NCBI RefSeq assembly: GCF_025152575.1
Contig: NZ_CP102293.1
Span: 1,302,001-1,366,000 of the forward strand
DNA from: Subdoligranulum variabile
Lineage (GTDB): Bacteria; Bacillota; Clostridia; Oscillospirales; Ruminococcaceae
Length of the DNA: 64,000 nt
Direction of reading: 5' to 3'
Under the pieces are notes generated by a model. It was not told the origin of the DNA. It made no database searches and was given only the letters and a program-made list of their open reading frames with translations. Position 1 is the stretch's first letter; each line of letters begins with the position of its first letter. The translations under genes were made by a program, and so were the position numbers. Positions 1-64,000 of the stretch are shown here, piece by piece.

Positions 1-41
1 CTGCCCGCCCCGCAGCCCGTTTGATGGCTGTTTACACCAAA

Positions 42-79
42 AACCGGGAGGCCCCCGTCTGGGGGCCTCCCGGTTCTTT
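42..79 (-). terminator. Intrinsic terminator after the RpiR regulator
   Basis: A near-perfect 15-bp stem with a 4-nt loop. On the minus strand it is followed by a run of T (CCGGTTTTTGG). It lies directly after the stop codon of the RpiR gene. Confidence 0.85.
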
Positions 80-85
80 GTTTGT

Positions 86-934
86 TCAGAGCAGTTTGGG
101 CGCCAGCGCCTTGCTGGTGCGCTCCCGGGCGATGGCCGCAAGCTCCTGGTTGTCCAGGGTGAAGCGCAGCACCAGCACCTCCGCCACAAAGAGCACCGCG
201 ATCTTGGCCGCAATGCTGCCGCCGTCCAGGGGACTTTCCTTGGCGCCGCAGAGCAGCACCACGTCGGCCAGGGCCGTGCCCGGGGCGTCGGCGTAGTGGG
301 TCAGCAGGATGACTTTGGCGCCGTTGCCCTTGACGATGCGCAGCGTCTCCATCATATCCCGGGTGGAACCGGAGTAGGAGATAAAGAGTACCACGTCCTC
401 CGGCACCATGAGGCTGGCCGCAATGGTCTGCATATGGCTGTCACCGGCGGTGCGGAACTTGGTGGACACCGTGGCGAACCGGGCCCAGATATCGTTGGCC
501 AGGATCTGACTGCCGCCCTGGCCGAAGCAGAAGACCTGGCGTGCCCGCTGCAGCAGGGTGGCGGCCGCGTCGATGGCCTCGGGGTTCAGCACCGAGCGGG
601 TACCGTTGATGGCCTCCAGGGCCACGGCGCTGGCATGGGTGCAGAGGGTGGCCGTGTCGGCGCCGGGTTCCAGCTTGTCGGCCCCCGCCGCCGTGGGGAT
701 GGCGTTGGCCTGGGCCAGAGAGATCTTCATTTCATTGTAGCCGTCGAATCCCAGGGAGCGGCAGAACCGGAAGATGGTGGCTTCCGCCACGCCGCATTCC
801 GCCGCCAGCGACGAGATGGAAAGGTACTGGGCTTCTTCGGCATGCCGGGTCAGGTAGTCGGCCACCCGGCGGCCCGACCGCGTGAGCTCGCTGTAGCGGG
901 AGCGCAGCAGTTCCCAGAAATTGCAGGAATTCAT
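86..934 (-). CDS. MurR/RpiR family transcriptional regulator
   Basis: This 282-residue cytoplasmic regulator has the two-domain layout of the RpiR family. Residues about 1-77 form the N-terminal helix-turn-helix (SSLAAECGVAEATIFRFCRSL is the recognisable region), and residues about 105-240 form a SIS sugar-phosphate-binding domain (FGQGGSQILANDIW, FISYSGSTRDM). Family members bind a phosphosugar through SIS and control sugar or amino-sugar catabolism. The gene has a strong AGAAGGAGA ribosome site and is divergent from a sugar-binding lipoprotein gene, so that gene is its most likely target. The effector cannot be read from the sequence. Length and domain order are normal for the family. Confidence 0.93.
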   Translation of the reverse strand: MNSCNFWELLRSRYSELTRSGRRVADYLTRHAEEAQYLSISSLAAECGVAEATIFRFCRSLGFDGYNEMKISLAQANAIPTAAGADKLEPGADTATLCTHASAVALEAINGTRSVLNPEAIDAAATLLQRARQVFCFGQGGSQILANDIWARFATVSTKFRTAGDSHMQTIAASLMVPEDVVLFISYSGSTRDMMETLRIVKGNGAKVILLTHYADAPGTALADVVLLCGAKESPLDGGSIAAKIAVLFVAEVLVLRFTLDNQELAAIARERTSKALAPKLL

Positions 935-1469
935 CCTTGGTATCTCCTTCTATAATATGGGGGCGAGGCAGGGCGCCCGTGATGAAACTTTTTTTCTATT
1001 ACTAGTATAAATGAAAATCGGCCGCTTGACAAGTATCGGAGCCGCCCACATTTGCCCCGCAGTTTTTGTACACTATGTACAGGAATTTGAAAAAAATAGC
1101 CAAATGTCGTCCTTTCCCCTTCAGGAGCCGGAAGCCGCTTTCCGGGGCCGGAGCAGCCCCGGAGAAACAGCCTCTCCCCGTCCCCGCCGCCTCCTCACGC
1201 CTAAAAATGCAAATCCTTTTCAATTTTTGGGCCGTGAAAAAACTTTTTTCGCGGCATTTCAGGGGTCTTTTTTCCGTGTAATCATTGCAAATTGGCAACA
1301 AAGCCGAATGCGTCGAAAATTTCTTGTGCATTATTACCAGAAAACCACCAAAACATTGGTGAAAACGCATCTGAACAAATGGAAAAAATTTTCTAAAACG
1401 GAAATTGTCAAAGGGACGGAGCGCCTCCGCCCCACCTATCCGCAAACACACATACAAAAGGAGATTACC
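935..1469. promoter_or_regulatory. Divergent control region between rpiR-like and solute-binding protein genes
   Basis: This 535-bp non-coding stretch is AT-rich compared with its surroundings. It holds three GAAA...TTTC inverted motifs at 984-996, 1236-1250 and 1382-1393, which resemble RpiR-family operators. A TATTAT -10-like element for the minus-strand regulator sits just upstream of its ribosome site. A TTGACA at 1026-1031 lacks a convincing -10. The final bases carry AAAGGAG for the lipoprotein gene. I see no gene in it; the open frame that runs through it has no start signal and no protein-like composition. Confidence 0.5.
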
Positions 1470-2837
1470 ATGAAAAAGCAGTTGTCTTTGCTTCTGGCCG
1501 CAGGCATGACCGCCGGCCTGCTGGCGGGCTGCGGCGGCGCCACCAGCTCCACCGCAACGGAGTCCGAATCCTCCGCCTCCACTTCCACGGCGGCGACCGG
1601 CGAGACCTCCGGTGACAGCCTCTCCGCCGACATCACCATGTGGACCTACCCCATCGGTCAGTTCGGCGACGCCGAGACGGTGGACAGCATCATCGCCAAG
1701 TTCCAGGAGAGCCACCCCGGCATCAACGTGACGGTGGAATACCTGGACTACACCAACGGTGACGACCAGGTCACCGCCGCCATCGAGGCCGGCACCACCC
1801 CCGACATCGTCATGGAAGGTCCCGAGCGCCTGGTCTCCAACTGGGGCGCCAAGGGCAAGATGCTGGATCTGAGCGACCTGTGGACCGAGGAAGCCACCGC
1901 CGACATCTCCGCCGTGAGCGAGAGCGTGGTGAGCGCCTGCAAGGGTGCCGACGGCAACTACTATGAATATCCCCTGTGCATGACCACCCACACCATGGCC
2001 ATCAACAAGGAAATGTTTGAGGCAGCCGACGCGCTGCAGTACATCAACGAGGACGGCACCTGGACCACCGAGAACTTCGAGAAGGCCCTGCAGGCCCTGA
2101 AGGACAGCGGCGTGGACACCACCATGATCGTCTACTGCGGCGGCCAGGGCGGCGACCAGGGCACCCGCGCTCTGGTGAACAACCTCTACAGCGGCCAGTT
2201 CACCAACGCCGACCACACCGCCTACACCACCGACAGCGAGCAGAACAAGAAGGCTCTGCAGCAGCTGCTTGACTGGTCCAACGAGGGCCTGATCAGCTAC
2301 GACGCAGCCGCCCAGGCTTCCGACGAGCTGCAGCTCTTCGCCAACGGCACCATCGCCATGACCCTGTGCTGGAACGCCTCCAACCAGGCCCAGTACGCTT
2401 CCTCCGTTTCCTTCACCCCGATGGCGGTTGCCTTCCCCTCTGACGACGGCGTGCCTGAGCTGTGCGGCGGCATCTGGGGCTTCGGCATCTTCGACAACGG
2501 CGACGACACCAAGGCCGCCGCTGCCAAGGAGTTCATCAAGTTCCTGTGCGACGATCCCGAGCAGGGTCCCGAGAGCGTCCGTCTGACCGGCTTCTTCCCG
2601 GTCCGCGAGTCCTTCGGCGACGTCTACACCGGCACCGAGGATGAGGAGCGCATGGCTCAGTTCTCCAGCTTCATGCAGTACCTGGGCGACTACTACCCCG
2701 TGACCGCCGGCTGGGCCGAGCAGCGCACCGCCTGGTGGAACATGCTCCAGCAGATCTTCACCGGCACCAGCGTGGATGACGCGGTGGCTACCTACACCAC
2801 CACCAGCAACGACGCCATCGCCGCCGCTGCCGCCTGA
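1470..2837 (+). CDS. ABC transporter sugar-binding lipoprotein (extracellular solute-binding protein family 1)
   Basis: The product is a 455-residue lipoprotein. I chose the ATG at 1470 because it follows AAAGGAG by 7 nt and begins a classic lipoprotein signal, with lipobox LLAGC and lipidated Cys21, followed by a Ser/Thr-rich tether. The mature part (ITMWTYPIGQFGDAETVDSI, then FQESHPGINVTVEYLDY) is typical of the carbohydrate-binding family 1 proteins that deliver sugars to a two-permease importer. No permease or ATPase gene follows, which is unusual. The divergent RpiR gene suggests sugar-phosphate control. The ligand cannot be assigned. The protein may feed a permease pair encoded elsewhere or be a relic of a deleted operon. 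Confidence 0.9.
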   Translation: MKKQLSLLLAAGMTAGLLAGCGGATSSTATESESSASTSTAATGETSGDSLSADITMWTYPIGQFGDAETVDSIIAKFQESHPGINVTVEYLDYTNGDDQVTAAIEAGTTPDIVMEGPERLVSNWGAKGKMLDLSDLWTEEATADISAVSESVVSACKGADGNYYEYPLCMTTHTMAINKEMFEAADALQYINEDGTWTTENFEKALQALKDSGVDTTMIVYCGGQGGDQGTRALVNNLYSGQFTNADHTAYTTDSEQNKKALQQLLDWSNEGLISYDAAAQASDELQLFANGTIAMTLCWNASNQAQYASSVSFTPMAVAFPSDDGVPELCGGIWGFGIFDNGDDTKAAAAKEFIKFLCDDPEQGPESVRLTGFFPVRESFGDVYTGTEDEERMAQFSSFMQYLGDYYPVTAGWAEQRTAWWNMLQQIFTGTSVDDAVATYTTTSNDAIAAAAA

Positions 2838-2920
2838 GTTTCAGCCAAATCCATTGCCATCGGCGCGGCACGCGGCCGCCCGTTGACCGGCTGAACGTCC
2901 CGTTTCAGAAAGGAGTGAGC

Positions 2921-2961
2921 GCCCCCGTTCCCTCAAGGAGATGGAGCGGGGGCCTCATTTT
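2921..2961 (+). terminator. Probable terminator after the solute-binding protein
   Basis: An 11-bp GC-rich stem (one G-T pair) with an 11-nt loop is followed by CTCATTTT. The T tract is weak, so termination may be partial. Confidence 0.5.
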
Positions 2962-2981
2962 GCAAAAATTCGTTCCTTCCC

Positions 2982-3065
2982 GCAGTGTTCCGGACCCCGC
3001 GGCCCGCGGCGCTGCAGAACGACGCCGGGCTGGTGGGCGCCGTGTGGTACCTGCTGCACCACTGA
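2982..3065 (+). pseudogene. C-terminal remnant of a ROK-family sugar kinase/regulator
   Basis: The reading frame ending at the TGA at 3063-3065 reads PAALQNDAGLVGAVWYLLHH. This matches the conserved end of ROK glucokinases and repressors, where a GNDAG-like motif and an alanine-rich helix close the protein. Only about 17-28 codons remain, no start codon precedes them, and a strong terminator follows 17 nt later, as expected for the true 3' end of a former gene. The assignment rests on a short motif, so confidence is moderate. Confidence 0.5.
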
Positions 3066-3081
3066 ATCCAATACAGACAAA

Positions 3082-3120
3082 CCGCCCCGCTGTGAAAGAC
3101 AGCGGGGCGGTTTTGTTTTG
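3082..3120 (+). terminator. Intrinsic terminator
   Basis: A perfect 12-bp GC-rich stem with a 5-nt loop is followed by TTTTGTTTTG. It probably ended the gene whose remnant lies just upstream. Confidence 0.85.
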
Positions 3121-3147
3121 ACGTAACGTGTTGTTTTGTGCTACAAT
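3118..3147 (+). promoter_or_regulatory. Sigma-A-type promoter of the TetR gene
   Basis: TTGACG at 3118-3123 and TACAAT at 3142-3147 are separated by 18 bp and lie 29 nt before the start codon. Confidence 0.6.
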
Positions 3148-3175
3148 AGCGGGAAAGAGAACGGAGGGATGCGGA

Positions 3176-3721
3176 ATGTCGGCGGACGTAAAGCAGCAGA
3201 TCACCGAAACCCTGCTGCAGTTGCTGGAGAAGAAAAGTCTGGAAAAAATCACCGTCAAGGAACTGGTGACGCTGTGCGGCATCAGCCGCCAGACCTTCTA
3301 CTACCATTTTGAGGATGTGCTGGACGTGGTGGACTGGTGGACCCGCCAGGGCGCCCAGTATCTGATGGAGGAAAGCCTGCGGGCCGAGGATCCCCACAAG
3401 GCCCTGCGGCTCTTTGTGGATTACACGGCGGAGCACCGCCAGACACTGCAGCATCTGCTGGCCAGCCGGTGGCGGGAACAGCTGGAGCGGCGGCTGGCAC
3501 AGGTGTTCACCACCTATCTGCAGGACATGCTGCACAAAATGCATCCCAACCTGGCCATGTCCCCCGCCGACGAGGAGGCGTTTCTGACCTTTTACGCCTA
3601 CGGCATTTCGGGCCTGCTGATTCATCAGGATGCGCACACCGACGCCGAGAAAGAGACTCTCGTCAACCAGCTGTACTGGCTGCTCTTCCAGAATCCCTGG
3701 GGGCACATCCTCCATTCCTGA
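3176..3721 (+). CDS. TetR/AcrR family transcriptional regulator (DhaS-like)
   Basis: The product has 181 residues. The ATG at 3176 follows GGAGGG by 7 nt; a longer in-frame start at 3128 would cover the promoter. The N-terminus shows the TetR helix-turn-helix (ITVKELVTLCGISRQTFYYHF, about residues 22-42). The C-terminal half resembles the TetR_C_8 type seen in DhaS-like regulators. The gene converges on a radical SAM gene with only 6 nt between the stop codons, so they do not share a promoter. Its ligand and targets are unknown; autoregulation is likely but I see no clear palindrome at the promoter. Confidence 0.85.
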   Translation: MSADVKQQITETLLQLLEKKSLEKITVKELVTLCGISRQTFYYHFEDVLDVVDWWTRQGAQYLMEESLRAEDPHKALRLFVDYTAEHRQTLQHLLASRWREQLERRLAQVFTTYLQDMLHKMHPNLAMSPADEEAFLTFYAYGISGLLIHQDAHTDAEKETLVNQLYWLLFQNPWGHILHS

Positions 3722-3727
3722 GGCGGT

Positions 3728-5086
3728 TTATTCCGCCTGGTCGGGATGGCTCTCACTCCAGAGCTTGTCGGCCTGGGGCTTCCAGGCTTCGGCGTAGGGC
3801 GTGGTGCGGTCGCAGAGGGTATCCACGGCCTCCGGCGACTCGTAGTCGGTGGAGACGGCGCCGGTGTCGTGGACCATCTTGCGCAGTTTTTCGGGATTTT
3901 CCAGCATGGGGCAGGGGCGCAGCATGTTGCCGTTGAAGGGCTGGCCGTCGTGGTACGCCAGGAAGAGGGGCGATTTCAGCGCTTCCAGCAGGGTGCAGTT
4001 GCGGATGTTCACGTTGGAATAGTGGATGAAGACGCAGGGCTCCACATCGCCCCGGGCGTTGATGTGCAGATAGCGGCGGCCGCCGGCAATGCAGCCGCCC
4101 ACATACTCGGCGTCGTTCTGGAAGTCCATGGAGAAGATGGGCTTGGTCTTGCGGAAGGCGCGGATGCGGTCGTAGACCTCGGTGCGCTGTTCCGGCGTGG
4201 GCAGCAGCTGGGGTGCGGCCCCGCTGCCCACCGGCATGTAGTGGAAGAACCAGACAAAGAGCGCGCCGGCGTCGATGATGGAGTCAAAGAAGGCCTCGCT
4301 GCTGATGTCGGCGTAGTTGGCGCTGGTGTAGCAGGCCGAAATGCCGAAGGGCAGCTTGTGGTCCTTGAGCAGTTTCATGGCTTTCCGGACCTTCTGGTAA
4401 GCGCCCTCGCCGCGGCGGGAGTCGTTGGCCGCCTCGAAGCCCTCCAGGCTGAAGGCCGGCACAAAGTTCTTCACCCGCAGCATCTCCTGGCAGAATTCCT
4501 CGTCGATGAGGGTGCCGTTGGTGAAGCTGAGGAACTCGCAGTCGCTGTGCTTCTCGCACAGAGCGATGACGTCCTTCTTGCGCACCAGCGGCTCGCCGCC
4601 GGTGAAGATGTACATGTAGGTGCCCAGTTCCTTGCCCTGGGTGACGATGGAATCCAGCTCCTCAAAGGTCAGGTTCAGCCGGTTGCCGTACTCCGCCGCC
4701 CAGCAGCCCGTGCAGTGCATGTTGCACGCCGAGGTGGGGTCCAGCAGGATGGCCCAGGGCACGTTGCAGTTTTCCCTGGCGCTGACCTCCTCCTGCCGGG
4801 CGCTGCCCTGCAGGCTGGCGTTGAGGATGAAGTTGCGGAAGAAGGCCTGCCGCACACCGGGATCCAGCTCGTACACCTTCATGATGAGCTGGTACCAGTT
4901 GTTCTTTTCCTCAATGGCCTTGCGGAAGGCGGCACGCTGCTTGGCGTACCAGTCCTTGGGGGTCACGGTATCGATGAGTTTCATGATCTTGGGGATATTG
5001 GTCTCGGGGTCCTTTTCCAGATAGTGCAGGACCTGCTCAAGCCCTGCCGAGATCGCAGCGTTCTTGAGCGACGGATTCTGTGCCAT
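3728..5086 (-). CDS. Radical SAM protein, SPASM-like
   Basis: This 452-residue protein carries the radical SAM cluster motif CNMHCTGC (Cys121, Cys125, Cys128), followed by the SAM-binding GGEPL segment. A later Cys-rich region (GGCIAGGRRYLHINARGDVEPC) resembles a SPASM-type auxiliary cluster site. It is preceded by an unusual helical N-terminal extension of about 105 residues. Such proteins generate a 5'-deoxyadenosyl radical to modify a peptide, lipid or cofactor; the substrate cannot be inferred. The start has a good GGAGGTGC site. Proteins of this type are common in gut clostridia next to TetR regulators, but no precursor peptide gene is visible nearby. Confidence 0.85.
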   Translation of the reverse strand: MAQNPSLKNAAISAGLEQVLHYLEKDPETNIPKIMKLIDTVTPKDWYAKQRAAFRKAIEEKNNWYQLIMKVYELDPGVRQAFFRNFILNASLQGSARQEEVSARENCNVPWAILLDPTSACNMHCTGCWAAEYGNRLNLTFEELDSIVTQGKELGTYMYIFTGGEPLVRKKDVIALCEKHSDCEFLSFTNGTLIDEEFCQEMLRVKNFVPAFSLEGFEAANDSRRGEGAYQKVRKAMKLLKDHKLPFGISACYTSANYADISSEAFFDSIIDAGALFVWFFHYMPVGSGAAPQLLPTPEQRTEVYDRIRAFRKTKPIFSMDFQNDAEYVGGCIAGGRRYLHINARGDVEPCVFIHYSNVNIRNCTLLEALKSPLFLAYHDGQPFNGNMLRPCPMLENPEKLRKMVHDTGAVSTDYESPEAVDTLCDRTTPYAEAWKPQADKLWSESHPDQAE

Positions 5087-5270
5087 AACAGTGCACCTCC
5101 AAATATTGCTAGTCCTTTTGTACGCGGCCGGAGTGCCGGTTTATGCACACATCCGCGTATTATGTTTACTATACCACCGCAGCTCCTGCGGGGAACACTG
5201 TTACTTTTTTGTCTTTGTCTTTACGATTCGACAAGGTTGTCATGACAGATTGTTGTTTTTGTGTGAAAAA

Positions 5271-5306
5271 AGCGTCCCGTATCCTGAGGATACGGGACGC
5301 TTTTTC
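5271..5306 (-). terminator. Intrinsic terminator after the ABC exporter operon
   Basis: A perfect 14-bp stem with a 3-nt loop, with T runs on both strands. It lies 58 nt after the DUF4340 gene and probably ends that operon. Confidence 0.85.
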
Positions 5307-5363
5307 TGTGGGAAGGATTTTTCTATCGCCCTGTCGGGCAATGACCGCGGGTTTTCCCCTGTT

Positions 5364-6710
5364 TCAGGACTCCGCGTCCAGGCCCAGGGTGATGGCGTTC
5401 ACCGCTTCGGTGAGGTCCACCACCAGCGAGCGGGAGACATAGCCCAGGGTGGTGCCGTCCAGCTGGGCCAGGCAGTTGTCGCCGTCATACTGGTAGAGGG
5501 CCACCGTCAGCGTGGGGAAGCTGTCGTTGTCCAGATGCACCGTGAAGGAGGCTTCCTCCTTCTTGGCGGGGGTCTCGGTGTTGAATTCGTTGACCTTCAG
5601 GCCATCCACCGCACTCTTCACGTCGTCAAACTCCACCACGTCGTCGACGATCTTCCAGGTGTCGCCCTTCTTTTCGGCGGTGTAGGTGGTGCCGTCGATG
5701 GTGAAGTCGATGCTCTGCACGTCATCCCAGTTCAGGGACAGCACCTCGTCGGGACGCAGGGTGTCGTAGCCGGTGTCGGCGATGTCGTCGGTGTAGGTGT
5801 CACTGTCCACCGCGTAGATGATGGGCGAATCGTCCATCCGCATATAGCAGTTGTCCCCCTTCTTGCCGAAGGCCAGGGAGAAGCTGCCCTGCTCGTCCTC
5901 CTCGGTGGTGTAGCCCACCGTGAAGGTCACCGCCGGTGCGTCCAGACCGTAGTCCGCCAACACCGAATCATCCGCCGTGTAGGTCTTGTAGTCGGTGCGG
6001 TCCAGATCCTTCAGCGTCGTCATGAAGTCCTCCACCTTGCTGGTGGAAAGGGCCTTGTAGCTGCCGTTATTGCTCAAATAATACTCGTAGGCGTCGGTAT
6101 AGGTCAGGTCCTCGTCGGGGTGGTGTTCCACCGTGAAGGCGCTTTCCCCGGTGGCCACGATGGAATCCAGCGTCTCGTAGTCGGGGATGGTGTCCTGGCG
6201 CATCAGGTCGTCCCGGTCGGAGGCGATATACTGCTCGGGGTCATCGTCCACCAGGTAGACCGTGCCGTCCCCCAGGGTCAGGTAGCGCTTTTCGTCCATG
6301 GTGGAGTAGTCGCCCATCTGCAGGGTGGTGGAGCCGTCCGCACTGGTGAAGGTGATGGTGCAGGAGGGCGAGGACAGCCCGTACTGGCTGTAGTCCTCCA
6401 CATTCTCAATGATGAAGCTGGCGTGGACGCTCTCGAAATGGTCCAGGAAGTCGCTCATCTTGTCCTGGTCGATGGGGAAGTCGGCGTCGGAGGCGTCGGA
6501 CCAGGTGCCGTCGGTCTGGGTAAACTTCAGCGAGCTGCCGTCCTTGGTCCAGGACACCTCGGTGAGAGCGCTCTCGGCGGTGGCGAAGATCTCCTCATCC
6601 ACCGTGGAGATGGTGTCGATGTGCTTCTGCACCCCCGACACGATGGCGATGACGGCGCAGAGCACCACCAGAACGCCGATCAGGACGGCCAGTTTTTTCT
6701 GTCGATTCAT
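5364..6710 (-). CDS. DUF4340 domain-containing membrane-anchored protein
   Basis: This 448-residue protein starts with a short basic tail and one membrane helix (about residues 7-26). The rest is an acidic extracytoplasmic region with repeated beta-rich units containing YGLSSPSCTITF and YGLDAPAVTFTV, typical of the DUF4340 family. Family members are almost always encoded next to GldF/GldG-type ABC exporter genes, as here: the ATG overlaps the stop of the GldG-like gene by 4 nt. Its role is unknown but it is probably an accessory extracellular subunit of the exporter. It is the last gene of the operon. Confidence 0.88.
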   Translation of the reverse strand: MNRQKKLAVLIGVLVVLCAVIAIVSGVQKHIDTISTVDEEIFATAESALTEVSWTKDGSSLKFTQTDGTWSDASDADFPIDQDKMSDFLDHFESVHASFIIENVEDYSQYGLSSPSCTITFTSADGSTTLQMGDYSTMDEKRYLTLGDGTVYLVDDDPEQYIASDRDDLMRQDTIPDYETLDSIVATGESAFTVEHHPDEDLTYTDAYEYYLSNNGSYKALSTSKVEDFMTTLKDLDRTDYKTYTADDSVLADYGLDAPAVTFTVGYTTEEDEQGSFSLAFGKKGDNCYMRMDDSPIIYAVDSDTYTDDIADTGYDTLRPDEVLSLNWDDVQSIDFTIDGTTYTAEKKGDTWKIVDDVVEFDDVKSAVDGLKVNEFNTETPAKKEEASFTVHLDNDSFPTLTVALYQYDGDNCLAQLDGTTLGYVSRSLVVDLTEAVNAITLGLDAES

Positions 6711-8173
6711 ACCTTTTTCCTCCTGCGCAATACTTCATCCACGCCCAGCAGCAGGAAGCCCACGGGGATGATGCCGATCATGCAGACCTTGAGCCAGGCC
6801 GCCGACGAGGAGCTGATGGTCAGATAGTTGTAGTCCAGCGACTTGCTGCGGATGGAGACGGCGTCGGTCTCGCCGATCATCCAGGACATGCCGTTCATCA
6901 CGAAGTCCAGGTTGGCGCCGGAGGAGTAGGAGTTGTACATATCGTCCAGCAGGTAGTCGCTGGCCGCCCAGAAGATCCGGCCGCCCGAGGCATCCTCGAT
7001 GGAGACCGCCAGGGTGAAGGGACCGTCGGTGTCGCCGTCCTCCTTGTCGTAGGTGGTCATAGCGTAGCCCGCCGCCTTGGAGAAGGAATCCGACGAGGTC
7101 TGGAGCAGCGAGGTCACGGTGGCGCCGTTGGACGCTTCGCCCACCGTCAGGCCCTGGGCGATGGGCACGATCACATGGTAGTCGCCGTCCTTGAGGGGAT
7201 CGGTGATGTCGGAGGATTCGATCTCGGGCATGAGGACGTAGGGCGCCGTGAAGGCGTAGTAGTCACGGTTGGTATCCACCACCACGCCGTCGGTGACGGT
7301 GACGCCGTAGTCCGAGAGCAGCGCCTGCAGATTGGGCAGGGTCGCGCTTTCCTGCGGGCCGGAGAGGACCATCAGCTTGCCGCCGTTCTGCACATAGTCC
7401 CGCAGCATGGTCAGCTCCTCGTCGGAGATGTCGCTGGTGGGAGCGTTGATGAGCAGCAGGTCGCAGTCGTCGGGGATGGCGTCCACGTTGAGCAGCGAGA
7501 AGTCCGACACCGTCTCGTAGTTGCTGCGCTGCAGCTCGTCCGAGAGGGTGTCCGACGGGGCGGATTCGCCGTGTCCGCTGAGCAGATAGACCTGGGGCAG
7601 GTCGGTGCTGACCACATAGTCGATGGCCGAGGTGATCTGACCCTCGCCGTCAAAGGACTGGGACACCGAGCCGCCGGTGTAGTAGCTGGAGGTGTCGTAC
7701 TGATAAATGTTGTCGTAGGAGATATAGCGGTTCTTGTCGCCGGACTCCACCACCAGGGAGTTGTTGGCCACCGTCTCGTCGGTGTACTGCTGGGCGAAGG
7801 TGGGATAGACGTCGGGGTCCTTCTTCACCACCGTGATGTGGTCGGAGAGTTCGGCGTACCGGTCCAGCAGTTTTTCGATGACGGTATCCTCCTTGCCGGC
7901 CTGGCTGATCCAGTAGATGGTCACATCCTGCTGGAGGTTGGTGACCACCACCTTGGTGTCGGAGGTCAGCGAGTAGAGCTGTGCGGCCGAGATGTCAAAC
8001 TGGGTCCAGCTGGTGGGCAGCTTGGAGGCCAGCACGTTCACCGCGATGAGGATGGCCAGCACCACCAGGCTCATCACGAAGCTGTAGCCGCCCACCCGGG
8101 CCGTGCGGGTGGTCAGTGCCTGCCGGTTGCGGGCCAGGGCGGCCCGCCATTTGGTTTGTAAGCTGTTTTTCAT
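6707..8173 (-). CDS. GldG-like ABC exporter auxiliary protein
   Basis: The 488-residue product has a membrane helix near residues 27-50 and a second near the C-terminus (about 463-483), separated by a large extracytoplasmic domain. The motif QFDISAAQLYSLTSDTK at the start of that domain and the later DCDLLLINAPTSDISDEE and GGKLMVLSG segments match the GldG/ABC-type uncharacterised auxiliary family (DUF4350/ABC_transp_aux-like). These proteins partner GldA/GldF-type ABC-2 systems. It overlaps its neighbours by 4 nt on both sides, which indicates translational coupling. The exported substrate is unknown. Confidence 0.88.
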   Translation of the reverse strand: MKNSLQTKWRAALARNRQALTTRTARVGGYSFVMSLVVLAILIAVNVLASKLPTSWTQFDISAAQLYSLTSDTKVVVTNLQQDVTIYWISQAGKEDTVIEKLLDRYAELSDHITVVKKDPDVYPTFAQQYTDETVANNSLVVESGDKNRYISYDNIYQYDTSSYYTGGSVSQSFDGEGQITSAIDYVVSTDLPQVYLLSGHGESAPSDTLSDELQRSNYETVSDFSLLNVDAIPDDCDLLLINAPTSDISDEELTMLRDYVQNGGKLMVLSGPQESATLPNLQALLSDYGVTVTDGVVVDTNRDYYAFTAPYVLMPEIESSDITDPLKDGDYHVIVPIAQGLTVGEASNGATVTSLLQTSSDSFSKAAGYAMTTYDKEDGDTDGPFTLAVSIEDASGGRIFWAASDYLLDDMYNSYSSGANLDFVMNGMSWMIGETDAVSIRSKSLDYNYLTISSSSAAWLKVCMIGIIPVGFLLLGVDEVLRRRKKV

Positions 8174-9033
8174 CCGTTATACCTCTTTTCCTCCCAGGAT
8201 TGTACGCAGAGGAACAGAAAGAACACCGCCACGCTGATGTAGTAGACGATGGCGGTCACGTCAAACACGCCGTTGACGAAGGTGTAGAACCGCTCAAAGA
8301 GAGACAGTTGGTTCATCAGGTCGGGCAGCAGGGTCTCCAGCGAGGTGGGGCTGACCAGCCAGGTGATGACCACCGCCGCCACGCAGAGCGCCAGAATGAT
8401 GAGGCCTGCCGCGTCGGACCGGGTGAGCTTGCGCACGATAAGGGCCAGCAGCGCCGACAGCACCAGCAGCGCCGCCACGTTAAAGGCGGTGGAGGAGATG
8501 TAGTCCGCCAGGCTGGCGCTGTAGTAGCAGAACAGCATGACCACCACACAGATGCCGGCGGCCATACCCTGGGATTCGGTGAGGGAGGAGATGAACATGC
8601 CGATGGCGATGAGGGCCAGACCCAGACAGATGAAGGCGAACAGCGCGCCGTAGGAGGTGGGCAGGTAGACGTCGCCGTAGAGCGAGAAGATGAAGGGATA
8701 GATGCAGGCCACGATCATGGGCGCCACAAAGACGACGGCCATGGCAAAATACTTGCCCAGCACGATGTCCACCCCGGTGATGGGCAGCAGCGACAGCAGC
8801 TGGTCGGTCTTCTGCTTTTTCTCCTCGGCCAGCACCCGCATGGTCAGGATGGGCACCAGCGCCACAAACCCGATGCAGAAGGTGCCCAGGGCATACTCAA
8901 AGTTGGCCACGGCCCGGTTGATGTTGTACATCATGGCGCCGATGCCGATGAATTCCAGCAAAAACGCCCCGAACACATAGGCCAGCAGCCCGTGGTAGTA
9001 GAGGCTCAGTTCATGCTTGAATACCGCTTTCAT
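8170..9033 (-). CDS. ABC-2 type permease (GldF-like)
   Basis: The 287-residue integral membrane protein has six predicted helices. It opens with MKAVFKHELSLYYHGLLAYVFG, the typical amphipathic entry of ABC-2 permeases, and contains EEKKQKTDQLLSLLPITG, the cytoplasmic loop motif of GldF/NosY-like subunits. It should pair with the ATPase encoded just upstream, whose gene it overlaps by 23 nt. The family serves export or membrane-remodelling roles rather than nutrient uptake. Confidence 0.9.
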   Translation of the reverse strand: MKAVFKHELSLYYHGLLAYVFGAFLLEFIGIGAMMYNINRAVANFEYALGTFCIGFVALVPILTMRVLAEEKKQKTDQLLSLLPITGVDIVLGKYFAMAVVFVAPMIVACIYPFIFSLYGDVYLPTSYGALFAFICLGLALIAIGMFISSLTESQGMAAGICVVVMLFCYYSASLADYISSTAFNVAALLVLSALLALIVRKLTRSDAAGLIILALCVAAVVITWLVSPTSLETLLPDLMNQLSLFERFYTFVNGVFDVTAIVYYISVAVFFLFLCVQSWEEKRYNG

Positions 9034-10159
9034 GGGCTGTCGCCTCCTTTCCGGACGGTTCGTCCTCCGTCAGTTCGATGAAGATGTTTTCCAGATCCGC
9101 CTTGATGGGGGTCATCTGGAGCAGCGCACAGCCCGCCTTCGCAAAGGCGAAGAAGACCGCCCGGCAGGCAGCCGCCGGGTCGCCGGCCAGCGTCAGGGTG
9201 GCCTGGCAGACCGCCGGTGCCGCCGGTTCTTCGGCCAGCGCGGCGTCGGGCAGTTCCGTGGGTGCATCCAGCACGGTAGTCTCGCCGTCCTCCGCCGGGG
9301 CTTCGGGTTCTGCTGTGCCTTCGGCGGCGGGTGCTTCGGCAGGTTCCGCCGGGGCGGGTTCCGGCTGTGGTGCCGGGACGGGCGCGGGCAGGGCGTCCAC
9401 CGTGTAGTCTGCCACCGCCTCGGTGCCGTCCAGGATGGCGCGGAGCGCTTCCTCGCCGCACTCCGCCGTGATGGTCAGGCGGTTGTTCTCCGCCAGGCGG
9501 CGCTCCAGGTTCTGGGGCGTGTCAAAGGCCACCAGCTTGCCGTGGGCGATGATCAGCACGCTCTCGCAGATGGCCTGCACCTCGCTGAGGATGTGGGAAC
9601 TGAGAATGACGGTATGCTTCTGCCCCAGCTCCCGGATCAGGTCGCGGATCTCGATGATCTGCAAAGGGTCCAGGCCCACCGTGGGCTCATCCAGAATGAT
9701 GTACCGCGGATTGCCCAGCAGCGCCTGGGCAATGCCCACCCGCTGCCGGTAGCCCTTGGACAGGTTGCGGATCAGCCGGTCCTGCATCTCGGTGAGGCCG
9801 GCCTCCCGGATGACCCGGGCCACCTCGCCGGGGATCTCCTTGCCGGCAATGCCCTTGGCCTCCGCCACAAAGCGCAGGTACTCCCGGGGCGTCTCGTCGG
9901 TGTAGAGCGGCGGGATCTCCGGCAGGTAGCCGATGCACTGCTTGGCCTGGCGGGCCTGCTCAAAGATGTCGTAGCCGTCGATCTTCACCTCGCCGGAGGT
10001 GGCGGCCAGGCAGCCCGTCATGATGTTCATCGTCGTGGATTTGCCCGCACCGTTGGGACCCAGAAAACCATAGATATGGCCCTCCCCGATGGTGAAGGAA
10101 ATGTCGTCCACCGCCGTGAAGTCGCCATAGCGCTTGGTCAGGTGTTCCACCGTTATCAT
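9011..10159 (-). CDS. ABC transporter ATP-binding protein with Pro/Ala/Glu-rich linker
   Basis: The 382-residue ATPase is the first gene of the operon. It has Walker A (GPNGAGKS, 34-41), a modified signature LSKGYRQR (133-140), Walker B (YIILDEPT, 153-160) and the H-loop His189. A spacer of about 60 residues rich in Pro, Ala and Glu (about 257-317) separates a short beta domain after the ATPase from a final module (TLTLAGDPAA onward). Such a linker is unusual in GldA/CcmA-type ATPases, where the C-terminal domain normally follows directly. It energises the adjacent GldF-like permease. Regulation is not evident. Confidence 0.9.
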   Translation of the reverse strand: MITVEHLTKRYGDFTAVDDISFTIGEGHIYGFLGPNGAGKSTTMNIMTGCLAATSGEVKIDGYDIFEQARQAKQCIGYLPEIPPLYTDETPREYLRFVAEAKGIAGKEIPGEVARVIREAGLTEMQDRLIRNLSKGYRQRVGIAQALLGNPRYIILDEPTVGLDPLQIIEIRDLIRELGQKHTVILSSHILSEVQAICESVLIIAHGKLVAFDTPQNLERRLAENNRLTITAECGEEALRAILDGTEAVADYTVDALPAPVPAPQPEPAPAEPAEAPAAEGTAEPEAPAEDGETTVLDAPTELPDAALAEEPAAPAVCQATLTLAGDPAAACRAVFFAFAKAGCALLQMTPIKADLENIFIELTEDEPSGKEATAHESGIQA

Positions 10160-10317
10160 AGAAAATAGTCTCCCCCTTTTGCGGCGCGGCGGACCTGTAT
10201 CCCCCGCGCGTACACGGTTTTATCGCTATTGTAGGCGCCAATCGTAACAAAGTGCTGAAAATATTGTGTCAACTTTGTGGAAATTGCCCCGTTTCCCCTC
10301 CCCCGGAGCGAAAAAAA

Positions 10318-10342
10318 ACGCGCTTTCCGTCGAAAGCGCGTT
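10318..10342 (-). terminator. Intrinsic terminator after the lipoprotein gene
   Basis: A 10-11 bp stem of GCGCTTTC type with a 4-nt loop and T runs on both strands, lying 14 nt after the stop of the minus-strand lipoprotein gene. Confidence 0.8.
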
Positions 10343-10355
10343 TTCCTTTTTTCTC

Positions 10356-11561
10356 TCATCCGGTGAACCGCAGGCAGCCGGCGGCCTCATCCACCGCGTA
10401 CGTCAGACCGAACAGCCGGCAGAAATCCTCCACCGGCAGCCCTACGCAGAAGGTGGCCCCCACGCTGCTCTCCTGATCCACGGTATACCAGGTCAGGTCC
10501 AGGGGCTGCCCGTTCTTTTCCACCGTGAAGTCGGTCACCGCCCCGTCCCGGTAGCTGGAACGCATCCGCCAGGTGTCGTCCCCCAGGGTCCACCAGCTCT
10601 CGCTGTTCCCGTCCTCGTCGGTCTGCCGGTCGTAGCTGCCCCCCAGGGCCAGCACGTACTCCCGGGCAATGAGGGGGAAACTGCTGCTGCCGTTCATATA
10701 GCCGATGTCCATGGCCAGCAGATAGCTGCCCGCCTCGTCGCTGTACCAGGCGCCCAGATACCGGTCGGTGGTCAGACCGTAGGGGCTGTAGGGGTTGTCC
10801 CCCCTGTCGTAGGTCAGCGGTGTGCCGTTCAGTTCCAGGGTGTCCAGCCGGCTGCGGTGCCGCCCCGCCAGCCAGGCCGCCGGAACGGTATCGTCCTCCA
10901 CCTTCCGGTCCACCACCGCCTGGGCGTAGACCCCCGCCAGCCGGTCATAGAGGGTCTGCCGGTCCTGCTGGCCGGTAAGGGAAACGTCGGTGAGGTTGAC
11001 CCAGGTTCTGTGTTCCAGGGCCTCCGCCTCGCTGCGATGCCACACCAGATGCACCGTGGCCGCCGGATGTTCGGCAAGGAACTCCGGCGGGTTGTAGGCC
11101 AGCTCGGCGCTGTAGACGGCATCGGCCGCCAGCAGCGTGTCGGTGATATTGTCCAGGTCGGCAAAGGTCACGGCGTACATCCATTCCGGGCCGGGCAGCC
11201 AGGTCCGGCCCCGGGCCAGGGCGGCGTCGATGTCCGCCCGGTAGAGGGCATGCACCTGGTTCACATAGTCGCAGGAGAGCGCCTTGGTGTACCAGGAGGT
11301 CGCGGTGGCGTCGATCACCACCTGCTGCAGATAGCTGTGGGCCGTGAAGGCCAGGTCCCGGTTCCGGGTGACGAAGTCGTACCGCATATCGTCGGGTTCC
11401 TCCGCCACCAGCTCGGTGCCCACCAGCTCGTAGGGTTCGGTGCAGACCGAATCCACATAGTCCAGCACTTCCCGTTTGCCGTAGATCTTGCCGTCGGCCC
11501 CGGAGCAGCCGCAGAGCAGCGCCGCCGCCAGGGCCAGAGAAAGAATTCCCCGTTTTTTCAT
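10356..11561 (-). CDS. Hypothetical lipoprotein
   Basis: The 401-residue product begins MKKRGILSLALAAALLCGCSG, a lipoprotein signal with lipobox LLCGC. I prefer this ATG at 11561 over a longer in-frame start because it begins the signal peptide. The mature protein is acidic and beta-rich. It has no motif I recognise. Segments such as LGAWYSDEAGSYLLAMDIGY and the repeated Trp/Asp pattern suggest a soluble extracellular fold. It is monocistronic, with its own terminator, and divergent from the GntR operon; the two start regions are about 160 nt apart and may share control. Confidence 0.75.
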   Translation of the reverse strand: MKKRGILSLALAAALLCGCSGADGKIYGKREVLDYVDSVCTEPYELVGTELVAEEPDDMRYDFVTRNRDLAFTAHSYLQQVVIDATATSWYTKALSCDYVNQVHALYRADIDAALARGRTWLPGPEWMYAVTFADLDNITDTLLAADAVYSAELAYNPPEFLAEHPAATVHLVWHRSEAEALEHRTWVNLTDVSLTGQQDRQTLYDRLAGVYAQAVVDRKVEDDTVPAAWLAGRHRSRLDTLELNGTPLTYDRGDNPYSPYGLTTDRYLGAWYSDEAGSYLLAMDIGYMNGSSSFPLIAREYVLALGGSYDRQTDEDGNSESWWTLGDDTWRMRSSYRDGAVTDFTVEKNGQPLDLTWYTVDQESSVGATFCVGLPVEDFCRLFGLTYAVDEAAGCLRFTG

Positions 11562-11651
11562 CCTATCACATCCCGTTCGGGTGGTTTGTGTACAGTATAC
11601 CAGAAATGCCCCCGTTTCGCCAGCAGGATGCACAAAGTTGCGGCGGGGGTG

Positions 11652-11684
11652 TTGACAGGCCAGTGTACTATGGCTATAATACAG
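11652..11684 (+). promoter_or_regulatory. Strong promoter with overlapping YtrA-type operator
   Basis: TTGACA (11652-11657), a 17-bp spacer and TATAAT (11675-11680) make a perfect consensus promoter. An imperfect inverted repeat, GTGTACTA-N6-TAATACAG (11663-11684), overlaps the -10. This fits autorepression by the GntR protein encoded next. Confidence 0.8.
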
Positions 11685-11720
11685 TCAAAATCCAAAACCA
11701 AAAGAAAGGCAGGGGATCCC

Positions 11721-12098
11721 ATGGTGAGTTTCAGCGGGCTGCAGTTCCATGACCGCGCGCCCGTCTATCAGCAGATCGCAGAGTATCTCAAGCGGCAGAT
11801 CCTGCTGGGCACCGTCCAGGATGGCGACGCCATGCCCAGCCGCCGGGAACTGGCCGCCCAGACCGGCATCAACCCCAACACCGCCCAGAAAGCCTACCGC
11901 CTGATGACCGAGGAAGGCTACATCTATACCGACGGCAACAACGGCAGTGTGGTGCGGCTGACGCCCGCCCTGCGGGAGGCCATCGACGAGGAGCTGACCC
12001 GGGGGCTGGTACAGCGGTTTGTGGACGAGGCAAAGCAAAACCAGCTCAGCTACAAGAAGGTGATCGCCCTGGTGAGCGAGCTGTGGGGCGACGAGTGA
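11721..12098 (+). CDS. YtrA-type GntR family transcriptional regulator
   Basis: The 125-residue protein has the winged helix of GntR (PSRRELAAQTGINPNTAQKAY, about residues 40-60) and only a short helical tail instead of a ligand-binding domain. That layout defines the YtrA subfamily. YtrA regulators usually repress their own operon, which encodes an ABC transporter responsive to cell-envelope stress or antibiotics. Here a perfect promoter overlapped by an inverted repeat precedes the gene, a similar repeat follows it, and an ABC ATPase and a membrane protein lie downstream. The ATG is preceded by a moderate AGGGG site. Confidence 0.92.
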   Translation: MVSFSGLQFHDRAPVYQQIAEYLKRQILLGTVQDGDAMPSRRELAAQTGINPNTAQKAYRLMTEEGYIYTDGNNGSVVRLTPALREAIDEELTRGLVQRFVDEAKQNQLSYKKVIALVSELWGDE

Positions 12099-12114
12099 AT
12101 TTTTTATACCGCAG

Positions 12115-12136
12115 GTGTATTAGTCAAATAGTACGC
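12115..12136 (+). promoter_or_regulatory. Second YtrA-type operator candidate
   Basis: GTGTATTA-N6-TAGTACGC lies between the gntR gene and the membrane protein gene. It shares arm sequence and 6-bp spacing with the site at 11663-11684, so the regulator may also act inside the operon. Confidence 0.55.
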
Positions 12137-12167
12137 ATGCACAACCACCAAAAGGAGCGTATGGAAT

Positions 12168-12950
12168 ATGAGACAGATCTTTTCCCTGGCCGGATGGAAC
12201 TGGCGGCTGGCCCGCCGGGCCTACGGCATCCTGTGCGGGGTCTTCGCGGTGGAACAGCTGGCCGTGCTGCTGTTCATCGCCTCCCGCAGCAACATGCTGG
12301 GCATGGGCCTGGCCGCCTGCTATGAGGAAGGCTACCAGTTCCCGGTGTTTCTGGCGGTCCTCCTGCTGGCGGGGCTGCTGGCAGGCCCTGCCGTCAACGA
12401 CTGGAAGCGGGCCAAGTGCAGCTACACCTGGCTGACCCTGCCCGTGCCTCCCGCCGCCCGGCTGGCGGCCCAGGTGCTCACCGCTGCCGTGCTGCAGCTG
12501 GGCGTCGTAGCCCTGCAGCTGGTGCTGTACCTTGTGTATTTCTTCCCGGTGCAGGCGCTGGACTCCGCCCGCGCCCTGGACAAACTGGGCACCGCCATGC
12601 CCGCCCAGAGCCTCTACGAGCAGGTGATGCTCAGCGATTCCCTCTACTGGCTGCTGCCCCGCCGTCCCGTCCAGTTTGTGCTGCTGGCGGTGACGGTGCT
12701 GGCCTCCGCCCTGCTGCTGACCTGCGTGCGGCTCCACCGGGGCTGGCGCCGGGCCGCGGCGGTGGCCATCGGGGTGGTGTGCGGCGTCTGCTGCCTGCTG
12801 CTGTTCCAGTGGGAGAAAGATTTTGCCCTCTACGGTGCCTATGACGCCCTGGTGCGCAATACGCTGCTCACGGCGGCGGTGCTGGTGGTGCTGGTGATCT
12901 TCAGCATCTGGTGGGCGCTGCGGGCCATCCGCCGCGCCGAAACGGCCTGA
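12168..12950 (+). CDS. Multi-pass membrane protein, probable ABC-2-like permease
   Basis: The 260-residue protein has about six hydrophobic helices and begins with a short amphipathic stretch (MRQIFSLAGWNWRLARRAYG), like ABC-2 exporter permeases. It has no conserved signature I can name. It starts after AAGGAG and sits between a YtrA-type regulator and, three genes later, an ABC ATPase without another permease. That makes it the likely membrane partner of the ATPase. Its fold assignment is inferred from position and hydrophobicity, so it could also be an unrelated membrane protein. Confidence 0.7.
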   Translation: MRQIFSLAGWNWRLARRAYGILCGVFAVEQLAVLLFIASRSNMLGMGLAACYEEGYQFPVFLAVLLLAGLLAGPAVNDWKRAKCSYTWLTLPVPPAARLAAQVLTAAVLQLGVVALQLVLYLVYFFPVQALDSARALDKLGTAMPAQSLYEQVMLSDSLYWLLPRRPVQFVLLAVTVLASALLLTCVRLHRGWRRAAAVAIGVVCGVCCLLLFQWEKDFALYGAYDALVRNTLLTAAVLVVLVIFSIWWALRAIRRAETA

Positions 12951-12964
12951 AAGGAGGGGTCTGT

Positions 12965-14371
12965 ATGCCCAAAACCAACCGATTCCGCCGGAGTTTTCTC
13001 TCCCTGGGTGCGCTGGCCCTGGCCGTGCTGCTGGCGGGGACCTTCTGGCTCCACAAGGGCTGGCGGGCCGTGGACGTGACGCTGGAGGACCTGGCCGGAG
13101 ACCCTGCGGCCCTGCGGGGGTTCACCCTGAACGGCCGGATCAACTGGAACTTCAGCCACGACAGCCTGCATTTTTCCCTGCATGACGGGTATCTGGACAC
13201 CGAACTGGTCTTTGACGACGAGGACGCGCCCTTTCTGTACCGCCCCATCGTAAGCACCGTCCAGACCTACGCCATCGCCACGGCGGAGCGGGCCGACGCC
13301 GTGCGCAGCGCCGCCGAGACACCGCCCAACATCACCAGCACCCCCACGCTGCAGACAGTGGTGACCCGGCTGGACCGGATGTACACCCTGTCGGTAATCT
13401 TCCCGGGGCAGGAGAACCGCATCGTGCGTTTTTCCGCCGGGGAGTACACCCCCGAAGAGCCGGTGATGCTGGAGAGCCAGGCCAACGACTACGAGCTGGA
13501 CTACCGCTATGACTTCGACTGGAACAACCCCGACACCGCCGCCCGGGACAGCTGGCCCGATTCCATCGTGGATGCGCGTCCCTTTGTGCTGGACGGGGTG
13601 CCGGTGGTCTGCTGGGAGCGGGACTATCTGGGCAAAGCGCCGGGTCTGTACCGGGTGAACGGCCTGACCGAGGCGGAGATCGCCGCGCTGCCCCGGGACG
13701 GCACCCGCGGCGGGGAAGAGATCCTGCGCGGCTCCACCGAGTTCGGCACGCTGGACCCCTTCTACTGCCCGGAGGACGCCGAGGAGGCGCTGGTCGGCGC
13801 GGCCATGGCGGACGGGTCCTCCCTGCTGCTCTATCTGGACGGCGACAACACCGTGTGGGCCGACCTGGTGGACGGGTCCGGCAACCGCACCGACCACCAG
13901 CAGGTGACCAGCCTGCCGGCGGCGGATTCCTACGGCGCCGAGGTGAAGGTCCGCACCACCGACCGGGATGCCGTGGTGAGCCTCTACGGCATGGACCTCA
14001 GCCCCTCGGGGACGGAGGACCGCACCTCCCGGCTGGCGGCGTTCCGGGCACAGGACGGCCGGTTCACCATCGTCCACTGCCAGGACCAGGACCCTGCCAA
14101 CCCCGCCGCGGAGGCGGTGCTCAACGCCGAGGGCAACGCCCTGCTGCTGGGCTGGTACCACGACGCACCGCTGCCTGCCGCCGACACCGGCGCCCAGCCG
14201 GAGGACGGCATCCTGCTGGAAGTCCGTCCGCTGACGGGCGGCGTCCGCTACCGGGGTCTGCTGCGCACCGGCATCGACCGGGACTGGGGCAATCTTTACG
14301 ATGCCTACAGCCAGCAGCGCAAAGACCGCTACCTGACCTTTGACCCGCTGGAAGGAGGTGCCCTGACATGA
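12965..14371 (+). CDS. Membrane-anchored extracytoplasmic protein, paralogue A
   Basis: The 468-residue product has an N-terminal basic stretch and one hydrophobic helix (about residues 12-30) without a lipobox, so it is probably a signal anchor. The remainder is an acidic, beta-rich domain. It is clearly paralogous to the next gene. Both contain a Trp-Glu-(Arg/Lys)-Asp motif followed by LG(K/R)APGLYR, then STEFGTL(D/E)PFYCPEDAEEAL and AMADGS/SMADGS. I do not recognise the family. Its position between membrane protein and ATPase suggests a sensor or accessory part of the exporter. The start follows GGAGGGG. Confidence 0.7.
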   Translation: MPKTNRFRRSFLSLGALALAVLLAGTFWLHKGWRAVDVTLEDLAGDPAALRGFTLNGRINWNFSHDSLHFSLHDGYLDTELVFDDEDAPFLYRPIVSTVQTYAIATAERADAVRSAAETPPNITSTPTLQTVVTRLDRMYTLSVIFPGQENRIVRFSAGEYTPEEPVMLESQANDYELDYRYDFDWNNPDTAARDSWPDSIVDARPFVLDGVPVVCWERDYLGKAPGLYRVNGLTEAEIAALPRDGTRGGEEILRGSTEFGTLDPFYCPEDAEEALVGAAMADGSSLLLYLDGDNTVWADLVDGSGNRTDHQQVTSLPAADSYGAEVKVRTTDRDAVVSLYGMDLSPSGTEDRTSRLAAFRAQDGRFTIVHCQDQDPANPAAEAVLNAEGNALLLGWYHDAPLPAADTGAQPEDGILLEVRPLTGGVRYRGLLRTGIDRDWGNLYDAYSQQRKDRYLTFDPLEGGALT

Positions 14372-15777
14372 AAGGTACCCGCAAACGGTTCCGTCCCTGG
14401 GCGGGGCTGGCGGTACTGGCCGCCGCAGCCCTGGTCCTTTGGGGCGGGGTGAGCCTCTGGCTGCAGAGCGGCTGGCGGACCATCGTGCCCACGCTGCACG
14501 ACCAGATCGGCGACGCCTCCCAGCTGGAGGGGTTCACCCTGTCGGGGCAGATGGGCTGGAACGGCCATGAAGATCTGCTCCACTTCGCGCTGGAGGACGG
14601 CACGGTCCGGGCCGAAATGCAGCTGGACGCCCCGCAAAAAGCGGTGAACGCCGGCCGGTACGACCGGTTCGCGGTGAGCCGCATCTGTGTGGTCCCGCCG
14701 GAGGACCGGGATGTCGTGAACGAAGCGGCGACCATCACAGGTTCCGGTTCGGACGGCAGCCGGTTTCTCTCGGCGCCGTTGGAGCGGGTGCTGCGGATGT
14801 ACATCCTCCGCCTGCCCGACGGCACCGTCATCCGGCTGGCCGCCGGGGAGGCCCCCACCGACGACTACGCCACCGCCTATGCCACGCTGGTCCCCGAATC
14901 GGTCTACATTTCCGATCTGAACAGCGACTACCGCTGGGCGGACGGCAGCCAGTCCTTTGAGACTTCCTGGCCCTACGACCCCACCGGGGGCAGCTGCTTC
15001 ACCCTGGGGGCGGGGTACGGCGTCTGCTGGGAGAAGGACTTTCTGGGCCGGGCGCCGGGGCTCTACCGGGCGGACGGCCTGACCGACGACGAGATCTCCG
15101 CCCTGCCCCGGGACGGGGTGCTCTATGACCGGGAGGTGCTCTGTGCCTCCACCGAGTTCGGCACGCTGGAGCCCTTCTACTGCCCGGAGGACGCCGAGGA
15201 GGCGCTGGCCGGGGCTTCCATGGCGGACGGCTCCACCCTGCTGCTCTACCGCACCGCGGACGGGATGGTCTGCGCCGACCTGGTGAACGCGGCGGGCAGC
15301 CGCACCGACCACCGGGAGCTGGGCACGCTGGAGGTCGGGTCGGATGCCCTTTTCACCGACACGACGCTGCTGCCCCGCACCACCGACGGCGAAGCCTTCC
15401 TGCGGATCAACGGGGAGACCAACTGGCTGGTGCTGCTGCGGGCGGAAAAGGGCGCCTTCACCATGGCCGAGCTGGTGGAGGACAAGGACCTTGTCCTGCC
15501 CGACGCCGTGGTGCTGAACGAAGCCGGGGACAAGATACTGCTGGCCAAGGGAGCGTCTGTGCAATACCTGAGCCGCAACAGCCAGGTCGTCTCGCCGTCC
15601 GGGAACGGCATCGAGCTGCGGGTCTGCGAGCTGGACACCGGGCACATGACCTACCTGGGCTGCCTGCAGACGGGCAGCGAGCGGGACTGGGCGCGGTGGT
15701 ACCAGACGCGCAACCTGCACGCCGACCGGTTTATCACCTTTGACACACTGCAAAAGGACGGAGGACTGCTGCCATGA
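14368..15777 (+). CDS. Membrane-anchored extracytoplasmic protein, paralogue B
   Basis: The 469-residue product shares layout and several long blocks with the upstream protein. It has one N-terminal helix (about residues 13-34), the WEKDFLGRAPGLYRADGL segment, and the FYCPEDAEEALAGASMADGS segment. The ATG overlaps the previous stop by 4 nt, as does its stop with the next gene, so all are translationally coupled. This tandem duplication inside an ABC operon is unusual. The two conserved Cys positions (one in CWEKD/CWERD, one in FYCPED) might pair outside the cell. The function is unknown. Confidence 0.7.
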   Translation: MKGTRKRFRPWAGLAVLAAAALVLWGGVSLWLQSGWRTIVPTLHDQIGDASQLEGFTLSGQMGWNGHEDLLHFALEDGTVRAEMQLDAPQKAVNAGRYDRFAVSRICVVPPEDRDVVNEAATITGSGSDGSRFLSAPLERVLRMYILRLPDGTVIRLAAGEAPTDDYATAYATLVPESVYISDLNSDYRWADGSQSFETSWPYDPTGGSCFTLGAGYGVCWEKDFLGRAPGLYRADGLTDDEISALPRDGVLYDREVLCASTEFGTLEPFYCPEDAEEALAGASMADGSTLLLYRTADGMVCADLVNAAGSRTDHRELGTLEVGSDALFTDTTLLPRTTDGEAFLRINGETNWLVLLRAEKGAFTMAELVEDKDLVLPDAVVLNEAGDKILLAKGASVQYLSRNSQVVSPSGNGIELRVCELDTGHMTYLGCLQTGSERDWARWYQTRNLHADRFITFDTLQKDGGLLP

Positions 15778-16502
15778 TCGAAGTAAAGAACCTGCGGAAA
15801 ACCTACCGCAAACACGGGGCCGAAGTGGGCCTGCTGGGGGCGGATTTCACGGTGCCGGACGGCCAGATCGTGGGCATCCTGGGCGAGAACGGCGCCGGCA
15901 AGACGACGCTTTTGCGTTCCATGGCGGGGCTGCTGCCCGCCAAAGGGGAAGCCCTGTTTGACGGCAAACCGGCGTCGGCCCAGTACGAGCGGATCAGCTA
16001 CATCACGGGGGAGGGCAGCTACTACCCCACCCTGACGGCGGCGGAGTACGGCGCGCTGCTGGCCGACCTGAACCCGTCCTTTGACGAGGTACGGTACAAG
16101 GAATTCCTGGACTTTTTCAGCCTGTCGGGCAAGGACGTGATCGGGCATCTTTCCACGGGGCAGAAGGCCCGGGTGGAGCTGGCCGCCGGGTTTGCCAAGC
16201 GGGCGGTCTACTACCTGATGGACGAGCCCTTCCTGGGCAAGGACCCCTTTACCCGGAAGGATTTCATCAAGCTAATGAGCGGCACCCTCCACGGCGGGGA
16301 GACCATCCTGCTGACCACCCATTATCTGGAAGATGTGGAGCATTTCCTGGACCGGGCGATCATCGTCCACGAGGGGCGCATCGCCGAGGACGTGATGGTG
16401 GATGAGCTCCACGAAGCCGGGGACACCCTGCTGACCCGGATGGCCAAGGCCTGCGGCTGGGATCCCCAGCATTATCTGCAGTTCGGACAGCCCAACGGCT
16501 GA
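15774..16502 (+). CDS. ABC transporter ATP-binding protein
   Basis: The 242-residue ATPase has Walker A GENGAGKT (about 37-44), a signature LSTGQKARVELA (variant of LSGGQ), Walker B YYLMDEPFLG and an H-loop TTHYLED. The D-loop and the FLGKDPFTRK region resemble YtrB/EcsA-like exporters. It is the last gene of the YtrA-type operon and overlaps its upstream neighbour by 4 nt. It most likely couples ATP hydrolysis to the membrane protein at 12168. A terminator follows. Confidence 0.93.
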   Translation: MIEVKNLRKTYRKHGAEVGLLGADFTVPDGQIVGILGENGAGKTTLLRSMAGLLPAKGEALFDGKPASAQYERISYITGEGSYYPTLTAAEYGALLADLNPSFDEVRYKEFLDFFSLSGKDVIGHLSTGQKARVELAAGFAKRAVYYLMDEPFLGKDPFTRKDFIKLMSGTLHGGETILLTTHYLEDVEHFLDRAIIVHEGRIAEDVMVDELHEAGDTLLTRMAKACGWDPQHYLQFGQPNG

Positions 16503-16519
16503 TTTTTGCCGGAAAAAGA

Positions 16520-16555
16520 CCCCGCCCCGCGCTGGATGCGCGGGGCAGGGGTTTT
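16520..16555. terminator. Bidirectional intrinsic terminator
   Basis: A GC-rich stem of about 13 bp with a 5-nt loop, followed by GTTTTGTTGT on the plus strand and preceded by AAAAAG. It serves the ABC operon and possibly the convergent surface protein gene. Confidence 0.8.
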
Positions 16556-16579
16556 GTTGTGATGGGTCAGGGCCGTGTA

Positions 16580-19357
16580 TCAGTCATGGAAGCGGCGGTA
16601 GATGGCGATGCCGCCCACCAGGACCACCAGCACGATGACGCCGGCGGCCACCGGCACCACCGGGAAGGAGGCGGTGTCCGCGTCGGTTTCCGGTTCAGCG
16701 GAGGCCTCGGGGGTGGCGGTAGGTTCCGGGGTGGGGGTCGCGGTAGGTTCGGGGGTAGGCGTGGGAGTGGCCGTGGGGGCCGGGGTGACGGTGACGGTGG
16801 TACCGCTGCCGCCCTTATTGCCGCTGCCCGAACCGGAGCCGGAACCGCTGCCGCTCTGGGCCGCCGCGGCGGCGGGATCCACGGCCCACTTGGCGTAGAC
16901 GGTGGTGTCCTTGGTGAGGACCACGCTGCTGACGGCCTTGGTCAGGGCCTGGTCAGCGTACCAGCCCTGGAAGAGGTAGCCCGCCCGCACAGGGGTGTAG
17001 GGCCACAGTTCCACGGGAGCACCCAGGCCGCGGACGACGTCGGCCATGGCCAGGCCGCCGTTGGTGTCAAAGTGGAGGGTGCGTTTTTCGGTGGCAGCGG
17101 AGGAGGCCGTGCTGCCCACCGTGAAGGTCAGGTTGATGCTGGCCCCGGCGCCACCGTTGGCGGCCACCAGGACGGTCTCGTTGTAGCTGCCGGCAAGCAG
17201 GCCCGCCTTGGGCTGCACCGTGAAGACGGCGGTGTCGCCGGGGGCCACGGTGAACTGGTTCAGGCTGCCCACCTGGTAGTTGGTGGCGGTGGGTTGGGTG
17301 AGGGTCAGGGTCTGGTTGCCGGTGTTCTTGACGACGACCTCCTTGACGGCGGGCTGGTTGTAGCCCACCTGGACGTTGCCGAAGCCGATGGCGCCGGGGT
17401 CGATGGACAGGGAGTAGGTCTTGGCGGTGACGGTGAGCTTGCAGAGCAGCGCCGCCTGGACGCCGTTGTCACCGGATACGGTAAGGGTTTCCTGCCAGGT
17501 ACCGGCTGCCAGACCCGTTTTGGGCTGAACCGTGAAGGTGGCAGTTTTTTCGGGTTCGATGACGGCATTGCCGTTAGTAAAGCCGGTACCCGCCGTGACG
17601 TTGTAGTAGGTGGAGGCGGGCAGGTTCAGCGTCACGGTCTGGTTGCCGGTATTTTTCACGGTGACGGTCTGCGCGCCGGGCACAGAATTGCCCGCGAACA
17701 TCGAGCCGAAGTCCAGCGTGGACTTGTCTACCGCGATCTGGTAGGTCTTGGCGGTAACGTTGACGGTGCAGGTGGCGGTCTTGCCGCCGTCGTTGGTGGT
17801 AACGGTGATGGTGGCGGTGCCCTGCTTCAGGGCGGTGACCTTGCCGTTTTCCACCTTGGCGATTTCAGGCTTATCGCTGGTCCAGGTCACATCCTTATTG
17901 GTGGCGTTCTCCGGGGCAACAGTGGCTTGGAGGGTGGCTGTGCCGTCCACTACCAGAGAGAGGGTGTCCTTGTCCAGCTTCACGCCGGTGACGGGCTGGG
18001 TGACGGTGAGGGTGGCGGGGGCGCTGGTGACGGTGCCCGCCGTGTTGCTCACCACACAGCGGTACTGGTAGCCGCTCATGTCCAGCTCGGTGGCCGCCGT
18101 GGTATATGTAGCGCTGGTTGCGCCGGAAATATCGGTCCAGGTTGCGCCGCTGTCAGTAGTTTTCTGCTGCCACTGATAGGTCGGGCTGGTGCCATCGGCG
18201 GCCACGGTAAAGGTGGCGGTCTGGCCCACGGTCACAGTCTTGCTTTCGGGCTGGGTGGTGATTGCGGGGGCGTTCACGACAGTGCCGGTGGTGGGTTTGC
18301 CGGTCAGGATGCCGCCGTTCTCCACGTTGATGGTGCCGTCGGTGTTGTTGATGGCGTCGCCGCCGGTCAGGGTGCCGCCGTTCTCAATGGTGACGGTGCC
18401 GTTGTTGGTCAGGTTGCTATTGACGTTGAGGGTAGACCCCTGCGGGATGGTCAGGGTCTCGCCCTGGGCAATGGTGAGGCTCTCGTCCAGGGTCACATTG
18501 CCGTACACGGTGCCTTCCGTGCCGTCAAAGACGATGCCGGTGCCTGATGGTGTAGGTTCATCGACACGACTAGCTTTGATCCCGTTTTGCGCCCGCACGA
18601 TGGCATTGTTACTGATTGTCAGACTGGTAGTGGCACCGGTGGCTTGAGACGATCCCACATAAAACTGTATCCCATCATTGCCCTCGCTGGCGCTGGTGGT
18701 CAGGCTGCCGCCGTCGACGGCAAGGGAGAGCTTTGGAGAGCTGGTGGCGTCACTACTGGACTGTACACAGACGCCGGCGTAGCCATCATAGGAGGAACTA
18801 CAGCTTGCCACGACAGACGCGTCGTTGATGTTCAGGGAAGCACCGCCTGTTCCGCTTTTGACATAAATTCCGTGATAAGAACCAGAAACTTTCAAGCTTC
18901 CATTGCTTTCACCCGTAATAGTCAAGGAGGCGTCTGTACCATAGCTGTTCTCGCTCAACTCTGAATTCACATAAATTCCATAGATGCCTGTGATGGTATT
19001 CTCACCAATCAGCTCTATGGTCAGGGAAACCGGCTGCCCGCTACGGCTCAGAGCATAGATCCCGGCGCCTTTAGAAGCTGAAGCATATTCGCTGTTTCCC
19101 GTGATCGTCGCCCCGTTCAGAGTCAGGGTGGCGGTGGCTGGATCGTATTTGACATTCCAAGCAGCGCTTTCATTGGATTGTGTTAGCGCCCCACTGTCAT
19201 CCGTGGTCCAGTAGGTTGTATTGTCACCATTCCTAACACTCTGATTTCCCACATAAAGCATATCAGGCGCACCTTCTCCCGCCGCCAGGGCTGCGGTGGG
19301 CAGCAGGCCCAGGCAGAGCGCCAGGGTGCAGATGAGACTTACAATGGTTTTTTTCAT
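16580..19357 (-). CDS. Large multi-domain surface protein with C-terminal membrane anchor
   Basis: The 925-residue protein starts at the ATG at 19357, which opens a clean signal peptide ending TAALAAG (about residue 26). Residues about 30-350 look like an adhesin beta-helix rich in short repeated turns. An Ig-like domain (about 366-454) and a BIG2 bacterial Ig domain (about 456-536) follow, then two related modules with VTVKNTGNQT and VVVKNTGNQT (about 539-745, choice-of-anchor-like) and an InlB B-repeat (about 760-826, ending LTKDTTVYAKWA). A Gly/Ser and Pro-Thr-Glu linker leads to a final helix and RRFHD tail. There is no LPxTG motif. Codon use is more AT-rich in the N-terminal third, which suggests domain exchange. 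Confidence 0.85.
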   Translation of the reverse strand: MKKTIVSLICTLALCLGLLPTAALAAGEGAPDMLYVGNQSVRNGDNTTYWTTDDSGALTQSNESAAWNVKYDPATATLTLNGATITGNSEYASASKGAGIYALSRSGQPVSLTIELIGENTITGIYGIYVNSELSENSYGTDASLTITGESNGSLKVSGSYHGIYVKSGTGGASLNINDASVVASCSSSYDGYAGVCVQSSSDATSSPKLSLAVDGGSLTTSASEGNDGIQFYVGSSQATGATTSLTISNNAIVRAQNGIKASRVDEPTPSGTGIVFDGTEGTVYGNVTLDESLTIAQGETLTIPQGSTLNVNSNLTNNGTVTIENGGTLTGGDAINNTDGTINVENGGILTGKPTTGTVVNAPAITTQPESKTVTVGQTATFTVAADGTSPTYQWQQKTTDSGATWTDISGATSATYTTAATELDMSGYQYRCVVSNTAGTVTSAPATLTVTQPVTGVKLDKDTLSLVVDGTATLQATVAPENATNKDVTWTSDKPEIAKVENGKVTALKQGTATITVTTNDGGKTATCTVNVTAKTYQIAVDKSTLDFGSMFAGNSVPGAQTVTVKNTGNQTVTLNLPASTYYNVTAGTGFTNGNAVIEPEKTATFTVQPKTGLAAGTWQETLTVSGDNGVQAALLCKLTVTAKTYSLSIDPGAIGFGNVQVGYNQPAVKEVVVKNTGNQTLTLTQPTATNYQVGSLNQFTVAPGDTAVFTVQPKAGLLAGSYNETVLVAANGGAGASINLTFTVGSTASSAATEKRTLHFDTNGGLAMADVVRGLGAPVELWPYTPVRAGYLFQGWYADQALTKAVSSVVLTKDTTVYAKWAVDPAAAAAQSGSGSGSGSGSGNKGGSGTTVTVTPAPTATPTPTPEPTATPTPEPTATPEASAEPETDADTASFPVVPVAAGVIVLVVLVGGIAIYRRFHD

Positions 19358-19530
19358 ACGGGTTCCTCCTTCGGCGGGCAGAAACTTCCGGGCAGGGTCC
19401 GCAGCCCCGCCAACGGCGCCCGGGGGCATGACCCCCATCTTGATAGGTATTTCCAGCATACCATATTCCGACAAAAAAAGGAAGAATTTTTGCCCGTTTC
19501 CGCGCAGATTTTACAACTTTCACAAAAAAA

Positions 19531-19562
19531 GGGGGACCGCCCCGCCGGGCGGCCCCCTTTTG
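19531..19562 (-). terminator. Intrinsic terminator after lipoprotein gene
   Basis: A stem of 11-12 bp with one bulge in a G/C-rich sequence, followed on the minus strand by a run of T. It lies directly after the stop of the next gene. Confidence 0.75.
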
Positions 19563-19568
19563 TCCCTG

Positions 19569-20429
19569 TTACGCCAGCTTGACGTCCACCGTCTGCTCGG
19601 TGAGCATCTCGTAGCTGTCGCTGTCCATGACGCTGAGCTTCAGGTGCAGCGTCTTGCCTGCGGCATCGGCCGCACTGCCCGGCAGCTTCACCCCGTTCAC
19701 CGAACAGGTCCCCGGCAGCAGCTCGGCAATGGTGTCCTCCCCGCCCAGGCCCCAGCCCAGGCGCACCTCGTCAAAGCGCACCGTCACCGTGCGGTCCGAC
19801 CGGTTCTCCACCCAGAGGCGCAGCTCACTGCCCAGCACCTCGTCGTCCGCCGCGCAGGCCGTGACTACCACGTCACCTTCGTCGCTGAGCGTCACCCCCT
19901 GGGGCACCGCCGTCTCGCCGCCGCCCTGGGTCAGGTCCCAGGTCATCAGCCCCGTGGTGGCCAGCGTCTCACAGCTTTCCTGGTCCAGCACATTCAGCTG
20001 CAGCGTCACCTGCCCCGCCGGGTCGGCCCCCGCCCGCTGTACCTCGGTGGAGATGAACAGCACGCTGTCCTCCACCGTCTGGCCGGCGTCCGCCTCCATA
20101 TAACACAGGGCGTCCATCATGCAGCCGTTCAGCGCGCCCCATTCCGCCTGCACCGCCACGTCACGGTCGGATTCATTTTCCACCCGCAGCGGTACCCGCG
20201 CCCCCAGCATGCCGTCGGGGTCATAGCCCAGCGCCGTGATGCGCACCCCGCCCTGGTCCAGCAGCACTTTGGGCTGCGCCGTCTCGGGGGTGGCCGCCAC
20301 CGGCTCCGCCTGTACCGTCCTGCCCGCCGGGTACGCCGCGGGCTCCATCGTCTCGGCCTGCGCCGTGCCGCAGCCCGCCATACTTACCGCCAACAACGCG
20401 GCCATCGTTCCTGCCATCCACTTTTTCAT
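19569..20429 (-). CDS. Hypothetical lipoprotein with two related domains
   Basis: The 286-residue product begins MKKWMAGTMAALLAVSMAGCG, a lipoprotein signal with lipobox SMAGC; a longer in-frame start has no ribosome site. The mature region holds two similar halves. In each, a stretch ending (V/L)RVENESDRDV or LWVENRSDRTV is followed by a beta strand and LNVLDQESCETL or LSVMDSDSYEML. This internal duplication suggests two Ig-like beta domains. I do not recognise a function. It is monocistronic with its own terminator and lies just downstream of a kinase operon terminator. Confidence 0.7.
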   Translation of the reverse strand: MKKWMAGTMAALLAVSMAGCGTAQAETMEPAAYPAGRTVQAEPVAATPETAQPKVLLDQGGVRITALGYDPDGMLGARVPLRVENESDRDVAVQAEWGALNGCMMDALCYMEADAGQTVEDSVLFISTEVQRAGADPAGQVTLQLNVLDQESCETLATTGLMTWDLTQGGGETAVPQGVTLSDEGDVVVTACAADDEVLGSELRLWVENRSDRTVTVRFDEVRLGWGLGGEDTIAELLPGTCSVNGVKLPGSAADAAGKTLHLKLSVMDSDSYEMLTEQTVDVKLA

Positions 20430-20513
20430 ATTCAAGCACTCCTTTCTTGTTTGATTCCAGTATAGCGGAGCCGCCGCGCCCTTTGGTGGGCTGCCAGCCC
20501 ACAAACAACAAAA

Positions 20514-20537
20514 AAGACGGTCCTTTCAGACCGTCTT
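20514..20537 (-). terminator. Intrinsic terminator after the kinase gene
   Basis: A 9-bp stem with a 6-nt loop, followed by T-rich sequence on the minus strand (CTTTTTTGTTG). It ends the operon that runs from 26289 to 20548. Confidence 0.8.
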
Positions 20538-20547
20538 CCTTTCTGCG

Positions 20548-21612
20548 TTATGCCGCGGTGAGGGCTGCCACCGCGCAGAAGGCCGCCAGCCCGCAGACCA
20601 GCGTCCAGACCAGCCCCAGGGCTGCGGTGTAGCCAAGCTGCCCGGCCCGGGTGCGGAACCGCCGCGCCGGGGCCAGACGGCTGCGCAGGCCGCCCGCATC
20701 AAAGGCCAGCAGATACCACCCCGCACAGCAGACCAGCAGCGCCCCCCACAGGGCACGTCCGGCGGCGTCGGTCATGGCGGAGAATCCCGCCGCTGCCACC
20801 AGCACCGCCGCGGCGTAGCCCAGCAGCGCCGCCAGCATCCGCAGCGGGTCGCCGCTGCCAAACCCCGGCACCGTGCCCACCGCCGCAGGCTGGCCGTCCA
20901 GGGCTGCCGCCCGCTGGCCGGGGGGCAGCGCCCGCAGCAGCGCATGCTGCAGCGCCCCCGCATCCTGGTAGCGGCGGGCGGGGTCCAGTTCGGTACAGCG
21001 GGCCACGATGGGCCCCAGGGGCGGCGGGGCCAGCCGGTTGGCGGGCAGCTCCCCCGTGACCAGCTGGTTCAGCAGCACCCCCAGGGCGAACAGGTCCGCC
21101 CGGGCGTCGGTCTGGCGGAAGCCGAACTGCTCCGGCGCCGCATACCCCGGCGTGCCCAGCAGCGCCGTGTCCCGCCCGGCCGCGGGTTTGCAGCAGCGGG
21201 CAATGTCAAAATCCAGCAGCCAGACGGTGCCGTCCTCCCGCAGCAGCACGTTGCCGGGCTTGATGTCCCGGTGCAAAATTCCCCGGTGATGCAGCCCGTC
21301 CAGCGCCGTGCAGAGCTGCACCCCCACGGAGAGCGCCGTTTGCGCGGGCAGGGTGCCCTCTTCCAGCCGCCGGGCCAGGGAGATCCCCGGCAGATAGTCC
21401 TGCAAGACGAGAAACTGCCCGTCCGCCTCGGGACGGATCTCCCGCACCGGCACCACATGGGGCAGCGCCGCGCCGCAGAGCGCCGCGTACACCGGCCGCT
21501 GCTCCGCCGTGACCCGCCGCCCCGTGAGCATCCGCCCGGTGGTGCGCTGGCGGATCAGGTAGACGGTGCCCCGCTCGTTGAGGGTATCCAGAAATTCCAG
21601 ATCGTCCTTCAT
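20548..21612 (-). CDS. Hanks-type Ser/Thr protein kinase with C-terminal membrane helices
   Basis: The 354-residue protein has the kinase catalytic loop HRDIKPGN, a DFD in place of the usual DFG magnesium motif, and APEQ at the activation segment end. The position expected for the beta-3 lysine reads Arg in my alignment (TGRMLTGRRV), and no glycine-rich loop is obvious. After the kinase domain (about residues 1-220) come about three hydrophobic helices, so the catalytic part faces the cytoplasm. There are no PASTA repeats, so it is not the cell-wall kinase PrkC. It overlaps an upstream HTH gene by 4 nt. Such HTH/kinase pairs occur in clostridia, but their substrates are unknown. Confidence 0.85.
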   Translation of the reverse strand: MKDDLEFLDTLNERGTVYLIRQRTTGRMLTGRRVTAEQRPVYAALCGAALPHVVPVREIRPEADGQFLVLQDYLPGISLARRLEEGTLPAQTALSVGVQLCTALDGLHHRGILHRDIKPGNVLLREDGTVWLLDFDIARCCKPAAGRDTALLGTPGYAAPEQFGFRQTDARADLFALGVLLNQLVTGELPANRLAPPPLGPIVARCTELDPARRYQDAGALQHALLRALPPGQRAAALDGQPAAVGTVPGFGSGDPLRMLAALLGYAAAVLVAAAGFSAMTDAAGRALWGALLVCCAGWYLLAFDAGGLRSRLAPARRFRTRAGQLGYTAALGLVWTLVCGLAAFCAVAALTAA

Positions 21613-22043
21613 GGTTTATCTCCCAGCGGCGGTTCCCCGCAGGCATCCAACCGCAGATCACAGTCCGGCACCGACAGCCCGTCCGCCAGCGCCCGCAGGA
21701 TCACACTGTCCCGCCGCACCCGGGGGTAGAGCATGGCCAGCCCCGCCACCCGCAGCAGCGTCTGGGTCTCGTCCACCGTCAGCCCCATGGCCAGGGCCAG
21801 CGCCAGCAGCACGTCCCGGGAAGGCGTGCCCCGCCGCCCCGAAAACAACTGGTAGCCGTAGCTGCGCTCAATGCCCGCCGCTTCGATGACCGCGCCCTTT
21901 TTCAGCCCGTGGCGGGAAACCAGCGATTCCAGGCAGGAGGCCAGCGTCTGGGACAGCAGCTCCCCCGCGTTCTCCCGCAGATAGTCCTCCACGTCCCGCT
22001 TGGACAGCAGGGCGTCCATCAGTTCCTGGGTGGTGCGTTCCAT
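21609..22043 (-). CDS. Helix-turn-helix protein paired with the kinase
   Basis: The 144-residue protein has a central XRE-like helix-turn-helix (GLKKGAVIEAAGIERSYGYQLFSG, about residues 46-69, then PSRDVLLALALAMGLTVDET). It begins with a helical tail and ends with an Asp/Leu-rich segment. Its gene lies 15 nt after the fructose-bisphosphatase gene and overlaps the kinase gene by 4 nt. It may be a DNA-binding output or substrate of the kinase. That role is inferred from coupling only. Confidence 0.8.
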   Translation of the reverse strand: MERTTQELMDALLSKRDVEDYLRENAGELLSQTLASCLESLVSRHGLKKGAVIEAAGIERSYGYQLFSGRRGTPSRDVLLALALAMGLTVDETQTLLRVAGLAMLYPRVRRDSVILRALADGLSVPDCDLRLDACGEPPLGDKP

Positions 22044-22058
22044 CTTGCTTTCCTCCCG

Positions 22059-24029
22059 TTACACCCGCAGGCCCTGGGGGATCAGGCCGCTCTCGTAGGC
22101 TTTGACCAGCGCCTCCAGGTCCCGCACACGCTCCCGCTTGCGCACACCCTCGTCGGTGTCCGCCACCTGGATGCGCCGGGGCGCCGTGTAGATATACTCG
22201 CTCTTGCTGGCGATGTCCTCGTCCTCATGGATAGCTTTCTCCATGCTCTCGAAGGGCTGGTGGGTGCGCAGGATCAGCCCCCGGGAATTGTACACCAGCG
22301 TGTACCCCGCAATGCCGGTCTTCTGATGATAAGCCCGGCAGAACCCGCCGTCGATGATGATCAGCTTGCCGCCGCCCTTCACCGGGCTTTCCCCCTCGAT
22401 GGCCCGCACCGGCACATGGCCGTTGACGATGTGGCAGCCCTCCCCCTGCAGCCCGAAGGCCGCCAGGATCTTGTCCGCCGTCTCGGGCCGGTCGATGAGC
22501 CGGTAGTAGGGGTCCTTCACCTCCACGTGAGTGGCGGGGTCCGCAATATACAGCCGCTCGAAGGTGGTCATGGCGCTGCGGCCAAACAGCGGCGACTGCG
22601 CCCCGCACCACAAGTACCACAGAAAATCCTGTCCCGCCTGCCGCGCCGGGCTGCCCTCCGGGGCAAAATACCCCTGCCGGGCCCGCCGGTCGCAGTAGTC
22701 AAACAGCCCTTTGCCGCTCCAGGAATGGCCCTCGTAGACGTGCTCGGCAAATTCGCCCTCCTGGGTCATGGGCACCGCCCCGTGATACAAAAGATTCCCG
22801 TTGCAGATCTTGTACAGCGCCCCATGGTCGTACAAAAACTGCACATGCCGCTGGAGCCGCTCGCTCTCGGCAAAGGCGCGGACCAGCCCGTCCACCACCT
22901 GCTGCTCCGCCGCCGTCAGCGCCGCCGGGTCGGAGGGCGTCACGGTGGGAAAATCCCGGTCCAGCAACATATACTCGCTGTCCCCGCATCGCACCGTGCC
23001 TTTTTGCCAGTCGATGCGCTGCAGCCAGTCCCGCCCCTCCATATGGAAGTCCGGGTTGCGCTCAATCACCTGGGATTCCAGCTTGAGCATCAAAATCGTC
23101 ACCGCTTTGTGCATCCGCGCCGTGGCCGTCAGGTCCCCCGCCGCCCCGTTGCGGGCGTCGGTGTGGGGCAGCCACCGGGTCACGTCGGATTGGCCGTAGG
23201 TGCGCTGGGCAAACCGCTCCAGCTGCCGCAGACTGATGCCGTAGCCGCTCTCCAATGTGTCGGTGTTATTGTAGGCCAGGGTGGTTTTCAGCACCGTCAG
23301 GATGCACAAAGGACTGCCCGACGCCGCCCCCATCCACACCACGTCGTGGTTGCCCCACTGGATGTCCACCTGGTGGTGGGCCATCAGGCTGTCCAGAATG
23401 CGGTCCGGCCGGGGGCCCCGGTCGAACAGGTCCCCCACAATGTGCAGCCGGTCCACCGCCAGCCATTTGATGATCTCGCACAGACGGGTGATGTAGGCGT
23501 CCGCCCGGTCGTGGCGCAGCATGCTGTCGATGATCTGCCCGTAGTAGAGGTCCTTGTCGTGGTCCTCGAAATGGGCGTGGAGCAATTCGTCCAGAATGTA
23601 GGCACAGCTCTCCGGCAGGCCCGCCCGCACATGGGCACGGGTGTGCTTACTGGAAACAAACCGGCACAGTTCGATCAGCCGCAACAGCGTCGCCCGGTAC
23701 CATCCCGCCAGATCGGTCTGCCGGGCCTTCAGCTCGGGCAGCTTCTGCGCCGGATAGTAGATCAGCGTCGCCAGCTCGGCACGCTCCGCCGGGGAAACAC
23801 TGTCCCCCAGCACCGTGTCGATCTTCTCGTGAATGACCCCCGACGCACTGTTCAGAATGTGCACAAAGGCCTCATGCTCCCCGTGCAGGTCGCTCATGAA
23901 GTGCTCGGTGCCCTTGGGCAGCCGCAGCACCGCCTCGATGCGGATGATCTCGCTGGCCGCCGCCGCTACCGTGGGAAACTGCTGCGCCAGCAAACGCAGA
24001 TACCGCAGATGTTCACTGTGGGTGGGCAT
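22059..24029 (-). CDS. fbp: Fructose-1,6-bisphosphatase, class III
   Basis: The 656-residue enzyme hydrolyses fructose 1,6-bisphosphate to fructose 6-phosphate in gluconeogenesis. It shows the metallophosphatase motifs of the Firmicutes class III family: SDLHGEHEAF (Asp47, His49), GDLFDRGPRPD and WGNHD. The length agrees with the B. subtilis type enzyme. The ATG at 24029 is chosen because AAAGGAG lies 8 nt upstream; this places the start 17 nt inside the end of the GH2 gene, so the two are translationally coupled. Its place between a glycosidase and a kinase suggests a link between sugar supply and gluconeogenic flux. Confidence 0.96.
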   Translation of the reverse strand: MPTHSEHLRYLRLLAQQFPTVAAAASEIIRIEAVLRLPKGTEHFMSDLHGEHEAFVHILNSASGVIHEKIDTVLGDSVSPAERAELATLIYYPAQKLPELKARQTDLAGWYRATLLRLIELCRFVSSKHTRAHVRAGLPESCAYILDELLHAHFEDHDKDLYYGQIIDSMLRHDRADAYITRLCEIIKWLAVDRLHIVGDLFDRGPRPDRILDSLMAHHQVDIQWGNHDVVWMGAASGSPLCILTVLKTTLAYNNTDTLESGYGISLRQLERFAQRTYGQSDVTRWLPHTDARNGAAGDLTATARMHKAVTILMLKLESQVIERNPDFHMEGRDWLQRIDWQKGTVRCGDSEYMLLDRDFPTVTPSDPAALTAAEQQVVDGLVRAFAESERLQRHVQFLYDHGALYKICNGNLLYHGAVPMTQEGEFAEHVYEGHSWSGKGLFDYCDRRARQGYFAPEGSPARQAGQDFLWYLWCGAQSPLFGRSAMTTFERLYIADPATHVEVKDPYYRLIDRPETADKILAAFGLQGEGCHIVNGHVPVRAIEGESPVKGGGKLIIIDGGFCRAYHQKTGIAGYTLVYNSRGLILRTHQPFESMEKAIHEDEDIASKSEYIYTAPRRIQVADTDEGVRKRERVRDLEALVKAYESGLIPQGLRV

Positions 24030-25767
24030 GGATAGGCTCCTTTCCGGTACAGGATGCGGCAAAGGCCTGGTGCAGCTGCCCGGCCAGCGCCCGCATCGCG
24101 CCGGGGTCGGGTTTTACCACGCGGCGGTCGTAGGTCACAAGGCCGTTGATCTCGTCCTCCACGTCGGAAAGCTGGGTGTAGATCGCCCCGCACAGCCCTT
24201 TGGCCACCGCGGGCAGCACCTTTTGGGTGTACAGCCGGTTCAGCGCCTGCTGCAGCTCCCCCGGGCTGCGGCTGGTGCTGTAGCCGTAGCTTTTGTCGGG
24301 ATTGAAGCGGTGGCCCTCCACCGCCAGGCAGCACCCGCCGAACTCGGTGAGCACCAGGGGCTTGTCCTTCGCCCGCAGCCGCCAGGGTCCGTAATAGATA
24401 TGGCGGCTGTCGATGTCGGTCTCCCCGCCCCGGAACCAGCCCGAGGTGGTGTCGATGAACCGGGAATCGTCCAGCTGCCGCAGCCGGGCATAGGCCGCCG
24501 AGGAGGCAAACTGCCCCCAGCCCTCGTTGAAGATGGTCCACCAGACGATGCAGGGATGGCTGCCCAGCTGGGCTACCGTGGCCGCCATGCCGTCGTAGAA
24601 GGCCTGCCGGGTTTTCTGGTCCCGGTGCATCCGGGCGTCGCTGCGCCGCCGCTGGAACCCCAGGGTGGGCCACACCGTGTCCCGCCAGTAGGCGTAGTCG
24701 CCGTTGTTGACCATGTCCTGGAAGACGAACATGCCCAGTTTATCGCAGAGCCAGTAGAAAATCTCCGGCTCCACCTTGATGTGCTTGCGCAGCGTGTTGA
24801 AGCCCAGCGCCTGCATGGTGCGGATGTCCTCCTCGTAGCAGGCGGAGGACGCCGGGGTGAACAGACCGTCGGAGTAGTAGCCCTGGTCCAGCACCCCATG
24901 GAAAAACACCGGCTTGCCGTTGAGGCAGAGCCGCGGATGGCCCCCCGCCTGCCCGATGGTCAGCTTGCGCAGGGCAAAGTAGCTCTCCACATGGTCGGTG
25001 GGGGTGTCGATGGCGAATTCGTATAAGTAGGGGTCGTCGGGGCTCCACAGCCGGGGTGCCTCGGGCTGGATGGCCGCCCGCCCCGTGCGCAGCGGCACCG
25101 TCAGCGGCCCCCGGGGCGTCTGCACCGTGACGGTGCCCTCCTGGGTGGAGTCCCCGGTGTCCAGCAGGGCCACCCGGTCGTCCGCCCGGATGGTGAGCGA
25201 GGGAATGGCGTGGGGCGGCAGACTCTCCAGCCAGACGGTCTGCCAGATGCCCGACACCGGCGTGTACCACATGCCGCCCCGCTGCAGCACCTGCTTGCCG
25301 TAGGGCAGCACCGTGCTGCGCAGATCGTCCCGCACCCGCAGCACCAGCTCGTTCTCCCCGGGACGCAGAGCGTCGGTGAGGTCAAAGGTCATGGATTCAT
25401 AGCCGCCCACATGCCGGCCCACCGGCGTGTCGCTGCACCAGGCGTCCAACACCTGGTCCGCCGCCCCGATGTGCAGCACCACCCGGTCTTTGGCAAAACC
25501 CTCCGGCAGGGTGAACCGCCGCCGGTACCACAGGGTCTGACCCTCCCCATAGTGGGCGCCGATGCCCGAAAGGGTGCTCTCGGGGCAGAAGGGTACCCGG
25601 ATTTCCCGGGGAAATTCGGTGGGCCGGGCGGTGCCGTCGGTGACGGCAAAGTCCCACACCCCGTTGAGGTTGTACCAGCCTTCCCGCCGGAACTGCGGGC
25701 GGGGATAGTCCGGCCAGGGCGTGCCGGACAGGCACTCCCCTGCAGGGGTCAGCAGCGTTTGCAGCAT
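24013..25767 (-). CDS. Glycoside hydrolase family 2 (beta-galactosidase/beta-glucuronidase-like)
   Basis: The 584-residue protein has the GH2 plan: sugar-binding jelly roll (about 1-180, with GVWDFAVTD and RVPFCPESTLSG), an Ig-like domain, then a TIM barrel. The acid/base is the Glu in FNEGWGQF and the nucleophile the Glu in VLTEFGG. It lacks a signal peptide, so it acts on imported or intracellular glycosides. It is shorter than LacZ and closer in length to beta-glucuronidase-type GH2 proteins, but the N-K motif typical of glucuronidases is not evident, so the substrate stays open. It lies between acetyltransferase and fbp genes in the same operon. Confidence 0.92.
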   Translation of the reverse strand: MLQTLLTPAGECLSGTPWPDYPRPQFRREGWYNLNGVWDFAVTDGTARPTEFPREIRVPFCPESTLSGIGAHYGEGQTLWYRRRFTLPEGFAKDRVVLHIGAADQVLDAWCSDTPVGRHVGGYESMTFDLTDALRPGENELVLRVRDDLRSTVLPYGKQVLQRGGMWYTPVSGIWQTVWLESLPPHAIPSLTIRADDRVALLDTGDSTQEGTVTVQTPRGPLTVPLRTGRAAIQPEAPRLWSPDDPYLYEFAIDTPTDHVESYFALRKLTIGQAGGHPRLCLNGKPVFFHGVLDQGYYSDGLFTPASSACYEEDIRTMQALGFNTLRKHIKVEPEIFYWLCDKLGMFVFQDMVNNGDYAYWRDTVWPTLGFQRRRSDARMHRDQKTRQAFYDGMAATVAQLGSHPCIVWWTIFNEGWGQFASSAAYARLRQLDDSRFIDTTSGWFRGGETDIDSRHIYYGPWRLRAKDKPLVLTEFGGCCLAVEGHRFNPDKSYGYSTSRSPGELQQALNRLYTQKVLPAVAKGLCGAIYTQLSDVEDEINGLVTYDRRVVKPDPGAMRALAGQLHQAFAASCTGKEPIHAHPQ

Positions 25768-25788
25768 GGCGGGTCCCTCCTTTCTCCT

Positions 25789-26289
25789 TTAGCCGGGCAG
25801 ACGTTCGTAGGCCAGGCGCGGGCTGCCGTCGGCCACATGGATGATGCCGCAGTAGCAAAAACCCGCCCGGGCGATGAGTGTCTGCATGATATGGTTGTCG
25901 GCATGGGTGTCGATGCGCAGATGGGGCTGCCGCGCCGCCGCCCAGGCCACGGCCGCCGCAAAGACGCCGTGGCAGGTGCCGTCGCTGCCCAGCCGGTGGA
26001 TGGTGGCGTAGGGGGCGTCGCTGAGCCAGGCGCCGTCGATGACGGCGTAGGTGGGGTCATTCCCCGGCACCAGGGCAAAAGCTGCGTGGGGGATGTTCCC
26101 CTGGCACAGCACAAAGAGCTGCCCTTGGGCGATGTCCTGCCGCAGGATTTCGGGCCGCGGGTCGGTGGTTCCCCACTGGGTGGGGTTGCCGCTGGCCGCC
26201 ATAAAGGCCCGGGCCTTGCGGTAGATCTCCGCCAGGGCGGGCAGGTCGGCGGCGGTGGCGGGGCGGATGGTGAGGGGGGTCTTTTGCAC
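25789..26289 (-). CDS. GNAT family N-acetyltransferase
   Basis: The 166-residue protein shows a GNAT fold: N-terminal LTIRPATAADLPALAEIYRKAR, a central beta sheet, and the C-terminal RIDTHADNHIMQTLIARAGF pattern typical of the family. The acyl-CoA loop is non-canonical (RLGSDGTCHGVF). Substrate unknown. It is the first gene of the operon with GH2 and fbp, with a gap of 21 nt to the next start. Confidence 0.85.
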   Translation of the reverse strand: MQKTPLTIRPATAADLPALAEIYRKARAFMAASGNPTQWGTTDPRPEILRQDIAQGQLFVLCQGNIPHAAFALVPGNDPTYAVIDGAWLSDAPYATIHRLGSDGTCHGVFAAAVAWAAARQPHLRIDTHADNHIMQTLIARAGFCYCGIIHVADGSPRLAYERLPG

Positions 26290-26370
26290 AAAACAGCCTT
26301 CTTTTTATCAGGTTGATTTTATTATAGGCCGGAATCCAAGATGGCGTCAAGCGGCGGCCAGAGGCAAAAA

Positions 26371-26404
26371 AGCCCGGCCCGCCGGAGTTTTCCGGTGGGC
26401 CGGG
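26371..26404 (-). terminator. Intrinsic terminator after the phase-variable surface protein
   Basis: A 13-bp GC-rich stem with a 5-nt loop, followed on the minus strand by CTTTTTTG. It lies 28 nt after the stop of the 1430-residue surface protein. Confidence 0.85.
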
Positions 26405-26432
26405 ACTTTATGCTATGGGTATCGGGAAGGTA

Positions 26433-29400
26433 TTACTGTTCACGATTCTGTTTACGCCGCTTCAGCAGATACAGCGCCGTCAGCGCGGCACCCGAGAAGA
26501 CCAGCAGGCCGGCCCACAGGGCAGGCTGAGAATCATCGCTGGTCTGGGGGATCACAGCTGCAGGAGCAGCCGCAGGTGCTGCGGCAGACGCAGACGCCGT
26601 CGTTGTCTGGGTCGTCTGAATCGTCGTGGAGGAAGAGGAGCTCTCCTCATTGTCATCCTTGGAATCACCGGCCGGCTTATCCGTATACCATACCAGGGCA
26701 AAGGGCGAGAACTCGTCCGTCTGGAACTCGATATGGGTGGCCGTCTTGACGATGCCGGTCATGGTCTCCACTTCGGAGGTTGCGATATCGCCGCTGACCT
26801 CACCGGCTGCCATATCGCGATGCAGGTCCTTGAAATGCAGCACGGTGAATTCGGTATCCTGGTCGGTTCCTTCCGGGTACGGCCAGCAAACCGTCACCTT
26901 GTTGGAAGCCTTGACCCAGGCGTTGCCGTTGGAGGTATCCACCAGGTCCAGATACTTGGCGGTAAAATTGCGCACCTTGCCCGTGGCCGGAGCCCCCAGC
27001 ACCGTGTCGGCACGCTGTGCCAGCTGGATCAGACGGTCCTGCTGTGTCGGAGTGGTGTTGATCACGTCGTCAAACAGCAGCTGGACGGCATCGGCTTTTG
27101 CCAAAACGTCGGAGCCATTGATGGTGAAAGTGGTGCCGTCGGCCACCTTGACGGCGGACTCGCCGGCCGGAGCCTGGGCATTCTCGGCAATCTTGCTGCC
27201 GTAATGCACGTTGCCGGTGGTGCCGCGGACATGAAGTTTGCCTGTATTGCTAATCACCGTATACGAATTTCCATTCGGATCAGTTGTATCCGTAGCCAGT
27301 ACTGCGCCAACAGTTCCCTTATAGATTTCCATGGTAAATGTCTGGTTGACTGCAGCGCCCACGTCAAACATATCACTGATAACTATCTCATTGTCAGCAT
27401 TAGTAAACTGTACACGAAGAGGATCCTGTTTGTCACCCTGAGGTACAATTTTGTAGATACCTTCACTATCAGTGCCACCATCGTAAGTCTGCAATTTCCA
27501 GGTCTTGGTGGAGGTGGAATCCTTAAACAACAGGTTTTCCACTTTCACACCATCCGGGAGTTTCACCTCGAAGCCGGGCTCCGGCAGGGACTGGCTCCCC
27601 TTGATTTCACCATTTTCTATAACAGCGCCCTCGTAGCCTTCTTTACCGCCCATGTAGACAGTAATATCAACCGGCGTTACCTCCACAACGGTAAGAAGCT
27701 TCGTCACACCTGCCGTCGAAGGAACATAAATTTCCGTTGTGTCGGCCAATTCCGCGCTCAGGTTGCCCGTGGTTACTAGCGTTTTACCATTTTCGAAGTC
27801 ATTTTCATCCAAAGTTGCTGTCCACTTCAGGGTTGAAACGAGATTATCCGCCTCTTCCCAGCCAGTTTTGGTGCCACAGGTTACGGTTAGCGTTCCGCCG
27901 CTGTATTTTACCTCTTTGGCCGTCAAAATATTACTGGTCAGAGTCACGTTTTTCGTATCCACAGACAAAGTAGGGTCCAAATTCACCGTGAGTGTGATGT
28001 TGGTAAATTCACTTGTCTCCACAGCGGCCATTGCTTTCAAACTATCGCTCATAGTATAGGTGGCTTCGCCGGGGATTGTATAAGAGTTGGTCTCCGCATC
28101 TTTGCTGGTGGAGTTCACCTGCTCAGGCACGGTGATCGTCATTGTGCCGTAATCCGCAGTGGGTTGCACCAGCGCCACGGCATACCCGTTTGGATTGTCG
28201 CCAGCCACAGTAGCAAGCAGTTTGTCGCTCTGTGAAGCAACGCCGTAGAACGTAACCGTGGCGTCCTCCTCAGGAAGGCCCTCCTCGTTCACCGGTATCA
28301 CAGCCAAATAGGCATGCATGCCCGTTTGCATAGTGGTCGGCTTGCTCAGGTTCAAAGCAGCCTTCTGGCTGTCGCTATGTACCCACAGCGCTGCGAGTAC
28401 GTCACCCCATCCCTGGGTCTGTGCGGATGCCTGTATTACTTTAATAGCTTCATCTGAGGTGTTGCCAAATTTCACGTCACCTGCAGGGCGTTCAAGGGTG
28501 ATACCATATCTTTGCAGATAAATATTCCCATTGGAGATAACCATCTCGGGACTACTAGAGATCTGCATATAGCGCTTCACGCTGCTATACGCTGATTCGG
28601 TACTATCGTTTTTGCTAGGATCCTTTGTTGTTTTAACCACCAAATCTACAGACGCAGGGTTACTGCCATCAATCTTCATCGTGTTGCCGGAAATGGTACC
28701 CTTGGTTAGTGTTACGCGAGGATATTCTGTGGTTGTCCAGCCTTTATTGGATGTAAACGCAATGCCTGCATTCTGGTTTTCTGAAACGGTTCCGCCTTGC
28801 ATATCGAATACGCTGCCAGTTTCCACGTTTACACCGCTGCCACCATTCTTGGAAATCGTACCGCCGAGCATGGTGAACGTACCGCGCCGAACAATGACAC
28901 CGTCGCCGTCATTTTCCGTGATTGCGGCACCGTCGTGCATCGTCAATGTTTGTCCGCCAAAATTGGCAAACATATAGATGCCCTGATTATTGTTATGCAC
29001 TTGGCCATAGAGGTCGATGTTGATGCCAGAGCCCTGCACATAGAAGACACCATATACCGTTGTGTTGCCGTGAATATCAGCATACTCCCCGATTGTGCAT
29101 TTCAGGCCGTCGGATCCGTTCAGCCGCAATGCACTCCAACCAGTCACCCCAGTAATTTCGCCCTCCACATTCAGAGAAATATCATCCGGAGTGGCCTTTG
29201 CGTCGGTGTCTCCGTTAACGGTGATTGCCGTACCTGTCACATCGGAAATGAGAGCGCCATTTTTCATCGTTACCGAAGTATCATATGCACACAAAGAAAC
29301 GGCACTCGCATAGTTTACGGTTTCATTTTGAGCGTTAATCTTCGTAATCAACGAATGCTCCAACAGGTTAGCCGTTCCACTATCACGGACATGAACAGCA

Positions 29401-30725
29401 ATACCATCAAACGAGTTCCATATATCCTTATCATTGGTGATATCACTGATTTCGCCGTCGATATTAGCTGTTCCGTGTTCGTTATACACTGCCCTGCCGA
29501 CAAGGTTCGTAATCTTTGCCCCCTGCTCCATCGTAAAGGTAGCAGACTGCAGCCAAACGGCACCGGCAGCACCGGTTTCTTCCTTCTCTTTACCTTTCGT
29601 TCGATCCGTTACCGCTTCATCACAAATGACCGAACCGTCTTGCATCGTGATCGTAGCACCGTCATTTGCCCGCACTGCGGACATGCCGCCATAGTCTTTC
29701 AGTGTAGCTTTGTCGCCCAGAATGATTGACGCACCTTCACCGTATGCAGCGATCATGGCGTCCTGTACACATTGACGGTTGTCGAAGTCTTTTGCCCCTG
29801 GATCATCCGGATTGTTTTTGTCTTTTGCCTGCATAACGTAGGAAGTGGGAATCACAGCACCGTTTCCATCCACACACGTATGCAGTCCAGCGTCGCTCAG
29901 TGTCACATTTTGCAATGTCACGGTACCTTTATCCGTGGCTTCGATCATAGCCGGATTATACCAGCTACGGGATCTATCAGAAGTCGTGACCATCTTTTCC
30001 CCGCGGGTAATTGTATAAATTTGGTCGCCCCCGCTGGTGATGGTCAACTGTTTTCCGGTAATACGTGCCTGCTCGGTCACCGTGATATCAGACAGCAATT
30101 TAATCGTATCGCCATCCTTTGCAGTTGTCACCGCTTTTGCCAGCGTTGCGAACGCTGTGTCCTCACTGGTGCCGTTGTTAGTAGTATCGTTGCCGTCCAA
30201 ACCATTGACATAGTACACCACGGTTTCGGTTTCATCGAGCACCTGCACGCCAGCAGCAGGAGCCACTCGACTCGCCTTGCTCGGTGTGCCGTTTTCTTGG
30301 GCATCTGGCACATCTTCAGGCTCGTCATCGGTGGTGATGTCGGTCGTGTCTTCCGTTTCCTCGTCGCCGGTGGTGACGTTGGTCTTGTCTTCGGTTTCCC
30401 CGGCGCCGGTGGTGACGTCAGTTTTGTCTTCGGTTTCCCCGTCGCCGGTGGTGACGTCAGTTTTGTCTTCGGTTTCCTCGTCGCCAGTGGTGACGTCAGT
30501 CTTGTCTTCCTCCTGCTCGCCATCGCCAGCCTGGCCGACAGTCTGCCCGTCGCCTTCCTTGGGCAGACTTTCATCCGTTTCCGTGAGGGATTCGACTTCC
30601 TCCGTCTGCTCCGTTTCCGGCGCACCCGCAGTGGTCTCCGCTGCCAGTGCGCCCAATGGCATGGCATTCAGGCAGACCAGCAGCGCCAATGTGGCCGCAA
30701 AAATTTTTCCGCTTCGTCTTTTCAT
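26433..30725 (-). CDS. Giant sortase-anchored surface protein (putative adhesin), downstream of an invertible promoter
   Basis: The 1430-residue protein begins with a signal peptide ending LGALAAE (about residue 30). A low-complexity acidic region contains five 13-residue repeats (73-137). From about 165 onward a long parallel beta-helix-like region appears (turns such as GGTISKNGGSGVNVETGS, with many Gly/Asn turns), followed by several strand-rich domains. The end has a sorting-like motif IPQTSD (1392-1397), a membrane helix and a KRRKQNREQ tail, so it is probably covalently linked to the cell wall by a sortase. The start follows AAGGGAG. The interior (27.2-30.2 kb) is visibly less GC-rich than its neighbours. 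Expression probably depends on a DNA segment flanked by inverted repeats just upstream. Confidence 0.87.
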   Translation of the reverse strand: MKRRSGKIFAATLALLVCLNAMPLGALAAETTAGAPETEQTEEVESLTETDESLPKEGDGQTVGQAGDGEQEEDKTDVTTGDEETEDKTDVTTGDGETEDKTDVTTGAGETEDKTNVTTGDEETEDTTDITTDDEPEDVPDAQENGTPSKASRVAPAAGVQVLDETETVVYYVNGLDGNDTTNNGTSEDTAFATLAKAVTTAKDGDTIKLLSDITVTEQARITGKQLTITSGGDQIYTITRGEKMVTTSDRSRSWYNPAMIEATDKGTVTLQNVTLSDAGLHTCVDGNGAVIPTSYVMQAKDKNNPDDPGAKDFDNRQCVQDAMIAAYGEGASIILGDKATLKDYGGMSAVRANDGATITMQDGSVICDEAVTDRTKGKEKEETGAAGAVWLQSATFTMEQGAKITNLVGRAVYNEHGTANIDGEISDITNDKDIWNSFDGIAVHVRDSGTANLLEHSLITKINAQNETVNYASAVSLCAYDTSVTMKNGALISDVTGTAITVNGDTDAKATPDDISLNVEGEITGVTGWSALRLNGSDGLKCTIGEYADIHGNTTVYGVFYVQGSGINIDLYGQVHNNNQGIYMFANFGGQTLTMHDGAAITENDGDGVIVRRGTFTMLGGTISKNGGSGVNVETGSVFDMQGGTVSENQNAGIAFTSNKGWTTTEYPRVTLTKGTISGNTMKIDGSNPASVDLVVKTTKDPSKNDSTESAYSSVKRYMQISSSPEMVISNGNIYLQRYGITLERPAGDVKFGNTSDEAIKVIQASAQTQGWGDVLAALWVHSDSQKAALNLSKPTTMQTGMHAYLAVIPVNEEGLPEEDATVTFYGVASQSDKLLATVAGDNPNGYAVALVQPTADYGTMTITVPEQVNSTSKDAETNSYTIPGEATYTMSDSLKAMAAVETSEFTNITLTVNLDPTLSVDTKNVTLTSNILTAKEVKYSGGTLTVTCGTKTGWEEADNLVSTLKWTATLDENDFENGKTLVTTGNLSAELADTTEIYVPSTAGVTKLLTVVEVTPVDITVYMGGKEGYEGAVIENGEIKGSQSLPEPGFEVKLPDGVKVENLLFKDSTSTKTWKLQTYDGGTDSEGIYKIVPQGDKQDPLRVQFTNADNEIVISDMFDVGAAVNQTFTMEIYKGTVGAVLATDTTDPNGNSYTVISNTGKLHVRGTTGNVHYGSKIAENAQAPAGESAVKVADGTTFTINGSDVLAKADAVQLLFDDVINTTPTQQDRLIQLAQRADTVLGAPATGKVRNFTAKYLDLVDTSNGNAWVKASNKVTVCWPYPEGTDQDTEFTVLHFKDLHRDMAAGEVSGDIATSEVETMTGIVKTATHIEFQTDEFSPFALVWYTDKPAGDSKDDNEESSSSSTTIQTTQTTTASASAAAPAAAPAAVIPQTSDDSQPALWAGLLVFSGAALTALYLLKRRKQNREQ
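30315..30509 (-). repeat. Five tandem 39-bp repeats in the surface protein gene
   Basis: Five copies encode EDKTDVTTGDEET-like units. The first three are nearly identical in DNA. The unit is in frame (13 codons), so copy-number change would alter stalk length without a frameshift. Confidence 0.9.
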
Positions 30726-30840
30726 GACCTATGCTCCCTTTTGTGTAACAAATGGTACGCCCCGACGTGTCACACTGCCATCGGAGGTCTCCGGCCTTTG
30801 CCTCTACAGGACTGCACACAGCAACGTTCAAAAAGCGAGT

Positions 30841-30866
30841 CCACCACAAAAGCATGGTTTTGTGGT
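30841..30866 (+). repeat. Left inverted repeat of the invertible segment (26 bp)
   Basis: This 26-bp sequence is the exact reverse complement of 31116-31141. It contains ACCACAAAA and TTTTGTGGT arms around an asymmetric 6-bp core GCATGG. That is the layout expected for a tyrosine recombinase crossover site. Confidence 0.88.
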
Positions 30867-30893
30867 AGGAAGCACTTTCTATAAAGGAAAGAG

Positions 30894-30919
30894 CCGTCGG
30901 AATCTGTGATTTTCGACGG
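30894..30919 (-). terminator. Hairpin inside the invertible segment, possible attenuator
   Basis: CCGTCG and CGACGG arms, extended by AATC/GATT pairing, form an imperfect hairpin. On the minus strand CTCTTTCCTTTAT follows. In the present orientation it could stop leftward read-through into the surface gene. The U tract is interrupted. Confidence 0.35.
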
Positions 30920-31039
30920 ATTGTATAGTTGCCTGCTCAAAAAAGCGTACACGAAATTCTCATCGGAGCTCTCTTCTTGGCGCCGGTGTCATTTTTCGTG
31001 TGCGTTTTTTGTGCACTTCCCCCAAAACCGATGAAAAAC

Positions 31040-31068
31040 TTGTTTTTTCGAAATTATTGTGATACGAT
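31040..31068 (+). promoter_or_regulatory. Promoter within the invertible segment, pointing rightward
   Basis: TTGTTT (31040-31045), 17 bp, then TACGAT (31063-31068) with an extended TG element two bases upstream. It directs transcription away from the surface gene and antisense to the recombinase in the sequenced orientation. Confidence 0.6.
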
Positions 31069-31115
31069 GGGGAGGAACATTTCCGGAATTTGTTTATGTA
31101 GGAAAGATGCACTGC

Positions 31116-31141
31116 ACCACAAAACCATGCTTTTGTGGTGG
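31116..31141 (-). repeat. Right inverted repeat of the invertible segment (26 bp)
   Basis: Exact reverse complement of 30841-30866, with core CCATGC. Its last base directly abuts the stop codon of the recombinase gene (31142-31144, minus strand). Confidence 0.88.
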
Positions 31142-31961
31142 TTACAGCAGCAGATGCATTTTATCGATAAGACGTTGATGTTCCCTGCCGCTTTCCACGA
31201 TATACAGGCGGGTGGTTTCGATGCTGGAATGTCCCAGCAGATCCGCCAGCTTGGAAAGATTCTTTTCCAGTTTGTAAAAAGCCCTGGCGAACAGATGCCT
31301 GAGATTGTGCGGGAATACTTTTTTGCACGCAACACCGGCCTGTTTGCACAGGGCTTTCATTTCGTGCCAAAGGTTGGAGCGGTCCAGCGGACGGCCTCCC
31401 GCTGTCACGAACACCGCGCCGGAGGTTCTGCCCTGGGCCCGGCACCAGTTTAGCAGCTTGCGGCACAGATCCCGCGGCAGGAAAATCTCGCGGCATTTGC
31501 CTTTGCAGTGCACCGTAGCATGTCCCTGCCGCACCGCCTCCACCGTAATGAACTGCAGTTCCGACACCCGGATCCCTGTGGAAGCCAGCGTCTGCAGTAC
31601 CATCAGCAGCCGCTCTTTGTGTGTATTGCGCGCGGCCGTCAGCAGCCGGTGATATTCCTTCCCGGTCCTCGTCGCAGAAGGCCCGACGCTGTACTTTCAG
31701 CGGCCGTGCACAGCATTCCGCATGGCCGCAAAACACAAAATACCCGTTCACCGCCGCCATCATGGCGTTGATGCTGGCCACTGCATATCCCTTTTGTTCC
31801 AGCATCTCCCGCCAGCGCACCGCCGCGGTATGGCTCAGGCGCTTGTCGGGCGGGGTCTGTGCAAAGTACATCTGTACGTTTCGCAGATAGTTTTCGATCG
31901 TACCGGCACTTCGTTCCCGCTTGGCCAGATACGCGGCATATTTTCTGAGTTCCTGTATCAT
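31142..31961 (-). pseudogene. Tyrosine site-specific recombinase, frameshifted
   Basis: Two adjacent frames on the minus strand together make one tyrosine recombinase of about 272 residues. The first 101 codons, from the ATG at 31961 (after AAGGAG), give the SAM-like core-binding domain (ERSAGTIENYLRNVQMYF). After base 31659 the frame is lost, and it resumes at 31657 with EYHRLLTAAR and the catalytic domain. That domain has Arg in TGIRVSEL, HNLRH, LGHSS and Tyr in LYIVES, so all catalytic residues are present. A single extra base, or a short deletion of 8 or 11 nt removing an ELT-like linker, would explain the break. It is the natural candidate to invert the neighbouring segment. As written it cannot make a full-length enzyme. 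Confidence 0.8.
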
Positions 31962-32050
31962 GTTTGTCTCCTTACACCGTCTGTACTGTATTTCTGTTAG
32001 CATGGGCCGCCCGGCAGGAATTATCCGCCGTCCGGCATCCCGAAAGAGAA

Positions 32051-32108
32051 ATCCCTCCCGTTCATCCGGACAGTCCGCATGGATCCTGTTCCGCAAACGG
32101 GAGGGATT
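32051..32108 (-). terminator. Long hairpin, probable terminator after the MATE gene
   Basis: A 13-bp stem (AATCCCTCCCGTT with its complement) closes a 30-nt loop that has its own short stem. On the minus strand it is followed by TTTCTCTTTC. It lies 25 nt after the MATE exporter stop. Confidence 0.6.
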
Positions 32109-32132
32109 GTTCACTTTTATAAGGGGCGCCCG

Positions 32133-33527
32133 TTACCGGGATGCGCCGGATGTTTCCATCGCCTTCAGCTCCGGCATGACGGTGCAGCGCATGGTGATGT
32201 AGCAGGCAAGGCCGCCGATGAAGTTGGAGATGGGTTCCGCCAGGAAGACGCCGTTGACGCCCAGCCCGGCGATGTGGGGCAGCAGCAGGGTCAGGGGTAC
32301 CACGATGATGGCCTTGCGCAGCAGCGAGAAGAAGATGGCCATCCTGGGTTTGTTCAGGGATTTGAAGACGCTCTGGCCGCTGAACTGGAAGGCCATCATG
32401 ACGAAGCCGAAGAAGTAGATGTGCAGCGAGGGCACCGCGGCGGCCAGCAGGTCAGGGTCATGGTTGAAGATCATGATGAAGCCCGCCGGGAAGAGCGAAA
32501 TGAGCCCCCAGATGAGCATGGTATAGCCGAAGCCCAGCTGGGTCATGAACCGGATGGCCTTGCGCACCCGGGGCACGTTGCGGGCGCCGTAGTTGTAGCT
32601 GATGACCGGGGAGGCACCGTCGGTGAGGGCCATAACGGGGGTCTGGGCGATCTGGCGCACCGAGTTGATGACGGTCATGACGCTGATGTAGAGGTCGCCG
32701 CCGAAGGTGCGCAGGGTGGCATTGCAGGCCACCTGGACGAGGCTGTCGGTGAAGGACATGACGAAGCTGGAGGTACCCAGGGCGGTGATGCGGCGGATGC
32801 AGGCCCAGTCGGGGCGAAAACCCCGGAACACCAGGCGCAGTTCCGTTTTGGGGCCGGTGAGGAACCGCAGCACCCAGGCGGCGGACAGCCCCTGGGAGAT
32901 GACGGTGGCGATGGCAGCGCCCCGCACCCCCAGGCCGCAGGCGTAGATGAGGATGGGGTCCAGCACGATGTTGGCGGCGGCGCCCAGCAGTACGGTGAGC
33001 ATGCCGATGCGGGCGAAGCCCTGGCTGTTGATGTAGGGGTTGAGGCCCAGGGAGGTCATGACGAAGACGGTGCCCAGCAGGTAGATGACCAGATAGTTGG
33101 CGGCGTAGCGGTAGGTGTCGTCGCTGGCGCCGAAGAGGTAGAGCACCGGCTTATGGAAGACCAGCCCCACCACGGTGAGGACCAGCCCGCAGACCACCAG
33201 CATGAAGTAGGCGTTGGTCATGATCTTGCCGGCGGTTTTTTCGTCTTTCTGGCCCCGGGCGATGGAGCACAGCGGCGCGCCGCCCACCCCGAAGAGGTTG
33301 GCGAAGGCCGTGATCAGCGTCACGAGAGGGAAACACAGACCCAGCCCCGCCAGGGCCAGGGTGCCCTCGCCGGGGATCTTGCCGATATAGATGCGGTCCA
33401 CAATGTTGTACAACAGATTGAGCACCTGGGCCACCAGCATGGGGGCTGCCACGTCCAGGATACCGCGGCGCACATCACCGGTGGAAAAATCCACCTGGCC
33501 GCCGTGGGGATGGGGAGTCGATGCCAT
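32133..33527 (-). CDS. MATE family efflux transporter
   Basis: The 464-residue integral membrane protein has about twelve helices and the MATE hallmarks, including PMLVAQVLNLLYNIVDRIYIG in the first helix and its symmetry mate in the second half (GTSSFVMSFTDSLVQVACNA). It is of the MepA/DinF-like branch that exports cationic drugs or metabolites using a Na+ or H+ gradient. It is monocistronic, divergent from the serine dehydratase operon, and shows no nearby regulator gene of its own. Substrate unknown. Confidence 0.93.
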   Translation of the reverse strand: MASTPHPHGGQVDFSTGDVRRGILDVAAPMLVAQVLNLLYNIVDRIYIGKIPGEGTLALAGLGLCFPLVTLITAFANLFGVGGAPLCSIARGQKDEKTAGKIMTNAYFMLVVCGLVLTVVGLVFHKPVLYLFGASDDTYRYAANYLVIYLLGTVFVMTSLGLNPYINSQGFARIGMLTVLLGAAANIVLDPILIYACGLGVRGAAIATVISQGLSAAWVLRFLTGPKTELRLVFRGFRPDWACIRRITALGTSSFVMSFTDSLVQVACNATLRTFGGDLYISVMTVINSVRQIAQTPVMALTDGASPVISYNYGARNVPRVRKAIRFMTQLGFGYTMLIWGLISLFPAGFIMIFNHDPDLLAAAVPSLHIYFFGFVMMAFQFSGQSVFKSLNKPRMAIFFSLLRKAIIVVPLTLLLPHIAGLGVNGVFLAEPISNFIGGLACYITMRCTVMPELKAMETSGASR

Positions 33528-33615
33528 ACGTTTTTCTTCCTTTCCTATACCTTTTCCACAAAGTGATTTTTATTATAGCATATTTTCCGCCCGTCCGGAA
33601 CCTGGGGCGCGGCGG

Positions 33616-33644
33616 TTGTTTTTGCGCCCCGGCTGTGTTACAAT
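33616..33644 (+). promoter_or_regulatory. Promoter of the serine dehydratase operon
   Basis: TTGTTT (33616-33621), 17 bp, TACAAT (33639-33644), placed 33 nt before the start codon. Confidence 0.6.
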
Positions 33645-33677
33645 TTGCCCAGAAACTTGCAAGGTACGGGGGATGCT

Positions 33678-34334
33678 ATGAACGTATTCGACATCATCGG
33701 GCCGGTCATGATCGGCCCTTCCAGCAGCCACACGGCGGGGGCGGCGCGCATCGGGCACATCGCCCGGCAGCTGCTCCAGGACGAACCGGCCGCCGCCCAG
33801 ATCGTGCTCTACGGCAGCTTTGCCAAGACCTACAAGGGCCACGGCACCGACAAGGCTCTCATCGCCGGCATTCTGGGCATGGAACCGGACGACGCCCGGC
33901 TCCGCCTTTCCCCTCAGATTGCCCGGGAACAGGGGCTGGAAGTGACCCTCTCCACCGGGGAGCTGGCCGAAGGCCACCCCAACACCGCCCTGCTCACCCT
34001 CACCGGCCGCAAGGGCGGTACCATCACGGTGCGGGGATCCAGCATCGGCGGGGGCAACATCGTCATCGACGCCATCAACGGCATGGCAGTGCGCATCAGC
34101 GGTCAGCATCCCAGCCTCATCGTCCAGCACCGGGACCGTCCCGGCGTCATTGCCGAAGTCACCGACCTGCTGGCCGACCGGGGGGTCAACATCTGCAACT
34201 TTTCCCTCTCCCGCCGGCAGAAAGGCGGGGTGGCCGTCATGACCATCGAGATGGACGGCGGTCTGGACGAAGCCCTGGCCGCCCGGGTGCGGGCCCTGCC
34301 CGACGTGATGCTCTGCGTCACGCTGCTGCCCTGA
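33678..34334 (+). CDS. sdaAB: L-serine dehydratase, iron-sulfur-dependent, beta subunit
   Basis: The 218-residue protein begins MNVFDIIGPVMIGPSSSHTAGA, the diagnostic N-terminus of the beta subunit, and ends with an ACT regulatory domain (RPGVIAEVTDLLADRGVNI). With the alpha subunit it deaminates L-serine to pyruvate and ammonia using a 4Fe-4S cluster. The start at 33678 opens the conserved motif; an in-frame codon 11 codons earlier has no support. The alpha gene follows after 16 nt with its own AAAGGAG site. Confidence 0.96.
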   Translation: MNVFDIIGPVMIGPSSSHTAGAARIGHIARQLLQDEPAAAQIVLYGSFAKTYKGHGTDKALIAGILGMEPDDARLRLSPQIAREQGLEVTLSTGELAEGHPNTALLTLTGRKGGTITVRGSSIGGGNIVIDAINGMAVRISGQHPSLIVQHRDRPGVIAEVTDLLADRGVNICNFSLSRRQKGGVAVMTIEMDGGLDEALAARVRALPDVMLCVTLLP

Positions 34335-34350
34335 CCGAAAGGAGAACGCT

Positions 34351-35232
34351 ATGCCGGAAGAACTGAACTATCATTCCCTGGCCGGGCTGGTCCGGGCCGC
34401 CGAAACCGCCGCCCAGCCCCTGTCGGCCCTGGTGCTGCGCCAGCAGGCCGCCCAGCTGGAACAGACCGAGGCGGAAGTTTTCCACCGCATGGAGGAAAAC
34501 TTCCGGGTCATGGCCGCCTGCATTGAGCCGGGCTGCGACCCCGACCTGCGGTCCACCAGCGGCCTCACCGGCGGGGATGCCGCCAAGATGCGCCGCCGGG
34601 TGGAGGCGGGGCAGAACCTCACCGGCCCGGTGCTGGGCGGGGCGCTCTACCGCGCCCTGGCCGTCAGCGAGCTGAACGCCGCCATGGGCCGCATTGTGGC
34701 GGCCCCCACGGCCGGCAGCTGCGGCATCCTGCCCGCCGTGCTGCTGACCATGCAGGAGCGGGGCGCCGCCGAGCACGACTGTGTCATGAGCATGTTCACC
34801 GCCAGCGCCGTGGGAATGGTCATTGCGGAGAACGCCTGCCTGGCCGGGGCCCAGGGAGGCTGCCAGGCGGAGTGTGGCAGCGCCGCCGCTATGGCGGCCG
34901 CCGCCCTGGTGGAGCTTTCGGGGGGCACGCCCCGGATGCTGGACGACGCGGTGGCCATCGCCCTCAAGAGCCAGCTGGGACTGGTCTGCGACCCGGTGGC
35001 GGGGCTGGTGGAGATCCCCTGCATCAAACGCAACGCCGCCGGGGCGGCCATCGCCTTTATGGCGGCGGAGCTGGCGCTGGCGGGCATCGGCAGCCGCATC
35101 CCCGCCGACGAGGTCATTGTGGCCATGCGCCGGGTGGGCAACGCCATGTCCCCCGCCCTGAAGGAGACCGCCGAGGGTGGCCTTGCCGCCACCCCCACCG
35201 CCTGCCGCCTGCGCAAACAGGTGTTCGGCTGA
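34351..35232 (+). CDS. sdaAA: L-serine dehydratase, iron-sulfur-dependent, alpha subunit
   Basis: The 293-residue catalytic subunit shows the family blocks APTAGSCGILPAVL, QGGCQAECGSAAAMAAAAL and CDPVAGLVEIPCIKRN. The Cys residues in these blocks bind the 4Fe-4S cluster that activates the serine hydroxyl. Length is normal. It forms a two-gene operon with sdaAB and is followed by a terminator. Confidence 0.96.
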   Translation: MPEELNYHSLAGLVRAAETAAQPLSALVLRQQAAQLEQTEAEVFHRMEENFRVMAACIEPGCDPDLRSTSGLTGGDAAKMRRRVEAGQNLTGPVLGGALYRALAVSELNAAMGRIVAAPTAGSCGILPAVLLTMQERGAAEHDCVMSMFTASAVGMVIAENACLAGAQGGCQAECGSAAAMAAAALVELSGGTPRMLDDAVAIALKSQLGLVCDPVAGLVEIPCIKRNAAGAAIAFMAAELALAGIGSRIPADEVIVAMRRVGNAMSPALKETAEGGLAATPTACRLRKQVFG

Positions 35233-35251
35233 AGATTTTCCCGGAAAATGC

Positions 35252-35280
35252 CCCGCCCCCTTGACAGGGGCGGGATTTTG
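35252..35280 (+). terminator. Terminator after sdaAA, overlapping the marR promoter
   Basis: An 8-9 bp C/G stem followed by ATTTTG. The -35 of the next promoter (TTGACA) lies in its loop. Confidence 0.65.
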
Positions 35281-35305
35281 GGCTATCTTTACTTAGGAAC
35301 CTAAG
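35261..35305 (+). promoter_or_regulatory. marR promoter and operator
   Basis: TTGACA (35261-35266), 17 bp, TATCTT (35284-35289), followed at once by the palindrome CTTAGG-AA-CCTAAG (35292-35305). The same palindrome precedes the MATE gene, so it is very likely the MarR operator. Confidence 0.75.
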
Positions 35306-35323
35306 AAAAAGGGAGGGAGCTCC

Positions 35324-35746
35324 ATGCAGCATGACCGCCACGCCGCACGGTATGTGAGCAAGCTGTCCAACAAGCTGCGCCGGCGCATCGACGCCTTTTC
35401 CACCCGCGGCAAGATGAGCGGCTCCCAGGGACGGGCGCTGCATTTTCTGCTGGCCCAGCAGGACGACGTCTTCCAGAAGGACATCGAGGACGAGTTCAGC
35501 CTGCGGCCCTCTTCCGCCACCGAGCTGCTGAAAGCCATGGAGCGGGAGGGCCTGATCCGCCGGGAACCCCTGCCCCGGGATGCCCGCCGCAAGCGCATCG
35601 TGGTCACCGACAAGGCCCTGGCCTACAAGCAGGCCGTCATGGCCGACATCCTGGGTCTGGAAGCGGAACTGACCCGGGATATTCCCCCCGAGGACCTGGA
35701 GGTCTTTTTCCGGGTCATGGAGCAGATGCTCCGCAATATGCACTGA
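35324..35746 (+). CDS. MarR family transcriptional regulator
   Basis: The 140-residue winged-helix protein has the MarR recognition region (FQKDIEDEFSLRPSSATELLKAMEREGLIRR) and the wing (DARRKRIVVTDKA). It lies 81 nt upstream of a MATE exporter gene. The palindrome CTTAGGAACCTAAG occurs at its own promoter and, with one change, before the exporter. It therefore probably represses both genes and is released by a drug-like ligand, as MepR does in staphylococci. Start follows GGGAGGGAG. Confidence 0.93.
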   Translation: MQHDRHAARYVSKLSNKLRRRIDAFSTRGKMSGSQGRALHFLLAQQDDVFQKDIEDEFSLRPSSATELLKAMEREGLIRREPLPRDARRKRIVVTDKALAYKQAVMADILGLEAELTRDIPPEDLEVFFRVMEQMLRNMH

Positions 35747-35792
35747 TCCCCGCTGCCGGAAACGCCCCGGCAGCGGTTTTGCGCCCCAGACG

Positions 35793-35806
35793 CTTAGGAA
35801 CCTAAA
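35793..35806 (+). promoter_or_regulatory. MarR operator before the MATE exporter
   Basis: CTTAGGAACCTAAA, a copy of the operator at 35292-35305 with one changed end base. It overlaps a weak promoter (TTGCGC at 35779-35784 and TAAATA at 35803-35808). Confidence 0.65.
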
Positions 35807-35827
35807 TAGTACAGGGAGGTCTTTTCC

Positions 35828-37180
35828 ATGCAGTCCAACCAGGTGGATTATCTCCACGGCAAACTGTTCCCCATGATCCTGCGGTTTTCCATTCCCGCCG
35901 CCATCTCGCTGCTCATCACCGCCATCTACAACATCGTGGACCGGATGTTCGTGGGCAATGTCAACGGCACCTCGGCCCTGGCAGGCTTGTCGGTCTGCTT
36001 TCCCCTCTCCTACATGATGATGGCCTTCGGGCTCATGTGCAGCGCCGGCGGTTCCACCTTTTTCAGTCTCTTTTCCGGCCAGGGAGAGACCAGGCGGATG
36101 CACAAGGCCTTCGGCAATGCCTTTGTGCTGGTCTGCGCCTTTGAGGTGCTGCTCACCGTCTTTCTGCTGGTGCTGGCCGACCCGCTGCTGGTCCTCTTCG
36201 GCGTCACCGACACCGCCTACCCCTACGCCATCGCCTACTACCGCATCGTGGCCCTGGGATGCCTGTTCCAGGGGCTGTCCCAACTGTTCTGCGACTTCGT
36301 GCGGGTGTCCGGCAAACCGGTGCTGGGTATGTGCGTCACCGGCATCGGCGCCGTGACCAACATCATCCTGGACGCCGTCTTCATCGTGGGGCTGGACTGG
36401 GGCGTGGTGGGCGCCGCCACAGCCACCGTGCTGGGGCAGATGCTCTCCGCCGGGTTCGGCGCTTTCCTGGTCTTCTCCGGCCGCACCATGGTCAGGGTCT
36501 CCCCCGCCATCTTCCGCCCCGAAAAACACCTCTCCCTCAACATTCTCTCCTGCGGGTTCGCCTTCTGGGTGGCCCAGATGGCCATGGGCTTCATCAGCCT
36601 GGTCTACAACAGCCAGCTGGGACGCTACGGCGGCGACATCGCCATCAGCGTCTACGCCGTGGTGTCCAGCATCATGACCTTCGTCATCATGCCCGCCAGC
36701 GGCATCAGCCAGGGCATCCAGCCCATCCTGGGCAACAACTACGGCTCCGGCCATCCCCGCCGGGTCATGCAGACCTTCTGGCTGGCCACCGGCCTTTCGG
36801 TGGGGGTCACCTGCGTGATCTGGCTGCTGGTGCTGTTCTTCCCCCGGCAGATCCTTGCCGCTTTCGGCGGCACCGAGGAGATGTTCGCCATCGGCGTGCC
36901 GGGCCTGCGGTTCAACTTCTGCATCACCCCGGTGCTGGGCTTCGTCATGCTGGCCACCACCTTCTTCCAGTCCATCAACCGGCCGGTGCCCTCGGTGCTC
37001 ATCTCGCTGCTGCGCCAGGTGGTCTTTCTGGTGCCCTTCCTCTATCTGCTGCCCCTGGCGCTGGAGGTCAACGGCATCTTCTTCGCCCAGCCCATCAGCG
37101 ACCTGCTGGCCACCGTGCTCTCGGCGGTGCTGGTGCTGCGGGAACAGCGCCGGATGATGGCCGCCCACGCCGCCCGATAA
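35828..37180 (+). CDS. MATE family efflux transporter under MarR control
   Basis: The 450-residue protein has about twelve helices and MATE signatures (SIPAAISLLITAIYNIVDRMFVG near the start; PASGISQGIQPILGNNYGSG in the middle). It resembles the MepA branch of multidrug exporters. The upstream MarR gene and shared operator suggest drug-inducible expression. A strong terminator follows. It is only distantly similar to the MATE protein at 32133, so this is not a recent duplication. Confidence 0.94.
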   Translation: MQSNQVDYLHGKLFPMILRFSIPAAISLLITAIYNIVDRMFVGNVNGTSALAGLSVCFPLSYMMMAFGLMCSAGGSTFFSLFSGQGETRRMHKAFGNAFVLVCAFEVLLTVFLLVLADPLLVLFGVTDTAYPYAIAYYRIVALGCLFQGLSQLFCDFVRVSGKPVLGMCVTGIGAVTNIILDAVFIVGLDWGVVGAATATVLGQMLSAGFGAFLVFSGRTMVRVSPAIFRPEKHLSLNILSCGFAFWVAQMAMGFISLVYNSQLGRYGGDIAISVYAVVSSIMTFVIMPASGISQGIQPILGNNYGSGHPRRVMQTFWLATGLSVGVTCVIWLLVLFFPRQILAAFGGTEEMFAIGVPGLRFNFCITPVLGFVMLATTFFQSINRPVPSVLISLLRQVVFLVPFLYLLPLALEVNGIFFAQPISDLLATVLSAVLVLREQRRMMAAHAAR

Positions 37181-37186
37181 ACCAAA

Positions 37187-37220
37187 AACCGGACCTCCCC
37201 GCGGGGAGGTCCGGTTTTTT
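37187..37220. terminator. Bidirectional intrinsic terminator
   Basis: A perfect 14-bp stem with almost no loop, with A and T runs at either end. It separates the convergent MATE and YeiH genes. Confidence 0.88.
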
Positions 37221-37228
37221 CTGCCGAT

Positions 37229-38266
37229 TTACAGCAGGCCCATCAGATGCTGCATGCCCAGGCTCACCGCGGTGATGCCCGCCCAGCAGCAGACGCCCAT
37301 GAAGATGGGCTTGCCGCCGGTCTTGACCAGCTTGACCAGGTCGGTATTCAGGCCGATGGCCGCCATGGCCAGGACGATGAAGAACTTGGACAGTTCCTTC
37401 AGCGGCGCAAAGACGGCGGCATCCACCCCGGCCATGGTGCACAGGGTGGTGATCACCGAGGCCAGCACGAAGAAGATAATAAAGAAGGGGAAGATCTTTT
37501 TCAGATCAAAGGTGCCGGTGGAGGCACTGCCGCCCCGCTTGGCCTGCCAGGTGCGCCAGAAGGCCAGCACCAGGGTGATGGGGATGATGGCCAGGGTGCG
37601 GGTGAGCTTGACGATGGTGGCGTATTCCAGCACGGCGCCGCCGGTGGCATGGAGGGTGTCCCAGGTGGAGGCGGCCGCCGTCACCGAGGAGGTATCGTTG
37701 ATGGCGGTACCGGCAAAGAGGCCGAAACCGTCGTTGGACATGCCCATCAGCCCGCCCAGGGTGGGGAAGAAAAGGGCCGCCAGGATGTTGAAGAGGAAGA
37801 TGACCGAGATGGACTGGGCGATCTCGTCGTCATCGGCGCCGATGACGGGGGCGGTGGCGGCGATGGCCGACCCGCCGCAGATGGAGGAGCCCACGCCCAC
37901 CAGCACCGAGATGTTGCGCTGCATCTTGAGCCAGCGGCAGATGACGAAGGCGATGACCAGCGAGGTGGTGATGGTGGAGCAGATGATGGGCAGGGACTTG
38001 CCGCCTACCTGGGCGATCTGGGAGAGGTTGAGCCCGAAGCCCAGCAGGATGACGGCGTACTGCAAAATCTTTTTGGAGGTAAAGGCGATGCCCGCCTGGA
38101 AGGGGGCCTTATTGCGCAGGAACAGCGCGACGATCATCCCCGCCAGGATGGCAAAGACGGGACCGCCCACCACGGGGAAGGCGCGGCCCAGCAGCCAGCA
38201 GGGCACGGCCAGCACCAGGCAGAGCAGCAGGCCGGGCAGCGTTTTTTTGACAACATTCATTTCCAC
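37229..38266 (-). CDS. YeiH/YadS-type putative sulfate exporter family protein
   Basis: The 345-residue membrane protein has about ten helices and family blocks [31 protein letters not shown] and [19 protein letters not shown]. These mark the conserved hypothetical 698 (YeiH) family. The family is annotated as putative sulfate exporters, but this function is weakly established. The reading frame can start at GTG (38266) or two codons later at ATG (38260). It is divergent from a LysR gene, matching the YeiE/YeiH pairing known in other bacteria. Confidence 0.92.
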
Positions 38267-38380
38267 ACACTCTCTTTTTTCCAGTTTTTTCCGAAGACGA
38301 CTTGATTATACGCCCCTTTGTCGATAAAATAAAATGAAGAATTGTTATTCAACTATAAATGTAAAGAATAGGTGAGAAAG
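38267..38380. promoter_or_regulatory. Divergent yeiH/lysR control region
   Basis: This AT-rich 114-bp region contains ATAAAATAAAAT and ATTGTTATTCAACTATAAAT stretches. The second holds a T-N11-A arrangement of the kind LysR proteins bind. No unambiguous -35/-10 pair stands out. Confidence 0.45.
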
Positions 38381-39238
38381 ATGCTAGATCCCCGCTGGCA
38401 CACCTTCCTGACGCTGTGCGACACGATGAACTACACCCGGGCGGCGGAAAAACTCTGCCTGACCCAGCCCGCCGTGACCCATCACATCCAGTACCTGGAG
38501 GCCCACTACGGCTGCAAGCTGTTCCGCTACGAGGGCAAGGTGCTTTCCCTCACCGACGCGGGGCGCAAGCTGCGGGACTACACCCGGTCTATGGCCTACA
38601 ACAGCGCCAAGGTGGAGGAGGCCATGGCGGCCCCGGCGCCGCTGTCGCTGCACATCGGGGCATCGAGGACCATCGGGGAGTTCCTCATTGCGCCGCTGGT
38701 GGAGCGGTTCCTGCGCACCCATCCCGAGGCGAATTTTTCCCTGCAGGTGGACAACACCCGGGTGCTGCTGGAATCCCTGGAGGCGGGCAGGCTGGATTTT
38801 GCCCTGGTGGAGGGCTTTTTCGACCGCAGCCGGTACGACGCGGTGCTCTGGCGGCAGGAGGATTTCTTCGGGGTCTGCGCGCCGGGCCACCGGCTGGCCG
38901 GGCGGACGGTGCCCCTGGAGGAGCTGACCGGGGAGCGTCTGCTGCTGCGGGAGGAGGGTTCCGGCACCCGGGCCATCTTTGAGGAGGCCCTGCGGCGGGA
39001 GAACCGCACCCTGCGGGGGGTGACCACCGCCACCATCAGCGATTTTGCCACCCTGAAAGCCCTGGCCGCCGACGGGCTGGGGGTGAGTTTTCTCTACGCG
39101 CCGGCAGCGGCCCGGGAACTGGCCGCCGGCACGCTGGCCCGGTTCGACCTGGCGGGGATCCCCCTGCACGGGGCGTTCTACTTCGTCTGCCTGAAGGACA
39201 ACCTCTTTGCCCGAAGCTGGATGGACTGGCTGCCCTGA
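38381..39238 (+). CDS. LysR family transcriptional regulator
   Basis: The 285-residue protein has the LysR winged helix (MNYTRAAEKLCLTQPAVTHHI, about residues 17-37) followed by a periplasmic-binding-like effector domain (LSLHIGASRTIGEFLIAPLV onward). The ATG at 38381 is preferred because AGGTGA lies 5 nt upstream; an earlier GTG at 38372 is possible. It is transcribed away from the YeiH gene and most likely activates it, as in other LysR/transporter pairs. The inducer is unknown. Confidence 0.92.
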   Translation: MLDPRWHTFLTLCDTMNYTRAAEKLCLTQPAVTHHIQYLEAHYGCKLFRYEGKVLSLTDAGRKLRDYTRSMAYNSAKVEEAMAAPAPLSLHIGASRTIGEFLIAPLVERFLRTHPEANFSLQVDNTRVLLESLEAGRLDFALVEGFFDRSRYDAVLWRQEDFFGVCAPGHRLAGRTVPLEELTGERLLLREEGSGTRAIFEEALRRENRTLRGVTTATISDFATLKALAADGLGVSFLYAPAAARELAAGTLARFDLAGIPLHGAFYFVCLKDNLFARSWMDWLP

Positions 39239-39245
39239 AACAGAC

Positions 39246-39284
39246 AAAGCGCCTCACAGGTCGGAAAGCCCGTGGGGCGCTTTT
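39246..39284 (+). terminator. Intrinsic terminator after the LysR gene
   Basis: A stem of about 12 bp with one mismatch (AAAGCGCCTCAC with its complement) and a 14-nt loop, ending in TTTT. Confidence 0.7.
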
Positions 39285-39306
39285 CTATGGGAAGAAAGGA
39301 GATTGC

Positions 39307-39855
39307 TTATTGCCGGGCGGCGGAGGGGAAGATCTTCTTGTTCACGAAGAAGAAGACCACCATGGAGATGCCGCCGTTGAGGACGGTGGTGCCGATATTA
39401 TAAATGAAGTCGGGCACCAGCAGGCCTGCCACCGCCACCCAGATACAGTTGATGGAGTTGACGATGCAGGTGATGAGGCAGAAGGCAGCCAGATACCAGG
39501 CGATCTGGGGGCCCAGCCTGCCGTGGGAGCGGAAGACGAAGTTCCGCTGGATGGGGAAGTTGATGCACTCGCCGATGACCATGGCCACCATGTAGGCGCA
39601 GAAGTAGGCCAGCCCGCCGTGAGCCTGGTCATAGCCCAGGATGTTCCACTGGAAGGTCTCGCCGAAGAGGGTCAGCGGGATGCCGGGCCAGCCGAAGCTG
39701 GCGTCCCCCAGCCCCGCGAAGGCCGCGGGCAGGAACTGCAGCAGCAGATACTTCAGCACGGTGATGAGGTTGCTGACGATGACGAAGAGACCGCCCTCCC
39801 GCACCCATTGGGCGGCAGCGGGATGTTTTCCGGCAAAGGCGTTCCAGAGATTCAC
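39307..39855 (-). CDS. GtrA-like small membrane protein
   Basis: The 182-residue protein has four hydrophobic helices and a central INFPIQRNFVFRSHG motif. This resembles the (F/W)xxxRxxVF signature of GtrA-family flippase-like proteins, which move polyprenyl-linked sugars. The helix arrangement is longer than usual for GtrA, with an inserted loop (about residues 45-75). The gene overlaps the stop of the upstream GH3 gene by 4 nt, so they are co-transcribed. Whether it acts on the sugar released by the glycosidase is unknown. Confidence 0.65.
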   Translation of the reverse strand: MNLWNAFAGKHPAAAQWVREGGLFVIVSNLITVLKYLLLQFLPAAFAGLGDASFGWPGIPLTLFGETFQWNILGYDQAHGGLAYFCAYMVAMVIGECINFPIQRNFVFRSHGRLGPQIAWYLAAFCLITCIVNSINCIWVAVAGLLVPDFIYNIGTTVLNGGISMVVFFFVNKKIFPSAARQ

Positions 39856-42278
39856 GGTTTGCGGCCTCCTTCCGAAAGGCGTTTTTCCATCGCCTTGTTG
39901 GCGCGGTCATTTTTGACAAATTCCACCAGCAGCCGCACGATGCCGATGATCCAGAAGCCTTTCAGCTCCATGACCAGGGCGTCCACCATGCCCATGCTGA
40001 CGATGCCCCCGGTCATCTTGGCGATGGCCCGCAGCGGCATGTTGTAGTTGAACAGCAGGTTCAAGTCGGGGGTGCCGCTGGCCAGGCTCTTGTCCAGCAG
40101 ATGCTTGTGGATGACGTGCACCAGCCAGCCCAGCGGGCTGCGGGCATGGCCGATCTCCCCCAGGGTCATGTTGCGGTCGATGGCCACCTTGGCCACCGGG
40201 ATGGCATGGCCCAGCAGGGCGGCGAATTCCTCGTCGGGCACGTCCTGGACCTGACCGCCCTGGTAATGAGGCAGCGCCAGCCCCGCATAGGGGTCGGCAT
40301 CCCCGGAGGGCGCCACCGCCACGGTGGCGGTGAGCCGGATGTCGGCGCTGGAGCCGCCCACCCGGACTTCGTAGTCGCCGCCCTCCACGGCCCAGCGGTT
40401 GGCGGGGTCGTTCCAGTAGCGGAAGGCCTTGTCGTCCAGGGGGATGGTGACGGTGCGGCTCTCCCCTGCCTCCAGGTGCACCCGGGCAAAGCCCTTGAGC
40501 TCCTGGGCGGGACGGAAAATTTTGGCGTCGGGTTTGGCGATGTAGACCTGCACCACCTCGTCGCCGGCACGGTCGCCGGTGTTTTCCACCGTGACGCTCA
40601 CCCCGGTGGGGGTGGCGGTCAGGTCGCGGTAGGCAAAGGTCGTGTAGGACAGGCCGTAGCCGAAGGGATAGGCCACCGGCACACCGGCGGTCTGGTAGTA
40701 GCGGTAGCCCACGTAGAGACCCTCCCGGTACTCCACGTTGCGGCCGGGGGTGCCGAAGTTCTTGTAGGAGGGGTTGTCCTCGCAGTGGATGGGCCAGGTC
40801 TCGGCCAGACGGCCGGCCGGGTTCACCTTGCCGGTGAGGGCGTCCAGCACCGCGCCGGCCCCCGCCTGTCCGCCCAGGCCCGCCCAGAGCAGCGCCTCGC
40901 AGTGGCTCTGCCAGCCGGTCTCCACGGCGCTGCCGCAGCTGAGGATCACCGCCAGCCGCGGGTTGGTGCGGTGCACCGCCAGCAGCAGGTCGATCTGGTT
41001 CTGGGCCAGCTTCATGTCGCTGCGGTCCAGGCCCTCGCTCTCCTTCACCTCGTCGAGACCCAGGAAGAGCAGCACCACGTCGGCTTTGGCGGCCAGTTCC
41101 ACCGCCTGGGCCTGGAGGCGCCCGTCGGGCTTGCCCTGGCGGTCAAAGCCCTGGGCATAGCCCACCGTCTGGATGCCGCTGGCCTCCAGCACATCCAGGA
41201 AGCTGTCCACCCGGGGTGCGTTCACCAGGCTGGACCCGGCGCCCTGATAGCGGGGCGTTTTGGCGAAGTCGCCGATGACCGCCACCTTGGCGGCGGGGTC
41301 CAGGGGCAGCAGCCCGCCCTTGTTTTTCAAAAGGACGATGCTCTCTGCCGCGGCCTTGCGGGCCAGGGCGCGGTGGGCGTCCCAGTCGATGGTCTTGGGG
41401 GCCTTCTCCAGCGCGCCGGTGGTCTGGTCGATGAGGGTCAGCAGTTCCTCCAGCCGGGCGTTGATGTCCACCTCGGAGATCTTGCCGTCCCGGACGGCCT
41501 TGCACAGCTCCCGGGCGGAATCCAGGCCGGGAGCGGGCATCTCCAGGGTGGAACCGTTCTTCACCCCCAGGACATGGTCGTTGGAACCGCCCCAGTCGGT
41601 GACCACCGCGCCGTCGAAGCCCCAGGTGTCCCGCAGGATCTCCTGCAGAAGATGGAGGTTCTCGTTGGCGTAGGTGCCGTTGACCATGTTGTAGCTGGTC
41701 ATGATGGACCGGGGCTTGCCCTCGGTGACGGCGATCTCGAAGTTGGTCAGGTAGAGCTCCCGCAGGGTGCGCTCATCCACGATGGAATCACTGGCCATCC
41801 GGCGCAGCTCCTGGTTGTTGGCGGCAAAATGCTTGGGGCAGGCGGCGATGCCGTTTTCCTGGATGCCGCGGATGTAGGCCGCGGCCATCTTGCCCGCCAG
41901 GTAGGGGTCCTCGGAAAAATATTCAAAGTTGCGGCCGCACAGCGGGCTGCGCTTGGTGTTGAGCCCCGGGCCCAGCACCACCGCCACGTCCTGGGCGGCG
42001 GCTTCCTGGCCGAGAGCCCGGCCGATCTCCTCCCCCAGGGCGGGGTCCCAGCTGGAAGCAACCGCCGACGCCGTGGGAAAACAGGTAGCCGGCTCGCTGG
42101 GGTTGATGCCCAGGTGGTCCGCCGGACCGGCCTGCTTGCGCACGCCGTGGGGACCGTCGGACAGCCAGATGGCCGGAATGCCGCAGCCGGGCAGCGCCCG
42201 GGTCTGGAAGGTGCTCCCGCCGGAGAGCAGGGCGCACTTCTGTTCCAGGGTCAGCTGGCGGGTAGTATTGTTTTGCAT
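39852..42278 (-). CDS. Beta-glucosidase, glycoside hydrolase family 3
   Basis: The 808-residue enzyme has the normal GH3 order: TIM barrel (about 1-300, with the nucleophile Asp in VVTDWGGSND), the alpha/beta sandwich with SEG and FLG motifs (about 310-530), and a fibronectin III-like domain (about 560-640). After that comes an extra C-terminal region of about 110 residues (TLGEIGHARSPLGWLVHVI onward) not needed for catalysis. No signal peptide is present, so it acts on imported beta-glucosides. It is followed by a coupled GtrA-like gene. Confidence 0.93.
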   Translation of the reverse strand: MQNNTTRQLTLEQKCALLSGGSTFQTRALPGCGIPAIWLSDGPHGVRKQAGPADHLGINPSEPATCFPTASAVASSWDPALGEEIGRALGQEAAAQDVAVVLGPGLNTKRSPLCGRNFEYFSEDPYLAGKMAAAYIRGIQENGIAACPKHFAANNQELRRMASDSIVDERTLRELYLTNFEIAVTEGKPRSIMTSYNMVNGTYANENLHLLQEILRDTWGFDGAVVTDWGGSNDHVLGVKNGSTLEMPAPGLDSARELCKAVRDGKISEVDINARLEELLTLIDQTTGALEKAPKTIDWDAHRALARKAAAESIVLLKNKGGLLPLDPAAKVAVIGDFAKTPRYQGAGSSLVNAPRVDSFLDVLEASGIQTVGYAQGFDRQGKPDGRLQAQAVELAAKADVVLLFLGLDEVKESEGLDRSDMKLAQNQIDLLLAVHRTNPRLAVILSCGSAVETGWQSHCEALLWAGLGGQAGAGAVLDALTGKVNPAGRLAETWPIHCEDNPSYKNFGTPGRNVEYREGLYVGYRYYQTAGVPVAYPFGYGLSYTTFAYRDLTATPTGVSVTVENTGDRAGDEVVQVYIAKPDAKIFRPAQELKGFARVHLEAGESRTVTIPLDDKAFRYWNDPANRWAVEGGDYEVRVGGSSADIRLTATVAVAPSGDADPYAGLALPHYQGGQVQDVPDEEFAALLGHAIPVAKVAIDRNMTLGEIGHARSPLGWLVHVIHKHLLDKSLASGTPDLNLLFNYNMPLRAIAKMTGGIVSMGMVDALVMELKGFWIIGIVRLLVEFVKNDRANKAMEKRLSEGGRKP

Positions 42279-42390
42279 GGTACTCCTCTTTTTCTAGGAA
42301 ACCCCAAAAGGGTCCATTTCCCCAGTCTAGGCAGGCTTAGAGAGATGGACCCCCGGGTCAGCTCAGGTATGATTTACGGGATAACGGGCA

Positions 42391-45291
42391 TCAGGATTTT
42401 TTCTTTTTCTTGTAGCTCTTGATGGTCAGCACTTCCAGACCGGCCAGCAGCAGCACGACGATCACGTCGCCCACCACGATGCCGGTGCGCCAGATGGGCG
42501 TCTGCATGGTGCTGCCCTCATCATAGGCACGGCTGTTCACAACGGTGTAGAGAATGTTCTTGCAGGCCTGCCGCATGGCCAGAACGCTGGTAGCGCTGGT
42601 GGTATCGGTCAGGTGGTTGGTCTCCACGTCGTAGTTCTTCAGCATCAGATCGCATCCGTTGCGGATCGCCAGGTCGGAATCCATGTATCCCACAAAGTGG
42701 AAGCCGTCGGTGATGACCATGCCGCGGAAGCCCCATTCGCCGCGGAGCACATCCTGCAGCAGGGCGGAGCAGGCACCGGCCCACTGGTTGCCGATGAAGT
42801 TCCAGCTGGACATGGCCGCTTTGCAGCCGCCCACCTTGACGCTGTACTCGAAGGGACGCAGATAGATTTCACGAATGGCCTGCTCGTCGGCCCAGGTGCA
42901 GAGCATCTGGTCCTGGCTGATCTGCTGGTCGTTCATGGCGAAGTGCTTCATGTAGGCGTACACGCCGTAGGACTGGGCACCGCTGATGGAGTTGGCGGCA
43001 ATGAGGCCGGCCAGGAGGCTGTCCTCGGAGTAGTACTCGAAGTTGCGGCCGTCAAAGGCGGAGCGATGGGCGTTCATGGCAGGCGCATACCAGCCGGTGA
43101 CGTTCATCTCGCTGGCCATTCGGCCGATGCTCTCGCCGTAGCGGCGGGCCAGGTCGGTGTTGAAGGAAGAGGCAATGATGATGGCCGACGGGAAACCGAT
43201 GGAGGACACGCCGGTGAAGTTGTTGTTGATGGAGGCAGGACCGTCACAGTCGATGGTGGCGTACTTGTCCACGCTGCTCTCCGCCTTGGTCTGGTAACCG
43301 CCCAGGGCGATGAGGTCGTCCATCTCGGTCACGGTCATCTGGTCCAGCAGGGTGTCCCAGCGCTCGTCGTCGTAGTCGGCGCCCCGCAGATCGGCCAGTT
43401 TCATACCGTTGTCGGCACCGGTGGTGGGCATCACATCGTTGGGATCGTTGAAGTCCTCCGGCTGCCAGGTCACACTGTTGTACAGGCCTTCCTTGGCGGA
43501 CTCCGGCATGGTGTAGTTGCTGGGCGCCGCCGTGGCCTCGGCGTAGTTGGCGAAGTGATCCGCACGGGACAGCGTGGTCATCTCGCCCTTGGCAAAGTCA
43601 AACTTGGTGGTGGCAGCCACTGCATCGGTACTGCGGGGATTGTTCTCGTCGTACACGATGGTGGACGGCACATTGTAGGTCTTGGACTCCAGAATGGTGT
43701 GGGAGTCGCTGTTGATGCTGAGGATGTAATCGCCCTGCTCCAGCACATAGCAGCCATGCTGCTTGCTGTCGAAGCTGGCCATATCCTCCTCCTTGAAGGT
43801 CAGGGTAACGGTCTCGGAGGCGCCGGGCTCCAGGGTCTGGGTCTTGCCGAAGGCCACCAGGTTGGCCGTCGCCTTTTCGATGCCGCCGTTGGTGTAGGGA
43901 GGATTGAAGTAGAGCTGCACGACTTCCTTGCCGGCCACACTGCCGGTGTTGGTCACCGTCACGTCCACGGTGATGGTGCCGTCCTGCACCTTCGGGTCGC
44001 TCATCTTCTGGGTGAAGGTGGTGTAGGACAGGCCATGGCCGAAGGGATACTGCACGGTCTTGTCGTAGTCGATGAGGCCTTCCGCCGCAGCGGTCTCATA
44101 GAATTTGTAGCCCACGTAGATGCCTTCCACGTAGTTGACGAAGTGGGGCACCACGTTGACTTCCCCGCCGCCAAAGAGGTCGGTGGTGGTGTAGGCCAGT
44201 TCATCGGCGCCGGTGTAGGCGAAGTCGCCGATATTGTTGAAATAGGGGGTGGCCGTCAGATCGTACACGAAGGTATCCGCCGCATGACCGGAGGGGTTCA
44301 CCAGACCCGCCACGATGTTGCCCAGGCCGTTGAAACCGGTCTGGCCGGTGCCGGGGCACCAGATCACGCTCTTGATCTGGCTGTACTGGTCCACGAAGCT
44401 CAGCTCCATGGTGTTGGCGCCGTTGTAGACCACGATGACCTTGTCAAAGTTGGAGCAGACCAGATCCACCATGTCCTGCTCGGTCTTGCTCAGCTGGAGG
44501 TAATGGTCCCCCGCCTCGAAGTCATTGTACTCGGTGGAGTTGTTGGTATAGTTGACCGTGCTCATATCGGTGGGCAGGTCGGCAAACTCGCCGCCCACGC
44601 GGCTGATGACGATCATCGCCGTGTCGGAGAAGGCCTTTGCATTGTCGATCAGCTCCTGGCTGTAGCTGGCCGCGGTGGGTTCCGGCAGCGTCCAGTTGTG
44701 GTTGCTGTACCCCAGGGTCGGACGCTCGGCGCAGTAAGCCGTATAGAAATCGCTGAGCTCGGTATTGGTATTGATGCCGGCGTTCTTCAGGCCGTCCAGC
44801 AGGCTGACCGTCGGACGGTCCGCCGAGATGGCGCCCGCGCCGGTGCCGCCGTAGACCGGCCCCACAGAAGCCCAGCCGAACACGTTCAGGTTGCTGCCCT
44901 GGCTCAGGGGCAGCGTGGCATCATCATTCTGCAGCAGCGTGATGCCTTCTTCGGCGATCTCGGTGCAGAGGGCATTGGCCTCCTCACTGGATTCCTCGGT
45001 AATGGTGCCGTTGCCGCTCAGCAGGTCCAGCATGGTGCTCATGGGGCCAAACGCCACCAGGTTGAGCATCAGGGCAAAGGCCAGCAGCAGCGCCAGCCCC
45101 GACTGGGCGCGAATCATAAATTTTGTATGGGCCGCCAGTTTCTTGGCAAAAGCCACCGCAATCAAAATCACGATAACCGCCAGCAGGACCACACCGAAAA
45201 AGATCAGCTGCGGACGGCAGTTGTTGATCACATCCACCACGTCATCCAGGTTGACACCCATGTTGGCGAGGGTCGAAAGTAAAGTGTCCAT
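42391..45291 (-). CDS. Membrane-anchored glycoside hydrolase family 3 protein with permuted domains
   Basis: The 966-residue protein starts at the ATG at 45291, which follows AGGAGG; a start 25 codons earlier lacks a ribosome site. Two membrane helices near the N-terminus (about 28-50 and 63-85) precede a GH3 C-terminal domain (about 105-370), a fibronectin III-like domain (about 400-530) and then the GH3 TIM barrel (about 600-900) with nucleophile Asp in VITDGFHFVGY. A final helix and a poly-lysine tail close it. The order is reversed compared with most GH3 enzymes; such permutation is known for some ruminal beta-glucosidases. The topology places the catalytic parts outside the cell. Confidence 0.88.
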   Translation of the reverse strand: MDTLLSTLANMGVNLDDVVDVINNCRPQLIFFGVVLLAVIVILIAVAFAKKLAAHTKFMIRAQSGLALLLAFALMLNLVAFGPMSTMLDLLSGNGTITEESSEEANALCTEIAEEGITLLQNDDATLPLSQGSNLNVFGWASVGPVYGGTGAGAISADRPTVSLLDGLKNAGINTNTELSDFYTAYCAERPTLGYSNHNWTLPEPTAASYSQELIDNAKAFSDTAMIVISRVGGEFADLPTDMSTVNYTNNSTEYNDFEAGDHYLQLSKTEQDMVDLVCSNFDKVIVVYNGANTMELSFVDQYSQIKSVIWCPGTGQTGFNGLGNIVAGLVNPSGHAADTFVYDLTATPYFNNIGDFAYTGADELAYTTTDLFGGGEVNVVPHFVNYVEGIYVGYKFYETAAAEGLIDYDKTVQYPFGHGLSYTTFTQKMSDPKVQDGTITVDVTVTNTGSVAGKEVVQLYFNPPYTNGGIEKATANLVAFGKTQTLEPGASETVTLTFKEEDMASFDSKQHGCYVLEQGDYILSINSDSHTILESKTYNVPSTIVYDENNPRSTDAVAATTKFDFAKGEMTTLSRADHFANYAEATAAPSNYTMPESAKEGLYNSVTWQPEDFNDPNDVMPTTGADNGMKLADLRGADYDDERWDTLLDQMTVTEMDDLIALGGYQTKAESSVDKYATIDCDGPASINNNFTGVSSIGFPSAIIIASSFNTDLARRYGESIGRMASEMNVTGWYAPAMNAHRSAFDGRNFEYYSEDSLLAGLIAANSISGAQSYGVYAYMKHFAMNDQQISQDQMLCTWADEQAIREIYLRPFEYSVKVGGCKAAMSSWNFIGNQWAGACSALLQDVLRGEWGFRGMVITDGFHFVGYMDSDLAIRNGCDLMLKNYDVETNHLTDTTSATSVLAMRQACKNILYTVVNSRAYDEGSTMQTPIWRTGIVVGDVIVVLLLAGLEVLTIKSYKKKKKS

Positions 45292-45527
45292 CACGTTCCT
45301 CCTAATCGCAAAGTTCCTCAGGCTTGTTCTCTCAAGGCCGCGGCACAGCCTGTTTGGTAGTATCATTGTAGCGTTTTGGAAGCCAACCTACACATTTTTT
45401 GCACAAATTGCGGTTTTTCCGGCAAATTCTGCATTTTTGCGGATTTTTACCGGTTTTTCCTTGGTCGAAACGCACAAAATAAATCGGTTTTATATTGTGC
45501 ACAATCCCTAAAGCGTCCCAAAAAAGA

Positions 45528-45564
45528 CCTGCGGCGGTCCGGAACCGCTCCGGGCCGCCGCAGG
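45528..45564 (-). terminator. Intrinsic terminator after the two-component operon
   Basis: A long GC-rich stem (CCTGCGGCGG with its complement, extended by CCGG pairs) followed on the minus strand by CTTTTTTGGG. The stretch from it to the GH3 start (45292-45527) is AT-rich and holds three CGGTTTT-type repeats at 45411, 45451 and 45485. Confidence 0.85.
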
Positions 45565-45574
45565 CAGTCGTGTT

Positions 45575-46852
45575 TCAGGATTTGCCGCCGCTGTGGGGCA
45601 GCAATACCCGCAGGATGAACCAGTTGTCCTCGCTGTGCACCGTCACGGTGCCGCCGTATTTTTCCGCCGCCGCTTTCACCGTGCGCACGCCGTAGCCGTG
45701 AGGCGGCATGCCGTCGGCGTCCAGATGCACCGGCGTCTCGCAGTAGTTTTCAAACCGCAGCATCACAAAGCCGTGCTGGGCAAAAATGGCAATGCGGATG
45801 AGCCGCTTCTCGGTATCCTGGAGGGTCTGGACGCTCTCGGTGGCGTTGTCCAGCGCCGTGCCCACGATGGTGCAGATGTCCCCCGTGGGCATAAAGTCCA
45901 AAAGATGCCCGTCCGCCACGCAGGTAAAGTTGATGTCGTGCTGCTGGCAGTAGAGGCTCTTCGCCGTGAGCAGGGTGTCCAGCACCGGGTTGCCCGTCTT
46001 GTTCTGGGCTTCATACATCCGGATGCCGCTTTCCATCTCGTCCAGGGCCGCCGCCTGTTTGCCGGGGTCATGTTCCGCCCGGATGGCCGCGATCTGCAGT
46101 TTCAGGTCGTGGCAGTGGCGGTTGATGAGGCGGATGCTCTCCCGGCTTTGCTGGTACTGTTCGTACTGGCGGTGCAGGACGTTGTCCATTGATTCCAGTT
46201 CCCGGTGGAGCCGGGCCTCGGTTATCTGTTCCTGCTGAATGGAGATAACCAGCACTCCTGCCAGGTCCACCAGGGTCCGGATGTAAAAGACATTGAAGGT
46301 AGCCTGCCCGTTCTGGGCGAAGGCCAGGTTGCTGACGGCGAAGGCCGTCGACGCCAGGACCACGGCGCTGGCCAGCGCCCGCCGGGTGACCCCCAGGTCG
46401 GGGTAGCGCCCCAGGCGGCGGAACTCAAAGGCATAGACAAAGCCGAAAACCACCCCGTAGACTGCCACCAGCAGGGCCAGGGCCGGCGGTTCCCAGCCGC
46501 TGCGCCGGGGCCAGAGCAGGCAGTGGAGCTGCCACTCCAGGCTGGCAGCGAATTCCGCCAGAATGAAGGCCCGGGCACAGCAGTAGCCGGCGTCCCGGGC
46601 CGTGATGGCACAGCAGCCGAAGAGATAGAGGTACATCCCCGCCACGGCCGCTGCCATGCAGGGGATCCACCAGGCCAGCGGCACGCTGCCGGTGAGCTGC
46701 AAAAAGGCGCCCAGCGCTGCCAGCACCGCCCCGCTGACAGCCGCGGTGACCGCCGTGCCCCACCGGCGGCGCAGCGCCAGCACATAGAGCAGACATGCCA
46801 GCCATTCGGCCAGCGCCGTGTAGAGGCGGGGAATATCGGGCAGTGCCGTCAT
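45575..46852 (-). CDS. GHKL-type sensor histidine kinase of a LytTR system
   Basis: The 425-residue protein has six hydrophobic helices (about residues 12-205), a coiled linker and a cytoplasmic kinase module. The phosphoacceptor is probably His248 in RHCHDLKLQI. The ATPase shows an N box around Asn336 (ALDNATES) and a G box GYGVRTV (386-392). This layout matches AgrC/ComD/VirS-like sensors, which often detect peptides or small molecules. It overlaps the response regulator gene by 4 nt. No precursor peptide gene is visible next to it. Confidence 0.9.
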   Translation of the reverse strand: MTALPDIPRLYTALAEWLACLLYVLALRRRWGTAVTAAVSGAVLAALGAFLQLTGSVPLAWWIPCMAAAVAGMYLYLFGCCAITARDAGYCCARAFILAEFAASLEWQLHCLLWPRRSGWEPPALALLVAVYGVVFGFVYAFEFRRLGRYPDLGVTRRALASAVVLASTAFAVSNLAFAQNGQATFNVFYIRTLVDLAGVLVISIQQEQITEARLHRELESMDNVLHRQYEQYQQSRESIRLINRHCHDLKLQIAAIRAEHDPGKQAAALDEMESGIRMYEAQNKTGNPVLDTLLTAKSLYCQQHDINFTCVADGHLLDFMPTGDICTIVGTALDNATESVQTLQDTEKRLIRIAIFAQHGFVMLRFENYCETPVHLDADGMPPHGYGVRTVKAAAEKYGGTVTVHSEDNWFILRVLLPHSGGKS

Positions 46853-47559
46853 TTCAAACTGCCTCCTATATAATCGGTGAGGGCCTCCAGAAAGGCCTTC
46901 TTCTTGGGACGGCTGATCTGCAGCTCGTAGGGTCCCACCTGGACGGTGTTCTGCTGTACCGCCCGCACCTGGGCCAGATTCACCAGATACCCGCTGTTGC
47001 AGCGCACAAAGGGCTTGTCGGCCAGCTTTTCCTCGTAGCTTTTCAGACTGCCCGGCGCCACCAGCTCCCCGTCCTCGGTGTAAAAGTGCACGTAGTGACC
47101 CTCGCTCTCCAGGTAATAGAGACTCTCCACATCCAGGCGGCGCAGACCGCCCTCCACCGGCACCGTGAGGAAGGTCTTCTGCCGCCGGCGCAGCCGCTCC
47201 ACCGCCTTCTGCAGCTGCTGGGAGAAGGCAAAGTAGGGCACCGGCTTGAGCACATAGTCCAGCGCGTCCACCGCGTAGCCCCGGATGGCAAACTGGGCCA
47301 TATTCGTAATGAAGATGAGGATCACGTCCTTGTCCACCTTGCGGATGGCCTCCGCCGCCGCCATGCCGTCCATCCGGCGCATCTGCACATCCAGCAGGAT
47401 GATGTCGTACACCGCCCGGTAGTCCGACACGATCTCGTCCCCGTCGGCAAAGGTGGTCAGCTCGAACATCCTGCCGAACTGCCGCTCATACCGGCGCACA
47501 TACCCCACCAGCTGTTCCCGCACTTCGGGATCGTCCTCCACAATGGCAATATGGATCAT
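46849..47559 (-). CDS. LytTR family response regulator
   Basis: The 236-residue regulator has a receiver domain (about 1-120) with acidic pocket EDD (8-10) and phosphoacceptor Asp57 in ILLDVQM, and a LytTR DNA-binding domain (about 135-234; YYLESEGHYVHFY, FVRCNSGYLVNLAQV). It is the first gene of the two-gene operon with the histidine kinase. Likely targets include nearby genes such as the GH3 cluster, but no LytTR site could be proven. Confidence 0.93.
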   Translation of the reverse strand: MIHIAIVEDDPEVREQLVGYVRRYERQFGRMFELTTFADGDEIVSDYRAVYDIILLDVQMRRMDGMAAAEAIRKVDKDVILIFITNMAQFAIRGYAVDALDYVLKPVPYFAFSQQLQKAVERLRRRQKTFLTVPVEGGLRRLDVESLYYLESEGHYVHFYTEDGELVAPGSLKSYEEKLADKPFVRCNSGYLVNLAQVRAVQQNTVQVGPYELQISRPKKKAFLEALTDYIGGSLK

Positions 47560-47630
47560 CCCGGCCGCCTCCTTTCCTGCACCAATCTTCCTGTATTATA
47601 TCATGCCCCGCCCCCGCCCGCAAACCCGGC

Positions 47631-47673
47631 TTGACCTTTCGGGGCCGGGGTGTTATTCTTTTGCTAGAATAAC
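47631..47673 (+). promoter_or_regulatory. selD promoter with overlapping perfect inverted repeat
   Basis: TTGACC (47631-47636), 17 bp, TATTCT (47654-47659). An 8-bp perfect inverted repeat GTTATTCT-N6-AGAATAAC (47652-47673) covers the -10 and the start region, which is an ideal place for a repressor. Confidence 0.65.
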
Positions 47674-47689
47674 GCTACGGGAGGTCCCC

Positions 47690-48736
47690 ATGGAACAGGA
47701 GCAGAATGTAAAACTGACCAAACTCGCCCACTGTGCGGGCTGCGGCGCCAAGGTGGGCGCCGGGGTGCTGGCCCAGCTGCTGGGGGATATCCGCACCCAT
47801 CACGACCCCAACCTGCTGGTGGGGTTCGACAAATCCGACGACGCCTCGGTATACAAAGTATCCGACGAACTGGCCCTGGTGCAGACGGTGGACTTTTTCC
47901 CGCCCATCGCCGATGACCCCTATCTCTTCGGCCAGATCGCGGCCACCAACGCTCTCTCCGACGTCTACGCCATGGGCGGCGAGCCCAAGCTGGCGCTGAA
48001 TCTTCTCTGCATTCCCGAATCCATGCCCAAAAGTGCCGTCCACGACCTGTTGCGGGGCGGCTACGACAAGGTCTACGAGGCGGGGGCCATCATCACCGGC
48101 GGGCACAGCATCCTGGACGAGGAACCGAAGTACGGGCTGGCCGTCACCGGGTTTGTGCACCCCGACCGGGTGCTGACCAACGCCGGAGCCCGTCCCGGGG
48201 ATGTGCTGCTCTTTACCAAGCCCCTGGGCATCGGGGTGCTGACTACCGCGGCGAAAGCCGACCTCTGCCCGCCGGAGGTATTGCAGCAGGCCTACACCCT
48301 GATGACTACGTTAAATAAAACCGCCCGGGACTGCATGGTGCGCTACGAAGTCCACGCCTGCACCGACGTGACGGGCTTCGGCTTCCTGGGCCATGCCTAC
48401 GAGATGGCCCAGGGCAGCGGCGTGGCGCTGGAAATTGACACAAGCGCAGTGGACATCCTGCCCGCAGCGCTGGAATTTGCCAAGATGGGCCTTTTACCCG
48501 AGGGAATGTACCGCAACCGGCACTATGCCGAGGGCGCGGTGGATCCCGGGGACGTTCCCCTGGCCGTGCAGGACGTGCTCTACGATCCCCAGACGGCGGG
48601 CGGCCTGCTCATGGCCGTGGCGCCCGGGGATGCCGACGCCCTCTTCCGGGATTTGCAGGGGGCGGTGCCCAGCGCCCAGCGGGTGGGCGTGGTGCTGCCC
48701 GAAGCCGAGGGCGGCAAACGCATCACTCTGCGGTAA
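47690..48736 (+). CDS. selD: Selenide, water dikinase
   Basis: The 348-residue enzyme makes selenophosphate from selenide and ATP. It has the N-terminal glycine-rich loop with the catalytic Cys (CAGCGAKVG; Cys18 corresponds to E. coli Cys17), so it is the cysteine and not the selenocysteine form. The ATG follows GGGAGG. No selA, selB or tRNA-Sec is in the window. The downstream yqeB/yqeC/xdhC genes show that its selenophosphate probably feeds a selenium-containing molybdenum hydroxylase rather than selenocysteine. Confidence 0.97.
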   Translation: MEQEQNVKLTKLAHCAGCGAKVGAGVLAQLLGDIRTHHDPNLLVGFDKSDDASVYKVSDELALVQTVDFFPPIADDPYLFGQIAATNALSDVYAMGGEPKLALNLLCIPESMPKSAVHDLLRGGYDKVYEAGAIITGGHSILDEEPKYGLAVTGFVHPDRVLTNAGARPGDVLLFTKPLGIGVLTTAAKADLCPPEVLQQAYTLMTTLNKTARDCMVRYEVHACTDVTGFGFLGHAYEMAQGSGVALEIDTSAVDILPAALEFAKMGLLPEGMYRNRHYAEGAVDPGDVPLAVQDVLYDPQTAGGLLMAVAPGDADALFRDLQGAVPSAQRVGVVLPEAEGGKRITLR

Positions 48737-49874
48737 GGGCCCGGATGGCAGCCAGGGCAGCGTCGATATCGGCCTCGGTGGTGAACCAGCCGGTGGAGAA
48801 CCGCACGGTGCCCCGGGGAAAGGTCCCCAGCGTTTTGTGGGCGGCGGGGGCGCAGTGCAGCCCGCACCGGGTCAGGATGCCGTACTCCGTTTCCAGCCGC
48901 CAGGCCATCTCGGCGTTGTCCCGCCCCGGGAAATCCAGACTGAACACCCCCACCCGGGGCTCCGGGCCTGTGGGGCCTTTGAGCACCACGCCGGGGATGG
49001 TTTGCAGCCCCGCCAGAAAGCGGCGGCTGATCGCCAGATCGTGGGCGCGGACCGCCTCCACGCCGAGGTTCTGGAGGTACTCCAGCGCCGCCTCCCAGCC
49101 GTAAATGCCGGGGAGGTTCTGGGTGCCCGGCTCGAATTTGTCCGGCATATAGGCGGGCTGGTCCTCACTGTCCGAGGCGCTGCCGGTTCCCCCCGTCACA
49201 TAGGGGGCCAGGGCCCTGGCGAAGTCCGGGGCCAGCAGCAGTGCCCCCAGCCCCTGGGGCCCCATCAGCCCCTTGTGGGCGGGCACGCTGAGGGCAGCAA
49301 GGCCCAGTTCCTGAAAAGAGAGAGGCAGATGGCCCGCCGTCTGGGCGGCGTCCAGGCAGAAAGGCACCCCATGGGCGGCGCAGATCCTGCCCACCGCCGC
49401 GGCGTCCTGCAAGGTGCCCGACACGTTGGAGGCATGGGCCAGCACCACCAGTTTTGTGTGGGGGCGGAACAACGTTTCCAGGGCGGAGAGGTCCAGGAAG
49501 CCTTCCCCGTCGCAGGGGATGCGGTCGAAGGTCACCCCCTGCTTTGCCAGCCGCTGCAGCGGCCGCATGACGGCGTTGTGCTCCATGCCCGACACGATGC
49601 AGTGGTCCCCGGGGTGCAGCGCCCCGCCCAGCACCAGGTTCAGCCCCCAGGTATTGCCGGGGGTGAGCACCGCGTGGGTGGGGTCGGCGAACGCAAAGAG
49701 TTCACACAGCCGACGGCGCAGCCGCAGCGTCACCAGTTCCGCCTGCTGGGCGGCCCCGTAGACGCCGCGGTTCACGTTGGCCCCCACATGGGTGATATAC
49801 GCCGCCATGGCTGCCGCCACGCAGGGCGGTTTGGGAAAGGAAGTAGCGGCCTGATCGAGATAGATGGCGGGCAT
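48723..49874 (-). CDS. Cysteine desulfurase family protein (class V aminotransferase)
   Basis: The 383-residue PLP enzyme begins MPAIYLDQAATSFPKP and has the PLP lysine in SVPAHKGLMGPQG and the active-site loop RCGLHCAPAAHKT with its catalytic Cys. It belongs to the SufS/NifS-like group often found beside selD, where it probably supplies sulfur or selenium from cysteine or selenocysteine. The ATG at 49874 follows AAAGGGG. The gene faces selD, and the two 3' ends overlap by 14 bp, so their stop codons lie inside each other's last codons. Confidence 0.92.
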   Translation of the reverse strand: MPAIYLDQAATSFPKPPCVAAAMAAYITHVGANVNRGVYGAAQQAELVTLRLRRRLCELFAFADPTHAVLTPGNTWGLNLVLGGALHPGDHCIVSGMEHNAVMRPLQRLAKQGVTFDRIPCDGEGFLDLSALETLFRPHTKLVVLAHASNVSGTLQDAAAVGRICAAHGVPFCLDAAQTAGHLPLSFQELGLAALSVPAHKGLMGPQGLGALLLAPDFARALAPYVTGGTGSASDSEDQPAYMPDKFEPGTQNLPGIYGWEAALEYLQNLGVEAVRAHDLAISRRFLAGLQTIPGVVLKGPTGPEPRVGVFSLDFPGRDNAEMAWRLETEYGILTRCGLHCAPAAHKTLGTFPRGTVRFSTGWFTTEADIDAALAAIRALTAE

Positions 49875-49980
49875 GACAAAGCCCCTTTCTATAGAAAAGT
49901 CCTGGCTACAGTGTAGCACAGGCAGGGCGCGGCGCGCAACGCCGCAGTCACAAAGCAGTCAGAACAAGGAGGAATCGTTT

Positions 49981-51072
49981 TTGAAAAAGATCAACATTCT
50001 GGTGCCTGTCACCGGCATCGTGGTGGGCCTGGCGGCCCTGGTGCTGGTTTCCTTGGGCAACCCCGGCAACATGGGCTTCTGCATTGCCTGCTTTTTGCGG
50101 GACATCTCGGGCTCCCTGGGCCTGCATCATGCGGCCAAGGTCCAGTACGTCCGCCCCGAGATCATCGGCCTGGTGCTGGGCGCCACCATCATGGCCCTGG
50201 CGGGCAAAGAGTTCAAGGCCCGGGCCGGGTCTGCGCCCGCTTTGCGGTTTATCCTGGGCGGCATCGTCATGGTGGGGGCGCTGGCCTTCCTGGGCTGCCC
50301 GCTGCGGATGGTGCTGCGTCTGGGCGGCGGTGACGGCACGGCCCTGGCGGGCCTCGCCGGCTTCGTCTGCGGCATCCTGGTGGGGGTGGCCTGCCTGAAA
50401 AAAGGCTTCTCCCTGGGCCGGGCCTACAAGGTCAAAACCGCCGACGGTTTCGTGCTGCCCGGCTTCATGATCGCCCTGCTGGTGTTGCTGCTGGCGGTGC
50501 CGTCGGTGCTGCTCTTCTCCACCGAGGGCCCCGGCGCCAGCCACGCCCCCTGGATCGTAGCCCTCATCGCCGGGCTGGCCGTGGGCGCCCTGGCCCAGAA
50601 AAGCCGCCTGTGCATGGCGGGAGGCATCCGGGATGCCGTGATGTTCAAGGACTTCAACCTGCTCAGCGGCTTCGGGGCCATCTTTGTGGTGGTGCTCGTG
50701 GGCAACCTGATCCTCGGCCGGTTCCATCCCGAGCTGGCCGTGCAGCCGGTGGCCCACCATGATTACATCTGGAGTTTCCTCGGCATGACCGCCGCGGGCT
50801 GGGGTTCCATCCTGCTGGGCGGCTGCCCCCTGCGCCAGCTGATCCTGGCCGGCGAGGGCAACGGCGACAGCGCCGTGACGGTGCTGGGCATGATCGTGGG
50901 CGCCGCCCTGGCCCACAACTTCGGCATGGCCGGCAACGCCGACGCCATGACGGACGGCGTCTTCACAGCGGGCGGCGTAGCGCTGCCCGGTCAGGTGGGC
51001 GTGGCCGTCTGCCTGGTGCTGCTGGGACTCATTTCCTACGCCAATCTGTACAAAAAGGAGAAAAAGCAATGA
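49981..51072 (+). CDS. yedE: YedE family selenium metabolism membrane protein
   Basis: The 363-residue protein starts with TTG at 49981, preceded by AAGGAGG. It has about ten helices and two repeats with conserved Cys motifs (LGCPLRMVLRLGGGDG and GGCPLRQLILAGEGN) typical of YeeE/YedE transporters. The branch linked to selD and a TusA-like protein is thought to import a selenium or sulfur species. It overlaps the TusA-like gene by 4 nt. Confidence 0.9.
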   Translation: MKKINILVPVTGIVVGLAALVLVSLGNPGNMGFCIACFLRDISGSLGLHHAAKVQYVRPEIIGLVLGATIMALAGKEFKARAGSAPALRFILGGIVMVGALAFLGCPLRMVLRLGGGDGTALAGLAGFVCGILVGVACLKKGFSLGRAYKVKTADGFVLPGFMIALLVLLLAVPSVLLFSTEGPGASHAPWIVALIAGLAVGALAQKSRLCMAGGIRDAVMFKDFNLLSGFGAIFVVVLVGNLILGRFHPELAVQPVAHHDYIWSFLGMTAAGWGSILLGGCPLRQLILAGEGNGDSAVTVLGMIVGAALAHNFGMAGNADAMTDGVFTAGGVALPGQVGVAVCLVLLGLISYANLYKKEKKQ

Positions 51073-51278
51073 TCGATGCAAGAGGACTGTCCTGCCCCAT
51101 GCCGGTAGTCATGGTGCAGAAAGCGGTGCAGAACGGCACCCCCGCCACCCTGGAGGTGCTGCTGGACAACCCCTGTTCGGTGGAGAACGTCACCCGGTTT
51201 GCCCACAACAGCGGCTACGCGGTGGAAGTTGCCCCCGCCGACGAGGACGAGTTCCGCCTGACCCTGAGGAAACAATGA
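51069..51278 (+). CDS. yedF: TusA/YedF-type sulfurtransferase-like protein
   Basis: The 69-residue protein has the TusA signature DARGLSCPMPVVMVQKAV, with the active Cys after the Ser. In E. coli TusA this Cys carries persulfide sulfur. Next to yedE and selD it probably carries selenium or sulfur from the transporter toward selenophosphate synthesis. It lacks the C-terminal extension of longer YedF proteins. It is coupled by 4-nt overlaps on both sides. Confidence 0.92.
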   Translation: MIDARGLSCPMPVVMVQKAVQNGTPATLEVLLDNPCSVENVTRFAHNSGYAVEVAPADEDEFRLTLRKQ

Positions 51279-51520
51279 GCGAATACATTGCCACCTTCCA
51301 CACCCATCTGAGCGCCCTGCTGACCTTTGAGGCCCTGCGGGGCCGGGGGATGGAAGCCCGGATGATGCCGGTGCCCCGGGCGCTGAGTTCCAGCTGCGGC
51401 ACCTGCGTGCGGTACACCGCCCCCTACGCCTGCCAGGATCTGCTGGACCGGGACTGGGAGGCCGTCTACGGCTGCCGGGGCGAGGACTATACCTGCCTGT
51501 ACACGGCGGAGGAACCGTAA
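51275..51520 (+). CDS. DUF3343 domain-containing protein, putative Se/S carrier
   Basis: The 81-residue protein matches the DUF3343 pattern: a beta strand YIATFHTHLSALLTFEALRGRG, then PRALSSSCGTCVRYT with a conserved CGTC. The two cysteines suggest a thiol carrier role. This family is regularly found beside YedE/YedF and selD in anaerobic Firmicutes; the biochemical role is unproven. Confidence 0.88.
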   Translation: MSEYIATFHTHLSALLTFEALRGRGMEARMMPVPRALSSSCGTCVRYTAPYACQDLLDRDWEAVYGCRGEDYTCLYTAEEP

Positions 51521-51521
51521 G

Positions 51522-52214
51522 ATGAAAGCCTGCATTGCCGTGATCGGCGCCGGCGGAAAAACCACGGCGGTGCGCAGCCTGGCGCACCGCCTTTCGGGCT
51601 TTCCGGTGCTGTGGACCACCACCACCCATATCTATCCTGCCTCGCCGGAGGACTGCCGGCTGCGGCTGGCCAACCCCACGGCGGCACAGCTGACGGCGGC
51701 GCTGGCCCTGCCCGGGGTGGTCTGTGCCGGGGTACCCGCCGGGGAAAAATGGACCGCCCTGTCCCCTGAAGTCTTCGCGGCGGGCTGCCGGGGGGCGGAC
51801 TATCTTCTCTGCGAGGCGGACGGCGCCCACCGGTTGCCTTTAAAGCTCCACCGTCCCGACGAGCCGGTACTGCCTGCCGAAACCACCCACTGTCTGGTGG
51901 TGCTGGGACTTTCCTCCCTGGGACGCCCCGTGGGGGAGGTGGTCCACCGCTACGCCCTGCACCCCGCCTGGGCTGCGAACCCGGCCGCGCCGGTGGGAGT
52001 GGCGGAACTCTGCTTCTGCGCGGAGGAAACCATCGCCCGCTGCAATCTGCCAAAAGAAAACATCCGCCTGCTCTTCAACCAGGCGGATGATGAAAGGCAT
52101 ATCGAGGCCGGGCGGCAGGCCGCCGCGGCCCTGGCCCGGCAGGGCTTTGCCTGCCGGGTGGGAGCTTTGCCGAAAGACGACGCTTTTCTGGCGCCCTGGG
52201 TGCTGGGCGGGTGA
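51522..52214 (+). CDS. yqeC: Selenium cofactor biosynthesis protein YqeC
   Basis: The 230-residue protein has a P-loop-like start (VIGAGGKTTAVRSLAHRL) and a later CEADGAHRLPLKLHRPDEPVL motif characteristic of the YqeC family. This family co-occurs with YqeB and orphan SelD in genomes with selenium-dependent molybdenum hydroxylases and is thought to help place selenium in the active site. It follows the DUF3343 gene by one base and converges with yqeB. Confidence 0.92.
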   Translation: MKACIAVIGAGGKTTAVRSLAHRLSGFPVLWTTTTHIYPASPEDCRLRLANPTAAQLTAALALPGVVCAGVPAGEKWTALSPEVFAAGCRGADYLLCEADGAHRLPLKLHRPDEPVLPAETTHCLVVLGLSSLGRPVGEVVHRYALHPAWAANPAAPVGVAELCFCAEETIARCNLPKENIRLLFNQADDERHIEAGRQAAAALARQGFACRVGALPKDDAFLAPWVLGG

Positions 52215-52239
52215 CTTTACCCGGGAAATGTGCTACACT

Positions 52240-53088
52240 TCAAAGCAGCGGAATGTCCCGCTCTTCCGCCAGGGAGAGCAGCGCTTCCAGCACGCCCCCG
52301 GCGATGGCCCGGGCCTTGTCGGACACGGTGTCGCAGTTCGCCACCTGTTCGAGACGCGGGTCGATGTCGGCGATCTTCAGGCCCTTGGTGACGGGATAGC
52401 CCTGGCGGATGATCCCCCGCAGCACCCCGTCCAATGTGGCGGGCACGGCCACGCCGCCCACCCGGCCGATGCACTGGCCTTTGTGCACCACGGCGCCGAT
52501 GTCCACGAGGGCACCGGTCTCGTCGGGCACAAACTCCATGGGCCCTGACGCCGGGGCGTGGATGACCCGCTCCGCGGTATAGCCGCCGATGTTGCCCGGC
52601 ACCCCGGTGTTGGGGATGGCCGCCCCCTGGCGGATGACCCGGCCCAGCTTGTGGCCCCGCATGGTCTCCACCACGGCGTCCACATCCTGCCCGGCCGTGA
52701 AGCCGGGGCCCAGCCCCACCGTGATGGGCGCCATGGCCCGGTTCGTGCCCAGGTTCCGCTTGGCCAAAATGGCGTCCACCACCGCCGCCGGGTGCAGGAT
52801 GTTTGCGGCGGCGCAGCGCTCGTCCACCAGCAGGGGGATCTCCCCCGCGGCGGACACGGCGGCGGCCTCGTCAGCCTTTTCGATGCGGCGGCAGACCACC
52901 CCCTCCACCGTGGTGCTGCCCTGGCACACCGCCTCACAGAAAGCGGCTTTCCGCCGGATGGCCGACGGGTCGGCACATTCCAGCGCCAGCACCCGGAATC
53001 CGCAGCGGTGCAGCCGCAAGATCGTGCCGGTGGCCAGGTCCCCGGCACCCCGGATGAGGACCCAGGGCCGGTTTGCCTTGTTTTGCAT
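52240..53088 (-). CDS. yqeB: YqeB/EF2563 family selenium-dependent molybdenum hydroxylase system protein
   Basis: The 282-residue protein begins MQNKANRPWVLIRGAGDLATGTILRL and contains GLGPGFTAGQDVDAVVET and GPMEFVPDETGALVDIGAVVHKGQ, the blocks of the EF2563/YqeB family. I chose the ATG at 53088; the frame stays open much further upstream, but that part is antisense to the next gene and not protein-like. The family is found only with selenium-dependent molybdenum hydroxylases. It is divergent from the molybdenum cofactor operon, about 78 nt away. Confidence 0.93.
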   Translation of the reverse strand: MQNKANRPWVLIRGAGDLATGTILRLHRCGFRVLALECADPSAIRRKAAFCEAVCQGSTTVEGVVCRRIEKADEAAAVSAAGEIPLLVDERCAAANILHPAAVVDAILAKRNLGTNRAMAPITVGLGPGFTAGQDVDAVVETMRGHKLGRVIRQGAAIPNTGVPGNIGGYTAERVIHAPASGPMEFVPDETGALVDIGAVVHKGQCIGRVGGVAVPATLDGVLRGIIRQGYPVTKGLKIADIDPRLEQVANCDTVSDKARAIAGGVLEALLSLAEERDIPLL

Positions 53089-53166
53089 GGTTCCATCCCC
53101 CTTTTTGTAAGCTATTGTAACACCGGCGCCCCGTTTGTGCAACGGCGCCGTTCGGGAGGTACTCCT

Positions 53167-54192
53167 ATGAAACTCATCGATACCCGGGATGCCGTGGGCC
53201 AGGTGCTCTGCCACGACATCACCCAGATCATTCCCGGCGTCTCCAAAGGGCCGGTCTTCCGCAAGGGCCACATCGTGCAGCCCGAGGACATCCCCGTGCT
53301 GCTGCGCTGCGGCAAGGAGCACCTCTACGTCTGGGAGAAGGACGAATCCATGCTCCACGAAAACGAGGCCGCCGAGATCCTGCGGGACCTGTGCCGGAAC
53401 GACCACATGACCGCCTCGGAGCCCAAAGAGGGCAAGATCGAGCTTTCCGCCGACTGCGACGGGCTGTTTCTGGCCGATGCCCAGCGTATCCGGGCCGTCA
53501 ACGCCCTGGGCCGCATGATGATCGCCACCCGGTCCTCGGGGTTTGCCGTAAAAAAAGGCGACAAACTCTGCGGCACCCGCATCATTCCGCTGGTCATCGA
53601 AAAGACCGCCATGGAGGAGGCCCGCAAAGCAGCCGGGCCGGAACCGCTGTTGCAGCTGCGGCCCTTCCGGGCGCGGCGCTTCGGCGTGGTGACCACGGGG
53701 AGCGAAGTGCAGAAAGGACTGATCCAGGACGCCTTCACGCCGGTGCTGGAACAAAAGCTGGCGGAATACGGCTGCACCATGGCCGCCCACGCCACCCCCG
53801 GGGATGACAGCGACGCCATCACGGCGGCCATCCGCCAGATGGCGGACGCCGGGGTGGAGCTGATCCTCTGCACCGGCGGCATGAGCGTGGACCCCGACGA
53901 CCGCACCCCGCTGGCGATCCGGCAGAGTGGTGCCTCCATCGTAGGCTACGGTGCGCCGGTGCTGCCGGGGGCCATGTTCATGCTGGGGTATCTGGAGGAC
54001 GGACGGCCGGTGTGCGGCCTGCCCGGCTGCGTGATGTACGCCAAACGGACGATTTTTGACCTGGTATTGCCCCGCCTGCTGGCCGACGTGCCGGTGACGG
54101 CGGACTGGCTGGCCGGGCTGGGGGTGGGCGGACTCTGCCTGAACTGCCCGGAATGTCACTTCCCGAATTGTAGTTTTGGAAAAGGTTTGTAA
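53167..54192 (+). CDS. Molybdopterin-binding protein (MoeA-like) with C-terminal cysteine cluster
   Basis: The 341-residue protein begins MKLIDTRDAVGQVLCHDITQIIPG and has the MoCF/MoeA-type molybdopterin-binding domain (FGVVTTGSEVQKG and LILCTGGMSVDPDDRTP). It ends with a Cys-rich tail, CLNCPECHFPNC (CxxCxxCxxxxC), which could bind an iron-sulfur cluster or metal. This short form lacks the extra domains of classical MoeA. It starts the molybdenum cofactor operon and probably takes part in molybdenum insertion. An upstream frame extension is antisense to yqeB and is rejected. Confidence 0.9.
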   Translation: MKLIDTRDAVGQVLCHDITQIIPGVSKGPVFRKGHIVQPEDIPVLLRCGKEHLYVWEKDESMLHENEAAEILRDLCRNDHMTASEPKEGKIELSADCDGLFLADAQRIRAVNALGRMMIATRSSGFAVKKGDKLCGTRIIPLVIEKTAMEEARKAAGPEPLLQLRPFRARRFGVVTTGSEVQKGLIQDAFTPVLEQKLAEYGCTMAAHATPGDDSDAITAAIRQMADAGVELILCTGGMSVDPDDRTPLAIRQSGASIVGYGAPVLPGAMFMLGYLEDGRPVCGLPGCVMYAKRTIFDLVLPRLLADVPVTADWLAGLGVGGLCLNCPECHFPNCSFGKGL

Positions 54193-54201
54193 GGAGAAGG
54201 T

Positions 54202-54684
54202 ATGGAACTGACACATATCGACGCAGCGGGCAACGCCGTCATGGTGGACGTGGGGGAAAAGCCTGCCACCCGGCGCACCGCCGTGGCGGAGGGGTTCATC
54301 ACCATGTCCCCCGACTGTTTTGCCGCCATCGCCGCCGGGCGCGCCAAAAAAGGCGACGTGCTGGGGGTGGCCCAGGTGGCGGGCATCATGGCCACCAAGC
54401 ACACGGCAGATTTGATTCCCCTCTGCCACCGGCTGAACCTGACGAAAAGCGCCGTGACCTTTGACCTCCTCGAAGACCGGCACGCCATCCGGGCGGAGTG
54501 TACCGTCCAGTGTGTAGGCCCCACCGGCGTGGAGATGGAAGCCCTGACCGGGGTATCCACGGCGCTGCTCACCGTCTACGACATGGCCAAGGCGCTGGAC
54601 CGCTCCATGCACATCGACGGCATCCGCCTTTTGGAAAAATCCGGCGGCAAGAGCGGGCACTACCAGGCGGAGGTCGCCCCATGA
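54202..54684 (+). CDS. moaC: Cyclic pyranopterin monophosphate synthase MoaC
   Basis: The 160-residue protein has the MoaC blocks [20 protein letters not shown] and [15 protein letters not shown], then [20 protein letters not shown]. It forms cyclic pyranopterin monophosphate from the MoaA product. It follows AAGGAGAAGG and overlaps moaA by 4 nt. Confidence 0.96.
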
Positions 54685-55643
54685 CCGACCGGTACGGGCG
54701 CACCATCCGCTATCTGCGCATCTCCCTCACCGACCGGTGCAACCTGCGCTGCCGCTACTGTATGCCCGCCGAGGGGGTGCCCCTGCGCCCTCACGGGGAG
54801 ATCCTGCGCTACGAGGAGATCGTGGAGATCGCCAAAGCGGCGCTGGCCCTGGGCATCGACACCTTCAAGCTCACGGGGGGCGAACCCCTGGTGCGGCGGG
54901 AGGTGCCCGCCCTGGTGGCGGCGCTGAAAGCCCTGCCCGGCACCCGGCAGGTGACGCTGACCACCAACGGGCTTTTGCTGGGGGCCCAGCTGGACGCGCT
55001 GCTGGCTGCCGGGCTGGACGCCGTGAACGTGAGCCTGGACACCCTGGATGACGAGGAGTACCACGCCCTGACCCGGCGGGATTTCCCGGTGGCTACCGTG
55101 CTGGACAACCTGCGGCGCGCGGCCCGGCAGCTGCCGGTGAAGGTCAACGCCGTGCTGCTGTCCGAGACCGCCGACCAGTGGATCCCCCTGGCGGGCCTTG
55201 CCGCCGACCCGGGGGTGGATGTGCGGTTCATCGAGGAGATGCCCATCGGCAAGGGGGAGGCCGCCCCGGAGCTGACGGCGGACCGGGTGCTGGCGGTGCT
55301 GCGCAGCCGCTGGCCCGACCTTGCCCCCTGCGGCGAAAAACGGGGCAACGGCCCCGCCCACTATTACCGGGCGGCGGGGCTTAGCGGGCGCATCGGCTTC
55401 ATCGACGCGGTGAGCCACCGCTTCTGCGCAAACTGTGACCGGCTGCGGCTGACCTGCACCGGGATCTTACGTCCCTGCCTTTGCTATGATGACGGCATCG
55501 ACCTGCGGGCACTGGTGCGCAGCGGCGCCGGGCCGGAGGCGCTGCAGCAGGCCATCCGGCAGGCCATTGCCGAAAAGCCCGAGGCACACTGTTTTGGAGC
55601 GGGCCACGGCAGCGAACAGACGATGAACAGGATCGGAGGATAA
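54681..55643 (+). CDS. moaA: GTP 3',8-cyclase MoaA
   Basis: The 320-residue radical SAM enzyme has the first cluster motif CNLRCRYC (about residues 18-25) and the second cluster [13 protein letters not shown] in the C-terminal half. It ends with the conserved Gly-Gly (MNRIGG). It converts GTP to 3',8-cH2GTP with MoaC. The ATG at 54681 overlaps the moaC stop; longer upstream frames lie inside moaC and are rejected. Confidence 0.96.
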
Positions 55644-55644
55644 A

Positions 55645-56601
55645 ATGGAAGGAATGGTACGGGCGGTCTGCCTGAGCAAAGCCCGGGGCACCGAGAAAGT
55701 GAACGTGGGCCGCGGCGAACTGCAGGCCGACTGGGGCCTTGCGGGGGATGCCCACGCGGGGCACTGGCACCGGCAGGTAAGCCTGCTCAGCGCCGACAAG
55801 ATCGCGGCCTTCAATGCCAAAGGTGCCAACGTGCAGCCCGGAGCTTTCGGGGAGAATCTCGTGGTGGAGGGGCTGGACTTCCGCGCCCTGCCGGTGGGCA
55901 CCCGGCTGCGGTGCGGCAAGGCCCTGTTGGAGATCACCCAGATCGGCAAGGAGTGCCACAGCCACTGCGCCATCTACCACCGGGTGGGGGACTGCATCAT
56001 GCCCCGGGAGGGCGTCTTTGCCAAGGTGCTGGAGAGCGGCCCGGTGGCGGTGGGCGACGTGATGACGGTGGAAGCCCGCCCCGAACCGCTGCCCTTTCAG
56101 GCGGCGGTGATCACCCTCTCCGACCGGTGCGCGGCGGGACAGCGGGAGGACAAGAGCGGCCCCGCCATCGTGGAGCGCCTGAAGCAGAACGGCTATGAGG
56201 TCATTGAAACACTGCTGCTCCCCGACGGCCGCCCGGCCCTGGAAAAGGAGCTGCGGCGGCTCTGCGACCAGCGGCGGCCCGACCTGATTTTAACCACCGG
56301 CGGCACCGGTTTTTCCCCCCGGGACGTGACCCCCGAGGCCACTCTGGCCGTGGCGGAGCGCCAGGCCCCCGGCATCGCCGAGGCCATCCGGGCAGCCAGC
56401 CTGCGCATCACGCCCCGGGCCATGCTGGGGCGGGGGGTGTCGGTGATCCGGGGCAAGACCCTCATCATCAACCTGCCGGGCAGTCCCAAGGCCTGCCACG
56501 AGAGCATGGACGTCTTTCTGGACCAGATGCCCCACGCCCTGACCCTGTTGCGGGGCGCCGTGACGGATTGCGCGGCGTCTGCGCCGGCGCAGACCGTTTA
56601 A
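55645..56601 (+). CDS. MOSC domain fused to MogA/MoaB-type molybdopterin adenylyltransferase
   Basis: The 318-residue fusion has an N-terminal MOSC domain (about 1-150) with the block IGKECHSHCAIYHRVGDCIM, whose cysteines mark the family. The C-terminal MogA/MoaB domain (about 153-305) has VITLSDRCAAGQREDKSG and TTGGTGFSPRDVTPEAT. The second half adenylates molybdopterin before metal insertion. MOSC domains bind metal-sulfur species and may handle sulfur or selenium here. It lies one base after moaA and before modA. Confidence 0.93.
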   Translation: MEGMVRAVCLSKARGTEKVNVGRGELQADWGLAGDAHAGHWHRQVSLLSADKIAAFNAKGANVQPGAFGENLVVEGLDFRALPVGTRLRCGKALLEITQIGKECHSHCAIYHRVGDCIMPREGVFAKVLESGPVAVGDVMTVEARPEPLPFQAAVITLSDRCAAGQREDKSGPAIVERLKQNGYEVIETLLLPDGRPALEKELRRLCDQRRPDLILTTGGTGFSPRDVTPEATLAVAERQAPGIAEAIRAASLRITPRAMLGRGVSVIRGKTLIINLPGSPKACHESMDVFLDQMPHALTLLRGAVTDCAASAPAQTV

Positions 56602-56617
56602 ACAAGGAGAAACTCCC

Positions 56618-57433
56618 ATGAAAAAGATTCTTGCCGCGGCGCTGGCCGCGCTGTTGGTCCTCTCCCTGGCCGGGTGCGGCACTCCGGCCCCGGCTTCGTC
56701 GGCCGCTACGGCGGACACCGCCGGGGAGCCGGTGGAGCTGGTGGTCTTTGCGGCGGCCTCCCTCACCGAGACCCTCACCGAGATCGCCGGGGACTACGAG
56801 GCCGCTCATCCCGGCGTGACGCTGACCTTCAACTTTGATTCCTCCGGCACCCTGAAGACCCAGGTGGAGGAGGGCGCTGCCTGCGACGTCTTTCTCTCGG
56901 CGGCGGAAAAGCAGATGGACGAACTGGAAGCCCTGGGCGCCGTGGACACCGACACCCGGCTGGACCTGCTGGAAAACCGGGTGAGCCTCTGCGTGCCCGA
57001 GGGCAATCCCGCGGACATCCAGAGCTTTGACGACCTGGCCCAGCGGCTCACCGCCGGGGACATCCTGCTGGCCATGGGCAACAGCGACGTGCCGGTGGGC
57101 CAGTACACCCAGAAGATCCTGGCCCACTACGGCCTGGACGAGGCCACCCTGGCGGCGGCCGGGGTGCTGACCTACGGCACCAACGTGAAGGAGGTCACCG
57201 CCCAGATCGCCGAGGCCAGCGTGGACTGCGGCATCGTCTACGCCACCGACGCCTGCAGCGCCGGTCTCACCGTGGTGGACACCGCCACCGCCGAACTCTG
57301 CGGCCAGGTGCTCTACCCCGCCGCCGTGCTGAGCGGCAGCGCCCACCCCGAGGAGGCCCGGGCTTTCCTTGCCTATCTCTCCACCCCCGAGGCCATGGCC
57401 GTCTTCCGGTCGGTGGGCTTCTCCGCCGCCTGA
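56618..57433 (+). CDS. modA: Molybdate ABC transporter substrate-binding lipoprotein
   Basis: The 271-residue protein has a lipoprotein signal with LAGC (Cys20) and the ModA motifs VVFAAASLTETLTEIA and FNFDSSGTLKTQVEEGA, where the Ser residues bind the oxyanion. It captures molybdate or tungstate outside the membrane for ModBC. It is placed 16 nt after the MOSC-Mog gene in the same operon. Confidence 0.95.
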   Translation: MKKILAAALAALLVLSLAGCGTPAPASSAATADTAGEPVELVVFAAASLTETLTEIAGDYEAAHPGVTLTFNFDSSGTLKTQVEEGAACDVFLSAAEKQMDELEALGAVDTDTRLDLLENRVSLCVPEGNPADIQSFDDLAQRLTAGDILLAMGNSDVPVGQYTQKILAHYGLDEATLAAAGVLTYGTNVKEVTAQIAEASVDCGIVYATDACSAGLTVVDTATAELCGQVLYPAAVLSGSAHPEEARAFLAYLSTPEAMAVFRSVGFSAA

Positions 57434-57445
57434 GGAGGCTTTTCC

Positions 57446-58111
57446 ATGGACTGGTTTCCCCTGCTGAATTCCCTGCGCATCGCGGCGCTGAGCTGCGTGC
57501 TGGTCTTTTTTGGGGGCATCGCCGCGGCCTATTACGCCGCCCGGCTGCCCCGGCTGGCCAAGGGCGTGCTGGACGCCCTGCTCACCCTGCCCATGGTGCT
57601 GCCCCCCACGGTGGTGGGGTATCTGCTCCTGCTGCTCTTCGGCAACCGTCGCCCCCTGGGCCCGCTGCTGGCCCGGGTGGACCTGCACTTCGTCATGACC
57701 TGGTACGGCGGCGTGCTGGCTGCCTCGGTGGTGGCCTTTCCCCTGATGTACCGCACCGCCCGGGGCGCCTTTGAGAGCTTTGACGAAACGCTGGACCAGG
57801 CCGGGCAGACCCTGGGGCTTTCCGGCACCTTCCTCTTCTGGCGGGTGCGGATGCCCGCCTGCCGTCAGGGCATCCTGGCCGGGGTGGTGCTGGCCTTCGC
57901 CCGGGCCCTGGGGGAATACGGCGCCACCAGCATGCTCATCGGCTACACGCCGGGGCGCACCGCCACCATCTCCACCACCGTCTACCAGCTGTGGCGCACC
58001 GGGGACGACGCCGGGGCGCTCTTCTGGGTGGGGGTGAATCTGGTCATCTCGGCGGCGGTGCTGCTCACCGTCAATCTGCTGGAACGCCCGGCGAAAGGAG
58101 GCCCCCGTTGA
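57446..58111 (+). CDS. modB: Molybdate ABC transporter permease
   Basis: The 221-residue protein has five to six helices and the EAA-like loop (QAGQTLGLSGTFLFWRVRMP). A second motif ARALGEYGATSMLIGY is typical of ModB/CysT. It pairs with ModA and ModC and overlaps the modC start. Confidence 0.95.
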   Translation: MDWFPLLNSLRIAALSCVLVFFGGIAAAYYAARLPRLAKGVLDALLTLPMVLPPTVVGYLLLLLFGNRRPLGPLLARVDLHFVMTWYGGVLAASVVAFPLMYRTARGAFESFDETLDQAGQTLGLSGTFLFWRVRMPACRQGILAGVVLAFARALGEYGATSMLIGYTPGRTATISTTVYQLWRTGDDAGALFWVGVNLVISAAVLLTVNLLERPAKGGPR

Positions 58112-59154
58112 GCCTGCTGGTGGACATGGAAAAAGACCTGGGCGGCTTCCGGCTGCGGGTGCAGCTGGACACCGACGCCCCCCTCACCGGATTGCTAGGG
58201 GCTTCCGGCTCCGGCAAGAGCCTGACCCTGCGGTGCATCGCGGGCATCGAACGCCCCGACAAGGGCCGCATCCTGCTGGACGGCCGGGTGCTCTTTGACT
58301 CAGAACAGGGCATCGACCTGCCGCCCCGGCAGCGCCGGGTGGGAATGCTTTTCCAGCATTACGCCCTCTTCCCCACTATGACGGTGGCGGAAAACATCCG
58401 CTGCGGCGCCCGCAGCCGGGGCAGCCGCGCCGAACAGGACCGTATTGTCCGGGAAATGATGGCTCTCCTGCAGCTGGAGGGACTGGAAGCCCGGCGCCCG
58501 GCCCAGCTGTCCGGCGGGCAGGCCCAGCGGGTGGCCCTGGCCCGGATGCTGGCCGCCGACCCCCAGCTGCTCTTGCTGGATGAACCTTTCTCCGCCCTGG
58601 ACGCCCATCTGCGGGACCGGCTGCAGCCCCAGCTGGGGGAACTGCTGCACCGGGTGGGACGGCAGGCGGTGCTGGTGACCCACAGCCGGGACGAAGCCTA
58701 CCGGCTGTGCTCGGCCCTCTGCATTCTGGACAGCGGGCGCAGCCTGCGCACCGGCCCCACCCGGGCAGTCTTTGCCGACCCGGGCAGCGTGGCGGCGGCG
58801 CGGCTCACCGGCTGCAAGAATGTGGCCGCCGCCCGCCGGGTGGATGCCGCCACGGTGGAAGTGCCTGCCTGGGGCATCACGCTGCACACCGCCGGGCCGG
58901 TGCCGGAACGCCTGTGCGCCGTGGGGCTGCGGGCCCACGATTTCACCCCCGACGGGGCGGAAAACCGGTGGCCGGTGGTCTTTGCCGGGGCGATGGAGGA
59001 GCCTTTCCAGTGGTGCCTGCTCTTCCGCTATGCAGGGCAGGACCCCGGCAGCGAGCCGCTGTGGTGGCGGATGCCCAAGGACCGCAAACCGGCGGTGCCG
59101 CCCGAAGCGCTGGCCATCGACCCCGCCAAAATTTTGCTTTTGTGCGAACCGTAA
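58108..59154 (+). CDS. modC: Molybdate ABC transporter ATP-binding protein
   Basis: The 348-residue ATPase starts with TTG at 58108 after AAAGGAGG, overlapping the modB stop. It has Walker A GASGSGKS, signature LSGGQAQRVALARM and Walker B LLLLDEPFSALD. The C-terminal part (about 230-348) is weaker in similarity and may be a TOBE-like regulatory domain. Two other possible start codons lie further upstream but are inside modB. Confidence 0.94.
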   Translation: MSLLVDMEKDLGGFRLRVQLDTDAPLTGLLGASGSGKSLTLRCIAGIERPDKGRILLDGRVLFDSEQGIDLPPRQRRVGMLFQHYALFPTMTVAENIRCGARSRGSRAEQDRIVREMMALLQLEGLEARRPAQLSGGQAQRVALARMLAADPQLLLLDEPFSALDAHLRDRLQPQLGELLHRVGRQAVLVTHSRDEAYRLCSALCILDSGRSLRTGPTRAVFADPGSVAAARLTGCKNVAAARRVDAATVEVPAWGITLHTAGPVPERLCAVGLRAHDFTPDGAENRWPVVFAGAMEEPFQWCLLFRYAGQDPGSEPLWWRMPKDRKPAVPPEALAIDPAKILLLCEP

Positions 59155-59167
59155 AGGAGGCAATACC

Positions 59168-60094
59168 ATGACCGTGGAATTCTGGGACCCCATTCTGGCG
59201 GCGCTGGCCCAGGGCCAGTCTGTCTGGCTCATCACGGTGGCGGCGGCCTGCGGCTCCACCCCCCAGCGCCCCGGCGCCATGATGGCGGTGGGGCCCGCCG
59301 GACGGCTGGCCGGGACCATCGGCGGCGGCGCCCTGGAATACCACTGCGTCCGCCAGGTCACCGGAGGGCAGGCAGTGCCGGGGGTACGGCATCTCTCGCT
59401 GGACGAAAGGGATCCCCACGGCGTGGGGATGGTCTGCGGCGGCAGTACCGATCTGCTGTTCACCCCGCTCACCGACCCGGCTCCCCTGCAGGCGGTCCGG
59501 GCGGGACTGCTCCGGCGGCAGGAGGCCCTGTTCTGCCTGCCCCTGGACGGCGGGGCCCCCTGTGTGGTGCCGCCGGAACACGGCGGTCAGCCCCACCGGC
59601 TGGAGCTGCCGCTGCTGGACCCCCGCCGGGTCTTTGTGATCGGCGGCGGCCATGTAGCCCGGGAAGTGGCCCGGCTGCTGGAACAGCTGGATTATCGGTA
59701 TCTGGTGGCGGATGACCGGCCGGAATTTGCCGACGCGGCGTATTTCCCCGCCGCCGAGCAGGTGGTGTGCACCGGCTTTGAGGAACTGGGCAGTGCCTTT
59801 GCAGGGGCGCAGGCGCCCACAGCCCGGGATGCCGTCTGCATCATGACCCGGGGCCACGCCGGGGACGCCGCCGCCGTGCGATGGGCCCTGGACACCGAAG
59901 CCGGGTACATCGGCCTCATGGGCAGCCGCCGCAAGCGGGAGAAGCTCTTTGCCGATCTGGCCGCCGCGGGCTACCCCCATGGACCGGAACGGATCACCAC
60001 CCCCATCGGCCTTGCCATCGGGGCGGTGACCCCCGCCGAGATCGCCGTGTCGGTCTGCGCCCAGCTCATCCAGTGGTTCCGGCAGGAAGGATAA
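59168..60094 (+). CDS. xdhC: XdhC/CoxI family molybdenum hydroxylase maturation protein
   Basis: The 308-residue protein begins with the XdhC N-terminal domain (CGSTPQRPGAMMAV, then GTIGGGALEYHC). The C-terminal Rossmann domain has VFVIGGGHVAREVARLLEQL and YIGLMGSRRKRE. XdhC binds the molybdenum cofactor and helps sulfurate and insert it into xanthine dehydrogenase-type hydroxylases. The ATG at 59168 follows AAAGGAGG. It is the last gene of the operon, with a terminator just after it. The target hydroxylase is not in the window. Confidence 0.95.
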   Translation: MTVEFWDPILAALAQGQSVWLITVAAACGSTPQRPGAMMAVGPAGRLAGTIGGGALEYHCVRQVTGGQAVPGVRHLSLDERDPHGVGMVCGGSTDLLFTPLTDPAPLQAVRAGLLRRQEALFCLPLDGGAPCVVPPEHGGQPHRLELPLLDPRRVFVIGGGHVAREVARLLEQLDYRYLVADDRPEFADAAYFPAAEQVVCTGFEELGSAFAGAQAPTARDAVCIMTRGHAGDAAAVRWALDTEAGYIGLMGSRRKREKLFADLAAAGYPHGPERITTPIGLAIGAVTPAEIAVSVCAQLIQWFRQEG

Positions 60095-60102
60095 AAACGC
60101 AG

Positions 60103-60132
60103 CGCGGGCACCGCCTTCCGGCGATGCCCGCG
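60103..60132. terminator. Terminator after xdhC
   Basis: A 13-bp GC-rich stem with one mismatch and a 4-nt loop, followed by TGTTGTTCTG on the plus strand. It also faces the convergent XRE gene. Confidence 0.7.
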
Positions 60133-60146
60133 TGTTGTTCTGCCTG

Positions 60147-60473
60147 TCAGTGCCCGGCGTGGGCCACCAGCACCTCCACCACGGCGTAGATGCGTTCCCG
60201 CTCCGCCGCGGGCAGACGGCCCACCTTTTCCGCCAGCAGCGACTGCTTGACGGTATAGCCGCTGTCCACCACGTCGGTGAGCACCATGTCCGCCGAGATC
60301 TCCAGCGCGTTGAGGATGGCCACCAGCGTTTCCAGCGAGGGGGTCTTTTCCCCGCGCTCCACCATGCCCATATAGTTGGTGCTGACCCCCACGGCTTCGG
60401 CCAGGTCCTCCTGCCGCAGGTCCCGCTCCAGCCGGTACTGCCGGATGTTGCGCCCGATGGATGCCCAGTCCAT
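60147..60473 (-). CDS. XRE family helix-turn-helix regulator
   Basis: The 108-residue protein has the Cro/cI-type helix-turn-helix (LRQEDLAEAVGVSTNYMGMVERGEKTPSLETLVAI, about residues 19-53), followed by a helical tail. There is no extra domain. It is divergent from an MBL-fold hydrolase gene. The target is unknown. Confidence 0.9.
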   Translation of the reverse strand: MDWASIGRNIRQYRLERDLRQEDLAEAVGVSTNYMGMVERGEKTPSLETLVAILNALEISADMVLTDVVDSGYTVKQSLLAEKVGRLPAAERERIYAVVEVLVAHAGH

Positions 60474-60597
60474 AGTTGTCCCCTCCTGTCGAATTTTGTT
60501 TCCTTATTATACCAGCGGCGGGGACGGCACACAAGGGGGCGGGGCTTGTACGGCGGCGGCAAAGGGACTATAATCGGGGCAAAGGAGGTTTTGCCTT

Positions 60598-61299
60598 ATG
60601 CTGCAGATCCGCAAATACCAGGAAGATCTCTATATCCTGGAGGACGACCGGGTCCGGCAGTTTTTGCTGCTGGGCCCCGACAAGGCCATCTTGCTGGACA
60701 CCGGCTTTCCCGACAGCGAGACCCTGCCGGCGGTGCGTACCCTGACCGACAAGCCGGTGCAGGTCCTGCTGACCCACGGCGACTTTGACCACACGGGACG
60801 GCTGGACGATTTTGCCGAGGCCTGGCTCCACGAAAAGGACTGGCCGCTGGTGCACACCACCGCCCGGCTGCATCCCCTCCGGGAGGGGGATGTCTTCGCC
60901 TGCGGGGCGTTCCGGCTGGAGGTGGTGGAGATCCCCGGCCACACCCTGGGCAGCGTGGCTTTCCGGGACCGGGCAAGAGGACTGCTCTTCTCAGGGGATT
61001 CGGTACAGAAGGACGGACCCATCTATCTCTTCGGCCCCCACCGCAATGTTCCCCTCTATGTGGAGAGTGAGCGCAAACTGGCCGCCATGGCCGGGGACTT
61101 TGCCACGGTGTTCCCCTGCCACCACGACTGCCCCATCACCCCCGATTACATGGAAAAGAACCTGCGGGACGCCGAGGCGCTGCTGGCGGGCACGCTGTCC
61201 CATACCCCCACCCCCGGCATGCCCTGCGACACCTACCGGGGCCAGTGGACGGCCTTCTACTGCACCGAGGCCGACCGGCTGCGCCCCGCGCCGCAATAA
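60598..61299 (+). CDS. MBL-fold metallo-hydrolase
   Basis: The 233-residue protein has the MBL fold with the metal motif THGDFDHTG (the first His of HxHxDH is replaced by Thr) and later EIPGHTLGSVAF, FSGDSV and FPCHHDCP. The variant first motif is seen in several subgroups and may keep one metal site. It belongs to the glyoxalase II/hydrolase branch by length. Substrate unknown. It has its own AAAGGAGG site and terminator. Confidence 0.9.
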   Translation: MLQIRKYQEDLYILEDDRVRQFLLLGPDKAILLDTGFPDSETLPAVRTLTDKPVQVLLTHGDFDHTGRLDDFAEAWLHEKDWPLVHTTARLHPLREGDVFACGAFRLEVVEIPGHTLGSVAFRDRARGLLFSGDSVQKDGPIYLFGPHRNVPLYVESERKLAAMAGDFATVFPCHHDCPITPDYMEKNLRDAEALLAGTLSHTPTPGMPCDTYRGQWTAFYCTEADRLRPAPQ

Positions 61300-61347
61300 C
61301 AGTGCCCCACGGCGGTGCCTCCACTCCAATAATGCCATAACACGACG

Positions 61348-61376
61348 AAACCGGACCCTTTCAGGTCCGGTTTTTG
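61348..61376. terminator. Bidirectional intrinsic terminator
   Basis: A perfect 10-bp stem (AAACCGGACC with its complement) and a 6-nt loop, then TTTT. It separates convergent genes. Confidence 0.85.
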
Positions 61377-61381
61377 CGTTG

Positions 61382-62308
61382 TTACTGTCCTGCCAGATAC
61401 TCCTCGGCCATCTGGACGGCCACCGCGCCGTCCGCCACCGCCGTGACCACCTGGCGCAGGGGTTTGGTGCGCAGGTCCCCCGCGGCAAAGACGCCGGGCA
61501 GGCTGGTGCGGGTGGTCTCGTCGGCCAGGACGTACCCGCCCGGGTCCAGGGCCAGCTGGCCCTGGACCAGCTCGGTGGCAGGCTGCCGGCCGATGCTCAC
61601 AAAGACCGCGTCGCAGGGCAGCTCGGTGACGGCGCCGGTGACGGTATCCCGTAGCCGCACGCCGGTGACCTTTTCCCCGTGGAGGATGGCTTCCACCGTG
61701 CTGTTCCAGTGGAATGTCACGTTGGGGGCCTTTTCCAGCGGCTCATGGTAGATTTTTGTGGCCCGCAGGGTGTCCCGCCGGTGAACGAGATGCACCTTCC
61801 CGGCAATGCGGCTGAGCAGCAGGGCGTCGGCCGCCGCCGTGTTGCCGCCGCCCACCACGACCACCGTCTTGCCCTTGTAGAACATGCCGTCGCAGGCCGC
61901 GCAGTAGGCCACGCCCCGGCCGATGAGCTCCGCCTCCTCGGGCAGGCCCAGCGTCCGCGGGTTGGCTCCCGTGGCCAGGATCACCGTGCGGGCGGTGAAG
62001 ACTCCCTCGCTGGTGGTGAGGGTCTTGGGGTCGGCCGCCAGGTCCACCGATTCCACCTCGGTGTAGACCGTTTTGGCGCCGAACCGCTCCGCCTGGGCCT
62101 GCATGGTCTGGGCCAGGGTGAAGCCCTCCACCCCCTCGGGGTAGCCGGGATAGTTATCGATGGTCTCGGTGAGGGCCATCTGGCCTCCCGCCGAGAGTTT
62201 TTCCAGTACCAGGGTGTCCAGCCCGGCCCGCACGCCGTACAGCGCCGCGGTGTAGCCCGCCGGGCCGCCGCCCACTACGATCAGATCATACAGATGCCCT
62301 TGGGTCAT
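61382..62308 (-). CDS. trxB: Thioredoxin reductase
   Basis: The 308-residue flavoprotein has the FAD motif GGGPAGYTAA, the NADPH loop GGGNTAAADALL and the redox centre CAACDG (Cys136, Cys139). It transfers electrons from NADPH to thioredoxin in the cytoplasm. It ends with the family's GDLRTKPLRQVVTAVADG block. Start follows AAAGGAGG. No thioredoxin gene lies next to it. Confidence 0.95.
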   Translation of the reverse strand: MTQGHLYDLIVVGGGPAGYTAALYGVRAGLDTLVLEKLSAGGQMALTETIDNYPGYPEGVEGFTLAQTMQAQAERFGAKTVYTEVESVDLAADPKTLTTSEGVFTARTVILATGANPRTLGLPEEAELIGRGVAYCAACDGMFYKGKTVVVVGGGNTAAADALLLSRIAGKVHLVHRRDTLRATKIYHEPLEKAPNVTFHWNSTVEAILHGEKVTGVRLRDTVTGAVTELPCDAVFVSIGRQPATELVQGQLALDPGGYVLADETTRTSLPGVFAAGDLRTKPLRQVVTAVADGAVAVQMAEEYLAGQ

Positions 62309-62417
62309 CGCTGTGTCCTCCTTTGCCCCGGCCCTCGGCCGGGCGGGGCGTCCCGCCCCCTTGTGTTGGCCTTAGTATACCCGGCCGGGGGCGTCCCTTT
62401 CCGTGACGAGGTCACAA

Positions 62418-62451
62418 AAAGCCCCCGCATCCCGGTGGATGCGGGGGCTTT
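62418..62451 (-). terminator. Intrinsic terminator
   Basis: A 15-bp stem (AAAGCCCCCGCATCC with its complement) with a 4-nt loop and T run on the minus strand, directly after the small membrane peptide frame. Confidence 0.8.
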
Positions 62452-62465
62452 CCTATGTATGGGCT

Positions 62466-62549
62466 TCAGCGGCGGGGCTTGCTGGTGACGGCCAGCGCCA
62501 GCGTCACCGCCAGCACGGCGGCGGCCAGCACCGTGGACACAACTTCCAT
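62466..62549 (-). CDS. Small single-helix membrane peptide
   Basis: A 27-residue frame encodes MEVVSTVLAAAVLAVTLALA followed by VTSKPRR. It has a strong AAGGGAG ribosome site 11 nt before its ATG and a terminator 15 nt after its stop. Composition (one hydrophobic helix and a basic tail) fits a small membrane protein. There is no homologue I can name, so this remains tentative. The remaining gap from 62309 to 62708 otherwise holds only terminators and AT-poor spacer. Confidence 0.5.
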   Translation of the reverse strand: MEVVSTVLAAAVLAVTLALAVTSKPRR

Positions 62550-62672
62550 CTTGGTTCGTCTCCCTTCCCGTTCCCTGGCAGGATCTTTCCTGTATTGTAA
62601 CGCGCGGGACGGCGCCGCTCCACCACGGAGCGGTAAAACCTGGGTGAAGTTTTGGTAAAACGGCACGCAAAA

Positions 62673-62696
62673 AGCCGGAAGGCAGTACCTTCCGGC
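62673..62696 (-). terminator. Intrinsic terminator after the fructokinase gene
   Basis: A perfect 9-10 bp stem (GCCGGAAGG with its complement), 5-nt loop, then TTTTTTG on the minus strand. Confidence 0.85.
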
Positions 62697-62708
62697 CGGA
62701 AATCAAAA

Positions 62709-63659
62709 TCACAGGATGGCCCGGACCTCTGCCTCGGGCACCACGCTGGTGATGCCGCCGTGGGTCTGGGTGGAAAGGCTGGCCGCGCAGCAGGCAAAGC
62801 GGGTGATGGTGCGCAGTTCCTCCACCGTCAGGGCCTCGGGGGCCTTGCCCAGGTGCAGGAACTGGCTCATGGCACTGCCGCCGAAGATGTCCCCGGCGCC
62901 CGTCGTGTCGATGACATGCAGTCCCGTGGGAGACGGCACCTCGCAGCTGCCGTTGGGGTTCGCCACATGGCAGCCCTTGGGACCCAGGGTGGCGTAGACC
63001 AGTTTCACGCCGTATTCGGTGAGAAGTTTCTGAGCGCCCGCCTCGGGAGAGAGGCCCCACAGGAATTCGATCTCCTCGTCGCTGATCTTCACAATATCCG
63101 CCTGGTGCAGGCCCCACTCCATCTGCTCCTTGGCAGCCTCGTCGCTGGGCCACAGGGGCTTGCGCAGGTTAGGGTCAAAGCTGATGAGCTTGCCCTGCTT
63201 TTTGGCGTAGGCCACCGCGTCCCGGGTGGCCGAGCGGGCGGGTTCGCTGGTGAGGCTCAGGGTCCCGAAATGGAAGACCTTGCAGTCCTCCAGCAGGGCG
63301 GTGTTGACCTCCTCGCTGCGCAGGCAGGTGTCGGCGCCGGGCTTGCGGGCAAAGCTGAAGGACCGGTTGCCGGTGGCGTCCAACGTCACAAAGGCAAGGG
63401 TGGTGAAGACCGCCGGGTCGATGATCAAACCGGTGGTATCGATGCCGATTTTGTCCAGCGTGCCTTTGAGCAGATGGCCGAAGGTATCATCCCCCACCTT
63501 GCCGATGAGGCCGGTGGTGCAGCCGTACTTCTGCAGCGCCGCCAGGAAGTTGCCGGGGGCGCCGCCGGGCTGGGCTTTCAGGGTGGGATAGCCCGCCTCG
63601 TCGGTGGAAACAGGGGCAAAATCAATGAGCAGTTCGCCCAGGGCGACTACGTCTTTCAT
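62709..63659 (-). CDS. scrK: Fructokinase (PfkB/ribokinase family)
   Basis: The 316-residue kinase shows the PfkB N-terminal block (VVALGELLIDFAPV then GGAPGNFLAAL) and the C-terminal anion-hole motif DTTGAGDIFGG with the catalytic Asp. It phosphorylates fructose to fructose 6-phosphate. The gene follows a GH32 (sucrose hydrolase) gene by 12 nt, so it is part of a sucrose operon that continues beyond the window. Confidence 0.92.
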   Translation of the reverse strand: MKDVVALGELLIDFAPVSTDEAGYPTLKAQPGGAPGNFLAALQKYGCTTGLIGKVGDDTFGHLLKGTLDKIGIDTTGLIIDPAVFTTLAFVTLDATGNRSFSFARKPGADTCLRSEEVNTALLEDCKVFHFGTLSLTSEPARSATRDAVAYAKKQGKLISFDPNLRKPLWPSDEAAKEQMEWGLHQADIVKISDEEIEFLWGLSPEAGAQKLLTEYGVKLVYATLGPKGCHVANPNGSCEVPSPTGLHVIDTTGAGDIFGGSAMSQFLHLGKAPEALTVEELRTITRFACCAASLSTQTHGGITSVVPEAEVRAIL

Positions 63660-63671
63660 AGGGTTCTCCTT

Positions 63672-64000
63672 TCACAGCGCCAGATCGTAGAGCTGCAGGT
63701 CCATCCGGGCCCGGCCCCGGGCAAAGAAGAGGATGCCGTCCGCTTCCGGTGCCGCATTGTACAGCGTCATGCTGGCCACCTGCTGCCCGTCCTGGAGGAA
63801 GAATTCCGCCGAGTAGCGGTCCAGCACCATCCGCAGACGCAGGGTATCCCCCACAGGGAAGAGCAGCGGGGTCTCCCGCAGTTCCAGGGCGTCCCGGAAT
63901 CCGCCGGCGTGGCGGCGGTCCAGCCGCAGCAGGCCGTCGTCCAGGTCGAAGCGGATCTCCGCCCAGCGGTCCTGCCCGCAGGCAAACCGCACGCCGAACC
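63672..64000 (-). CDS. Glycoside hydrolase family 32 (sucrose-6-phosphate hydrolase), 3' part only
   Basis: Only the last 108 or so codons are present; the gene runs off the right edge. They encode the GH32 C-terminal beta-sandwich, recognisable from LRLRMVLDRYSAEFFLQDGQ, which corresponds to the conserved (D)RSSVEIF element. The upstream frame stays open to the window end (FGVRFACGQ). With scrK it indicates intracellular sucrose or fructan breakdown. Confidence 0.85.
   Translation of the reverse strand, partial: FGVRFACGQDRWAEIRFDLDDGLLRLDRRHAGGFRDALELRETPLLFPVGDTLRLRMVLDRYSAEFFLQDGQQVASMTLYNAAPEADGILFFARGRARMDLQLYDLAL

What the first reader, a model, noticed from the sequence alone, without database searches (positions are those of the whole stretch)
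30841..31141. Invertible promoter switch upstream of a giant surface adhesin
Perfect 26-bp inverted repeats (30841-30866 and 31116-31141) bound a 249-bp AT-rich, gene-free core. Each repeat has 9-bp arms around an asymmetric 6-bp core, GCATGG on one side and CCATGC on the other, as needed for inversion rather than deletion. The only good promoter inside (TTGTTT-17-TACGAT, extended -10) points away from the surface protein gene, while a tyrosine recombinase gene ends at the distal repeat. Flipping would bring the promoter to the surface gene, so the sequenced copy should be the OFF phase of an ON/OFF adhesin. The layout is known for other gut bacteria. The specific 26-bp site and this adhesin/recombinase set are not ones I recognise.
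Basis: partly seen in the sequence, partly recalled or inferred. Interest (0 to 1): 0.92.

Follow-up and report, generated by a model that had tools for sequence, protein, structure and literature searches.

The report
Promoter flip-switch beside broken recombinase gene
A short DNA segment carrying a promoter looks able to flip and so turn a large cell-surface protein on or off in a gut bacterium; it belongs to a widespread family of such switches, but here the gene for the likely flipping enzyme is broken, so this copy may be stuck off.

Summary
In detail: a perfect 26-bp inverted-repeat pair bounds a 249-bp gene-free segment between a tyrosine recombinase gene (Int1) and a 1430-aa wall-anchored protein. 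Relatives show a family. Of 80 named-collection Int1 loci, 62 have such a segment just 3' of Int1; 12 of the other 18 have contigs that end there. Most segments carry one extended -10 promoter whose direction varies: of 99 segments 68 point at Int1 (OFF), 23 at the target (ON), 8 unclear. Homologous segments lie in opposite orientations in several species pairs.

Two things change the reading. Int1 here is frameshifted, and the only other family Int1 found in this genome has a premature stop, so the sequenced strain may be locked, this copy OFF and the other ON. A central terminator-like hairpin sits in the segment.

The target is a predicted beta-solenoid; "adhesin" is unproven. The kind is known: it works like E. 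coli fim and is probably the published Clostridia inverton group 139. In 12 of 17 genus loci a catalytically dead recombinase paralogue lies under the switch; it is absent here and is the freshest lead.

The parts
30841..31141 (.). invertible segment, repeats included
   Evidence: family layout
30841..30866 (.). proximal 26-bp inverted repeat (recombination site)
31116..31141 (.). distal 26-bp inverted repeat (recombination site)
31040..31068 (+). promoter-like element TTGTTT-17-TACGAT, extended -10, pointing to the recombinase (OFF orientation)
   Evidence: shuffle control (window alone p = 0.06)
30940..31010 (.). 17-pair hairpin flanked by A and T runs, possible bidirectional terminator
   Evidence: -34.6 kcal/mol on +, z -7.0; -21.7, z -2.8 on -
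26433..30725 (-). target gene: 1430-aa wall-anchored beta-solenoid protein
30734..30742 (-). likely ribosome binding site of the target gene
   Evidence: read; not tested
31142..31657 (-). catalytic part of the tyrosine recombinase Int1 (all catalytic residues present)
   Evidence: (PF00589, 5.6e-24)
31659..31961 (-). N-terminal part of Int1, in a different reading frame from the catalytic part (frameshift)

Best explanation
This is an invertible-promoter phase switch of a family found across gut Clostridia. A tyrosine recombinase (Int1), encoded with its 3' end at one repeat, is thought to recombine the two inverted repeats and flip a ~250-bp cassette that holds one promoter and a central terminator-like hairpin. 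In one orientation the promoter would transcribe the wall-anchored beta-solenoid protein (ON); in the other it fires toward Int1 (OFF). The window holds the OFF orientation. Supported by comparison: the cassette, its promoter and the two orientations across species. Inferred: that Int1 is the enzyme (constant adjacency), that OFF is silent, and that this copy is now locked or slow (frameshift in its Int1, stop in the only other family Int1 found in the genome).
For: Perfect unique repeats. 20 of 21 wide regions read have a repeat-bounded segment (204-317 bp between repeats) beside Int1. 62 of 80 named-collection loci have a repeat pair scoring 13 or more just 3' of Int1; best upstream control 11 (77 loci), best shuffle 12. 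A promoter scoring 13.9 or more in 70 of 78 segments against 11.7% of shuffles. Direction varies: OFF 51, ON 19, unclear 8 of 78; OFF 68, ON 23, unclear 8 of 99. Of the 45 best-matching segment pairs listed, 24 match in opposite orientation, e.g. L044/L163, L173/L174, and this genome's paralogue L034 against L183. Contigs end within 260 bp 3' of Int1 in 12 of 80 loci and within 260 bp 5' in 0 of 80 (p = 3e-4). Disrupted Int1 here.
Against: No reads or second strain of this species were available, so no inversion is shown here. The window's promoter is not significant alone (p = 0.06; no site). Its segment has only short matches to others, in opposite orientation to L043 (score 34) and in the same orientation as L163 (32), null maximum 26. 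6 of the 68 loci with room have no clear repeat pair; L048 has none. The 260-bp limit and the repeat-score cut were set after seeing the data. Other tyrosine recombinases exist in the genome (22 matches) and might act in trans.
Confidence: 0.75

Rival explanations
1. The switch is fully active in this strain: the frameshift is a sequencing or assembly error, or another recombinase acts on the sites in trans, as RecV does on distant sites in C. difficile.
For: 22 Phage_integrase matches in the genome; RecV acts on several unlinked switches (PMC5903667 section 11); an intact protein 95% identical to the catalytic part exists (P0001).
Against: Only two family Int1 copies match at E <= 1e-40 in this genome and both are disrupted, by different lesions; the other genome loci carrying tyrosine recombinases showed weak or no similarity to Int1. 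A shortfall of 11 nt is not a typical one-base error.
Confidence: 0.3
2. CwpV-like mechanism: the promoter lies outside and inversion makes or breaks a terminator in the leader.
For: The proximal repeat itself folds and is followed by a T-rich stretch; cwpV works this way in C. difficile (PMC2784873 passages).
Against: A promoter-like element lies inside most segments and changes direction between species; no promoter listed between repeat and target.
Confidence: 0.08
3. A remnant of a mobile element: the repeats and recombinase are att-like leftovers without regulatory role.
For: Int1 is broken here; related Int1 genes also occur on contigs filed as viral.
Against: The same layout recurs beside Int1 in dozens of genomes with the promoter in either direction; 9 of 10 viral-collection loci examined, of 49 fetched, have the repeats too.
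Confidence: 0.04

Closest known systems
Clostridia inverton group 139 with tyrosine-recombinase invertase group 35 (PMC11892184)
   Same: Clostridia, adjacent tyrosine recombinase, short inverted repeats about 205-230 bp apart in two printed examples; orientation changes over passages and on mucin carriers. Intestinimonas butyriciproducens appears in both sets.
   Different: Their repeat motif is in supplements I could not open, so identity of the families is likely, not tested. Gemmiger members, the broken recombinase and the dead paralogue were not seen in the parts I read.
E. coli fim switch (fimS, FimB/FimE)
   Same: Promoter inside an invertible element next to tyrosine recombinase genes, driving a surface structure; recombinase level depends on phase. 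That fimE's 3' end faces the switch is recalled.
   Different: Int1 homology to FimE not tested; different repeats; one recombinase here; target is a wall-anchored protein.
C. difficile CwpV switch and RecV
   Same: Clostridial, tyrosine recombinase, 21-bp imperfect repeats 195 bp apart upstream of a large wall protein.
   Different: The cwpV promoter lies outside the inverted region and recV is not in its vicinity.

Membership tests
Invertible-promoter phase switch (inverton) | inverted repeats bounding a short intergenic segment | tested here: met
Invertible-promoter phase switch (inverton) | promoter inside the segment, facing the regulated gene in one orientation | tested here: met
   by sequence and family comparison; window alone p = 0.06
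Invertible-promoter phase switch (inverton) | both orientations occur | tested here: inconclusive
   met across species; not testable for this strain
Invertible-promoter phase switch (inverton) | a working recombinase | tested here: inconclusive
   family Int1 is intact in most relatives; both copies found in this genome are disrupted
Inverton group 139 / invertase group 35 (PMC11892184) | shared repeat motif | not testable with these tools
   motif in supplements, no look-ups allowed
Inverton group 139 / invertase group 35 (PMC11892184) | adjacent tyrosine-type recombinase in Clostridia | tested here: met
Tyrosine recombinase (Phage_integrase) | R-K-H-R-H-Y catalytic residues | tested here: met
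   present in the window's catalytic part; PF00589 5.6e-24; the reading frame is broken upstream
CwpV-type switch | promoter outside the invertible region | tested here: not met
   promoter-like element lies inside; 5' ends not mapped

The most novel reading that the evidence does not exclude
The family is a self-limiting switch. In OFF the cassette promoter fires antisense into Int1 and damps it, so OFF is stable; in ON Int1 is free and, in most loci of this genus, the switch also drives a catalytically dead recombinase paralogue (Int2) that binds the same repeats and tunes flipping. Strains like this one escape by losing Int1 and freezing each copy in one phase. The 68:23 OFF excess fits. 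A link between disrupted Int1 and ON is only a weak trend: 3 of 5 against 19 of 85, p = 0.09; p = 0.03 if the unclear L050 is called ON; the 85 were taken as intact, not each checked.
Probability: 0.25. Interest if true: 0.65.

Novelty: new member of a known kind. Interest (0 to 1): 0.42.

Why it matters
It shows that Gemmiger-type gut Clostridia place giant wall-anchored proteins behind a common recombinase-promoter cassette, and gives a site and enzyme family that can be tested directly. The broken recombinase warns that an apparent phase switch in a finished genome may be frozen. A dead recombinase paralogue under switch control would be an unusual way to regulate inversion, if it binds the sites.

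Tried and rejected
The strict promoter scan of the bare region lists no promoter; the promoter claim rests on the family. A generic hairpin count over 83 segments was too crude (15 with both A and T runs, 43 with either; it did not pick the window's central hairpin), so the hairpin is claimed for the window only. The exact site is absent from the viral collection. Disrupted Int1 against orientation gave only a weak trend (genus-only tables typed by hand: p = 0.03 and 0.07). Pfam names no domain in the target.

Literature: answered searches were. Some searches failed on the database, as did the reading; I claim nothing as absent from print. Seen: PMC11892184 (outline, sections 6, 7, 8, passages of 5, 10, 23), PMC5903667 (outline with abstract, sections 11, 12), PMC2784873 (passages). 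The rest are listings.

Full report
What is there. The window lies in a single-contig genome of 3,244,954 bases. Contigs of same-genus genomes match Candidatus Gemmiger records found with Int1 by length (G024:C42 and DXFO01000049.1, both 35,041 bases), so the host belongs to the Gemmiger group. At 30841-30866 and 31116-31141 lie perfect 26-bp inverted repeats 249 bp apart, exact only there in the genome. On one side, 115 bp away, starts a 1430-aa gene on the minus strand; on the other the stop codon of a tyrosine recombinase gene, Int1, abuts the repeat.

Promoter. TTGTTT-17-TACGAT with TG before the -10 points toward Int1 (31040-31068). 6% of shuffles of this segment score as high and a stricter scan lists no promoter, so alone it proves little.

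Family. A DNA search with the segment plus Int1 matched 33 of 100 relatives. Of 21 regions read with wide flanks (the window, its paralogue and 19 from relatives) 20 have a repeat-bounded segment with 204-317 bp between the repeats beside Int1; L048 does not. In 80 named-collection loci (the best 80 of 580) a repeat pair scoring 13 or more is found in 62, often with arms such as ACATAAT/ATTATGT. Of the other 18, 12 have contigs that end within 260 bp of the matched end of Int1 (one of them, L080, inside the gene) and 6 have room but no clear pair. Upstream controls reach 11 at best (77 loci), single shuffles 12. In many loci a large reading frame follows, for example 1040 aa at this genome's second copy, L034.

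Two states. Of 78 segments the best promoter points to Int1 in 51, to the target in 19, unclear in 8. With 5 more genus segments and 21 from 26 family loci, and identical ones merged, it is 68, 23 and 8 of 99; loci without a detectable repeat pair were dropped, and a few loci trimmed differently (e.g. L115 and L191) may remain counted twice. In the genus: 14 OFF, 7 ON, 1 unclear of 22. A promoter score of 13.9 or more occurs in 70 of 78 segments against 11.7% of shuffles. Of the 45 best-matching segment pairs listed, 24 match in opposite and 21 in the same orientation, e.g. L044/L163 (reverse 125, forward 38), L173/L174 (83, 17), L034/L183 (72, 29). The window's own segment has only short matches: opposite to L043 (34), same as L163 (32), null maximum 26. 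Contig ends cluster at the segment: 12 of 80 within 260 bp 3' of Int1, 0 of 80 within 260 bp 5' (p = 3e-4; the limit was set after seeing the data). One relative's contig (G046:C19) is palindromic over the 7 kb read, with its centre between two facing Int1 copies. Both fit mixed orientations in the reads. Together this supports inversion in the family; it does not show it for this strain.

Broken recombinase. Int1's N-terminal and catalytic parts are in different frames: 22 nt separate two landmark motifs where 15 of 17 frames measured have 33. The only other family Int1 found in the genome has an early TAG. Of the 30 best genus matches (E <= 1.1e-90), 5 are disrupted (window, its paralogue, G021, G025:C35, G034), 2 are cut by contig ends, and G019 is partly matched and was not examined. 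Outside the genus 1 of 75 listed matches has an internal stop and 3 are partial. An intact protein 95% identical to the catalytic part exists (P0001). The simplest reading is that both switches of this strain have lost their enzyme, the window copy OFF and the paralogue ON. Sequencing error and a trans-acting enzyme (22 integrase matches) are not excluded.

Hairpin. The centre of the cassette folds into a 17-pair stem with A and T tails (-34.6 kcal/mol, z -7.0 on +; -21.7, z -2.8 on -). Lying within the segment, it separates Int1 from the target in either orientation and could stop read-through, leaving control to the promoter. This is inferred.

Target. No Pfam family at E 0.1; many of the listed homologues carry SLH domains. 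The L034 and L036 targets share its C-terminal part (about 340-410 aa, 29% and 36% identity); that of L036 also ends in an IPQT anchor. Residues 150-900 model as a beta-solenoid (mean pLDDT 89). The nearest solved folds are a lacto-N-biosidase, a phage tail protein, pertactin, polysaccharide lyases and epimerases, and antigen 43, with TM-scores below 0.3 by query length: fold class only. Adhesin or glycan-active enzyme is open.

Mechanism. Shown by comparison: cassette, promoter, two orientations across species. Inferred: Int1 is the invertase; OFF is silent; the OFF promoter makes antisense RNA into Int1. The last would resemble fim, where phase-dependent termination beyond fimE alters FimE level and favours OFF (PMC2784873 passage), and could explain the OFF excess; selection or sampling could too.

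Dead paralogue. In 12 of 17 genus loci, and 5 of 61 others, a second recombinase-like gene, Int2, lies just downstream of the cassette. The 12 genus copies lack the first catalytic arginine, the first histidine and the tyrosine in the alignment. Of the 5 others, two were too short to judge, two keep the first arginine but lack the tyrosine, one lacks both. One modelled copy (mean pLDDT 81, pTM 0.51) finds Xer and lambda-type recombinases as nearest folds. The window lacks the gene. Whether Int2 touches the sites is untested.

Known or new. The kind is known. PMC11892184 reports Clostridia inverton group 139 (33 invertons, 32 in Clostridia) tied to adjacent tyrosine recombinases, with orientation shifts in culture. 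That is probably this family, but its motif could not be compared. New here are the member itself, its broken enzyme and the link to Int2, as far as the parts I read go.

Noticed in passing
L034 (G000:C1:1655081-1672000), segment at L034 7691-7995: A second switch of the same family in this genome, in the ON orientation, with Int2 and a 1040-aa wall-type protein downstream; its Int1 has a premature stop.
   Followed up: partly
L034 7923-8828, L037 13100-14059, L040 7896-8879, L044 4216-5217 and others: Int2: recombinase-fold paralogue without key catalytic residues, first gene after the invertible segment in 12 of 17 genus loci. L044 carries a third, also degenerate, copy.
   Followed up: partly
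L212-L219, L221 (IMG/VR contigs): 9 of the 10 closest Int1 loci in the viral collection (49 fetched) have a repeat pair beside Int1, so the cassette may also serve prophages (no control run there).
   Followed up: partly
L261 (G046:C19:5500-12500): Stretch palindromic over its 7 kb, centred between two facing Int1 copies, probably an assembly artefact of mixed orientations.
   Followed up: partly
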